42,487 nt of DNA, taken from the NCBI GenBank assembly GCA_005878985.1, contig VBMA01000079.1, forward strand, positions 1 to 42,487. Direction: 5' to 3'. The translations under genes and the position numbers were made by a program. The stretch's first letter is position 1; every line of letters begins with the position of its first letter. Source of the DNA: Methanobacteriota archaeon. Lineage in GTDB: Archaea; Thermoplasmatota; Thermoplasmata; RBG-16-68-12. The notes under the pieces are model-generated. The model saw only the letters and a program-made list of their open reading frames with translations, was not told the DNA's origin and searched no databases. Shown one piece after another: positions 1 through 42,487 of this stretch.

Positions 1-592
1 AGGCCACCATCGCATAGTAGTTCAGGGCCTTCAGCAGCGCCGATCCGGAGGCTCGCACGCCCGCCGACGCGTTCAGGCCGGGCACCACGAGGGACGCGTA
101 TCCCGCGGGGTCTCGCTCCTGAATCTCGTGGAGGACCGCGGGCCAGTACTCCGCCGATCCGATCGCCGCGTCCAAGGTGGCCAGGTTCGTTCCCGCCGCG
201 AAGCTCGTGCCCTTCGGCGCGAGGAGCGGGCCGTGCCAGCCGATGTAGTAGATCAGCCGTGTCCCGGAGACGACTTCCTCGGCGCCGCAGCCCGCGTAGA
301 CGGTCAGTTCGTTGGGGACCGTGTTGTTCGGGTTCCGGACCTCCATCCGCAGGACCGCGGGGACCGGCCGGTTCGCGTTGTTCGCCAAGGTCGCCGTCAC
401 GCGGAAGACGTCGCCCGGCACGACGGTCTCCGGGATTCCGTCCACGGTCAGGGTGACCGCGAAGCCCGTCACCTGCACGTCTTTCGACACCGTGTTGCTC
501 AGGGTGGGCGTCAAGATGCCCACCGCGCTGGCCGCCAACAGGACGACCAGCAGGATCGTCGCGCGCGGCCCCAGTTTGATTCGGTTGCCCAT
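1..592 (-). CDS. Partial exported or membrane-anchored protein, unknown function
   Basis: The reading frame opens at ATG 592 and runs off the left edge, so only the first 197 codons are visible. Residues about 11-28 form a hydrophobic segment after a short basic N-terminus, which fits a signal peptide or membrane anchor. The following 70 residues have the beta-rich look of an extracytoplasmic Ig-like or CARDB-like domain (phrases such as VPGDVFRVTATLANNANRPV), and the later part is rich in Gly, Ala and Tyr. A TATA-like element lies near 648-657, implying a leader of about 35 nt. No family is recognised and the C-terminus is missing, so neither enzymatic activity nor a sorting signal can be judged. 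The reality of the gene is fairly sure; its role is unknown. Confidence 0.65.
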   Translation of the reverse strand, partial: MGNRIKLGPRATILLVVLLAASAVGILTPTLSNTVSKDVQVTGFAVTLTVDGIPETVVPGDVFRVTATLANNANRPVPAVLRMEVRNPNNTVPNELTVYAGCGAEEVVSGTRLIYYIGWHGPLLAPKGTSFAAGTNLATLDAAIGSAEYWPAVLHEIQERDPAGYASLVVPGLNASAGVRASGSALLKALNYYAMVA

Positions 593-666
593 CGTTCGCA
601 CCTCACCCGCCTCACCGAGGCGGGGCGAGACGGTTCACCGTCGCAAGGCGGGCATAAGCGGGGCGC

Positions 667-683
667 GTGCATGCATCGTGCAC
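667..683. repeat. Short inverted repeat between divergent genes
   Basis: GTGCA at 667-671 and TGCAC at 679-683 form an inverted repeat, and the palindrome TGCATGCA lies inside the first half. It sits in the 154-nt space between the leftward exported-protein gene and the rightward epimerase gene. It could be an operator, but only its symmetry and location support that. Confidence 0.3.
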
Positions 684-715
684 GTAGGTCGAGATTCCGG
701 TCGGCTCCGCGGCAG

Positions 716-725
716 CCTTATTGGC
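716..725 (+). promoter_or_regulatory. TATA-like box of the epimerase gene
   Basis: CCTTATTGGC is centred about 27 nt before the GTG at 747, the spacing expected for an archaeal TATA box and a leaderless transcript. This spacing supports the GTG over the upstream extension of the open frame. Confidence 0.45.
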
Positions 726-746
726 GGAGGGAGCTGTCGGCAGGAC

Positions 747-1697
747 GTGCAGTTCGTCATCCTCGGCGCGAAAGGATCGATTGGAGGGGCGGTCGTGCGG
801 CGTGCCCGGTTCTCGGGCCATAAGGTCCGAGCCGTCGTCCGGCCCTCGGCAGGTCAGGATCGATTCCCGGCCGGTACGGAGGTTGTCCACGCGGATTTAC
901 AATCGCGGGAGTCGGTGGTCGAGGCGGCTCGCGGCGCCGACGTGGTCGTACACGCCGCGAATGTTCCATACCCCGAGTGGCCTAAACTCGTGCCGGTGCT
1001 CGCGGAGAATGCGCTCGCAGCGGCGGAGGCCGCAGGCGCTATCTTGGCGTTCCCGGGCAACGTGTACGTCTACGGCCACCCGCGATCGCGGCCCGTGCGG
1101 GAAGACCATCCGCAGGAACCGAACACGCAGAAGGGGAAGTTGCGGCTCCGTGTTGAGCAGATGATCCTACAAGCCCACCGAGACGGGCGGGTGCGGGTTG
1201 TCCTCCCGCGGTATCCGGACTTCTACGGTCCTGGCATCATGCATGAGATCTTCCAGCCGATCTTCGAGGGAGCCGTCCGCGGGCAGCCATGCCGATGGCC
1301 ATTGGATGCGGACGCACCGCACGAGTTCATCCTCATCGACGATGCCGCCGAGGCGCTGTTGAAGCTTGTCGCGACGCCCGCCGCTCACGGCCGCGCCGTC
1401 CATGTCCCCGGCCCCCGCCCGATTACACCGAGGGAATTCATCCGCCTCGCGTACGCGTCGGCCGGTCCGGGAGAACCGAGGATTCGGGTGTTCGGTCGCG
1501 GGACGTTTCGATTCGTCGGCCTGTTCAACCGTTTGGCACGTTCCGCGTACGAAATGGCGTACCTGTTCGACGACCCGGTCTTGCTCGATGGATCCCTCTA
1601 CCGGTCCTTGACGGGCGGCCCATATCCGGCAACACTCTACGAGGACGGAGTGCGTCGGACGATGGACTGGTTCCGCTCCCATCGGACAACATCTTAA
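747..1697 (+). CDS. Atypical extended SDR: NAD-dependent epimerase/dehydratase-like
   Basis: A 316-aa Rossmann-fold protein. The glycine-rich dinucleotide motif GAKGSIG is at residues 7-13, right after the first beta strand, and placed as usual if translation starts at GTG 747. The frame is open far upstream, but that part is low-complexity and looks non-coding. Later hallmarks are NVYVYG after the fourth strand and PDFYGPG in the substrate region, which are typical of NAD(P)-dependent epimerases and nucleoside-sugar or NmrA-like dehydrogenases. The usual YxxxK pair appears as TxxxK (NTQKGK), so the catalytic Tyr is replaced. This suggests an atypical SDR, perhaps a redox sensor or an enzyme with another acid/base. 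It lies 40 nt upstream of the thiolase gene, which has its own TATA-like box. Substrate unknown. Confidence 0.8.
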   Translation: MQFVILGAKGSIGGAVVRRARFSGHKVRAVVRPSAGQDRFPAGTEVVHADLQSRESVVEAARGADVVVHAANVPYPEWPKLVPVLAENALAAAEAAGAILAFPGNVYVYGHPRSRPVREDHPQEPNTQKGKLRLRVEQMILQAHRDGRVRVVLPRYPDFYGPGIMHEIFQPIFEGAVRGQPCRWPLDADAPHEFILIDDAAEALLKLVATPAAHGRAVHVPGPRPITPREFIRLAYASAGPGEPRIRVFGRGTFRFVGLFNRLARSAYEMAYLFDDPVLLDGSLYRSLTGGPYPATLYEDGVRRTMDWFRSHRTTS

Positions 1698-1737
1698 TAG
1701 CGCGGCGGTTCGTTCTTCAACGGCGGAGGCTTCTGCA

Positions 1738-2907
1738 TTGACGGACGTCGTTCTCGCGGGCGCCTCCCGCACTCCCGTCGGCAAGTACGGCCGCGCCTTC
1801 CGGAACGTCGAAGCAGTCAAACTCGGGAGCACGGCGATCGCCGAGGCCGTGAATCGCGCCGGCCTCGTCCCCGCCGACATCGAGGAGGTCATCATGGGCA
1901 ATGTGATCTCCGCCGGTCTGGGGCAGAACCCGGCGCGCCAAGCCGCGTTATCCGCCGGCCTACCCGATCGCGTCGGCGCTGTGACGGTCAACAAAGTGTG
2001 CGGCTCGGGGCTGCAAGCCGTGATGTTCGCGTCGGACATGATCCGCGCGGGCTCCGCCGATGTCGTCCTGGCGGGGGGCATGGAATCGATGAGCCGCGCC
2101 CCGTACCTGGTCAAAGAGGCGCGGTGGGGAATCGGAATCAACAACGTGCCCTTCATCGATGCGATGGTCCACGACGGCCTGTGGGATGCGTACAACCAGT
2201 TCCACATGGGCGTCACCGGCGAGATCGTCGCGGAGCGATTCAAGATCAGCCGAGAGGACATGGATCGTTTTGCACTGGAGAGCCATCGACGCGCCGCGTC
2301 CGCGACCCAAGAGGGCAGGTTCAAGGAGCAGATCGTGCCCGTGGACGTCCCCGGAGCGGGCCGCATCGAGGTCGACGAAGGGATCCGGATGGACACGTCC
2401 CTCGAGAAGCTCTCGAAACTCCCGCCGGTTTTCCGCGAGGGCGGACAGGTGACCGCCGGGAACGCGTCCCAGTTGAGCGATGGCGGCGCCGCGATGGTCG
2501 TCATGTCCAAAGAGGCGGCGGACCGACACGACGTCACGCCGCTGGCCCGCGTCGTCGCGTATAACACGGCCGGCGTTAAGCCAGAATGGGTGATGGAGGC
2601 TCCGATCCCCGGGGTCCGGAAGCTCCTGAAGAAGACGGGCATGTCGGTCGACGACATCGACCTCTTCGAGCACAACGAGGCGTATGCCGCCGCGAGCCTC
2701 GCGGTGATGCGGGAGCTGGGCATTCCGCCCGAGAAGCTCAACGTGAACGGCGGTGCGTTGGCGCTCGGCCACCCGATCGGCTGCAGCGGTGCGCGTGTCT
2801 TGACGACCCTGGTGTACGCAATGAAGGATCGCGGCGCGAAGCGCGGACTCGCGACCCTCTGCCTCGGCGGCGGCAACGCGGTCTCGATGATCGTTGAACG
2901 ACCGTAA
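1738..2907 (+). CDS. Acetyl-CoA C-acyltransferase (thiolase)
   Basis: A 389-aa full-length thiolase, the usual family size. The nucleophilic Cys88 lies in NKVCGSG, His345 in ALGHPIG, and the C-terminal acid/base Cys375 in CLGGG. All three catalytic elements are present, so it should be active in thiolytic cleavage of 3-ketoacyl-CoA or condensation of two acetyl-CoA. It looks like the bacterial AtoB/FadA type and not the archaeal mevalonate-pathway thiolase, which works with a DUF35 partner; no such partner is adjacent. Translation starts at TTG 1738, with a GGAGG Shine-Dalgarno at 1725-1729 and a TATA-like TCTTAATAG at 1692-1700. The acyl-CoA dehydrogenase at 15618-16778 could feed the same oxidation pathway, though the genes are not linked. 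The direction of the reaction in vivo cannot be read from sequence. Confidence 0.92.
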   Translation: MTDVVLAGASRTPVGKYGRAFRNVEAVKLGSTAIAEAVNRAGLVPADIEEVIMGNVISAGLGQNPARQAALSAGLPDRVGAVTVNKVCGSGLQAVMFASDMIRAGSADVVLAGGMESMSRAPYLVKEARWGIGINNVPFIDAMVHDGLWDAYNQFHMGVTGEIVAERFKISREDMDRFALESHRRAASATQEGRFKEQIVPVDVPGAGRIEVDEGIRMDTSLEKLSKLPPVFREGGQVTAGNASQLSDGGAAMVVMSKEAADRHDVTPLARVVAYNTAGVKPEWVMEAPIPGVRKLLKKTGMSVDDIDLFEHNEAYAAASLAVMRELGIPPEKLNVNGGALALGHPIGCSGARVLTTLVYAMKDRGAKRGLATLCLGGGNAVSMIVERP

Positions 2908-3006
2908 TCACCGAGTTCGTTGCTCGTTTCAGCGACCCGTCACGCAAACTCTTTTAGCACCCGCCACTATCCCCCGTGATTTCCGTTCCCCCGCGAGGCA
3001 TTACGC

Positions 3007-6000
3007 TTGTTACATAAGGTTCGCACGGCCGCTTCAAAAGACGAAGTCCTCCGCCTCATGGAGCCCCTGGTCGGAGACTGGTTCGGGTCGAAGTTCAAAG
3101 GTCTCACGGAGCCCGAGGCGTACGCCGTGCCCCTCATCCACGCGCGGAGGAGTGTCCTCGTTTCATCGCCCACGGGGAGCGGCAAGACGCTCACGGCCTT
3201 CTTGTCCATCATCAACGAGCTGTATGCGAAGCAACTCCGTGGCGAACTTGAGGATCGGATTTATTGTCTGTATGTCTCGCCCCTCAAGGCTCTCGCGAAC
3301 GACATCAACCGCAACCTCGAGGAACCGCTTCGTGAACTGACGCAACTGGCGGAGAAGGAGGGCAAGCCGGTCCCTCTCATCCGGGTCGGGGTCCGATCCG
3401 GCGACACGTCCTCGCAGGAACGCCAGAGACAGGTCCGTCACCCGCCGCATATCTTCATCACGACGCCCGAGAGCATCGCGATCATCCTCAGCACCCCGAA
3501 ATTCCGTGAACACTTTGCGAACGTCGAGTGGGTCATCCTCGACGAAATCCACGAGGTCTGCTCCTCCAAACGCGGTTCCTTGCTTTCGATTTGCCTCGAG
3601 CGCCTTCGCGAGCAGACCGGGCGCGATTTCGTGCGGATTGGCCTGAGCGCGACGATCGCCCCGATCGAGGAGGAAGCGAAATTCCTGGCGGGCTACGAGA
3701 ACGGCAAGGTTCGGGACATGTACATCGTCGAGGTCGATACCCGGAAGGACCTCGACCTCTCGGTCTTGTGTCCGGTGCGTGACATAACCGCCGTGCCGAT
3801 GGAGGTCGCGAACGCTCGGATGTATGACCTCCTTAGCAAGCTGATCGAGGAGCATCGCACGACCCTCATCTTTACGAACACCCGGAGCGGGACCGAGCAC
3901 GTTTCCTTCCGGCTGAAGGAACGCGGCGTCGAAGACCTCGAAGCCCACCACGGCTCTCTGTCGAAAGTCACCCGCCTCGAGGTGGAGCAGAAGCTGAAAG
4001 ACGGTCAACTGAAGGCGGCCGTCTCCTCGACTTCCCTGGAACTGGGGATCGACATCGGTTACATCGACCTCGTCGTCCAGATTGGTTCCCCCAAGTCCGT
4101 CGCGAAAGGGTTGCAACGGATTGGCCGCGCGGGCCATGCGTACGGCGAGACCGCGGTCGGCCGGATGATCGCGTTCGAGCCGTGGGACCTCATGGAATGC
4201 GCGACCCTCGCAAAAGCCGCGTACGACGCCCGGATCGACCGCGTGGACATCCCGAGCAATCCCCTCGATGTCCTCGCCCAGGCGCTCGTCGCGATGTCCC
4301 TTGAGAAACGGTGGGACATCGACGAGGCGTTCGAACTCGTCCGGCGCTCGCACAGCTTCCACGATCTGACGAAGAAGGACTTCCTCGCGGTCCTCGACTA
4401 TCTTTCCTCCCGCAATCCGGACATCAAGGTCTTCGCGAAGATCTGGTTCGACGAGGAAGAAGGCCGCATCGGGAAGAAGAAAGGTACTCGGATGATCTAT
4501 TACACGAACGTCGGGACGATCCCGGAGGAAGGGACCTACCACGTCTTCTCGGAACGAGGATCGCCACTGGGCGAGCTGAGCGAGAAGTTCGTCGAGTACC
4601 TGAGCCCGAGCGACATCTTCGTCCTCGGCGGGCGGACGTACCAGTTCGTCCGCGCTCGCGGGACGTCGGTCTACGTGAAGGACGCGTCCGGCCGCCGCCC
4701 CACGGTGCCCTCGTGGACGGGCGAGATGTTGCCTCGTTCGTTCGACCTCTCGATCGCCGTCGGCGAGTTCCGCCGGGATCTTGCGGGAGAGATCGCCAAG
4801 GACGGGGAGAAGGCCGCGAAGGAGTGGTTGATGAAGGAGTACCACGTCGACACGGGCTCGGCTCAATCCCTCGTTTCGTACGTCCAAGAGCAGGAGGCGT
4901 TAATCCCGTCCCTGCCCACGGACCGACAGGTTCTCCTCGAGGGGTACCTCGACGTCAAAGGGAACCGGAATGTCATCTTCCACTTCCCGTTCGGGCGTCG
5001 GGTAAATGACGCGCTCAGCCGCGCCTTCGCGTTCGCCATCACGGAGGCCCACCACACGAACGTCCGCGTGAGTGTGACGGACGACAACTTCATGGTCACG
5101 GTCCCGCGGCGCATCGAGCTGAAAGGCCTCACGAAACTCGTCACGAGCAAGAACCTCGAGGACCTCCTCCGACGTGCGATCCGCAACACCGAGCTCTTCA
5201 AGCAGCGCTTCCGGCACTGTGCGACACGGTCGTTCATGATCCTCCGCAACTACAAGGGGCGTGAGGTCTCGATCGGCCGGCAACAGTTGCGGTCCCAGCG
5301 GGTGCTCGATTGGCTCCATGAGATCGAGGACTTCCCGGTGGTCAAGGAGACGTACAACGAGATTCTCCACATGGTCATGGACCTGGACCACGCCCGCGAG
5401 ATCCTGCGGCGGATCGAGGCGGGGGAGATCGCAGTCGTCGAGAGCGACTTCAGCAGCCTGCCGTCCCCGTTCGCCCACAACGTCGTGCTCCAAGGCGTCT
5501 CCGACCTCGTCCTCATGGAGGACCGATCCGCGCTGCTGCGGGAGCTCCACCGCAAGGTCCTCGAGCGCGTCATGCCGACGGACCAGATCAGCTCGATTCA
5601 GTTCCAACCTGCCGAGATCGCGGAGTACTTCCGGAAGAAACTACCCAAAGTCGCGCGCAAGGAGGACCTCCTGTCCTATCTTGATCGCGTGGGCGACGCG
5701 AACCTCCTCCAACAGAAGGGACGCACGGTCTTCGAGGTCGCGTCCACGTCCTTCGCCGACGTGCGGAAGTGGTCCGGGCAGCTCATGGACGAAGGTCTCG
5801 TCGAGAGCGTGTGGACTCCGCAAGGCATCCACTGGACGCCGAAGGATCTCCTGCCCACCTACGTTGCGGTCTACGCGCAGCGGTCTCGGCTCAAGCCGCC
5901 CGAAGACAAGGTGCTCATGCTCATCAAGGAGAAATCGCGGACTCACAAGGATCTCGCCCGCCTCACAAAACTGGAGAAGGACGACCTGAACGAGGCGTTG

Positions 6001-8418
6001 CGCAAGCTCGAGCGCGCGTACCTCATCGGTCGGCGAGGGGTCGAGGAGACGACCTACTTCGTACGCGAACCGCAACGGGCGAACTTCGAGGAGTCCTTGG
6101 ACAAGATCCTCACGAAGCGGCTGGAGGTCGACGGTCCGTACAGCGCGCAGGAGCTCGCCGTCGCCCTGGGCCTGGAGCCGGAGCTCGTCGAGGAAGTCCT
6201 GCGGGACCTGGAGTCGGAGGGCGTCGTCTCGTCCGGGCACTTCCTCGTCGACAAAGAATTCCAGTTCATGATGACCCGGGACCTCCAGCGCCTCCAGCGG
6301 AAGGACGAGACGCGCGAGGTGTTCGACGAGAACCAGGTGAAGGCCTTCCTGCTCGAGAAGCAGTTCGCGAGCATCGAGACCCTCGACGACTACTTCGACC
6401 GCTTCCTCGAGGCCGGCATGGTCCTCGACATCTACAATCACACGGCCCGTTTCGACTACACGGAATGGCTGCGGCGGCGGGAGGCCGGCGACATCCTCGA
6501 GGGCCGCTTCCTGAACGGCCGCGTGCGGTACATCCGCACGAAGGACGTGCCGCTCTTCCTCTCCGCCTTCCCGCGGAGCCCGCTCAGCGACTTCGAGAAG
6601 AAAGTCCTCGACGTGATTCGTGAAGGGGACGGGATGGACCTCTGGGCGATCAACGCGAAGGTCCGCGCGGAGCGGGAACAGGTCAAGGAGGCCCTGGACA
6701 AACTCGACTACGACGTCTACGTGATCCGTCGCTTCCAAGGGGACGGATGGACCGCGCGCAACCTGTACGTCGCGTTCGATCCACCCCATTCGAAGGTGGC
6801 GAACGCCTTCGAGACGATCGTGCGGCGATTCCTCGCGGCGTACGGCCCTGTGCCGTTCTCCGGCATCCGAGAGTGGGCGCGGTTCGAGTGGGACGAGCTC
6901 GAGCGGCTCCTGGACCGTCTCGAACAGGACGGGGTCGTCACGCGGATTCTCGTGACGGGTAAGGCGGAGTCGGAGATGTACGTCCTCGCCGAGGACCTCC
7001 CGGCCCTCCGGAAAGCTGCGGGGAAGGCGGGTACGGATCCGATGCGGGTCCTGTCCCTCCTCGATCCGTGGACGCAGGCGCTGTGGGCCCAGGTCGCCAG
7101 TCGCTACGGGGAGGGCTGGTTCTTCCCCTTAGTCAAGGACGGCGATCTCGTCGGAATGGCAGAGATCTGGGAGATGAGCGGATGCATCGAGGTCCGCGAA
7201 ATGGACCTCGCCTCACCCGATCAGTTGGACGAGGCGATCGCCGCCCTCACCCACATGATGGGGTTCTACGCGATGCGCGGCGTCGACGTGCTGCGCGTCA
7301 CCCGATTCCAGGCGAAGAACGTCCCGGAGGCGGAGGACCTGTCCCACTGGACTCGAGCGGGCTTCATCCGGTTCTCCGATTTCCTCGCTCACGGTCCGAT
7401 TGTCCCGCGGGACTTCGACCCGGCCGACCTCCTCGCGCTCGCCCTTACGAAACAGGGCATCGCCCCCGACTCTCGCTTCGCCGATCCAATCGCCGCGGCC
7501 AAGGCCCTCGGAGGGCTGCGGTCCGATTTCGCGGCCCGGCTCCGGGTGAAGGAGTTCCGCCCGCTCGAACGGCTTCATCGGAGCGGGCTGCTCGCCAAAG
7601 GCCTCGCGATTCCGGAATACTGGACGTACTGCACCGAAGCGGACCTGAGCCTCTACAAGGCGGCCAAAGCGACCCGCCTGACGAAGGAGATGAAGGCCAC
7701 CCTCCGCATCATCCAGGAAGAGGGACCGATCTCCCGCCAGCGGCTCCTCATCCTCTCGGACCTGAGCCGGCCTGCGACGACGGCCGCGCTTCGCAAACTG
7801 TACGAGGGCCTCCATGTGACCCGGGATTCGGACAACCGGTACCGCCTGGTCTCCGACATGAAGATCAGCCGCGATGACGCCCGGCGGGAGGTCCTGCGGC
7901 GGATCATCCGCAGCCTCGGGGTGACGTCGGCCGAAGCGCTCGCTGCCTACACGCGGTTCGAGTACAACATGGGGGAGACCCGCCTGCGGTTGCGGGAGTT
8001 TGTGGCCGAAGGATGGCTCGTCAAAGGGTTCCTTGCCCGGGGCGAGCGAACCGTGATGTGGGCCGTGAAGGACGGTCTCGAACAGATCGGGCATGCGGAT
8101 TTCCGCCGGAAGTTCGTCCTGACGCCCCTCGACAACCTGTTCCTCTATTTGCGCGAGGCGATCGTCGACAAGTTCCACATGGGGTCCTGCTACGTCGTGT
8201 TCGACGGGGCCGAGATGGTCGCGGCGTTCAAGGCTCGCCGCCGGAAGTGGGAGCTCCTTGTCACCGAGTTCCAAGGCGAACCCGCCGCCCGGAGGATCGT
8301 CGAGGCATGGGAAGCGGAGAATGAGCTCGCGGTCGAGGAGCAAGTCGACCGGATCTCGGACCACGAGGTCATGGAGTGGTACGCGAAAATGTATGGGCGC
8401 GGAGCCGCGGAGCGCTAA
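3007..8418 (+). CDS. lhr: Lhr-family SF2 helicase, giant form with AlkZ-like C-terminus
   Basis: A 1803-aa superfamily 2 DNA/RNA helicase. The motor holds Walker A SPTGSGKT (54-61), motif II DEIH (179-182), motif III SAT (214-216) and motif VI QRIGRAGH (370-377). The Lhr core region follows, with HFPFGRRVNDALSRAF and LPSPFAHNVVLQGVSD. Archaeal Lhr proteins are normally about 850-950 aa. Here some 900 more residues follow, made of repeated winged-helix-like segments. They end in a region (around 1560-1770, with LTPLDNLF at 1705-1712) that resembles the HTH_42/AlkZ DNA-glycosylase fold found in long bacterial Lhr. The start is taken as TTG 3007, preceded by GCGAGG and a TATA-like CTCTTTTAGC near 2950; ATG 3058 is the alternative. 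A role in DNA repair is inferred from the family. Helicase call certain, C-terminal fold tentative. Confidence 0.9.
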   Translation: MLHKVRTAASKDEVLRLMEPLVGDWFGSKFKGLTEPEAYAVPLIHARRSVLVSSPTGSGKTLTAFLSIINELYAKQLRGELEDRIYCLYVSPLKALANDINRNLEEPLRELTQLAEKEGKPVPLIRVGVRSGDTSSQERQRQVRHPPHIFITTPESIAIILSTPKFREHFANVEWVILDEIHEVCSSKRGSLLSICLERLREQTGRDFVRIGLSATIAPIEEEAKFLAGYENGKVRDMYIVEVDTRKDLDLSVLCPVRDITAVPMEVANARMYDLLSKLIEEHRTTLIFTNTRSGTEHVSFRLKERGVEDLEAHHGSLSKVTRLEVEQKLKDGQLKAAVSSTSLELGIDIGYIDLVVQIGSPKSVAKGLQRIGRAGHAYGETAVGRMIAFEPWDLMECATLAKAAYDARIDRVDIPSNPLDVLAQALVAMSLEKRWDIDEAFELVRRSHSFHDLTKKDFLAVLDYLSSRNPDIKVFAKIWFDEEEGRIGKKKGTRMIYYTNVGTIPEEGTYHVFSERGSPLGELSEKFVEYLSPSDIFVLGGRTYQFVRARGTSVYVKDASGRRPTVPSWTGEMLPRSFDLSIAVGEFRRDLAGEIAKDGEKAAKEWLMKEYHVDTGSAQSLVSYVQEQEALIPSLPTDRQVLLEGYLDVKGNRNVIFHFPFGRRVNDALSRAFAFAITEAHHTNVRVSVTDDNFMVTVPRRIELKGLTKLVTSKNLEDLLRRAIRNTELFKQRFRHCATRSFMILRNYKGREVSIGRQQLRSQRVLDWLHEIEDFPVVKETYNEILHMVMDLDHAREILRRIEAGEIAVVESDFSSLPSPFAHNVVLQGVSDLVLMEDRSALLRELHRKVLERVMPTDQISSIQFQPAEIAEYFRKKLPKVARKEDLLSYLDRVGDANLLQQKGRTVFEVASTSFADVRKWSGQLMDEGLVESVWTPQGIHWTPKDLLPTYVAVYAQRSRLKPPEDKVLMLIKEKSRTHKDLARLTKLEKDDLNEALRKLERAYLIGRRGVEETTYFVREPQRANFEESLDKILTKRLEVDGPYSAQELAVALGLEPELVEEVLRDLESEGVVSSGHFLVDKEFQFMMTRDLQRLQRKDETREVFDENQVKAFLLEKQFASIETLDDYFDRFLEAGMVLDIYNHTARFDYTEWLRRREAGDILEGRFLNGRVRYIRTKDVPLFLSAFPRSPLSDFEKKVLDVIREGDGMDLWAINAKVRAEREQVKEALDKLDYDVYVIRRFQGDGWTARNLYVAFDPPHSKVANAFETIVRRFLAAYGPVPFSGIREWARFEWDELERLLDRLEQDGVVTRILVTGKAESEMYVLAEDLPALRKAAGKAGTDPMRVLSLLDPWTQALWAQVASRYGEGWFFPLVKDGDLVGMAEIWEMSGCIEVREMDLASPDQLDEAIAALTHMMGFYAMRGVDVLRVTRFQAKNVPEAEDLSHWTRAGFIRFSDFLAHGPIVPRDFDPADLLALALTKQGIAPDSRFADPIAAAKALGGLRSDFAARLRVKEFRPLERLHRSGLLAKGLAIPEYWTYCTEADLSLYKAAKATRLTKEMKATLRIIQEEGPISRQRLLILSDLSRPATTAALRKLYEGLHVTRDSDNRYRLVSDMKISRDDARREVLRRIIRSLGVTSAEALAAYTRFEYNMGETRLRLREFVAEGWLVKGFLARGERTVMWAVKDGLEQIGHADFRRKFVLTPLDNLFLYLREAIVDKFHMGSCYVVFDGAEMVAAFKARRRKWELLVTEFQGEPAARRIVEAWEAENELAVEEQVDRISDHEVMEWYAKMYGRGAAER

Positions 8419-8479
8419 GTCCCGCGCGCCTCCGACACTCAAGTTCATACCGCCAACTTCGGATTCGGTCCTGATTCCG

Positions 8480-8971
8480 GTGACCGTCCTCGGTGTCGAC
8501 ACGATCGCGATCGTCGTCTCCGATCCGCGAAAGGCGATTGCATGGTATCGGGATGTCCTGGGCCTGGACGTCGCCTACATCGGCCCGAGCGAGCCGAACC
8601 CGGATCCGAGCATTGAGGGGACGCCCGAGAACCCGGGCCACTGGGTGGAACTCGGACCGGGTCGCCCTCGCACTCGCGTCCACCTATGTTTCATGGGCGG
8701 TGAGACCGAGCCCGGGCCCGCGGGCATCACGTTCATCACGGATGACATCCAGGCGGAGTACGAACGGATGCGACACGCCGGCGTCGAGTTCCCGCTTCCG
8801 CCGGAGAAGATGGAATGGGGCGAGTGGCTCGGCCAGTTCGTGGATCCGGACGGGAACGTGTTCGACCTCAAGCAGCCGATCTCCATTGCGGAATGGAAGG
8901 CCCATCCCGCTCGCGCGAAGCCACGGAAGCGTCGTCGGTCAGATAGGCTCAGCCCGCCGACCCGGTTCTAG
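8480..8971 (+). CDS. VOC (glyoxalase/bleomycin-resistance) superfamily protein
   Basis: A 163-aa protein from GTG 8480, which opens directly with the typical first VOC strand (VTVLGVDTIAIVVSDP) and the AIAWYRDVLGLDV helix. The second half ends with FVDPDGNVFDLKQP, the standard closing strand. An ATG at 8393, inside the helicase tail, is an alternative start that would add 29 non-family residues. The usual metal ligands are only partly present: the first-strand His is absent and the final Glu is Asp, although RVHLCF keeps a His. Enzymatic function is therefore unclear; it may be a dioxygenase/isomerase relative or a binding protein. The C-terminus is basic (KPRKRRRSDR). The last 33 nt overlap convergently with the 3' end of the leftward TPR gene. 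Family call good, substrate unknown. Confidence 0.82.
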   Translation: MTVLGVDTIAIVVSDPRKAIAWYRDVLGLDVAYIGPSEPNPDPSIEGTPENPGHWVELGPGRPRTRVHLCFMGGETEPGPAGITFITDDIQAEYERMRHAGVEFPLPPEKMEWGEWLGQFVDPDGNVFDLKQPISIAEWKAHPARAKPRKRRRSDRLSPPTRF

Positions 8972-10888
8972 GCCCAACGCGCGATCGGCGCACGAGGCGG
9001 CTTCGTCGAATCGCCCGAGCTTCGTGAGGACAAAGCCCATGTTCACCCACGCGCCCCGGTACCGCGCATCGATCTCGAGGGCGCGCTCGTAGCATCCGAG
9101 CGCCTCGTCGAACTTCCCGAGGCGTGCGAGCGCGTTTCCCTTGTTGTTCCATGCGACCTCATAGGCGGGGTTCACCTTGATCGCGGCGTTGAAGCAACGC
9201 AGCGCGTCGATGAGACGACCAAGCTTCGTGAACGCGTTCCCCTTGTTCAACCAAGCGACCTCGTTGTGCGGGTTGATGTCGAGTGCCCGGTCAATCGCAC
9301 GCAGCGCCTCGTCGTACCGGCCGAGGAGGATGAGCGTCGCCCCCTTGCCGTACCACGGCATCTCCGCCCCCGTGACCCCCGGGCGCGCCGTGGCGATCGC
9401 GCGATCGTAATCCGCGAGTGATTGTTCGTAGTCTTTACGTCCCATGTCCCGCTCCGCTCGGACGAGTTGCCGCCGAAGGGTCGACGCCGAGTTTCGGCGC
9501 AAGATTTCCGCGGCCGCCAAGGCTGCAGGCCAAGGCATCGCTGCCCCGATGCCCGCGATCCACGGAACGCTCATTGCGTACGTGGAATCGATGACGGTGG
9601 CGACCGCATGACCGATGATGGGAACCGCGCTCGCGATAGCTAGCAGGATTCGATGAGGACCCCAGACCAGGTTCCGCGTGGCCCCGGCGAACGGTAGCAT
9701 GCCGACCAACGTGAGGCCGACCGCGGCGTTCGCGTCGAGCGGCAGCCCGCGCAAGAGCACCGCACTGATCGCGAGAATGGAACCTGCGGCCAGGAGCGCT
9801 CCGTCGAACCGAGGCGGCCCGGGACTCCGGCTTCGAACATACTCTGCAGCGAGACATGCGCTCAGACCGACGAGGAACGCGGCGATCCCTCCGCTGACGA
9901 GGGGCTGGTTCAGCACGCCCGCGAGGAGGAGGCTCGTCGATGCGGCGAGGACGAGCCCGCCGGCGGTCTCTGCGGTGACTCGAAGCTGGGCCTTGGGGCG
10001 GGTATTCTTTCGCGGGCTTCGCCCAGGAATTCCGGGCCGCATGCGGACCTTCGGAGATGGCGACGAAGCAATCGTAGCCGGTCCGGACGTCCCCGCTCCG
10101 ACCGTGAGGGGAGGCGCGAACTCTCCCGAGGGCGCGGGCTTGATCTCAGGCCGTTGCGGCATGGACTTCGGATGAACGGGCGGCGGACTCGGTGGGCGCG
10201 AGGCTAGTGGCTTGTCGGGGGCCGGCGCGGGTCTGAGAGGAGCGATTGCCGTCTTCACGGACGCGAGTGCGGGTTTCGAACTTGCGACGACCGGCACTGC
10301 AGGTGGTCGGGGGACATCGGAAACAGGCGGCCGCAACTCTTGGATGAACTCGTCGACCTTGTCGAGCACGGTGTTGACGGGAGCCGTCGCCGTTGCCTGT
10401 AGCCGGCTCGGGGTCTCTGTGGCGGCCAACGGGCTGGATTCCTTCGTCTCTCGCAGGGGTCCCCCGCAGACCTCGCATTCCTCCAGCTCGGGGTCGTTGT
10501 CCGCCCTACAGATGGGGCAGAGGCGCAAGTCCAGGATGTCCGCTTCCATGTCTTCCACGGTCGGCTCCGCCTCAAATTCGGCGGCACACCGCGGACACTT
10601 CGCGTCGCCCGACGCAACGAAGCCGCCGCAATTCGTGCAGATGAACAGGAGCCCGACCTCACCCTTCTCCAGCACTCCGTTCGGATCCCGGTCCCGCAGC
10701 TGCTTCGTATGGCGGAACCCGGCCTCGAACAGTTTCATGGCTTTCTCGCGGTCGAGCCCGAAGGCTCGGCTGAGCCGGACGACGGCCTCGTCGATGACAA
10801 AGGCCCCGCAGTTCGCGCACTCCGTCTCGTCGGGAGGCATGGGCTCCGCGCAGACGGGACACAGGACCCGGGCCTGCTTCCCGGGCAT
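8939..10888 (-). CDS. Zinc-ribbon, multi-pass membrane, TPR protein
   Basis: A 649-aa protein from ATG 10888. Three CxxC...CxxC zinc ribbons come first (Cys 10/13/24/27, 84/87/98/101, 124/127/138/141). A helix-hairpin-like segment FGLDREKAMKLFEAGF lies between the first two. Residues about 150-300 form a Pro/Ala/Lys-rich linker, 311-462 hold about five or six hydrophobic segments, and 480-642 form about four TPR units (for example LGRYDEALRAIDRALDINP). TPRs serve protein contacts and the ribbons may bind nucleic acid or protein, so a membrane-anchored scaffold is a reasonable inference. The N-terminal layout resembles that of the 1288-aa protein at 37630-41496. A TATA-like box (minus-strand GTTTATGG) at 10916-10923 lies about 30 nt before the ATG, implying a leaderless mRNA. 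No precise function can be assigned. Confidence 0.85.
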   Translation of the reverse strand: MPGKQARVLCPVCAEPMPPDETECANCGAFVIDEAVVRLSRAFGLDREKAMKLFEAGFRHTKQLRDRDPNGVLEKGEVGLLFICTNCGGFVASGDAKCPRCAAEFEAEPTVEDMEADILDLRLCPICRADNDPELEECEVCGGPLRETKESSPLAATETPSRLQATATAPVNTVLDKVDEFIQELRPPVSDVPRPPAVPVVASSKPALASVKTAIAPLRPAPAPDKPLASRPPSPPPVHPKSMPQRPEIKPAPSGEFAPPLTVGAGTSGPATIASSPSPKVRMRPGIPGRSPRKNTRPKAQLRVTAETAGGLVLAASTSLLLAGVLNQPLVSGGIAAFLVGLSACLAAEYVRSRSPGPPRFDGALLAAGSILAISAVLLRGLPLDANAAVGLTLVGMLPFAGATRNLVWGPHRILLAIASAVPIIGHAVATVIDSTYAMSVPWIAGIGAAMPWPAALAAAEILRRNSASTLRRQLVRAERDMGRKDYEQSLADYDRAIATARPGVTGAEMPWYGKGATLILLGRYDEALRAIDRALDINPHNEVAWLNKGNAFTKLGRLIDALRCFNAAIKVNPAYEVAWNNKGNALARLGKFDEALGCYERALEIDARYRGAWVNMGFVLTKLGRFDEAASCADRALGLEPGRRAEPI

Positions 10889-10915
10889 CGACGCGGATTC
10901 GAGCCGTCCGGCGGA

Positions 10916-10923
10916 CCATAAAC
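10916..10923 (-). promoter_or_regulatory. TATA-like box of the zinc-ribbon/TPR gene
   Basis: GTTTATGG on the minus strand, centred about 32 nt upstream of ATG 10888. With the plus-strand box near 10964-10975 it makes a compact divergent promoter region of 111 nt. Confidence 0.45.
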
Positions 10924-10963
10924 CCGCGGTCCCCGTTGTCAGGGTCGATAGTCGGCCCTCCGC

Positions 10964-10975
10964 GTTCTTAAGTAG
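10964..10975 (+). promoter_or_regulatory. TATA-like box of the PrsW-like gene
   Basis: GTTCTTAAGTAG is centred about 30 nt upstream of ATG 11000. No Shine-Dalgarno sequence precedes the ATG, which fits a leaderless transcript. Confidence 0.45.
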
Positions 10976-10999
10976 CGCACCGGCCTTCGCACACCATCG

Positions 11000-11731
11000 A
11001 TGGCCTCGAACCTGGATTTCCTGGTCGCTTTTCTGATGGGGATCCTGCCTGGCCTCGTCATCCTCTGGGCCTCGCTCCGACGCTTCGATCGACCGCACGT
11101 GGACCACACGCTGTTCGACGACCGCCGCGTCTTCGGAAGCCTCGCCGTCGGTCTCATCTTCGGGACCGTCGCGAGTGTCTTCGCCATCGTGCTGCCCCGC
11201 GGCGATCTCGCTTCGTTCGCGGTCGTCGTCGCGGTTAGCTTTGTCTTCGAGGAGTCATTCAAGCTCGTTTGGCTGAACCGCCGGAGCTACCGAGGTCGCT
11301 TCGACACGACTTTCTACGGCGTCCCTTTGGGGCTCGGGGCCGCCGCGAGCGGCGTCGTCGCGGCGGCCTGGGCGTCGCGGGAGATCCTGTACGTTCCGGA
11401 GACGTTCGTGTTGCTCGTTCTGTACTCGATCAGCCTCGGCCTGGTGAACGCCGACACCGGGGCGTTGATTGGCTTCGGGGCTTCCCGGGGTGACACGTGG
11501 CGCGCGTTCTTGAAGGCCGTCGGCGTCCGCCTCGCGCACGGAGCCTTCCTCTCTCCCTTCCTTCTCCAAGTCGACGAACCGTACGCGGCCCTTTCCGTCG
11601 TCACTTCCGCGGGTTTTGCCCTCCTGATTTACTATTACGTCTACCGAGAGATCCTGCCGGGCACGCTGCCTGACGACATCCGTCGGGAGCTGAGGCGAGA
11701 GCGGCGCCGCGCCCCGGTGGCTAGGGATTGA
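11000..11731 (+). CDS. PrsW-like intramembrane protease family protein
   Basis: A 243-aa polytopic membrane protein with about seven hydrophobic stretches and a basic cytoplasmic tail (RRELRRERRRAP). It carries the PrsW/CAAX-protease-like EExxK motif (EESFK, residues 84-88) at the end of a membrane helix, and a His at residue 180 in RLAHGAF that matches the third PrsW motif. The second motif, normally FxxxEN in a helix following YGxxxGxG, reads GLGAAASGVV here, so the expected Glu is missing. PrsW enzymes cut membrane anchors such as anti-sigma factors. With one catalytic acid gone this member may be inactive, may use another residue, or may belong to a divergent subfamily. It ends convergently with the next gene, sharing 11 nt. 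Family call moderate. Confidence 0.7.
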   Translation: MASNLDFLVAFLMGILPGLVILWASLRRFDRPHVDHTLFDDRRVFGSLAVGLIFGTVASVFAIVLPRGDLASFAVVVAVSFVFEESFKLVWLNRRSYRGRFDTTFYGVPLGLGAAASGVVAAAWASREILYVPETFVLLVLYSISLGLVNADTGALIGFGASRGDTWRAFLKAVGVRLAHGAFLSPFLLQVDEPYAALSVVTSAGFALLIYYYVYREILPGTLPDDIRRELRRERRRAPVARD

Positions 11732-12197
11732 GGACCACGGCGCGGTAGAACCCGGCCTTCGGTTCGAAGACGGTGTTCTCCTCGACGAGTGTCGCGAGCG
11801 CTTCCGCAGGGTGTGGGATTCCCAAGCCGGCGAGGACCCGTTCCCAGTCGGACCTCGAGAAGACCTCGAGTTCCCGCGTGAGCTCGACCGCGGCGGATCG
11901 CAGGCGACTTGCGCGGTCGCGCCCCTTTCCGGCAACGGCGATGACGCGAACGTGGACATCGCGGGATCGCCTCCGACGGACCGGCGTCTGGGCCCGCCGA
12001 TACTCCTCGGTACCACCCCCGAGCTCCGCGCTCACTTTCCCCACGAGCGGCGCGAGCTCCCGCGCGGTCTCCGCTCGGGCGCGTATCCGCGCTGGGATGA
12101 CGTGAATCTCAAACCCGCATTGACACTTCGTCGTCTTCTGCTTGAGATTCACTCCTTTCGCGCGCTTACATCGCGGGCAGACGACGACTCCGTACAT
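11721..12197 (-). CDS. Small archaeal zinc-ribbon protein (DUF1922-like), basic
   Basis: A 158-aa protein. The N-terminus from ATG 12197 opens at once with a compact zinc ribbon (Cys7, Cys10 in CPRCKRAKG, then Cys25 and Cys27 in KCQCG), resembling archaeal DUF1922-type ribbons. The middle is basic (TPVRRRRSRDVHVRV). The C-terminal 60 residues look like a winged-helix fold (SDWERVLAGLGIPHPAEALATL, then VFEPKAGFYRAVVL). A nucleic-acid-binding role is likely but unproven. The gene begins 2 nt after the stop of the arginine decarboxylase gene, so the two are probably co-transcribed from the pdaD promoter. An earlier in-frame ATG would add 11 residues overlapping pdaD and lacks family support. Confidence 0.75.
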   Translation of the reverse strand: MYGVVVCPRCKRAKGVNLKQKTTKCQCGFEIHVIPARIRARAETARELAPLVGKVSAELGGGTEEYRRAQTPVRRRRSRDVHVRVIAVAGKGRDRASRLRSAAVELTRELEVFSRSDWERVLAGLGIPHPAEALATLVEENTVFEPKAGFYRAVVLNP

Positions 12198-12199
12198 GC

Positions 12200-12667
12200 T
12201 CAGGCAAGAAACACGAGCGCCGCCAAGCATGCGCCGTAGTGGTCCATCGGGATGCTCAGGTCCTCGATTCGGTAGTCGATTCGACGGAACTTGATCCCGC
12301 GCAGCTTCGCCATCTCCCCCATCTTCCACTCCATCACCTCGCGAAGCGAATTCTTGGTCCCGTGCATATGGCCTTCCGCGACGTATCCGCCGTAGTCGTC
12401 GTCCCGGAAGCCGTACGCGATGCCCGCGGAAATCGTCTCGCCCTCCCCGCCTCGCTGCTGGGCGAGGACGCAATGGGTGATCGCGCCCATCGGGAGGTCT
12501 CGCCTCCGGACCGGTCGGATGCCCACAGGGAGGACCGACGAGACGGAGACGATGTTCTGCTCCGCTAACCCCGCGTTTTGGAGCGCCTCATCAAACGCGT
12601 TCAGGTCCGAGACCTTCGAGACCGCCTTGCCCGACGTGACGAAGAATTTCGTGGGAATCGGCAACAT
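12200..12667 (-). CDS. pdaD: Pyruvoyl-dependent arginine decarboxylase
   Basis: A 155-aa proenzyme that makes agmatine from arginine, the entry to archaeal polyamine synthesis and a precursor of the agmatidine tRNA modification. The self-cleavage site is visible as VSVSSVLP: cutting between Ser43 and Ser44 would turn Ser44 into the pyruvoyl group. The conserved small-subunit surroundings (NIVSVSSVLPVGI) and the large-subunit blocks (PMGAITHCVLAQ, ISAGIAYG, EGHMHGT) match the archaeal PdaD family, and the length is typical. A TATA-like ACTTAAGG at 12701-12708 gives a leader of about 10 nt before ATG 12667. The zinc-ribbon gene follows directly in the same operon. Identification is strong. Confidence 0.95.
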   Translation of the reverse strand: MLPIPTKFFVTSGKAVSKVSDLNAFDEALQNAGLAEQNIVSVSSVLPVGIRPVRRRDLPMGAITHCVLAQQRGGEGETISAGIAYGFRDDDYGGYVAEGHMHGTKNSLREVMEWKMGEMAKLRGIKFRRIDYRIEDLSIPMDHYGACLAALVFLA

Positions 12668-12739
12668 GTGCTCTGCGAACGCGCCGCATTGCCGAGGGAG
12701 ACTTAAGGGTTTGCGAGACGGGGTCCGCCAGACCGCGGG

Positions 12740-12759
12740 AATAATATTGTAATATTATT
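12740..12759. terminator. Perfect AT-only inverted repeat, likely terminator
   Basis: Nine-base arms AATAATATT (12740-12748) and AATATTATT (12751-12759) flank a 2-nt centre, giving a 20-bp sequence with a single G or C in very GC-rich surroundings. It begins six bases past the stop codon of the leftward GNAT gene and lies upstream of the pdaD promoter. A transcription terminator or insulator is the simplest reading; a protein-binding site is possible. Confidence 0.5.
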
Positions 12760-12764
12760 ATTTA

Positions 12765-13253
12765 TCAGGTTGGATGGCTCGTGGCCGTCAACGGAGGCGC
12801 CGCTGCGGAGGAGGTCGTCGAGACGATCGCTTTGTGCATGCTGTATGCATCCTCGCCCCACGAGTAGTATCCGTACAACACGCCGTCCGTGCGGTAGCCG
12901 AGTCGACGGTAGAATTCGATGGCCACGAGGTTCTTCGTACTCACTTCGAGTCGGATCGCCGACAGGCCTCGTTCGCGGCACACGGCCTCGGCGGCTTGCA
13001 TCATCTGCGTCCCGATCCCATGCCGCCGGGCCTTCGGGGCGACCGCCACCGACAGGACGCGGCACACATGCCCCTCGAAGAGGAGCATCATCGCGGCGGT
13101 CACCGCTTTCCGGCCGTCCTCGACGAGTGTGAGGGCCCGCTCGTTCCGCAGGATCCAGTCGACGTGATCGCGGCGGAAGCGGTGCTCCCGAAAGCAGAGT
13201 ATCTCGAACCGGTACAGTGCATCGAGATCATTGGGCCCGGCAACGCGGAACAA
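12765..13253 (-). CDS. rimI: GNAT-family N-acetyltransferase (RimI/Ard1-like)
   Basis: A 162-aa GNAT protein. The acetyl-CoA site is visible as VAVAPKARRHGIGTQMM (RHGIG at 77-81), followed by IRLEVSTKNLVAIEFYRRLGY, which is typical of the RimI/Ard1 protein N-terminal acetyltransferase group. Later YSWGEDAYSMHKAI matches the closing strands. The start is TTG 13253. Immediately before it is a perfect 6-bp hairpin (13256-13270), and a TATA-like AGAATAAG lies near 13275-13285. The C-terminal 20 residues are Ala/Ser/Thr/Pro-rich and non-conserved. It probably acetylates protein N-termini, but the substrate is not determined. It is divergent from asnS across a 70-90 nt promoter region. Confidence 0.85.
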   Translation of the reverse strand: MFRVAGPNDLDALYRFEILCFREHRFRRDHVDWILRNERALTLVEDGRKAVTAAMMLLFEGHVCRVLSVAVAPKARRHGIGTQMMQAAEAVCRERGLSAIRLEVSTKNLVAIEFYRRLGYRTDGVLYGYYSWGEDAYSMHKAIVSTTSSAAAPPLTATSHPT

Positions 13254-13255
13254 GG

Positions 13256-13270
13256 CGCGGTCAAACCGCG
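13256..13270 (-). promoter_or_regulatory. GC hairpin directly upstream of the GNAT start
   Basis: CGCGGT and ACCGCG form a perfect 6-bp stem with a 3-nt loop, ending 2 nt before the TTG start codon. If the mRNA has a leader, this would cover the ribosome-binding region and could damp translation. It may also be chance in GC-rich DNA. Confidence 0.3.
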
Positions 13271-13337
13271 GGCCTGCTTATTCTCCTTTTCGACCGCGAA
13301 AGAGTAATCTAGACCCATCCAAATGGGGCGGGGGTTC

Positions 13338-14627
13338 ATGGTCTCGATCGCGGAAATCCTGAAGGGACGCCATACCGGCAAAGAAGTCGAGCTGCGAGGC
13401 TGGATCTACCGCACCCGATCCGTCGGCGGCAAGGCGTTCGTCGTGGTCCGCGACGCGACTGGCATTGTCCAGGTGGCCCTGTCCCGCGACTCCGTGCCGC
13501 CCGACGCATTCGGGGCGGCGGAGAAGGCGCTCATCGAATCCGCCGTCCTCGTGCGCGGGAAGGTCGTTGAGGACAAACGCGCCCCGGGTGGTTTCGAAAT
13601 CCGCGCGGATGATTTCAAGGTCATCCACTTCGCGGAGAAATTCCCGATCCAGGAGGACCTGAGCGAGGAGTTCCTCCTCGATGTTCGCCACCTCTGGGTG
13701 CGATCCCAGAGGATGACGGCGATCTTCCGGATCCGACATACGACGTTCGGCGCGGTCCACGAGTACTTCCGGGACCACGGTTTCTGGGAGGTCCACCCGC
13801 CGATGATCACGCCCTCCGGCAGCGAAGGGGGCTCGACGCTGTTCGAGCTCGACTACTTCGGGCGGAAGGCGCACTTGACCCAGTCCTGGCAGCTCTATGC
13901 GGAAGCCCTCGTCCTCGCCATGGAGAAGATCTACTACATCGGGCCGTCGTTCCGCGCGGAGAAGTCCCGGACCACGCGGCATCTGACGGAATACTGGCAT
14001 GCGGAGATGGAACAGGCGTGGGCCGGCATGGACGACGTGATCAAGCACGCGGAGGGGGCGATCTCGCATGCGTGCCAGCGGGTCGCCGAAGAGCGGCCGG
14101 ACGACGTCGTCGCGATGGGCCGCACGCCGGAGTTCTTGAAGGCCGTGAAGCCGCCGTTTGAGCGCATGACCTACGACGACGCGCTGAAGATCCTGAAGAA
14201 GCAAGGGATGGACATTGAATGGGGCAAGGACCTCCGCACCCTCGAGGAGCGGGCCCTCACGGAAGGCAAGTCGAAGCCGATCATCGTGACTCACTATCCG
14301 CGGGTCACCCAGGCGTTCTACAAGGCCCGGGATCCGAAGCATCCGGACCTCGTCCTCGCGTTCGATCTGATCGGCGGCGATGGCGTCGGCGAGATCGTGG
14401 GGGGCAGCGAGCGCGAGACGGACCTGGAGGCGATCAAGAAGGGCCTCAAGGAACAGGGAGAGGACCCGAAGGCGTACGATTGGTATCTCGACTCCCGCCG
14501 CTTCGGCAGCGTCCAACACGCCGGCTTCGGGATGGGAATGGAACGCCTCATCCAGTGGATCTGCAAGCTCGATCATATCCGCGACGCGGTGCCGTTCCCG
14601 CGGACGCCGGCGCGGTTCGCGCCGTGA
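13338..14627 (+). CDS. asnS: Asparaginyl-tRNA synthetase
   Basis: A class II aminoacyl-tRNA synthetase of 429 aa from ATG 13338 (434 from ATG 13323). An N-terminal OB-fold anticodon-binding domain (VELRGWIYRTRSVGGKAF) precedes the catalytic core. Motif 1 region is HEYFRDHGFWEVHPPMITPS, motif 2 is FRAEKSRTTRHLTEYW, and motif 3 is GFGMGMERLIQWI. The segments SEGGSTLF and AHLTQSWQLYAEAL are typical of AsnRS and not archaeal AspRS. So this organism charges tRNA-Asn directly and need not rely only on transamidation. ATG 13338 is preferred because it follows GGGCGGGGG and sits 33 nt from the TATA-like AGTAATC near 13302-13308. The family normally begins close to VSIAEIL. Identification strong, start moderate. 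Confidence 0.95.
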   Translation: MVSIAEILKGRHTGKEVELRGWIYRTRSVGGKAFVVVRDATGIVQVALSRDSVPPDAFGAAEKALIESAVLVRGKVVEDKRAPGGFEIRADDFKVIHFAEKFPIQEDLSEEFLLDVRHLWVRSQRMTAIFRIRHTTFGAVHEYFRDHGFWEVHPPMITPSGSEGGSTLFELDYFGRKAHLTQSWQLYAEALVLAMEKIYYIGPSFRAEKSRTTRHLTEYWHAEMEQAWAGMDDVIKHAEGAISHACQRVAEERPDDVVAMGRTPEFLKAVKPPFERMTYDDALKILKKQGMDIEWGKDLRTLEERALTEGKSKPIIVTHYPRVTQAFYKARDPKHPDLVLAFDLIGGDGVGEIVGGSERETDLEAIKKGLKEQGEDPKAYDWYLDSRRFGSVQHAGFGMGMERLIQWICKLDHIRDAVPFPRTPARFAP

Positions 14628-14633
14628 GGCGTA

Positions 14634-14643
14634 GGCTTTTAGG
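14634..14643 (+). promoter_or_regulatory. TATA-like box of the hemerythrin gene
   Basis: GGCTTTTAGG is centred about 28 nt before ATG 14667, just past the asnS stop codon. No Shine-Dalgarno is seen, which fits a leaderless mRNA. Confidence 0.45.
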
Positions 14644-14666
14644 ACGACAGGCGGTAAGCGCGAGCG

Positions 14667-15167
14667 ATGGGCGAGACGCCTGACGATCCGTTCGCTCCGC
14701 TCGTGGCGGTTCACGAGGATTTCGTCGACAAGCTCACCGAACTCGAGGCGACCTTGGACGAGATGATGGCCACCCGCGAGACGCGCGAAGGGAACGAGAT
14801 CATCCTCGATGAGGCCGTTCGATTCTTCGAGGAGGAACTGATTCCCCACCTCCGCTTGGAGGACGAGGCGGTCGTCCCTGCCATCGAAAAGGCGATCGGT
14901 CGGTACGGGACGCTGGTGACCGTCGTCATGTACGAGCACGAGGAGATTCGGCGCGGGGTCGCAAAGTTTGAGGAGGCCCGGGACGACCTGCGTCGCCTCC
15001 CGGATTCATGGCCATCCATCCAGGAACTGAATCGCCACGGGATTTTCCTCGTCCAGTTCCTCTGGGACCATTTCCGCAAGGAGAACACGAGCCTCTTCCC
15101 GACCGCCCGGAAGGTCCTCTCCCCGGATGCGCTGCGAAACGTTACGGAACGGATTTCAGTCCGGTGA
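14667..15167 (+). CDS. Hemerythrin-like (HHE) diiron protein
   Basis: A 166-aa four-helix bundle with a complete hemerythrin-type ligand set: His16 (AVHEDF), His61 and Glu65 (PHLRLEDE), His91 (MYEHEEIR), His124 (NRHGIF), and His135 with Glu139 (WDHFRKEN). These should hold a diiron centre that binds oxygen, or nitric oxide or peroxide. Likely roles are oxygen sensing or storage, or iron handling. No signal peptide is seen, so it acts in the cytoplasm. It has its own TATA-like promoter and stands alone after asnS. Its 3' end overlaps the convergent HIT gene by 12 nt. Confidence 0.9.
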   Translation: MGETPDDPFAPLVAVHEDFVDKLTELEATLDEMMATRETREGNEIILDEAVRFFEEELIPHLRLEDEAVVPAIEKAIGRYGTLVTVVMYEHEEIRRGVAKFEEARDDLRRLPDSWPSIQELNRHGIFLVQFLWDHFRKENTSLFPTARKVLSPDALRNVTERISVR

Positions 15168-15605
15168 GCGACCCAACGCCGCGCGGATCTTCACCGCGAA
15201 ACCGTCCAGCTCGGTGCGATCAGCGATGCGGCCATAATCTGCGCGGACGCGCAGCCCAAACGCATCGCCTCGCCATCGCGGGATCAGATGCAGGTGCACG
15301 TGGAACACCTCCTGTCCGGCTTCCGTTCCGTTCGCGAGGTAGAAGGTCACCGCCTCGCATCGGATCCCGCTCATGCGCATGGCGCGGGAGATTTCCCTCG
15401 CCGCTTCGAGGATCGGCCCGACGGCCTCGGGCGGCAGGTCCTCGACGTACGCGGCATGGGCCTTCGGGATCACGAGCACGTGGCCCGGGTTCATCGGTCG
15501 GAAGTCCATGAACGCGAGCGTCGACGAATCATCGCGGACAATGCTTGCTGGAACCTCCCGGCGTACGATCTTGCAGAAGATGCAGTCGCGGGCCGAGGCG
15601 GCCAT
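15156..15605 (-). CDS. HIT-family nucleotide hydrolase
   Basis: A 149-aa histidine-triad protein. The HIT motif HVHLHLIP is at residues 102-109 with the three His at 102, 104 and 106. The N-terminal CIFCKIV and the NPGHVLVIPKAH block are typical of Hint/diadenosine-polyphosphate-hydrolase proteins. It should hydrolyse nucleoside phosphoramidates or dinucleoside polyphosphates. A Shine-Dalgarno GAGAGG overlaps the stop region of the upstream acyl-CoA dehydrogenase gene 12 nt away, so the two form an operon. Family assignment strong, physiological substrate unknown. Confidence 0.93.
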   Translation of the reverse strand: MAASARDCIFCKIVRREVPASIVRDDSSTLAFMDFRPMNPGHVLVIPKAHAAYVEDLPPEAVGPILEAAREISRAMRMSGIRCEAVTFYLANGTEAGQEVFHVHLHLIPRWRGDAFGLRVRADYGRIADRTELDGFAVKIRAALGRSPD

Positions 15606-15617
15606 GGGTCGGACCTC

Positions 15618-16778
15618 TCACTTTTTCGAAGAGGGCCCGAGGATCTGCTCCGCGATGATCAGCTTCTGAATCTCGTTCGTGCCCTCGTACAGCCCGAGGA
15701 TGCGTGCATCGCGGAAATATCGCTCCACGTCGAAGTCGCCGCTGAATCCATATCCACCGTGCACTTGGACGGCCCAGTCCGTGACCCGTTGGGCCATTTG
15801 GGCCCCGTACAGCTTGGCCATCGAGACCTCGATCGTATTGTCTTGACCGAGATCCCGGAGGTGAGCGGCCCGCAGGGTGAGCAGGCGCGCGGCGTCAATC
15901 TCGACCGCCGACTGCGCGATCATTTCCCGGATCAACTGGAAGTCGCCGATCGGCCGCCCGAAAGCCTTGCGATCTTTCACGTACTTCGACGCGGCTTCGA
16001 GGGCGGCTCGCGCCACGCCGACGGCACCGGCCGCGATGCCGATCCGGCCGCTGTTCAGGGTCCGCATCGCCTGGTTCCAGCCGTCCCCTTTCTTGCCGAT
16101 GAGGTTCTCCTTCGGGATGCGGCAGTCCTCGAACGCGAGGTCCGCGGTGGGGCTCGCACGCAATCCGAGCTTCGTCGTCGTCTCGACGTGAGTGACCTTG
16201 AAACCGGGTGTGTCCTTCGGCACCAGGAAGAGCGAGATCCCTTCGTGGCGCTTCGTCCCGGGCTCCCGCGCGTACACCTGGATGTAGTCCGCGATACTCC
16301 CGTTCGAGATGAACCGTTTCTGGCCGTTCAGCACCCACTCCTTTCCGTCGAGGCGCGCGGTCGTTGCCAGATTCCCTGCGTCGCTCCCCGCCTCGGGTTC
16401 CGTGATCGCCCACGCCCCGAACCGCTCCCCCTTCGCGAGCGGCACGAGCCAGGCTTCCTTCTGCGCCTCCGAGCCGAACCACATGAGGGACGTCTCGCTC
16501 AGGGACGTCTGGACCGAAACGGTCGTGCGCACAGACGACGAACCGCGGCTGATCTCCTCGACGAGTAGCATGAAGGAGACGTAGTCCATCCCCGCCCCGC
16601 CGTACTTCTCGGGCACGGGTGCCCCGAGGAAACCGAGTCCCGCCATCTTGCGGTAGAAGGACTTCGGGATCTCGCCTTTCCCCTCCCAGTCCCGGACGTG
16701 CGGGATGAGCTCTCGATCGACGAAATCCCGCGCAGTGTCGCGGACGAGCCTTTGCTCTTCCGTCAACCGAAAGTCCAT
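15618..16778 (-). CDS. Acyl-CoA dehydrogenase
   Basis: A 386-aa FAD-dependent acyl-CoA dehydrogenase of normal length. The three domains are visible: an N-terminal helical part (VRDTARDFVDRELIPHVRDW), a middle beta domain with FAD contacts (AITEPEAGSDAGN and KRFISNGSIAD), and a C-terminal helical part. The catalytic base is Glu365 in LYEGTNEIQ, the medium/short-chain position. It would introduce the alpha-beta double bond in an acyl-CoA and pass electrons to an ETF partner not seen here. It has a strong GGGAGG Shine-Dalgarno 8 nt before ATG 16778 and a TATA-like GTTTATGC near 16815-16826. The HIT gene follows in the same operon. Chain-length specificity cannot be stated. Confidence 0.95.
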   Translation of the reverse strand: MDFRLTEEQRLVRDTARDFVDRELIPHVRDWEGKGEIPKSFYRKMAGLGFLGAPVPEKYGGAGMDYVSFMLLVEEISRGSSSVRTTVSVQTSLSETSLMWFGSEAQKEAWLVPLAKGERFGAWAITEPEAGSDAGNLATTARLDGKEWVLNGQKRFISNGSIADYIQVYAREPGTKRHEGISLFLVPKDTPGFKVTHVETTTKLGLRASPTADLAFEDCRIPKENLIGKKGDGWNQAMRTLNSGRIGIAAGAVGVARAALEAASKYVKDRKAFGRPIGDFQLIREMIAQSAVEIDAARLLTLRAAHLRDLGQDNTIEVSMAKLYGAQMAQRVTDWAVQVHGGYGFSGDFDVERYFRDARILGLYEGTNEIQKLIIAEQILGPSSKK

Positions 16779-16854
16779 CGGGCAGCCTCCCGCGGCCTAA
16801 GCTGCGCTATTCGCATAAACTTTCGGAGGCTGCGGGGACGAACCGGCTCGGCGA

Positions 16855-17043
16855 TCAGCGGATCGAGTAGATCGGCGTGCGCGTGATGTGGATCGCCCAA
16901 ACTCGGCTGGCTTGCAGGCCGGAGATTTGGCTGCAGGCCTTGCACCGCGTGAACTCCGCGTTCACGTTGGAGCCGAATCTTTCGGCATCCGCGTGGGGGC
17001 AGCTTTCTCGGCCGGGTTGGCGTTCCAGGGTCATGGCGCACAT
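16855..17043 (-). CDS. Small Cys/His protein, unknown function
   Basis: A 62-aa protein starting at ATG 17043. An AGGAGA Shine-Dalgarno lies 9-10 nt before the ATG, and a TATA-like CTATTTAC near 17090-17098 precedes a short leader, so expression is credible. The sequence has Cys2, Cys15-Pro-His17, and Cys34 and Cys37 in RCKACS, enough for a single metal site. The remaining part (VNAEFTRCKAC, SRVWAIHI) suggests a small beta-rich zinc protein. A GTG-started overlapping frame (16763-17041) lacks these signals and would invade the acyl-CoA dehydrogenase start. No homologue is recognised. It lies divergent to the Dcd-like gene. Confidence 0.6.
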   Translation of the reverse strand: MCAMTLERQPGRESCPHADAERFGSNVNAEFTRCKACSQISGLQASRVWAIHITRTPIYSIR

Positions 17044-17165
17044 GGTTGGGTCTCCTGATTTGTCCTTGACCTGTCCGACCGGAGCGCGCCGTAAATAGCC
17101 TGTGACCCGCCTCTCACTGCTGATTCTCGTAATCCTTAATGGGCGACGCTCGGATACGCGAACCG

Positions 17166-17648
17166 ATGGCGGTGCTCTCGGACGGCGACATCCGTCGCTA
17201 CCAGGCGAAAGGGGAGCTTCGGATCGAGCCGTTTGACGAGGCGAACCTCACACCGAACGGGTACGACGTAACGATCGAGGAAGTCCTCGTCCCGTCCTCG
17301 GACGTGCGGACGACCCGCGGGGTCGCCAACGTTCCGCCCCTGACCCGGTTTGCCGTGAGCACCCGCGAGTCGGTCAGCCTCGGCCGGCACGTGGCGGGCC
17401 AGCTCTGGCTCCGCACGACATGGGCGCGCCGGGGGGTTCTCGCGGCGTTCGGGATGATCGATGCGGGCTTCTCCGGAACCCTCACCTTCGGCGCGTTGAA
17501 CGGCGCCTCCGAGGTCCTCGACGTGCCGATCGGCGAACGGTTCGCCCAGATCGTCTTCCTGTCGTTGGAGTCGCCTTCATCCGAGACCTACGAGAAACGC
17601 TCGGGGACGTACCAGGGCCAGCGGGGCGTGACGCTCGAGCGACCGTGA
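17166..17648 (+). CDS. dcd: Dcd/dUTPase-fold protein lacking the deaminase glutamate
   Basis: A 160-aa member of the dCTP deaminase/dUTPase fold. Family blocks are VLSDGDIRRY (start), IEPFDEANLTPNGYDV, QLWLRTTWARRG and FGMIDAGFSGTLTF, then the closing YQGQRG. In dCTP deaminase the strand after IDxGF carries a catalytic Glu (LE.N). Here the matching position is Gly109 (TFGALN), while Asp99 is kept. Hydrolysis of dUTP, or another pyrimidine-nucleotide reaction, is thus more likely than deamination. ATG 17166 is chosen because the family begins there and a TATA-like CGTAATCCTTAA at 17129-17140 is 28-30 nt upstream; ATG 17139 would put the start inside that box. Its last 167 nt are overlapped in antisense by the Trm5 gene. 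The symbol is by fold only. Confidence 0.8.
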   Translation: MAVLSDGDIRRYQAKGELRIEPFDEANLTPNGYDVTIEEVLVPSSDVRTTRGVANVPPLTRFAVSTRESVSLGRHVAGQLWLRTTWARRGVLAAFGMIDAGFSGTLTFGALNGASEVLDVPIGERFAQIVFLSLESPSSETYEKRSGTYQGQRGVTLERP

Positions 17649-18639
17649 CGTCGAACGCCACGTGGTGCTGCGTGGGAGAGTATGCGCGGACCGTGTGGAG
17701 CCGAAGATCCTTGACCTCCATGCCGGCATGTGCGGCGATGGCTCGGATGCGGTCCGCCGCGGCGCGCTCGTCCGCCCGCTTCAAGATTCGGTAGACATGG
17801 ACCACGCCGCGCGCCCCGAGAGCCTCGAACGCGTGGCCCAGGTGGTCGAACGCCGTGTGCGGCAGATCGAGGATGACGCGGTCGACGGGCCGGATCCGCT
17901 CCAGGATTTGGCGGGCATCGCCCTCGTGCGTCGCGACCCGGTCGATCCGGTTGGCCCCGACGTTCGCGCGGAGCAACCCGACTGCGGCAGGATTCACGTC
18001 GGAGGCGTGGACGGTCTTGGGCCGACGGCGTTTCGCGATCAGGATGGCGTACGGGCCTACCCCGGCGAATGGATCGGCGACGATTTCGCCTGCAAGGACC
18101 TGATCGGCAATCCGTTGGCGTTCCGAGGCGAGCCGAGGGCTGAAGTACGCGTGGGCCAGGTCGACCGCGTAGCGCAGGCCGTGTTCCGTGTGCACCGTCG
18201 TCGTGCGTCGTTCGCCCGCGATGACCTCGATCGATCGAACCCGGCGCTCCCCCCTCACCCCGTGGTCCTCCACGACGACCCGGAGCGTGGGATTCCACCG
18301 GAGGATCGCCCGTCCGATCTCCTCGCGATACCGCTTCAACTCGTTCGGGATCTTCAGGACGACGATATCTCCAATCACGTCGAACGAGCTGGGAAGCGAT
18401 CGGCGGAGCGGCGCCGGCACCTCAACGACGTCTTTGTAGCTCCGGACGGCCACGAATCCCTCGCCGAATTCCCGCTGTTCCGTTGGAAAGTCGAGATCCA
18501 CCCGTGTCGTCGTCGGGATGAACAGACGGTCTCCTTCCCGGACGATGCGGAGATGCTTGTGCAAGACGCCCAGATCCATGAGCCGGCGTCGGATTTCTTC
18601 CCCCCGCTCCGGCGGCACGACGATACACCACGCGCGCAC
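17482..18639 (-). CDS. trm5: tRNA (guanine-37-N1) methyltransferase, Trm5-type
   Basis: A 385-aa class I SAM methyltransferase of the archaeal Trm5 family, acting on G37 next to the anticodon. Motif I is DPFAGVGPYAILIAK (189-203). The adenine-binding acidic residue is in HASDVNP, and LDLPHTA (258-264) is the family NLP-like loop. The upstream LAHAYFSPRLASERQRIA block is also diagnostic. Translation starts at GTG 18639, 27 nt after a TATA-like GGTTAAGG (18662-18669), so the mRNA is probably leaderless. Family proteins end near residue 335 (HHVAFDVTVA). The last 50 or so residues here are Arg/Ser/Pro-rich and lie antisense to the Dcd-like gene. This tail may be a recent stop-codon loss. Confidence 0.9.
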   Translation of the reverse strand: MRAWCIVVPPERGEEIRRRLMDLGVLHKHLRIVREGDRLFIPTTTRVDLDFPTEQREFGEGFVAVRSYKDVVEVPAPLRRSLPSSFDVIGDIVVLKIPNELKRYREEIGRAILRWNPTLRVVVEDHGVRGERRVRSIEVIAGERRTTTVHTEHGLRYAVDLAHAYFSPRLASERQRIADQVLAGEIVADPFAGVGPYAILIAKRRRPKTVHASDVNPAAVGLLRANVGANRIDRVATHEGDARQILERIRPVDRVILDLPHTAFDHLGHAFEALGARGVVHVYRILKRADERAAADRIRAIAAHAGMEVKDLRLHTVRAYSPTQHHVAFDVTVARASRPAGPGTSPSVSRRSRMKATPTTGRRSGRTVRRSARRGPRRRRSTRRR

Positions 18640-18661
18640 GGTCCGCGATTCCGCGGCACGC

Positions 18662-18669
18662 GGTTAAGG
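18662..18669 (-). promoter_or_regulatory. TATA-like box of trm5
   Basis: Minus-strand CCTTAACC centred 27 nt before GTG 18639. With the plus-strand box at 18686-18694 it forms a 77-nt divergent promoter. Confidence 0.45.
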
Positions 18670-18685
18670 GTTTTCGGAGGAAAGG

Positions 18686-18694
18686 AAAATAGCC
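18686..18694 (+). promoter_or_regulatory. TATA-like box of dphB
   Basis: AAAATAGCC is centred about 28 nt before ATG 18717, consistent with a leaderless transcript. Confidence 0.4.
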
Positions 18695-18716
18695 TTCCCG
18701 CTATCCTCGCGCTTCG

Positions 18717-19496
18717 ATGGGGGAGCTCGTCTTCATCGGACTCGGGTTGGACGACGAGAAAGGGATCACGCTCCGCGGACTTGACGAGGCCCGGTCGGCC
18801 GATGTCGTGTTCGCCGAGCTGTACACGTCGGCCCTGCCCGGCGCATCGCTCGAAGCCGTGGAGAAACTCATCGACCGCAAGATCCGGCGGCTGACCCGCC
18901 AAGAGGTGGAGGACGGCCAGGTCCTCCTCGCCGCAGCCGCGAAGGGCTTGGTTGCGTTCCTCGTCCCGGGCGATCCAATGACGGCCACGACCCACGTCGA
19001 TCTCCGCTTGCGGGCCGCGGCCTCCAAGATTCGCACGCGCATCGTCCACGGAGTCTCGATTCTCACGGCGGCCGCGGGGGCGTTAGGCCTCCAGGCATAC
19101 AAGTTCGGTCGCACGACGACGGTCCCGTTCCCTTCGGCGGGATTCGCGCCCACGAGTCCCCTCGAGTCGATCCTCGCGAATCGGACCGCGGGGCTCCATA
19201 CGCTCGTCCTCATGGACCTCCGGGAGGACGGGACCTTCCTGGCACCACGGGATGCGATCGCCTCGCTCCTGCGGATGGCCTCCGCCATCGGGACGACCGA
19301 GTTCGGCCCGCACACCCTTGCCTGCGTCCTGAGCCGAGTCGGATCACCCGACGTGCGCGCGCTCGCGGGACTCATTGCCGAACTCGCGGACCGCGACCTC
19401 GGGCCGCCGCCCCATTGTCTCGTGATTCCGGGGACGCTTCACTTCCTCGAGAGAGAAGCGCTGGTGGCGTTCGCGGGCGCGCCTCACGGCCTCTGA
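18717..19496 (+). CDS. dphB: Diphthine synthase
   Basis: A 259-aa SAM-dependent methyltransferase (Dph5/DphB) of the tetrapyrrole-methylase fold. It methylates the modified His of elongation factor 2 on the way to diphthamide. Diagnostic pieces are FIGLGLDDEKGITLRGLDEA at the start, VVFAELYTS, the glycine-rich LVPGDPMTATTHVDL, and the VHGVSILTAAAGALGLQAYK block; PFPSAGFAPTSPLE follows. Length is typical. It is divergent from trm5 and ends 13 nt inside the convergent methyltransferase gene. Identification strong. Confidence 0.95.
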   Translation: MGELVFIGLGLDDEKGITLRGLDEARSADVVFAELYTSALPGASLEAVEKLIDRKIRRLTRQEVEDGQVLLAAAAKGLVAFLVPGDPMTATTHVDLRLRAAASKIRTRIVHGVSILTAAAGALGLQAYKFGRTTTVPFPSAGFAPTSPLESILANRTAGLHTLVLMDLREDGTFLAPRDAIASLLRMASAIGTTEFGPHTLACVLSRVGSPDVRALAGLIAELADRDLGPPPHCLVIPGTLHFLEREALVAFAGAPHGL

Positions 19497-20239
19497 CTCG
19501 TCGCGATCTCTAGCAGCCTTTCCGAGCGCCAGAACGTGACTTCGAGGGTGTACGACCATTGGATTTCCTTCCCCCGCCACTTGGCCCGGAGGGGCTCCAT
19601 TGCCTTGCGGTGAATCTCGTCCGGGACATCCCATTGCGACGAATAGGTCCGCCGGTCGAGTTCGTCCAGGGTGGCGTCCGCGAGGAGGGTCTCGCGGAAC
19701 GGCCCGACCGGCATGATGAAGTCCGGCTTGAGGAGTCCGGGCAAGTCCTTCTCGTGGAGCCCCGGATGGGACCAAACGTAGCCGGCTCCCTTCACGAGCG
19801 CGTCGTATTCCCGTTTGAGCGTATCGATCCGATCCGAGCGCTCGATGACCGTGAAGTACGTTTCCCGCGTGACCCGCGCGATTTCCATCAGCACGTCCCG
19901 CCAATCCGAAATCAGGTGGAGGACATGATTCGTTGTCGCGACGTCGAACGATTTCGAGCGGAACGGAAGGCGGGCGGCGTCCGCAAAGACGACATCTCGC
20001 AACCCTTTTGCGAGGCCGATCTCAACCATCTTCCTGGAGATGTCCACCCCGATCACGCGGATTCCGCTCTTCTGGAGAGGCACCGCGTACCGGCCCGTGC
20101 CAACCCCGATCTCGAGGACCCGTTTGCCATGGAGTTCATCCACTAGCGCCGCGAGGACCCGCGCCATCGCCCGGGGTGCGAGGCTGCGCGTTTCGTCGTA
20201 GATCGCCGCGACCCGATCGAAGGACAGGCGGCCCGGCAT
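19484..20239 (-). CDS. Class I SAM-dependent methyltransferase (UbiE-like)
   Basis: A 251-aa methyltransferase. Motif I is VLEIGVGTGRY (41-51), the acidic strand-2 residue is in GVDISRKMVEIG, and VVFADAARLPFRSKSFDVA gives motifs II/III; NHVLHLISDWRDVL follows. This is the small-molecule UbiE/COQ5-like arrangement (Methyltransf_11). The C-terminal region (WSYTLEVTFWRSERLLEIA) is a substrate cap. A minus-strand GATTTTTCC at 20264-20272 lies 29 nt before ATG 20239. Substrate unknown; a product such as a quinone or lipid is only a guess. Confidence 0.88.
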   Translation of the reverse strand: MPGRLSFDRVAAIYDETRSLAPRAMARVLAALVDELHGKRVLEIGVGTGRYAVPLQKSGIRVIGVDISRKMVEIGLAKGLRDVVFADAARLPFRSKSFDVATTNHVLHLISDWRDVLMEIARVTRETYFTVIERSDRIDTLKREYDALVKGAGYVWSHPGLHEKDLPGLLKPDFIMPVGPFRETLLADATLDELDRRTYSSQWDVPDEIHRKAMEPLRAKWRGKEIQWSYTLEVTFWRSERLLEIATSQRP

Positions 20240-20305
20240 CGCGCCTTGGATGGCGAGTCGGTGGAAAAATCTGCCTCGCGTCGACGGTCACGAATTGGCT
20301 GGCTG

Positions 20306-20995
20306 CTACCGGAGTGGGTAGAGCGTCCAACCCACGATGACGCTCCAGATGAACAGCAAGACGACACCGGCGAGGTTGAACAGTCCGGAGAGCGGGGAAC
20401 CGAGGACGAACGTCGGAATGAAGAGCAGCGCCACGATCCCACCGACAATGCCGACGTACGCGGCGGTCCGTCGGAACGGCGTCTCGCGTAACATCGCGTA
20501 GCTCACGAGGATGACCGCGGAGAAGTGGACGAACGTCGCAATGAGCACCGTGATGTTCGCCAGGTCCATGGCCAACTGAGCCGTCGCGACGTACGCGCCC
20601 TGCGCCGCCGGATTTGCGGCGGCGTACGCATTGCTCAGACCAATCAGCGACAATCGGACCGGAATGTCGACCGCGACGTCGATTGTCACGAACAACGAAT
20701 TGAAGATGATGGCGACCAGCGCCGCCATTCGATGGTTCGGCCTCAGGACACCATAGAGTGCCGCGAACGGAATCAGGTTGAGCAGGCCACTGACGAGGTA
20801 GAGGCCCCACGTCGTCCCGTACAGGACACTCTGGGAGTGGATGCTCTCCAGACCGGCCCGGACGCTGGTCGGGGCGAGGCTCGGGATGATCATCGGGATG
20901 ATCGGCAGGGTGACCAGGACCAGGATGCCCGCGACGATCAGCGCGATGCCGCCCGCGCGGTCGAGTCCGCCCCATCCTCGATCCTCGGTCTCCAT
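20306..20995 (-). CDS. Polytopic membrane protein, DUF4386-like
   Basis: A 229-aa protein with about six hydrophobic helices, including GGIALIVAGILVLVTLPIIP, LIPFAALYGVLR, the VAIIFNSLFVTIDVAVDIPV segment, VHFSAVILVSYAMLR, GGIVALLFIPTFVLG and LAGVVLLFIWSVIVGWTL. The order and the central loop (NAYAAANPAAQGAYVATAQ) resemble DUF4386 proteins of unknown function. A TATA-like CTATACTT near 21038-21048 implies a leader of about 20 nt before ATG 20995. It lies 66 nt downstream of the HxlR regulator on the same strand and might be its target, which is an inference from position only. Confidence 0.7.
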   Translation of the reverse strand: METEDRGWGGLDRAGGIALIVAGILVLVTLPIIPMIIPSLAPTSVRAGLESIHSQSVLYGTTWGLYLVSGLLNLIPFAALYGVLRPNHRMAALVAIIFNSLFVTIDVAVDIPVRLSLIGLSNAYAAANPAAQGAYVATAQLAMDLANITVLIATFVHFSAVILVSYAMLRETPFRRTAAYVGIVGGIVALLFIPTFVLGSPLSGLFNLAGVVLLFIWSVIVGWTLYPLR

Positions 20996-21061
20996 GTGGC
21001 GACGGCATGTTGAATCGGCCAGATGAGCGCCACGTGAAAGAAAGTATAGTGAACGGTCCGG

Positions 21062-21499
21062 CTAGTCGGGTGCGCCCGTGATCCAAGGGTGGTTTCCGCC
21101 GTTCTCCGGGTAGATCTCGGCGAGCGTGCGGGGCCGCTCGTCCTCGAAGATTCGTTCCGGGAACCACCGGGATCCGAACGCGACGAGGCGCATCAACACG
21201 GGCATGATGTCCTCTCCCTTCTTCGTGAGCGCCCATCGGACCAGTTTGGGGGAGTTGTGTGTCTCGACCCGGTGGATCATGTCGGCGTCCTCGAGCTCAC
21301 TCAACCGAAGGGCGAGCATGCGGGGCGTGAGGCCCGGGATCGTCCGAAGGAGGGCGTTGAACCGGTCCGCCCGTTTCCAACCGATGTCTCGGATGATGAG
21401 CAGGCTCCACTTCCGACCGAGGACCCCGAGGCTCGTGGCGATCGGGCAGTTCTTGAACGGAACGATGGGCACGGGTGGCTCGACCGGAGTGCTTCCCAT
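21062..21499 (-). CDS. HxlR-family winged-helix transcription regulator
   Basis: A 145-aa DNA-binding protein. The family signature begins with CPIATSLGVLGRKWSLLIIR, continues with RFNALLRTIPGLTPRMLALR and ends with LVRWALTKKGEDIMPVL, which is the standard HxlR order. The HxlR N-terminal Cys is present and in some relatives senses electrophiles. The start is set at ATG 21499: a TATA-like CTTTTAAGG at 21538-21546 lies about 42 nt upstream, and CAGGGA precedes the ATG. The open frame further upstream has no family support. Its target may be itself or the neighbouring membrane-protein gene. Family call strong. Confidence 0.9.
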   Translation of the reverse strand: MGSTPVEPPVPIVPFKNCPIATSLGVLGRKWSLLIIRDIGWKRADRFNALLRTIPGLTPRMLALRLSELEDADMIHRVETHNSPKLVRWALTKKGEDIMPVLMRLVAFGSRWFPERIFEDERPRTLAEIYPENGGNHPWITGAPD

Positions 21500-21670
21500 G
21501 GCGATCCCTGGATCGTTGAGAGGATGGGACTCCGCGCCCTTAAAAGAAGACGGTCGAACGGTCGGTGACTCGACGCGGTCCACGCCGGCACCGCGGCAAT
21601 GGTCCCACAATTCGCTCGTCTCGCAGGAAAACGATAGTTTCACCCATCTCCCCGTGTTACCGCCTTAAGT

Positions 21671-22651
21671 ATGGCCAAGGATGAGGGGAAGAGAGGTGAA
21701 AAGGTGGCTGTCACAGTGAAAGCCATCGAGGAGCTTCCCGGGGTCGGTCCCGCGACCGCGGAGAAGCTGAAAGAGGCCGGATTCACGGATCTCATGGGGC
21801 TGGCGGTGGCCTCGCCCACGATGGTCGCGGATGCCGCCGAGATCGGCACGAACGTGGCCCAGAAGATCATCATCGCGGCCCGCGAGGCGGTCGACATTGG
21901 CGGCTTTGAGACCGGGGATGTGATCCTCGAGCGTCGCAAGTCTGTCGCGAAGCTCACGACCTGTTCGAAGGCCCTGGATGAACTGTTGGGCGGCGGTCTC
22001 GAGACGCAGGCGATCACCGAGGCGTATGGTGAATTTGGTGCGGGAAAGAGCCAAATTGGCCATCAGCTCGCGGTCAACGTGACGCGGCCAGAGGATGATG
22101 GCGGCATGAACGGGGATGTCGTGTGGATCGACACGGAGCAGACCTTCCGACCCGAGCGAATCCGGCAGATGGCGGATGCGTTGGACCTAGATGCGGACGC
22201 GATCCTCAAGCGGATCCACGTGGCTCGCGCGTTCAACAGCCATCACCAGATGCTGCTCGTCGAGAAGGCGCAGGAGCTCACGCAAGACTTCCCGATCCGG
22301 CTCATCGTGATCGATTCCCTGACGGCCCATTTCCGAGCGGAGTACATCGGCCGAGGCGTGCTCGCCGAGAGGCAGCAGCTCCTGAACAAGCACATCCACG
22401 AGCTGATGCGGTTCGGGGACATCCACAACGCCGTAATCTACGTGACGAATCAGGTCCACGCGAAGCCCGATGCGTTCTTTGGGGATCCGACCCGGCCCGT
22501 GGGCGGGCACATTGTCGGCCACAGCGCCACGTTCCGGGTCTATCTGCGCAAGTCGAAGGGCGGCAAGCGGATTGCCCGACTGATCGACTCCCCGAACCTG
22601 CCCGAGGCCGAGGCGGTCTTCAGCGTCTCCGAGGACGGAATCCGCGACTGA
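21671..22651 (+). CDS. radA: DNA repair and recombination protein RadA
   Basis: A 326-aa archaeal RecA/Rad51 homologue that forms filaments on single-stranded DNA for strand exchange. An N-terminal helix-hairpin-helix domain ([18 protein letters not shown], 21-38) precedes the ATPase core. Walker A is GEFGAGKSQ (120-128; the more usual form is GEFGSGKTQ), Walker B is [10 protein letters not shown] (210-219), and [14 protein letters not shown] is the strand-2 block. The oligomerisation and DNA-loop regions ([17 protein letters not shown]) are intact. GTG 21704 (residue 12) is a possible alternative start: a CCTTAAG box sits just before ATG 21671, and AGAGGTGA precedes the GTG. Identification certain, start moderate. 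Confidence 0.97.
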
Positions 22652-22726
22652 CCGTGCTCTTTCGTTCCGTGACAAATCGTGTCGGGACAGTTTGAAGTAG
22701 CCTCCCACCCATCGTTGACCGGTTCC

Positions 22727-23812
22727 ATGGAACCGGGGCTTCTGTTAATCCCGGGACCCGTCCCGCTCCCTCCTCGCGTGCTCGAAGAACTCTCCAAGCC
22801 CGCGATGCCTCACTACGGCGATGCATGGGTGAAAGCCCACGGCGAGGCGCGGGAGATGCTGCGGTATCTCTGGTCGTCCGGCGATGGCCATGTGCTGCCC
22901 ATCGCAGGTCCGGGCCACGCGGGCCTCGAGGCGATCGCGTACACGTTCTTGCGCCCCGGCGACCGGGTGGTCGTTGTGTCCAACGGATTCTTTGGAGAAC
23001 GAACGCGGGAGGTCCTCCAAACCCATCGCGTGAAGGCGGACGTCGTCTCCTCAGACTGGGGAGCCGGCCCCGACATCCCGGCCTTGCGAGAGGCGCTCAA
23101 GACGCCGACGAAGGCCGTCGCGGTGGTTCACAACGAGACGTCGACCGGCATCACGAACCCCCTCGAACCGATCGTCGAGGCCGCGCACGCGGTGGATGCG
23201 GCGGTCATCGTCGACGCAGTCTCCTCCTTGGGCGGCCTCCCGCTCCCGTTCGCCAAACTCGGGATTGAGGCGGCGTTCAGTGCGTCCCAAAAATGCATCG
23301 CGGCGCCCGCGGGCATCGCGCCGGTCGCGGTCGCACGCTCGCTATGGGAGTCCACGGATTCGAAGACCGTCGAGGGTTGGTACCTCAACCTGTACACCTG
23401 GGACCGATACGAGCGGGAATGGGGAGATTGGCATCCCACGCCGACGACGATTTCCTCGAACCTGTTCTACGCGTTCCATCGGGCGCTCCTCCTCCTGAAG
23501 GAAGAAGGGCTCGAAGCCCGCATCGCCCGCCACGCGAAGGTCGCCGCCCGGCTGCGCGACGGGCTGGGCGAACTCGGTTTTTCGCCCCTCGGAGCCGCGA
23601 ACCTCTTGTCGAATACGGTCACGTGCTTCGCCCCTCCGGCCGGCGTGGACGCGAACCGGCTGGTCCGGCGGCTCCGGGACGAGCACAATATCTACATCTC
23701 CGGCGGCCTCGGACCATTGCGAGGCAAGACGATCCGGATCGGGACGATGGGAACCCAGGCCGATCCGGAGATCATCGACTGGCTCCTGAAGGCGATCCGC
23801 GCGAGTCTCTGA
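22727..23812 (+). CDS. Class V PLP aminotransferase (alanine-glyoxylate/serine-pyruvate type)
   Basis: A 361-aa fold-type I PLP enzyme. The N-terminal LLIPGPVPLPPRV is the hallmark of the AGT/SPT group. Cofactor residues are Asp163 (VDAVSS) and the Schiff-base Lys189 (FSASQK). The C-terminal block GGLGPLRGKTIRIGTMG is also standard. It would transfer an amino group between alanine or serine and glyoxylate or pyruvate; phosphoserine or aspartate specificity cannot be excluded. ATG 22727 is used: it begins at the conserved region, and a GTTTGAAGTA box near 22690-22699 gives a short leader. An upstream ATG at 22679 is in frame but precedes that box. It is downstream of radA, probably with separate transcription. 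Confidence 0.92.
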   Translation: MEPGLLLIPGPVPLPPRVLEELSKPAMPHYGDAWVKAHGEAREMLRYLWSSGDGHVLPIAGPGHAGLEAIAYTFLRPGDRVVVVSNGFFGERTREVLQTHRVKADVVSSDWGAGPDIPALREALKTPTKAVAVVHNETSTGITNPLEPIVEAAHAVDAAVIVDAVSSLGGLPLPFAKLGIEAAFSASQKCIAAPAGIAPVAVARSLWESTDSKTVEGWYLNLYTWDRYEREWGDWHPTPTTISSNLFYAFHRALLLLKEEGLEARIARHAKVAARLRDGLGELGFSPLGAANLLSNTVTCFAPPAGVDANRLVRRLRDEHNIYISGGLGPLRGKTIRIGTMGTQADPEIIDWLLKAIRASL

Positions 23813-23814
23813 GG

Positions 23815-25614
23815 TCAGCGGTCCGGCAGATACTGCCTAAGCCATTGGAGCGCGCGCTCGTTCAGCCGGATCTGGTTCGACGTCTTGCGGGGCCAGTGGC
23901 CTTCGTCGGCGAATTCGAGGTAGTCGACGACCTTCCCCATCTTCCGCATCTCGTCGACCATCGCGCGCGCCTCCGTGACGGGGCACCGTGGGTCGTGCGC
24001 CCCGCCCGTGAAGAGGACGGGCGCCCGGATCTCCTCGAGGAAGTAAATCGGCGAGAACTTGCGGTACAGGTCGGCGTCCACCGCGGGGTCTCCCATCTTC
24101 TGTCGGTCGTACCGTCGCAGGTAGCCGCGCTCGTTCGTCGTTGCGGTGAGCCAGTTGAAGTACCCGACGATGCTCACGCCGACCGCCCACAGCTCGGGTG
24201 CCTTCTCCAGGACATGCGCCACGGCGTACCCGCCGTAGCTCACGCCGATGGCTCCGAGTCGGTCGGCGGGGACGTGACCTCGCTGAATCAGCCATCGACC
24301 GCCCGCGATGATGTCCTGGATGTCCCCGCCTCCCAGGTCGCGGTCGCTCAGGCGGCGCCAGGCGCGCCCGCTCCCGGTCCCGCCGCGGTAGTTCGGCGCG
24401 AGGATCGTGAAGCCCTCCGCGACCAAGAACTGGAACCGCGCGTCCCATTCGTTCAGCGTCTGCGACTCCGGGCCTCCGTGCGGGTCCACCACAGCCGCGT
24501 TTCGGCGGCGTTCCTTTCGAGGCACAAAGAGCCATGCGGGGATCTGTCGGCCATCGACGCTCGGGTATCGGACGAGCTTTCCATCGGCGAGTTCGCCCTT
24601 CGGCAGCGGCTCGCGAAGGCTGTTGACCAAAGGGGTGGACCGCTCTCCCTTTCGGAGCATGAGCCGCTCTGGCTGCGTGAACGTGGAATGGTGGTAGAAC
24701 AGGCCCTTGGCATCCGGGGACCACAAGGCCCGGGTCGCCGATCCCTTCGCGGGAGAGATCGCGCGGGAGCCCTTGCCGTCTCGGGAAACGACCTTCAGCT
24801 GGACGTTCCCGTCGTGATTCTCGAGGAACGCGATCCGCTTTCCGTCCGGCGCCCAGAGGGGCATCGTCTTGTCCCAGCGATTCGTGACGATGAAGCGGAC
24901 GCGCTTCGTCTTGACATCGAGCACCCCGATGTCCAGGTGATCGTGGACGTTCGAGACGAACGCCAGCTCCCGACCGTTCGGGGACCAGGGCTCCGGTCGG
25001 CCGAGGTCGCCTCCGATCGCATTCTCCGAGTCGGGGAACGCGACCACCTTCTCGAGGTGGCCCGCAAGGTCCACGAGGCCGACGTAGTCCAGGAATCCAA
25101 CGCCCGCCGAGAACGCAATGCTTCGGCCGTCGGGACGCCACGCAATCTCGCCGACGATGTCATCCACGTTCGTGAGTTGCTTCGGGTCGCCGCCGGTCGT
25201 GTCCACCACGAACACGTTGTCTCGGTCGCCGTCTCGGTTCGACAGGAACGCGATCTTGGTGCCGTCGGGCGACCACCGCGGGAAGGCGCTGTCGAACGGC
25301 GTGGCCGTGATCTTCTGGACGTGCGCGCCCTTCACGGGCACGAGGTAGATGTTGTAGTTCTCGTCGCCCTCGAAGTCCGACTGGACCGCGATCCACCGGC
25401 CGTCCGGAGAAAACTCCGGATTCAGGACGGACTGCTCGGATTGCAGGAGGATCCGATCCTTCTTCGTCCGAAGGTCCAGGAGGTAGACGGACCACTGGTC
25501 TCCCTTGTTCGCGGCGAAGGCGAGCAACCGGCCGTCGGGGGACACGTCGAAGTTCCCGAGCTGCCAGATCCGCTTGAGGAAGCGCCGCGGGGTGAACGTG
25601 ACCTTCCGTGCCAT
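23815..25614 (-). CDS. S9 family serine peptidase (acylaminoacyl-peptidase-like)
   Basis: A 599-aa prolyl-oligopeptidase-family enzyme. Residues 1-330 form a beta-propeller with repeated WSPDGTKIAFLSN-type blades. The C-terminal part is an alpha/beta hydrolase with Ser459 (GVSYGGY), Asp541 (GGAHDPRCP) and His573 (DEGHWP), and a DPHGGPE oxyanion loop. It should cleave short peptides or remove N-acyl amino acids in the cytoplasm; no signal peptide is visible. ATG 25614 is the start (MARKVTFTP). The long upstream open frame is antisense to the Nudix gene and is not coding. It shares a single AT-rich element with the divergent Nudix gene. Confidence 0.94.
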   Translation of the reverse strand: MARKVTFTPRRFLKRIWQLGNFDVSPDGRLLAFAANKGDQWSVYLLDLRTKKDRILLQSEQSVLNPEFSPDGRWIAVQSDFEGDENYNIYLVPVKGAHVQKITATPFDSAFPRWSPDGTKIAFLSNRDGDRDNVFVVDTTGGDPKQLTNVDDIVGEIAWRPDGRSIAFSAGVGFLDYVGLVDLAGHLEKVVAFPDSENAIGGDLGRPEPWSPNGRELAFVSNVHDHLDIGVLDVKTKRVRFIVTNRWDKTMPLWAPDGKRIAFLENHDGNVQLKVVSRDGKGSRAISPAKGSATRALWSPDAKGLFYHHSTFTQPERLMLRKGERSTPLVNSLREPLPKGELADGKLVRYPSVDGRQIPAWLFVPRKERRRNAAVVDPHGGPESQTLNEWDARFQFLVAEGFTILAPNYRGGTGSGRAWRRLSDRDLGGGDIQDIIAGGRWLIQRGHVPADRLGAIGVSYGGYAVAHVLEKAPELWAVGVSIVGYFNWLTATTNERGYLRRYDRQKMGDPAVDADLYRKFSPIYFLEEIRAPVLFTGGAHDPRCPVTEARAMVDEMRKMGKVVDYLEFADEGHWPRKTSNQIRLNERALQWLRQYLPDR

Positions 25615-25649
25615 GGCGCACCGAGTCGTCCGAGGAACGAGACCTGGGA

Positions 25650-25658
25650 TAAAGCCAT
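25650..25658. promoter_or_regulatory. Shared AT element of divergent S9 peptidase and Nudix genes
   Basis: GGATAAAGC is the only AT-rich stretch in the 69-nt space between ATG 25614 (-) and ATG 25684 (+). Its centre is about 30 nt from the Nudix start and 40 nt from the peptidase start, so one box may serve both directions. Confidence 0.4.
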
Positions 25659-25683
25659 CTCGTTCGGAGACCTGACCGGGGTC

Positions 25684-26169
25684 ATGACCCTCAACGTTGC
25701 GACGCTCCCGATCACGGTCGGCGCGGGCGCCTTCCTGGTCCGCGACGGGAAGCTCCTCGTGGTCCGCAAGACGTATGGCCCGTCGAAAGGCCTCTGGACG
25801 ATCCCGTCGGGATACGTCGAGCCGCGCGAGTCGGTGGTCCAGACCATCGAGCGCGAGGTGAAGGAGGAAACGGGCATCGCGGGCCATGCCGGGCCGATCC
25901 TCGCCATCCGAAATCGCGTGACCGAGGCGGCGAACGATACGTTCCTCATCTTCGCCATGGCCTACGTGGGCGGAGAGCCGCGACCGGATCGCGAGGAAGT
26001 GAGCGAGGCCGCATTCCGTCCCCTTGCCGAACTGAAGACCTCCGACACATCGGCCCCCTTCACGCGGGCGATCATTCCCAAGCTCGACCGGCGTGCCGGC
26101 TTGTCGTTGGATCCGTACGCGCCATCCGCGGACCTGGCGCACCCGATCGCATACCTCTTGTATCTCTGA
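25684..26169 (+). CDS. Nudix hydrolase
   Basis: A 161-aa protein with a perfect Nudix box (G43, E49, R57-E58, E61-E62, G64-I65). The preceding strand GAGAFLVRDGKLLVVRKTYG and the WTIPSGYVEP block match NUDIX proteins that act on ADP-ribose, NADH or related nucleoside diphosphates. The exact substrate is not readable. The start ATG 25684 is about 30 nt after the AT element at 25650-25658. Upstream sequence in the same frame is antisense to the peptidase gene. The sua5 gene follows 39 nt later with its own TATA-like box. Confidence 0.93.
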   Translation: MTLNVATLPITVGAGAFLVRDGKLLVVRKTYGPSKGLWTIPSGYVEPRESVVQTIEREVKEETGIAGHAGPILAIRNRVTEAANDTFLIFAMAYVGGEPRPDREEVSEAAFRPLAELKTSDTSAPFTRAIIPKLDRRAGLSLDPYAPSADLAHPIAYLLYL

Positions 26170-26178
26170 TGCCGGAAA

Positions 26179-26186
26179 CCTTTAGT
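26179..26186 (+). promoter_or_regulatory. TATA-like box of sua5
   Basis: CCTTTAGT is centred 26 nt before GTG 26209, supporting a leaderless GTG start. Confidence 0.45.
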
Positions 26187-26208
26187 CGGCCTGTCGTTTT
26201 GCAGCAGC

Positions 26209-26829
26209 GTGGTCGAGACGATCGTGGCGCAGTCTTTGGGCACGAAGTATGTCCTGGACGCGGCCGCGTTGGGCCGGATTCGCGACATCCTCGGCTCCGG
26301 CGGGCTGGTCGTTCATCCGACCGACACGGTGTATGGCCTCGCCGCGGATCCTTTCCAAGTCGCCGCGGTCGAAAAGGTGTACGCGGCCAAGGCGCGCCCG
26401 CGGGATCTGGCCGTCTCGATGTCGGTCGCCGACGTGGAGAGCATCTTCCGGTTCGGGGAGCGGACCCCCATCGCCGAGGCGTTCTGCGCCAAGAACCTCC
26501 CAGGGCCGTACACGGTCGTCCTGCGTGCGACGCCGGAGGCCCCAAAGGCCATCGTCTCAAAGGACGGCCGTCTCGGACTTCGCGTCCCTGCGCATCCCAT
26601 TCCCCGCCTCCTCGCGAAGGCGTTCGGTCCGGTGACCTCCACGAGCGCGAACCGCCACGGCCAGGGATCGCCGAGCACGTGTCAGGAAGCGCAAGAACAA
26701 CTCGGGGACCGCGTCGATCTCTACGTGGACGGAGGACCCACGCCGCTCGGTGGAGAATCGACGGTCGTGGACCTGTCCGGTCGTCGGGCGAGGATCCTTC
26801 GGGAAGGTCCGATTCGGCACGGAGGGTGA
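26209..26829 (+). CDS. sua5: L-threonylcarbamoyladenylate synthase (Sua5/YrdC)
   Basis: A 206-aa YrdC-domain protein making the activated intermediate for t6A at position 37 of ANN-decoding tRNAs. Family blocks are GGLVVHPTDTVYGLAADPF, KARPRDLAVSMSV, LPGPYTVVLRA, LGLRVPAHPIPRLL and GPVTSTSAN. The length equals the YrdC domain alone, without the C-terminal Sua5 extension found in some relatives. The start is GTG 26209. It is co-oriented with map 3 nt downstream and the two form an operon with a GTGAGG Shine-Dalgarno between them. Trm5 elsewhere in the window modifies the same tRNA position in other tRNAs. Confidence 0.93.
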   Translation: MVETIVAQSLGTKYVLDAAALGRIRDILGSGGLVVHPTDTVYGLAADPFQVAAVEKVYAAKARPRDLAVSMSVADVESIFRFGERTPIAEAFCAKNLPGPYTVVLRATPEAPKAIVSKDGRLGLRVPAHPIPRLLAKAFGPVTSTSANRHGQGSPSTCQEAQEQLGDRVDLYVDGGPTPLGGESTVVDLSGRRARILREGPIRHGG

Positions 26830-26832
26830 GGA

Positions 26833-27720
26833 ATGGACGCGGACGTTCGCGAGTCTCTGTTGCGGGCGGGTCGTATCTCGCGTGAAGTACGCGAGCGAGC
26901 CGTCGGGTTGGTCAAGGAAGGCGCGTTGCTGCTCGATGTGGCCGAGGAGGCCGAGGACCTCATGCGGAAGCGGGGGGCGAAGCCCGCCTTCCCGACATGC
27001 ATCTCGATCGACCACATCGCCGCTCACTATTCACCAACTCACGACGACACGACGAGATTCCGCCACGGGAATGTCGTGAAGCTCGATCTGGGAGCCCAGC
27101 TGGACGGCTGGATCGCCGACACCGCGGTCACGGTGGAGGTCGGGACGCGGAACTGGACCGAACTCGTGAGGGCCTCGGAACTCGCGCTGCAGACGGCCAT
27201 CGAGGCGGTCCATGCCGGCGTCTCGACCCGGGCGATCGGGGAAGGGATCCAACGGGCGATCGAGGCGCACGGGTATCGCCCGGTTCGGAATCTCACAGGC
27301 CACACGATCGAGCGTTATTTGCTTCACGCGGGGAAGAGCGTTCCGAACATCGCCCACGGCCACGATTTCCTCGGGGCGGGAGAGGTCGTGGCGATCGAGC
27401 CGTTCGCCTCGTCCGGCGCCGGCCAAGTCGACGGCCGGCGGACCGGGAACATCTACCGGGTGTTGAAGGTGAAACCACAGAAGGCGGCCGATGGCGACGA
27501 CTTCCTCGGGCGCATCGCCGAGGAATTCAAGACGCTGCCGTTCGCCGAGCGGTGGGCCCACCGAATCGATTCGAAGGCGCCGGCCCTCCTGAACAAGCTC
27601 GTCCGGACCGGGGCCGTGATGACCTATCCCGCGCTCCTCGACCTGGGCGGCGGGATCGTGTCGCAGACCGAGCACACGATGATCGTGGGGCCCGCCGGTG
27701 CGGAAGTCACGACCGCATAG
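26833..27720 (+). CDS. map: Methionine aminopeptidase, type II
   Basis: A 295-aa archaeal type II MetAP that removes initiator methionine from nascent proteins. All five metal ligands align: Asp85 and Asp96 (KLDLGAQLDGWIAD), His157 (GHTIER), Glu189 (AIEPF) and Glu280 (SQTEHT). The catalytic His65 is in AAHYSP. The inserted helical domain typical of type II (GRIAEEFKTLPFAERW) lies between the last two glutamates. It follows sua5 in an operon with a GTGAGG Shine-Dalgarno. Identification strong. Confidence 0.96.
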   Translation: MDADVRESLLRAGRISREVRERAVGLVKEGALLLDVAEEAEDLMRKRGAKPAFPTCISIDHIAAHYSPTHDDTTRFRHGNVVKLDLGAQLDGWIADTAVTVEVGTRNWTELVRASELALQTAIEAVHAGVSTRAIGEGIQRAIEAHGYRPVRNLTGHTIERYLLHAGKSVPNIAHGHDFLGAGEVVAIEPFASSGAGQVDGRRTGNIYRVLKVKPQKAADGDDFLGRIAEEFKTLPFAERWAHRIDSKAPALLNKLVRTGAVMTYPALLDLGGGIVSQTEHTMIVGPAGAEVTTA

Positions 27721-27791
27721 ACGCGCGACGCTCTCGGAACGTTTATTATCGAACGTCCCCATCGATGCCGTCCTCCCGGAGTGGCCACCCG

Positions 27792-28085
27792 TTGACCGAC
27801 ATCAAGCGGATCGTGCTGGACGTGTTGAAGCCGCACAAGCCGTCCTTGGTCGAGATGTCGGTTCGTTTGTCGAACCTCAAGGGCGTGGACGGGGTCACGT
27901 GCACCTTGGACGAGGTCGACCAGGAGACGGAGAGCGTCAAGGTCACGATCGAAGGGCCCTCAATCAACTACCCGAGCGTTGAAGACGCGCTGCGTGAGCT
28001 CGGCGCGGTCATCCATTCCGTCGATCTGGTCGCATCCGGGAAGCGAGCCGTTGAGGATGTCCGGACCGGCCAAGACCATCGATGA
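27792..28085 (+). CDS. DUF211 family protein
   Basis: A 97-aa protein from TTG 27792, beginning MTDIKRIVLDVLKPHKPSL in the family way. Further DUF211 blocks are GVDGVTCTLDEVDQETESV, VTIEGPSINYPSVEDALREL and GAVIHSVDLVASGK. This ferredoxin-like fold is archaeal and its role is not established; some members bind divalent metal. ATG 27765 is an alternative start that adds nine residues without family support. A TATA-like TTTATTAT at 27742-27749 predicts a transcript start near 27771, after that ATG; a GGAG at 27778-27781 precedes the TTG. It ends a few bases from the convergent srp19 gene. Confidence 0.85.
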   Translation: MTDIKRIVLDVLKPHKPSLVEMSVRLSNLKGVDGVTCTLDEVDQETESVKVTIEGPSINYPSVEDALRELGAVIHSVDLVASGKRAVEDVRTGQDHR

Positions 28086-28091
28086 ATGCGA

Positions 28092-28376
28092 CTACCGGGA
28101 ATCTTTGATTCGCTTCGCGACCTTCTGGACGATCGAGGTCTTGTAGTAGTCCGCCCGCACGAGGACGCGTCCCTCCTTCCGCCATGGGGTCGACGGAAAC
28201 GCCTTTCCTTCCTCGAGCTCGGGTTGGAGGCCGAGGGCTTTCGCCGCCGCGGTGACCTCCTGCGCCGTTGGGGACTCGACGGCCCAGCGTTTCGCGACCC
28301 GTCGGCCCTGGTCCCTCGTCCGTCCCAAGTCGAAATACGCGGGATACAGGACGATCGGGCGGTCTCCTTTCGGCAT
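28092..28376 (-). CDS. srp19: Signal recognition particle 19 kDa protein
   Basis: A 94-aa RNA-binding protein that helps assemble SRP54 on 7S RNA. The start motif RPIVLYPAYFDLGRTRDQGR and the PTAQEVTAAAKALGL and GRVLVRADYY blocks identify the archaeal SRP19 family. The C-terminus is basic (KRIKDSR), as usual. A TATA-like CCTTATGG (minus strand, 28402-28409) lies 30 nt before ATG 28376, so the transcript is probably leaderless. It is convergent with the DUF211 gene and divergent from tldD. Confidence 0.94.
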   Translation of the reverse strand: MPKGDRPIVLYPAYFDLGRTRDQGRRVAKRWAVESPTAQEVTAAAKALGLQPELEEGKAFPSTPWRKEGRVLVRADYYKTSIVQKVAKRIKDSR

Positions 28377-28488
28377 GGACCCGGCCCGAATCCCCGCGCC
28401 GCCATAAGGATTTGGGCGGCCGCGCGACCGATTCGATATCTTCATTCCCGACGCCGCTCTCACGGGGCCACTTTCGGGGCGGATCGTC

Positions 28489-29904
28489 ATGGAAGACGAA
28501 ACGGATCTCGCGAATTTTGCGCTCGACTATGCGATGAAGAAGGGCGTATCGTACGCCGAAGCCCGATACGAACACCAGGAGCAGGAGAACTTCATCCTGA
28601 AGAACGGAGTCCTCGACGCGCTCTACGTCGGCCAAGACCGTGGCGTGGGTGTGCGGGTCCTCGTCAACGGGGCCATCGGGTTCGCGGCGACGAACCTGCG
28701 GACGAAGTCCGACGTGCGCGCCATCGTGGACGACGCGATCAAGGTCGCCAAGGCCTCGCGGCGCAAGACGAAGATTACCTTCGCGCACGAAGATGCGATC
28801 GAGATGAACTGGTCGATTCCGGAGCAACGTAAACTCGCCGACGTCTCCGTGGAGGAGAAGATTGCGGAGGTCCAGTCGGTCGACCGCGACCTCATGGCGC
28901 TCGGACTGAAGATTCCCGCGCGGTTCTTCCAGTTCAGCGACAACCGCATCGTGAAATTTTTCGCGAACTCGGAAGGCTCCCGCATCCGGTCGTACAGTCC
29001 GCGGCTCCGGGTGTTCTACTTCCTCACCGTCACCCAGGACGGCCAGGTCGAACAGACATACCGCAACTACGGATGGTCCGGCGGCTGGGAAGGAATCGCG
29101 GAGTGGGATCTCCGGAAGCGCGTCATCGATGAAGCCAAGTCGATGCAACGATCCCTCGTGGAAGGCAAGAAGTCCCCGGAAGGCAAGATGGACCTCGTCG
29201 CGGGACCGCAAGTGGCCGGCATCGCCTCGCACGAATCGTGCGGCCACCCGACCGAAGCCGACCGCGTCCTCGGACGGGAAGCGAGCCAGGCGGGCAAGTC
29301 GTTCATCCCGCCGGACGGGATCGGCATGCGGGTCGGCTCCGAGGTCGTGAACGTCGTCGACGATCCGACGGTCGAGCACGCGATCGCCTACTATCGTACG
29401 GACGATGAAGGCGTCAAGGCTCGGCGCCGGTACCTGTACAAAGAGGGCCGCGTCACGGAGTTCCTTCAGAACCGCGAGACGGCCGCGGCGATGCACACGC
29501 GCAGCAACGGCGCCGCGCGGGCCGTGAACTACAACGTCGAGGCGATCGTGCGGATGGCGAACACGTTCGTTGAGCCGAAGGACCACTCCGTGGACGAGCT
29601 CCTCGAGGACGTGAAGTTCGGCGTCTACATGAAGAGCTTCATGGAGTGGAACATCGACGACAAACGCTACAACGCGAAGTACGCGGGCCGCGAGGCGTAC
29701 CTCGTCGAGAATGGGGAGGTCAAGCACCCGGTCCGGAACACGATCATCGAGCTCACGACGCCGGCGTTCTGGTCCGCGGTCGATGCGGTCGGGAAAGACC
29801 TCGACTTCGAGGCGGGCTTCTGCGGCAAGTCCGACCCGGGACAGGCGCTCGATGCGAGCCTCGGCGGGCCGACGATCCGCCTTCGGAACGTGTACCTGAG
29901 GTGA
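28489..29904 (+). CDS. tldD: TldD-family metalloprotease subunit
   Basis: A 471-aa protein with the TldD metal motif HESCGH at 248-253 (HExxxH) and the following PTEADRV. The N-terminal domain (KKGVSYAEARYEHQEQENF) and C-terminal FCGKSDPGQ block are typical. In bacteria TldD pairs with TldE to form a protease that opens peptide substrates through a central channel, acting in microcin maturation and CcdA degradation; archaeal substrates are not known. The partner gene follows after 4 nt with a Shine-Dalgarno overlapping this stop, so an obligate heterodimer is likely. Length is normal. Confidence 0.95.
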   Translation: MEDETDLANFALDYAMKKGVSYAEARYEHQEQENFILKNGVLDALYVGQDRGVGVRVLVNGAIGFAATNLRTKSDVRAIVDDAIKVAKASRRKTKITFAHEDAIEMNWSIPEQRKLADVSVEEKIAEVQSVDRDLMALGLKIPARFFQFSDNRIVKFFANSEGSRIRSYSPRLRVFYFLTVTQDGQVEQTYRNYGWSGGWEGIAEWDLRKRVIDEAKSMQRSLVEGKKSPEGKMDLVAGPQVAGIASHESCGHPTEADRVLGREASQAGKSFIPPDGIGMRVGSEVVNVVDDPTVEHAIAYYRTDDEGVKARRRYLYKEGRVTEFLQNRETAAAMHTRSNGAARAVNYNVEAIVRMANTFVEPKDHSVDELLEDVKFGVYMKSFMEWNIDDKRYNAKYAGREAYLVENGEVKHPVRNTIIELTTPAFWSAVDAVGKDLDFEAGFCGKSDPGQALDASLGGPTIRLRNVYLR

Positions 29905-29908
29905 TCCC

Positions 29909-31222
29909 ATGGAAGACGTCTCCTCCCGGATCGTCGAGAAGGCGATCGGCCTCGGTTGTCAGGATGCGATCGCCGACGTCGTCACGAATCGTTCGTACCA
30001 GATCCGGTTCGCGCAGAACGAGGCGGTGATCAGCAACCGGTGGCGGGAGTCGACCGCGTCCGTGTTCTTCGTCTACGAGAAACGGGTCCTCGCGAGCGAC
30101 ATCAAGGACCTCTCCCGCGCGGACGAGGCCGTCGAACGCCTCGTGAAGATTGCGAAGGGCTCGCAGCAGAATCCGGACTACGCGGGGATCGCCGACGGGC
30201 CGTTCCGTTATGCCCGCGTGCGGCCGGACCCGAAAGTGCTCTCCCTCGACGAAGGCGGCAAGTACGTCGAGGCGGCAATCGGCGGCGCGACGGATGAGGG
30301 CGCGAAAGAATGCGCCGGGTCGTTCTGGAAGTACGAGGACGAGCACTTCCTCGCCACCTCGAACGGCGTGGAGGGGCACGACCATCGGGCGAGCCTCTAC
30401 CTGTCCATCCGGGCGCTCTTGTCGCTTGAGTCGAGCGGTCACGGGATCGCCTGCGCCACGCGGCTCTCCCAATTCAATCCCGAGAAAGCCGGGCGGAAGG
30501 CGGGACGCATCGCGGCCTTGGCGCGGTCGCCGAAGCCCGGGAAAGCCGGCCGATACACGGTCGTGTTCGACCCGCTCATCTTCGGGTCTCTGACGGACCA
30601 GACGGGCGGACGGCTCGGCGCGTGGACGGTCATGGCCGGCCTCTCTCCCTTCGGCAAGAAGATCGGGAAAAAGGTCGCGTCCCCGCAACTGACCTTGTAC
30701 GAGGACGGCTCCGGGGAGTCGATCGCGCGGAAGCGCTTCGACGCAGAAGGCGTCCCGACCCGGAGGAACGTCCTCGTGAACAAAGGAGTCCTGAAGACCT
30801 ATCTCCACAACACCTCGACCGCGAAGAAGTTTCGGACGAAGACGACGGGGAACGCGGGCCTCGTCTCCCCGGACCCCCACGCGATCTTCGTGAAGCCCGG
30901 AGACCGGTCGCGGGACGAGATCTTCTCCGAGGTGAAGGACGGCCTGTGGCTCACGAACACCTGGTACACCCGCTACCAGTCGTACGTGACGGGGGATCTC
31001 TCCACAATCCCGAGGGACGGCATCTTCCACATCCGCAAAGGCGATGTCGTCGAGGCATGGAAAGACATCCGGCTCACGGACAACCTCCTGCACCTCCTGA
31101 AGAACATCGAGGCGCTAGGCGACGAACCCGAACAGATGATGTGGTGGGGCGAGGTGAGCATCCCGAACTCCGTCCCCTATGCGCGGATCAAGGACGTCGG
31201 GATCACGAAGTCCGCCGAGTGA
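29909..31222 (+). CDS. tldE: TldE/PmbA-family partner subunit
   Basis: A 437-aa paralogue of TldD without the HExxxH site, as expected for TldE/PmbA. Recognisable blocks are YQIRFAQNEAVISNRWRES, NPDYAGIADGPFRYARV, TVVFDPLIFGSLTDQTGG and TYLHNTSTAKKFRTKTTGNA. It likely completes the TldD active-site channel. ATG 29909 follows a GAGGTGAT Shine-Dalgarno. The last 20 nt overlap the 3' end of the convergent S8e gene. The pair lies between srp19 and a ribosomal gene; no dedicated substrate gene is visible nearby. Confidence 0.93.
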   Translation: MEDVSSRIVEKAIGLGCQDAIADVVTNRSYQIRFAQNEAVISNRWRESTASVFFVYEKRVLASDIKDLSRADEAVERLVKIAKGSQQNPDYAGIADGPFRYARVRPDPKVLSLDEGGKYVEAAIGGATDEGAKECAGSFWKYEDEHFLATSNGVEGHDHRASLYLSIRALLSLESSGHGIACATRLSQFNPEKAGRKAGRIAALARSPKPGKAGRYTVVFDPLIFGSLTDQTGGRLGAWTVMAGLSPFGKKIGKKVASPQLTLYEDGSGESIARKRFDAEGVPTRRNVLVNKGVLKTYLHNTSTAKKFRTKTTGNAGLVSPDPHAIFVKPGDRSRDEIFSEVKDGLWLTNTWYTRYQSYVTGDLSTIPRDGIFHIRKGDVVEAWKDIRLTDNLLHLLKNIEALGDEPEQMMWWGEVSIPNSVPYARIKDVGITKSAE

Positions 31223-31622
31223 CCGAGGCCTCGCTCGGGGCGGTCTCGAGCAGGACCGCGTTGATCACGCCATCCTGACCGGGCCGGGACGTGACCCGCG
31301 CGAGTCCGATCTCCGTCTGGATCGTCGCGCCGCGGGTGATGATGTTGCGCGTCACGAAGTTCGGATTCGACGGGTTCGCCTTCACCGTGACGATCTTGAC
31401 CTTCTTCGTCGCGGAAGTCCGGCGATCCAGGACGTTGGCGAATTCCGCGCTCAGGATGCGGACCTTCCGGTTCGCCCCCTTCGTGCGGTAGAGCTTCAGG
31501 CGCTCGGCCCCGATGAAGGCGTACTGCTGCTCCCGACCGATCTCTCGCCGCCGCTTCTTGCGGAACGGCCGATAGCGGCCTCCGGTCGGCTTCCGTTTCG
31601 AGCGTCCTTGCCAAAGGGCCAT
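31203..31622 (-). CDS. rps8e: 30S ribosomal protein S8e
   Basis: A 139-aa archaeal/eukaryotic-type ribosomal protein. The N-terminus ALWQGRSKRKPTGGRYRPFR and the ANPSNPNFVTRNIITRGA block are diagnostic; it is strongly basic. The C-terminal LLETAPSEASVTRRTS overlaps tldE by 20 nt. It lies downstream of the presenilin-like gene on the same strand with a 41-nt gap, possibly co-transcribed from the aIF2-beta promoter. Confidence 0.96.
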   Translation of the reverse strand: MALWQGRSKRKPTGGRYRPFRKKRRREIGREQQYAFIGAERLKLYRTKGANRKVRILSAEFANVLDRRTSATKKVKIVTVKANPSNPNFVTRNIITRGATIQTEIGLARVTSRPGQDGVINAVLLETAPSEASVTRRTS

Positions 31623-31663
31623 CGAATCGCGCCAAAGAACGGGCCGTATATGACCGTTGTGGG

Positions 31664-32635
31664 TCAGACGATGTGGATCGTGCCGTACACGACGAGGCTC
31701 GTGACGAGGAAGCCCAGGAGGGCGCCGCCGTTCAGGAGGGGCAAACCGGCCTGCGGATTTCCCTTGAGGACGTATCGCATCAAGACGAAGAAGCCAACGA
31801 GGCTTCCGATGACGGTCCCCAACGCCACGGTCATGAACGGGGCGACCGGACCCAACGAGCGGCCCAGGAGCGCCGGATCGTTCAGGAACGTGAAGGCGGA
31901 TACGCTCAGGATCCCGGGGATGATGAGATCCCCTAACCCGATGAACATCGCTTCGCGTTCCTCCCCGGCGGCGATTTGACCTTTCAAGCTCTTCTGCTCC
32001 CGGAACGAATAGCCCGCCTTCTTCGGGATCACGAGGAGGATCGGGAGCCGCTGGCTCGTCAGCTCATCGGCGAGCGTGATCATGTGCTTCGTCCGGTACA
32101 CAGCCCATGCGTCGTAGACCGCGAGGGCCACGAGGAGGAGGATCGCGGGCAACAATCCGAACGAAATCCCCAGGATTGCCGTCACGCCGGCGGCGGTCAC
32201 GAAACCGATCGTGTCGACCACGTACCACTCCGGGAACTTCACGAGGAGGTAGAGCAAGACGGCCGCGACGGCGAACGAGAGCAGGGTCGCGACATTCGCG
32301 AGTGAGTTCAGGAAATTCGGGTCTTGGCTCTGCCCGGTCCCATACCACAATCCGTAGTACAGAGGCAGCAGCAGGACGAATGCGAGCGTGACGAAAATTG
32401 AGGCCATGATGACGTACTTCGCGAGGTTTTGCCGACGATAACGGACGAGCCCCAGAATCACCGCGGTGAAGACGAGGATCAGGATGATGTAGATCGCGGT
32501 GTTCGTGACGTCACTCGGGTTCGGGAACGCCTGGAAACCGCTGCTCTGGAACAAGGGCGAAAGCGCGATCGCGACCGCTTGGCTCGCGACCAAGAGCACC
32601 GCCATCGCCGCGACCGGAGCGTACTCGCGGCGCAT
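31664..32635 (-). CDS. Presenilin/signal-peptide-peptidase homologue (intramembrane aspartyl protease)
   Basis: A 323-aa membrane protein with about nine hydrophobic helices. The two catalytic aspartates are present: Asp175 in VYDAWAVY (YD motif) and Asp236 in FIGLGDLIIPG (GLGD motif). The third element appears as GLPLLNGG (PxL, residues 299-301). The long loop between the two (KKAGYSFREQKSLKG) is typical of archaeal PSH. It should cleave helices within the membrane, such as remnant signal peptides, though natural substrates are unknown. It starts 6 nt after the aIF2-beta stop and belongs to that operon with rps8e behind it. Confidence 0.92.
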   Translation of the reverse strand: MRREYAPVAAMAVLLVASQAVAIALSPLFQSSGFQAFPNPSDVTNTAIYIILILVFTAVILGLVRYRRQNLAKYVIMASIFVTLAFVLLLPLYYGLWYGTGQSQDPNFLNSLANVATLLSFAVAAVLLYLLVKFPEWYVVDTIGFVTAAGVTAILGISFGLLPAILLLVALAVYDAWAVYRTKHMITLADELTSQRLPILLVIPKKAGYSFREQKSLKGQIAAGEEREAMFIGLGDLIIPGILSVSAFTFLNDPALLGRSLGPVAPFMTVALGTVIGSLVGFFVLMRYVLKGNPQAGLPLLNGGALLGFLVTSLVVYGTIHIV

Positions 32636-32641
32636 CGATGC

Positions 32642-33262
32642 CTACTCCCGCGTCACGCGTCCGAAGGCCACCGTGCCGGCGATTTTCTCGATGTGCACCT
32701 TGACGATCGCGCCCTTCGCGGTCCCGGGCACATAGATGACGTACTTGTCGAGCTTCGCGATCCCGTCACCCTTCTTCCCGATGTCCTGGATCATCAGCTC
32801 GTAGACCTTGCCCTCGACGAGCGGGGCTTCCTCGACCTTCGCGGCTTTCTTCACGGCCTTCACGGGCCGCCGCGCGCCGCACGCGTCGCACTCGAGCATC
32901 GCGATCCGGCCTTCCTTGACGAGCCGCGTGTCGGGGCGGCCGCATTCCTGGCAGAGCACGTACGCGTCGACGTAGGACTTGACCCGCTCCTCGATCTGCT
33001 GCGAGGTGACCTTGCTCTTGAACACGACGCGACGCCCTTCCATCGCGCCGGAGGTCCCGAGCTCCCGCAGGAGGTACGTCAGGACCATGTCTGGATCCCG
33101 CCGAATCGCGCCGACGATGTCCTCGAAGTTCCGGAGGATCGTCGTCTTGCCTTCGATCACGACGTCCGGCGATGGGACCTGGAATCGTTCCCCGCTGCTG
33201 AGCGCCGCGGGCAACGCCTTCTTGGCGCGTGCAAGGAGCTCTTCATAACCGAAAGAAGACAC
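32642..33262 (-). CDS. Translation initiation factor aIF2 subunit beta with TRAM domain
   Basis: A 206-aa protein. Residues 1-135 are aIF2-beta: the central block VVIEGKTTILRNFEDIV, then RVVFKSKVTSQQIEERV, and a zinc ribbon with Cys104/107 and Cys125/128. Residues 145-203 add a TRAM RNA-binding domain (YELMIQDIGKKGDGIAKLDK, YVPGTAKGAIVKVHIEKI). A TRAM extension is known in some euryarchaeal aIF2-beta proteins; it may strengthen mRNA or rRNA binding. The start is GTG 33262, 28 nt after a TATA-like GTTTAAAG (33287-33294), so the mRNA is likely leaderless. First gene of an operon with the presenilin-like protease and S8e. Confidence 0.94.
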   Translation of the reverse strand: MSSFGYEELLARAKKALPAALSSGERFQVPSPDVVIEGKTTILRNFEDIVGAIRRDPDMVLTYLLRELGTSGAMEGRRVVFKSKVTSQQIEERVKSYVDAYVLCQECGRPDTRLVKEGRIAMLECDACGARRPVKAVKKAAKVEEAPLVEGKVYELMIQDIGKKGDGIAKLDKYVIYVPGTAKGAIVKVHIEKIAGTVAFGRVTRE

Positions 33263-33286
33263 GAAGGGCGACCAAAGCCCGCGTCG

Positions 33287-33294
33287 GTTTAAAG
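33287..33294 (-). promoter_or_regulatory. TATA-like box of the aIF2-beta operon
   Basis: Minus-strand CTTTAAAC centred 28 nt before GTG 33262, in the 41-nt gap after the CTP synthase stop. Confidence 0.5.
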
Positions 33295-33303
33295 GTTTGC
33301 GGG

Positions 33304-34890
33304 CTAGCGTGCGGCCGCGCGAACGAGGCCGAGATGGATCGGGGACGGCCTCAGCGGACGCGAACGCAACTCGGGGTGGAACTGCGATGCGACGAAGTAC
33401 GGATGGCCCTTCAACTCGAGGACCTCCATCCGTCGTCCGTCATCGGATCGACCGACGTATCGGAGGCCCGCGTCCTCTAGCTTCGGGATATACGCCGGGT
33501 TGATCTCGTACCGGTGCCGGTGGCGCTCGTAGATCGTGGTGGCGCCGTACAGCTTCGCGGTCGTCGAGTTCGGATCGACATCGATCTCGTGGGCACCGAG
33601 GCGCATCGTCGCGCCCATCCCTTTCACGCTGCGCTGCTCCGGCAGCAAGTCGACGACGGGCTGGGGCGTCTTCGGATCGAACTCGGAACTGTTCGCCCCC
33701 TTCAGGCCGAGGACGTCGCGGGCGAAGCCGACCGTCGCGAGCTGGAATCCGAGGCACACGCCTTGGAACGGAACATCGTGTTCCGCGGCGTACCGGGTCG
33801 CGGCGATCTTCCCTTCGATCCCTCGATCTCCGAATCCTCCTGGCACCAGGATCCCGTCCGCGCCTTCCAAGAGCTTCGTCCCATGCTTCTCGAGGTCGAC
33901 GGACTCGACCCACTTCAGCTTGACATGGACCCGCGCGGCGGCGCCCGCGTGGTGGAACGCCTCGATGTGGCTGATGTACGAATCCTTCAGGTGCGTGTAC
34001 TTGCCGACGAGGGCGATCGTCACTTCCTTATCCGGATTCTTCAGGTTCTCGAGGAATGCCTTCCATTCTTGCATGTCCTCGTCCTTCGGTTTCAGCCGGA
34101 GGGTCTTCAGGATGTATTCCGTGAGGCCTTGGCCGTCGAACAAGAGCGGGACGTCGTAGATTGTCGACGCGTCCGGGGCGCTGATGATGCCTTCCACGGG
34201 GACATCGGTGAAGAACGCGATCTTCTTCTTGATGTCGGGCTCGAGGGAGTGCTCTCCGCGGGCGATGATCACGTTGGGCTGGATCCCCATCGAACGGAGC
34301 TCACGGACGCTCTGCTGGGTGGGCTTCGTCTTCTGCTCGCCGACGGCGCCCATGATCGGGACCAACGTCGTGTGCACGAACAGGAGGTTGTCCTTTCCGA
34401 TCTCCTGTGCGAGTTGTCGGACGGCCTCGAGGAACGGCATGCCCTCGATGTCTCCGACCGTCCCTCCGACTTCGACGAGGACGATGTCCGCCCGCTCCTT
34501 TTCGCCGACGGCCTGGAGTTGGGTTTTGATTTCGTCCGTGACGTGCGGGATGATCTGGACCGTCCGACCGAGATAGTCCCCCCGGCGCTCCTTCTCGATG
34601 ACCGCGCGATAGACCTTGCCCGTCGTGATGTTGTGGTCGCCGGTCAGGTTGACGTCCAGGAATCGTTCGTAGTTGCCGAGGTCGAGGTCGACCTCCGAGC
34701 CGTCGTCGAGGACGAACACCTCGCCGTGCTGGTAGGGATTCATCGTGCCCGCGTCGACGTTCAGGTACGGGTCGATTTTGACGGGACAGACCTTCAATCC
34801 TTTCGACTTCAACAGGACGCCGATCGAGGAAGTGCTGATGCCCTTCCCGAGTCCTGACAAAACGCCTCCCGTGACAATGACATACTTCAC
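33304..34890 (-). CDS. pyrG: CTP synthase
   Basis: A 528-aa enzyme from GTG 34890, converting UTP, ATP and glutamine to CTP. The synthetase domain has the P-loop [12 protein letters not shown] (8-19) and the [20 protein letters not shown] block. The glutaminase domain holds nucleophile Cys379 (GVCLGFQ) and the His505/Glu507 pair (SQFHPE). All catalytic residues are present. GTG 34890 (MKYVIVTGG) matches the family N-terminus. A minus-strand CTTTATCA at 34924-34932 predicts a transcript start near 34901, after the alternative ATG 34911. Monocistronic as far as visible. Confidence 0.96.
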
Positions 34891-35057
34891 GCAATCACGG
34901 GAATGCTCCATCCGGCGGGTCGGTGATAAAGTTTGTGTCTTGAAATCCGCAATTCGGTGCGTGCGGGCCCACGCTGCGGTGAGACACGGACGGATGACGC
35001 GAGCGAAAGCCTATATCGACCGCACGAATAGGTGAGCGCGGTGGTTCCTTGGAGCTC

Positions 35058-35609
35058 ATGAAGTACGAAGGACTTCCGATTGGAGCCGCGGCTCCGGACT
35101 TCTCACTGCCCGCGGTCGATGGGAAAACATACTCGCTCGCATCGTTCCATGACAAGCCCGTCCTCGCTGTTGCGTTTTGGTGCAATCACTGCCCCTACGT
35201 GCAAGCATGGGAAGAACGCACGATCGCCGTCCAGCACGACTACGCGGGAAGGGGCGTGCAGTTCGTCATGATCAACGCGAACGACGAAGAGAGCTATCCG
35301 GAAGACGACTTCCCGAACATGGTCGAACGCTCGAAGCGGAAAGGCTACAACTTCCCGTACCTCCGAGACGAGAGCCAGAAGGTCGCGGAGGCGTTCGGCG
35401 CGGTGTGCACGCCCGACTTCTTTGTGTTCGACTCCGCCCGGAAGCTGCGATACCGCGGGAAGCTCGACGACTCGAAGGAACCGAAAGGCGTGAAGAAGCA
35501 AGTGATGCGCGAGGTCCTCGACGCGGTCCTCACCGGCAAGCAGCCGCCCACCACCTTTGTGCCACCGATGGGCTGCTCCATCAAGTGGAAGTCGGATCAC
35601 TGGCGCTGA
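35058..35609 (+). CDS. Thioredoxin-fold redoxin (AhpC/TSA-like)
   Basis: A 183-aa redoxin. The N-terminal IGAAAPDFSLPAVDGKTYSL and the FWCNHCPYVQAW active site (Cys42, Cys45 in a CxxC arrangement) mark the thioredoxin-like Redoxin group close to AhpC/TSA; VCTPDFFVFD is the cis-Pro region. The C-terminal PPTTFVPPMGCSIKW adds another conserved Cys. It probably reduces disulphides or peroxides in the cytoplasm. ATG 35058 is chosen, with TTG 35049 as a close alternative. A CCTATATCG box near 35010-35018 lies upstream. Substrate unknown. Confidence 0.88.
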   Translation: MKYEGLPIGAAAPDFSLPAVDGKTYSLASFHDKPVLAVAFWCNHCPYVQAWEERTIAVQHDYAGRGVQFVMINANDEESYPEDDFPNMVERSKRKGYNFPYLRDESQKVAEAFGAVCTPDFFVFDSARKLRYRGKLDDSKEPKGVKKQVMREVLDAVLTGKQPPTTFVPPMGCSIKWKSDHWR

Positions 35610-36424
35610 CGTCCGACCGCACGACGAATCGTCCGGCGCCGCTTCTTCGTCCTCGGGGCTTTCACGCCGCCGGCGAGTGATCGGCGGAGCCCTCCGAGCC
35701 GCCATTCGAGGAAGGAGAACACGGCGGCCAGGTTCCCGCTCCGGCGGTACGCTCGGCGGACCCGTGCGGCTTCCGCAGGCACCGACTTGAGTTCGTCCAC
35801 GAACTTCTTGACGTTCAGGATGGCTCGCGTCAACTCGTCGACGATCGGGATGGTCGCTCGCTGGGAGGTCCGGGAGAGCGGATTCAAGTCGATACTGATG
35901 ACGACCTTGCCCATGCGCACAAGCGCCTCGGCGCGATCCCCATCTTCCAACGGCACGAGCACGACATCCGCCCCGAAAATCCCGTCTCGATGGGATACCG
36001 CTCGCTTCGATTCGATGCCCGGAATCCGCGCGTTCGGGCGCAGGCCGAGGACGTTTCGCGCCCCTGCTGTCTCGAGGATCCGGACGATTTTCTTCATGCG
36101 CGGTTCCGTCCGGTGGAACAAGTTCACCTCGATTCGGGCGGGGATCGCGCGCGCGAGCTGGACGACTTCCTTCGCCGCGAGAGCGGCCACGTTTCCATTT
36201 ACCGAGATCACCGGTCGGGATGCCGCCAGGAGATGGGCCGCGGCCGCTCGTTCTGCCACGAGGGCCGGCGCGCTCGTCCCTTCTCCAAATAGGTAGTCCC
36301 AAGCTTCCCCCCGGCCTTGCGCGACGAGTCCTTCGGGGACGACGATGCCCCGCTTCCACGCACGGACGAGGCGCTCCCGTCGGACGAGCGATTCGTACCG
36401 CGGGTGCGATCGGGGGATCGTCAT
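35597..36424 (-). CDS. 4-phosphopantoate--beta-alanine ligase (phosphopantothenate synthetase)
   Basis: A 275-aa archaeal enzyme of coenzyme A synthesis that joins phosphopantoate to beta-alanine, replacing bacterial PanC/CoaA. Diagnostic blocks are IPRSHPRYESLVRRERLV, GLVAQGRGEAWDYLFGE, AAAHLLAASRPVISVNGNVA, RIEVNLFHRTEPR and SIDLNPLSRTSQ. The start ATG 36424 overlaps the stop of the upstream DUF1611 gene as ATGA, a sign of translational coupling. The C-terminal 25 residues are Lys/Arg-rich (KAPRTKKRRRTIRRAV), unusual for the family. Pantoate kinase, its usual partner, is not in the window. Confidence 0.93.
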   Translation of the reverse strand: MTIPRSHPRYESLVRRERLVRAWKRGIVVPEGLVAQGRGEAWDYLFGEGTSAPALVAERAAAAHLLAASRPVISVNGNVAALAAKEVVQLARAIPARIEVNLFHRTEPRMKKIVRILETAGARNVLGLRPNARIPGIESKRAVSHRDGIFGADVVLVPLEDGDRAEALVRMGKVVISIDLNPLSRTSQRATIPIVDELTRAILNVKKFVDELKSVPAEAARVRRAYRRSGNLAAVFSFLEWRLGGLRRSLAGGVKAPRTKKRRRTIRRAVGRQRQ

Positions 36425-37485
36425 GTCATCCGCTGGATCGCAGCGACGAACTTCCCGCAGCCGTGCCAAAGGGGATCGGCGGTCGGGATTCCATATTTCT
36501 GCTCAAAGGTCCCCACGACGGCTTCTACCTCGTCTCGCGTCATGTTCTCATGGTTGATTCCGATGCCGACCACCTTCCCGCCGCCGATGCGGCGCGTGTA
36601 GAACTGGAGCCACTCGATCTCTTCGTCCACGGTCGGCATGGGCCACGCGACGATGTCCCGCCGGAACGACCGCGTCTTCCGGGCGGGCGCGTGCATCATC
36701 AGGATCGCGGACGGCATGGACGCCATGATGATCGCTCGGGTGCCGCACACGTACGCGGGATGGGAGATGCTCCCCTGGCCCTCGACGACAATCACGCGCG
36801 CTCGCGTTTCGTCGTAGGCGCGGACGACTTCGGATTCGAGTTCGCCGACCATGAAATCGGCCTTGATCGAGTCGAGCGGCACCCCGTACGCGGATCCCTG
36901 GAGGAGCCCGGTCTGGCCCGTGGCCACGAACGCGGCGGGTACGCCCGCGGCGTTCAACGCGTCGGTCAACAGGAGGGCTGTCGTCCGCTTCCCAATCGCC
37001 CCGTCCGTCCCGAGGACCGGGATCCGGAGGCACGGTAGCTTGCGGGCGAGATCGCTGAACTGCTTCGACTCCCGGATCGGCCGCGGCTTGCGGACGTCGA
37101 CCAAACGGGCTCCGTGGGCCTCCGCGAGCTTCACGAACTCCGGATCGTCGTTGAGGAACTCGTGCAGTCCCGCGACGACGTTCAGGCGATGCTCGATTGC
37201 CTCGCGGATGACGGGCCGGAACTCCTTCGGGATGTACCCGCCGAACGTCGCGACGCCGATGATCAGGGTCTCCGGCTGGCACCGTTCGATCGCTTCCTTC
37301 AAATTCGCGACGATCGGGACTCCGTTCGGTTTCCCGTCGAGCACGTCCCCGGCGTCCCGCCCGGCCTTCGTGTGATCGATGACGCCCGCGATCTCGTAAC
37401 GTTTCGAATATCGCACGAGGCCGTTCGCCGTCTTTCCCGTGCTCTGACCGAAATATCCGTCGCACAGGATGACGGCTTTCTCCAT
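36421..37485 (-). CDS. DUF1611 (COG3367) P-loop protein
   Basis: A 354-aa protein with an N-terminal Rossmann-like half (VILCDGYFG, IAGVIDHTKAGRDAGDV) and a C-terminal P-loop half. The nucleotide motif is GTDGAIGKRTT (159-169), followed by VEGQGSISHPAY. This is the DUF1611 family, to which bacterial DgcN, linked to D-glutamate metabolism, belongs. The archaeal role is not settled. ATG 37485 is used, with GAGG close before it and TATA-like GGCTTAATAGG and GATTATGG boxes near 37522-37545. Its stop overlaps the start of the phosphopantothenate synthetase gene by four bases, so a shared pathway is possible. Confidence 0.85.
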   Translation of the reverse strand: MEKAVILCDGYFGQSTGKTANGLVRYSKRYEIAGVIDHTKAGRDAGDVLDGKPNGVPIVANLKEAIERCQPETLIIGVATFGGYIPKEFRPVIREAIEHRLNVVAGLHEFLNDDPEFVKLAEAHGARLVDVRKPRPIRESKQFSDLARKLPCLRIPVLGTDGAIGKRTTALLLTDALNAAGVPAAFVATGQTGLLQGSAYGVPLDSIKADFMVGELESEVVRAYDETRARVIVVEGQGSISHPAYVCGTRAIIMASMPSAILMMHAPARKTRSFRRDIVAWPMPTVDEEIEWLQFYTRRIGGGKVVGIGINHENMTRDEVEAVVGTFEQKYGIPTADPLWHGCGKFVAAIQRMT

Positions 37486-37629
37486 GCCTCTTGTCCCCTG
37501 TGATAACAGCGGGCGAAAGTCCATAATCTCCTATTAAGCCTAAGCGCGCAGGCGACGCCTCATGGTCGCAGAATTCCGCGTCATTCAGAGCCCACGCGCT
37601 TCCCCCCTCCGCGATTCCGCCGAAGGGCG

Positions 37630-40600
37630 ATGGGAGGCGCGCCCGTGACGCAGAACGTCGAAAACCTCGGCCCCTGCAGCTCCTGCGGCGGGAAACTCTT
37701 CCCGTTCATCTTGTGCGAATCGTGCGGCGCGGCGACGATCCTGCGCGAGGCCCGCCAGCTCGAACGGGAGGCCACGTGTCCGGAATGCGGCGCCCGAAAC
37801 CCCTGGCAGGTCATCTGCGACCAGTGCCACTCTCGCTTCCGGGCGCCCGCCGCCGAGGAGGAACGGTCTCCCGCGGCCGCTCCAGGGGCGACGCCCGTGC
37901 CGGCCGCCGCGGGCCGTCCGAAGCGGCGCATCAACGGGGAATCGGACCCCGCCTCCCTCGTCCATCTGCTGAAGGTCCTCGGCCTCGACCCGTCCCGGGC
38001 CCAGGCGCTGATCGACCGCGGATACGATGCCCTCTGGAAGATCGCCCGGACCTCGGTCGACGAGCTCGCGCGGATCCCGGAGGTCGGGCCCGTCGCCGCG
38101 CACAAGATGCTCGCGTCCCTGCATCTCATCAAGTACACGCCACCTCGGCGCACGAAGGAGGAGATCGCCCAGGACGAGTACGAATGCCCGCTGTGCGGCT
38201 GCATCACCTCCATGTTTGCGCCGGCCTGCCTCGAATGCGGCGCCGCGTTCGACGAGGAGGAAATGGACGAGGCGATCCGTCAACAGTTCGCCGCCGAAGG
38301 CGACGCGGCGCTCATCGCGTTCTACGACGCCCGCCTCGCGGAGAAACCGGAGAACGCGGACCTGCTCTACGCCCGGGGTCTGCTCCTGCAGACGATGGGT
38401 CGGACCGACGAGGCGATGGCGGCTCTCGACCGTGCGGCCGCCGCCGCACCGGACGAACGAAAGATCAAGGTCGCCCAGCTGCGGATCCAAGCGAAGGAGC
38501 TTCGCAAACCGGACGCGGCCGAGAAGTTACGGTCCACCGCCAGCTCGCTCCTCGATGACGTCGCTTGGGACCAAGAGATCGCACAGCTCGACGACCTCCT
38601 TTCCGAGGAAGGACCCACCTGTCCGAGCTGCGGTTCCACGGTTCCGAGAAGTGTCGCTCTGTGTCCGTCGTGCGGCGCTCGCTTGGTCGCCGCCCTCCCG
38701 GAACCGGAGCACAAGCCGGCGCCGGGCGGAGCTCCGGAGTTGGACATCCTCGTCGACGACCTCCTCGTCGGCGAGTTAGAGAAGTCCCTCAGTCCAGAAG
38801 AACTCGAACTCACGAAGGCCGCGGTCCTCGATTGGCTCATCGAGGAACTCGAGGAGACGATGGGCGTCGATGCGACGATCAAGGCCGCCGCAGAGAAGCG
38901 TGACGAGACGAAGGCGCCGGCGGAGCCGTCGCCCGTTCCGCCGGCCATCGGATTCCTGTCCGGGTGGATCCGCGGGAGCAAGGGGCTTGTCAGTGGAGCG
39001 CGTCCCAAGACGACGACCCGCGGGGCCGGGAAAGTCAATGGGCTGGTCAACGGCCGAGGTCGGGTGAATGGCCTCGTCAACGGACTCGGTCGCACGAACG
39101 GCCTCGTGAACGGCGTCGGCCGGGTTAACGGTCTCGTCACTCCCACGGGGCGGGTGAACGGGTTGATGGGCGAACAAGGGCGGGTCAACGGAACGATTGG
39201 AGGGACGCGATCCGTCCGGGCGGGACGAAAGGAGATCCGTCTCTCTGTTCCGACGAAGCGCGTGCGGTACGCCGCAATCGCAGCCGCGACGCTCATCGCG
39301 ATATTGATTGCCGGCTTCCTGTTCATCCCAATCCCGGGACCCACGCCGCGGATCGTGATCGACGGGTCGTTCGGCGATTGGGCCTCCGTGCCGATGTTCG
39401 ACGCCGTGTCGGTCGCATCCGATGCGAACGTGTCGATCGACCATTACGCGAGTCTCCTGGATGACCACTCGCTCTACCTGTTTGCGTCGACCCGCGGCGG
39501 GATGTTCGGTGATTCGTCCGCGTACGACGGCATCTACTTCCTGATTGATGCGGACGGCAACCCGTCCACAGGCTACCAGTTCGACGGGATTGGGGCCGAA
39601 GCGGTCCTCGAGATCTTCGGCGGCAATAACTCGGTCGCAGGTTCTAGGCTCTATGGCTTCCCGAACAATGCCGAAGTCAACTGGAGCCAGCGGCAGTCGA
39701 TTGGCTCACCGCCGGCGGCCGCCTCCGTTCAGGGCGTCGAAGCGCAGGTCTCGACGTACGATCTCACCGGATTCGACCCGGGGAATTTCCGCATCGCGGT
39801 CTTGGCCGACGACTTCGCGGGGGTTTCTAGTCGTAGCCTCGCGCCGCTCACGCCCGACGGTTCGGTTCTCCTCGACCTGCAGCCCGTCACATCCGTCGTC
39901 AACAGCACGACGGCTCCGTTGTTCACAATCCGGGTACATGCCCTTGGCCTACCGGCTGGGGCTTCATGGGGAGTCTCCGCTTTCGCTTACAACGCGACCT
40001 CGGGGCTGACGGTCTTCCTATCCGCGGCATCGGTGGTCTTGACCCAGGGTCAGCCACAAGCCACGATCACGGCGTCCGCCTTGGCCGCCGGGGTTCCATC
40101 GGGCGATGTCGTCCAAGTCGATGTGACCAACGCGACGGCCCCCGTTCCCGTCGTCGTTCGGGGAGGGCCGATTCGTGCGTACATGCTTGCGCCTCCGTCC
40201 ACCGTGCGGATTGATGGCCTATTCGTGGACTGGGCTGGGAGGGACCAGATTGATTCGGATTCGGTGCCCGTGAAGAATCCCGACATAGACATCCTTCGGT
40301 ACGGTGCTGCGGTCAACACGTCGACTGCATACTTCCATGTGGCAGTCGCAGGCGACCTAATGGCGGGACGCGTCCCCGATCGGTTCATTCGCCTGCCACC
40401 CGGGCAGGGAGGGAACGGGTCGGGCGGACCGCCCATCCCAATTCCACGTCGCACCGGCGAAGACATCCTCCGGGCCTACATCGATCTGAATTCCACCGAC
40501 AACGTCGGCTTGCCATTCGACGGAATCTACGCAGACTACATGCTCGAAATCCGGGGCGTTGCGGGGCGGATCACGGCGCGGACTTTGTATGCCTGGACGG

Positions 40601-41496
40601 GGTCCTGGTCTCCTGTCGCGGCGCCCTCTGTGGCCCTGGCGAAGAACGACACTGAAATTGAAGGGTCCGTCACGATAGGCCCGTTCACGAACTTGACCCG
40701 GATGGCATTCGCTACCACGGATTGGGGCGGAATAGGCGATACCACACTCCAAGGCGGGACTCAAGTCTCAGCTTCGGCTTTGACGAAGATCTCTGGACAA
40801 GCGCCCCGTGGCGACCCCGGGCTGATCATCGATTCCGGCTCGAACCCGCAGACGGCCTACGCAACCCCCCTCGCGAACGAGCCCGTTGTCGACGGAAACT
40901 GCGGTACCACTTCCGGCGAATATAGTGGCGCTAGCGTGGCCAACAACGGCGATCTCCGGTTCCTCGTGGGACGCAGTTCGCTGGCTAGCTACGTCTTCGT
41001 GTGTCTCGAAGTGACAGCCGACGGGACGAACGACGGGACCTCGGACTGGGGTGAGCTTCTTTTCCGCCAGAACCCAAGCGATACTTCGACATTGCCTAAA
41101 ACGGGCGATCGGCGGTTCCGAGCCACGAGTGGTGTGCCAGGTAGCTTCACACAGGAAATGGGAAGTGGAACCGTGTGGACCTCGTGCGCAGGGACCTGCG
41201 ACACACTGAATACTGGAAAGGGCAAGTTCAACAACTCGGTCCAAACCTACGAATTCATGATTCGTCTTTCCGACGTCTGGGGGACGGACACACCTCTCCC
41301 GAGCCAGACATCCGGATTCGCTATCGTAGCGTTCAACAACACAGGTTCTGCGACCTATGCCTGGGGGTCTGACAATGTAGACGAAAACAATCCAAATTCG
41401 TGGGGCCTAGTTGAAATTCCGGAGTTCCCGAATGTTGTGTTCACCGCGGTTGCAATTATCGTCGTGGTGGGCTGGATTCGACGTCGACGCTCCTAA
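37630..41496 (+). CDS. Mosaic surface protein: zinc ribbons, HhH, TPR, NGLVNG repeats, IDG-DW domains
   Basis: A 1288-aa two-pass protein. Cytoplasmic side: zinc ribbons with Cys 16/19/29/32, 50/53/63/66, 186/189/200/203 and 331/334/345/348; a helix-hairpin-helix segment (108-165); one or two TPR units (242-275); then six decapeptide repeats (467-526). A basic stretch and a membrane helix follow (547-567). Outside are three related IDG..DW-type beta domains starting near 575, 859 and 1085, resembling CBM9/DOMON-like sugar- or haem-binding folds. The C-terminus IPEFPNVVF, a helix and RRRRS resembles archaeal PEF-type sorting signals. Together this suggests a cell-surface ligand protein wired to a cytoplasmic scaffold, but the function is not known. 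GC content falls towards the 3' end. ATG 37630 is used; GTG 37645 is possible. Confidence 0.85.
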   Translation: MGGAPVTQNVENLGPCSSCGGKLFPFILCESCGAATILREARQLEREATCPECGARNPWQVICDQCHSRFRAPAAEEERSPAAAPGATPVPAAAGRPKRRINGESDPASLVHLLKVLGLDPSRAQALIDRGYDALWKIARTSVDELARIPEVGPVAAHKMLASLHLIKYTPPRRTKEEIAQDEYECPLCGCITSMFAPACLECGAAFDEEEMDEAIRQQFAAEGDAALIAFYDARLAEKPENADLLYARGLLLQTMGRTDEAMAALDRAAAAAPDERKIKVAQLRIQAKELRKPDAAEKLRSTASSLLDDVAWDQEIAQLDDLLSEEGPTCPSCGSTVPRSVALCPSCGARLVAALPEPEHKPAPGGAPELDILVDDLLVGELEKSLSPEELELTKAAVLDWLIEELEETMGVDATIKAAAEKRDETKAPAEPSPVPPAIGFLSGWIRGSKGLVSGARPKTTTRGAGKVNGLVNGRGRVNGLVNGLGRTNGLVNGVGRVNGLVTPTGRVNGLMGEQGRVNGTIGGTRSVRAGRKEIRLSVPTKRVRYAAIAAATLIAILIAGFLFIPIPGPTPRIVIDGSFGDWASVPMFDAVSVASDANVSIDHYASLLDDHSLYLFASTRGGMFGDSSAYDGIYFLIDADGNPSTGYQFDGIGAEAVLEIFGGNNSVAGSRLYGFPNNAEVNWSQRQSIGSPPAAASVQGVEAQVSTYDLTGFDPGNFRIAVLADDFAGVSSRSLAPLTPDGSVLLDLQPVTSVVNSTTAPLFTIRVHALGLPAGASWGVSAFAYNATSGLTVFLSAASVVLTQGQPQATITASALAAGVPSGDVVQVDVTNATAPVPVVVRGGPIRAYMLAPPSTVRIDGLFVDWAGRDQIDSDSVPVKNPDIDILRYGAAVNTSTAYFHVAVAGDLMAGRVPDRFIRLPPGQGGNGSGGPPIPIPRRTGEDILRAYIDLNSTDNVGLPFDGIYADYMLEIRGVAGRITARTLYAWTGSWSPVAAPSVALAKNDTEIEGSVTIGPFTNLTRMAFATTDWGGIGDTTLQGGTQVSASALTKISGQAPRGDPGLIIDSGSNPQTAYATPLANEPVVDGNCGTTSGEYSGASVANNGDLRFLVGRSSLASYVFVCLEVTADGTNDGTSDWGELLFRQNPSDTSTLPKTGDRRFRATSGVPGSFTQEMGSGTVWTSCAGTCDTLNTGKGKFNNSVQTYEFMIRLSDVWGTDTPLPSQTSGFAIVAFNNTGSATYAWGSDNVDENNPNSWGLVEIPEFPNVVFTAVAIIVVVGWIRRRRS
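39028..39207 (+). repeat. Six tandem 30-nt units encoding GRVNGLVNGx
   Basis: Units start at 39028, 39058, 39088, 39118, 39148 and 39178. The first three are near-perfect at the protein level (G-[KR]-[VT]-N-G-L-V-N-G-x). The last three keep GRVNG and diverge after it. Codons differ among copies (AAT/AAC, GGT/GGC/GGG), so selection is on the peptide, not on the DNA. The repeats lie just before the membrane helix of the mosaic protein. Confidence 0.9.
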
Positions 41497-41529
41497 GGTA
41501 CTTCTAAAACCACGCCGTTCACACTCCCG

Positions 41530-42487
41530 TGGAACTCGGCCTCGTTGGCAAGCCAAATGTGGGCAAGTCGACCTTTTTCGCCGCGGCTACCCAAGTCCCG
41601 GTTCAGATTGCAAACTATCCTTTCACGACAATCGAGGCGAATCGAGGCGTGGCTTTCGTGCGCAAGGCGTGCCCACACAAAGAGATTGGCCGGCCTTGCA
41701 ACCCGAAAAACGCGCCGTGCGAGTCGGGCACGCGTCTCATCCCCGTCGAACTGCTGGATGTCGCCGGTCTCGTTCCAAAGGCGCATGAGGGCCGTGGTCT
41801 CGGCAACAAATTCCTCGACGACCTCCGTCAAGCAAGTGCACTCGTCCACGTGATCGACGCAACCGGAGGCACTGATTTCGAGGGAAACCCCGTACCTCCC
41901 GGAACTCACGACCCCGTAGCAGATGTGCAGTTCCTCGAAGAGGAGCTTGTACACTGGATTGCCGGAATTCTCTCCCGCAACTGGGAGAAGGAGGCCCGCC
42001 GCGCCGACCTCGAGGAGGCTCCGCCGGAGAAGATCATGTCCGCCCGGCTCACTGGCCTGGGGTTCACGGAGATGCAAGTCCACGCGGCGGTCAGGGACAC
42101 TGCACTAGATCCGAAGATGGCCCGGTGGACATCGGAGGATCTCTTCCACCTTGCGCGAACATTGCAACATCGGGGCAAGCCCATGCTCCTCGCAGCGAAC
42201 AAGGCCGATATGGTCTCCCGCGAACCGCTCCAGAATCTCTCGAAAGCCGCGGGCTACCTGGTGGTCCCGACATCCGCCGAGTACGAGCTCGCTCTTCGCC
42301 GGGCGGCGTCTGCCGGGCTGATCACATACCAGCCCGGTGGTTCCTCCTTCGAAGTCCTGCATCCGGAAAAACTGACCGCGGCTCAGGAAAAAGGTCTCGA
42401 GAAAATTCGAGCTTTCCTGAGAGAACGCGGGTCCACGGGCATCCAGCAGTGCATCGAAGAGGCGGTCTTCAAACTCCTCGACCTGAT
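41530..42487 (+). CDS. YchF-like OBG-family GTPase/ATPase, truncated by window end
   Basis: The first 319 codons of a translation-factor-class P-loop NTPase, starting at GTG 41530 (VELGLVGKPNVGKSTFF). G1 is GKPNVGKST, the G2/switch region is IANYPFTTIEANRG, G3 is DVAGLVPKAHEG and G4 is NKAD. The inserted KACPHKEIGRPCNPKNAPC segment and the FLDDLRQASALVHVIDATGG block are typical of archaeal YchF-related proteins of the MJ1332 type, which act with ribosomes. Such proteins usually continue with a TGS domain, which lies beyond the edge. A TATA-like CTTCTAAAACC (41503-41513) is 20-25 nt upstream, suggesting a leaderless GTG start. Confidence 0.93.

Follow-up and report, generated by a model that had tools for sequence, protein, structure and literature searches.

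A Thermoplasmatota membrane protein with a predicted cytoplasmic zinc-ribbon head, a juxtamembrane Asn-Gly array and an archaeosortase-type tail belongs to a modular family

The gene described here lies near one end of a 42,487-nucleotide archaeal contig (VBMA01000079.1, assembly GCA_005878985.1; Thermoplasmatota), the whole of which is called the window below. It encodes, as the original prediction stated, one chain of 1288 residues; the frame is single, opens with ATG and is free of stops. From the N terminus, two zinc-ribbon pairs, a helix-hairpin-helix (HHH) region, a third ribbon pair, a TPR region and a fourth ribbon pair make up the head; Asn-Gly (NG) repeats, a transmembrane helix (TM1), three beta domains (D1, D2 and D3) and a tail of PEF, helix and arginines follow. 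The features, with the analyses that define them, are:

36421-37524, minus strand: DUF1611 protein, the upstream divergent neighbor (locus comparison)
37630-41496, plus strand: whole gene, 1288 residues (ORF reading, Pfam, motif and transmembrane scans)
37675-37725, plus strand: zinc ribbon pair 1, residues 16-32 (CxxC motifs, conserved cysteines)
37777-37827, plus strand: zinc ribbon pair 2, residues 50-66 (CxxC motifs, conserved cysteines)
37963-38121, plus strand: helix-hairpin-helix HHH_5, residues 112-164 (Pfam)
38185-38238, plus strand: zinc ribbon pair 3, residues 186-203 (CxxC motifs, conserved cysteines)
38308-38487, plus strand: TPR, residues 227-286 (Pfam, PDB profile and head fold searches)
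38620-38673, plus strand: zinc ribbon pair 4, residues 331-348 (Pfam scan, CxxC motifs, conserved cysteines)
39034-39213, plus strand: NG repeat array, residues 469-528, predicted cytoplasmic and juxtamembrane (repeat and family analysis)
39271-39327, plus strand: TM1, predicted signal anchor, N-in, residues 548-566 (transmembrane scan, family charge bias)
39337-39864, plus strand: D1, IDG..DW CBM9-like beta domain, residues 570-745 (structure model, hhalign, PDB search)
40186-40746, plus strand: D2, IDG..DW beta domain homologous to D1, residues 853-1039 (structure model, hhalign)
40849-41415, plus strand: D3, separate beta domain of only some members, residues 1074-1262 (structure model, hhalign)
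41419-41490, plus strand: archaeosortase-type tripartite signal of PEF motif (residues 1264-1266), second transmembrane helix (TM2) and RRRR cluster (transmembrane scan, tail comparison)
41529-42485, plus strand: Obg/YGR210-like GTPase, the downstream conserved neighbor, which runs off the window (locus comparison)

The head has the composition that had been read from it. Eight CxxC motifs at residues 16/29, 50/63, 186/200 and 331/345 form the four predicted ribbon pairs, and in an alignment of 23 sequences nearly all retain the head cysteines. HHH_5 passes the Pfam cut-off (E 1.3e-7), and a PDB profile search of the head also returns HHH of the RadA/eL32 type. The TPR region is under the cut-off in the window protein (E 4e-5) and clear in its relatives; a fold search with the head returned chiefly TPR proteins, with nothing matching at E 0.001. 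A helical stretch lies between ribbon pair 4 and the NG repeats. Elsewhere in the window (8939-11107, minus strand) another zinc-ribbon and TPR protein is encoded, a membrane protein with three ribbon pairs, about four transmembrane helices, C-terminal TPRs and no NG array.

The repeat, described at the outset as a six-fold NGLVNG decapeptide, does consist of six units starting at residue 469, three of which show VNGLVNG or TNGLVNG in full. Nine NG motifs fall within 60 residues, compared with a maximum of five among 5000 shuffles of the protein. Among the first four units, 6-9 of 10 residues match but no more than 17-23 of 30 bases do, a pattern suggestive of selection at the protein level. 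Tandem duplication of the array at the DNA level is unsupported, as the codons have diverged.

Far from being a single mosaic oddity, as first supposed, the gene belongs to a modular family with few genes per genome. Open reading frames with at least four clustered NG motifs followed by a transmembrane helix were collected, giving 70 distinct members; this selection is partly circular, but an unbiased DNA pattern search agrees with it. Members have in common the NG array, a transmembrane helix 12-33 residues beyond its final NG (the range observed in all 70) and an outward topology. The window protein shows the array at this distance from its signal-anchor helix, the IDG..DW pair and a tail of PE, helix and arginines. 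Across the family, the spacing from one NG to the next is mostly even (4, 339 cases; 6, 180; 2, 74; 10, 45) and rarely odd (3, one case; 5, two cases), and arrays vary from 4 to 29 units. Most genomes checked hold one to about six arrays; figures of 10-24 copies per genome were counts of aligned pieces, not genes. A single-contig genome (G035) has six array loci: a transmembrane helix follows in five, and the sixth is N-masked past the array. In a further genome (G024) a helix follows six of six arrays. The genome of the window has three NG arrays, each in such a protein, and a fourth pattern match (contig C197) that is a chance site with no NG protein. Its other two members are a KaiC-ribbon protein (C53) and an HHH-ribbon-TPR protein with DUF11 and a lamin tail (C93).

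Scanning of 42 heads found TPR in about 27, zinc ribbons in 26, HHH_5 in 18 and a KaiC-type ATPase in 10, and some members have almost no head ahead of the array; FG-GAP, DUF11 and lamin-tail domains are among those found in distal ectodomains. Judged from sequence, heads (zinc ribbons, TPR, HHH, KaiC ATPase or none) and distal ectodomains are interchangeable. Two loci (L055:4083-9929, minus strand; L038:2281-4761, plus strand) encode fusions of KaiC-type ATPase, zinc ribbon, NG array, transmembrane helix and ectodomain.

The membrane helix of the original prediction is found as TM1, and TM2 spans residues 1265-1283. Lysines and arginines are more numerous before TM1 than after it in 69 of the 70 members (mean 4.2 versus 0.7). 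N-glycosylation sequons in the same 70 are enriched after TM1 (660 observed, 412 expected) and depleted before it (88 observed, 120 expected). Together with the spacing between array and TM1, these biases argue that the NG array is cytoplasmic and the ectodomain outside. The KaiC ATPase heads would need cytoplasmic ATP and were counted for the same topology. A head and NG repeats inside, D1-D2-D3 outside and TM1 as a predicted uncleaved signal anchor are thus well supported. An intracellular scaffold joined to a receptor or surface anchor had been proposed for this layout: the topology stands, with the scaffold head cytoplasmic and the ectodomain outside, and of the two roles the features shared across the family favor the anchor.

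The structure model of the ectodomain (693 residues) is confident (pLDDT 85) and rich in beta structure. Of the three IDG..DW domains announced for it, two are found: D1 and D2 are homologous (hhalign probability 99.7), and D3 has no detectable homology to either (8.1 and 0.3). The best PDB sequence match of D1 is a xylanase domain (7nwn) at an E value of only 0.04, whose chain we read from its sequence as probably CBM9-type. CBM9 domains share with D1 the IDG..D.W start and, as modelled for D1, a beta-rich fold, but no member passes the Pfam CBM9_1 cut-off (best E 0.054 in the ectodomain set, 0.019 in the D3 set); we therefore name the domains CBM9-like and nothing stronger. A PDB fold search with the whole ectodomain gave unspecific multi-domain beta matches only. 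The start of D1 also matches Firmicu-CTERM (TIGR04145) weakly, at 25 bits or half of the cut-off of 50. That family, named after Firmicutes, likewise joins a beta domain to a sorting tail; to our knowledge, neither an NG array nor a head is expected in it.

The C-terminal signal foreseen for the chain is present as IPEF-helix-RRRRS; residues 1264-1287 hold the PEF, helix and basic cluster typical of archaeosortase C substrates. In 50 of 53 complete tails of the family PE(F/L/G/Y) stands near the end, nearly always as PEF, with a helix and Arg/Lys after it. The TIGR03024 model of PEF-CTERM finds nothing in the window protein at E 1 and scores 15 bits in relatives, for a cut-off of 23. An N-terminal export signal peptide is absent from the window protein, in which a head of 547 residues precedes the internal helix.

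PEF-CTERM is recognized by archaeosortase C (PMC5244752), and ArtA of Haloferax cleaves a similar tripartite signal and attaches a lipid (PMC8559796, PMC7157517). An archaeosortase is present in 22 of 37 genomes of the order to which the window belongs, as an ArtA-like or an ArtC-like type. With TIGR03762 (ArtC), whose cut-off is 100 bits, the ArtC-like enzymes reach 60-72 bits; a full-score ArtC (361 bits) occurs in genome G067. Domain searches of the window's own genome with PF09721 and TIGR04178 found no archaeosortase, a negative that proved misleading: an ArtC-like query from the same genus finds a copy that lies at a contig end and is split over three frames (G000 C42:11-1227, minus strand). 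Assembly errors or decay, either of the two, may account for the broken frames; the gene is intact in genomes of the same genus. In the phylum sample, archaeosortase occurs in eight of eight family-positive genomes outside the order and in none of the 19 family-negative genomes listed from the same class; as this sample is small and phylogenetically structured, the co-occurrence is supporting evidence only.

The ArtC-like enzymes of the order (L156:625-1914, L153:5796-7004, L154:5769-7076, and also in L151 and L152) end in a RING/PHD-like Cys-His cluster (CxxC..CxCG..H..C..CxxC) that the G067 ArtC does not have; a cytoplasmic zinc finger on a sortase seems unusual. Beside one of these genes lies a multi-transmembrane gene (L156:1922-3454) that NCBIfam assigns to MOP/Wzx-type flippases, and a multi-transmembrane gene, judged from length and helix count only, is also near the archaeosortase in L151, L152 and L155.

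The two closest proteins, from the same genus, are about 81% identical over most of the chain; one same-genus protein aligns with the entire chain, at 81%, and other relatives are about 60% identical across residues 3-1049. The order from head to ectodomain is found again, within one open reading frame, in several families of this archaeal order; its uninterrupted repetition in many independent MAGs shows that the gene is no fusion artefact. The neighborhood is conserved as well, with the Obg/YGR210-like GTPase on one side and a phosphopantothenate/pantothenate synthetase plus, in most loci, DUF1611 on the other. In loci L056-L065 and L069 a gene for a protein of 232-245 residues precedes the head gene; both proteins scanned are TPR proteins. 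Where starts are unambiguous, this partner gene overlaps the head gene by 4 bp or is separated from it by a gap within about 5 bp. Orthologous loci usually have it abutting the head gene; in other families of the order it sits between the DUF1611 gene and the head gene, and by locus comparison it is missing from the window's own subclade. Farther away in the window (31664-32635, minus strand) lies a gene for an SPP/presenilin-type intramembrane aspartyl protease, which is found in most related loci that reach that far.

Comparison with known systems locates the protein close to, and outside, the PEF-CTERM/archaeosortase C system (TIGR03024/TIGR03762). It shares with that system the PEF, the hydrophobic helix and the basic C-terminal cluster, and an ArtC-type enzyme exists both in the order and in G067. 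It differs in having no N-terminal signal peptide and, instead, a large cytoplasmic head and an internal signal anchor; both the protein and the enzymes of the order fall under the curated cut-offs, and the latter add the zinc-finger-like tail. Since it scores too low with the curated model and has no signal peptide at the N terminus, we do not file the protein as a standard PEF-CTERM member; we regard it as an apparently undescribed variant among archaeosortase-substrate surface proteins. The ArtA substrates, PGF-CTERM proteins such as the Haloferax S-layer glycoprotein, also carry a tripartite C-terminal signal that leads to cleavage and lipid anchoring (PMC8559796, PMC7157517), and are exported through Sec or Tat signals (PMC7157517). 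Their motif is PGF, unlike the PEF of the window protein. We know of no ArtA substrate with a cytoplasmic part. The expectation that no described family has this domain order holds for Pfam, NCBIfam, the PDB and the open-access literature searched, in which no description of NGLTNG or of this architecture was found. The paper on Ca. Angelarchaeales (PMC9038741), which is probably the order of the window, mentions neither zinc ribbons nor tetratricopeptide nor sortases.

Our preferred reading, to which we give an even chance, is that the protein is an envelope-to-cytoplasm anchor, a membrane-spanning surface protein linking a cytoplasmic scaffold to the outer cell face. Sequence evidence supports TM1 as an uncleaved signal anchor that keeps the head with its NG repeats in the cytoplasm and D1-D2-D3 on the outer side. 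An ArtC-like archaeosortase would cut at PEF and attach a lipid, tethering both ends of the ectodomain to the membrane. The zinc ribbons, HHH and TPR of the head may form a cytoplasmic scaffold with the TPR protein of the abutting gene, where present; the NG array, the sole cytoplasmic element common to all members, could be a shared handle for clustering or docking, and the CBM9-like domains may bind a surface glycan or glycoprotein. More tentatively, and with a probability that we place well short of even, these proteins may constitute a trans-envelope scaffold system of Thermoplasmatota, in which archaeosortase substrates with swappable heads, ATPase included, self-associate through their NG arrays and anchor the cytoplasmic face to the surface layer, each molecule doing so at two points.

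The main rival is a receptor whose ectodomain senses a ligand and whose paralogue-variable head relays the signal inside. The swapping of heads on a constant membrane-proximal part is what a receptor would display, and the KaiC and HHH/zinc-ribbon heads resemble signaling or nucleic-acid-binding modules; however, no histidine kinase or other known output domain is seen, a lipidated C terminus would restrain the ectodomain, and nearly headless members exist. We regard this reading as possible and rather doubtful. A plain adhesin or surface-layer component, with the array a mere flexible spacer and the head lacking a specific partner, is unlikely: arrays of such variable length could be flexible and FG-GAP, DUF11 and lamin-tail domains are typical surface modules, yet members from different classes retain the NG unit with its mostly even intervals (4, 6, 2), with codons that have diverged in the window array, and the head cysteines, HHH, TPR and gene neighborhood are conserved.

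Regulated release, in which a signal-peptide-peptidase-type protease would cut TM1 and free the zinc-ribbon/HHH head as a regulator, seems to us very improbable. SPP cuts type II segments, the orientation of TM1, and the homologue in the window is kept in most related loci that reach it; its gene, though, lies on the opposite strand amid housekeeping genes and may be a mere passenger, an HHH does not show DNA binding, and KaiC or TPR heads need no release. Another alternative is that assembly or a frameshift joined two genes. The combination of a cytoplasmic-type head with a surface-type remainder and the fragmentation of MAG contigs would fit this, but the frame is single and open, many independent MAGs show the same order, and complete single-contig genomes carry a simpler version, which leaves it next to no probability.

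With the anchor as the preferred reading, the NG-array proteins are apparently a large, undescribed family tying the archaeal cell interior to the surface. Archaea have no peptidoglycan, and the mechanical or informational coupling of their cytoplasm to a protein surface is little known. A family that unites in one chain a sortase-type tail, a surface domain, a membrane anchor and a cytoplasmic scaffold or ATPase would give a direct handle on this coupling. Archaeosortase substrates, so far exported proteins, would then include transmembrane proteins too, and the juxtamembrane Asn-Gly array offers a testable new motif.
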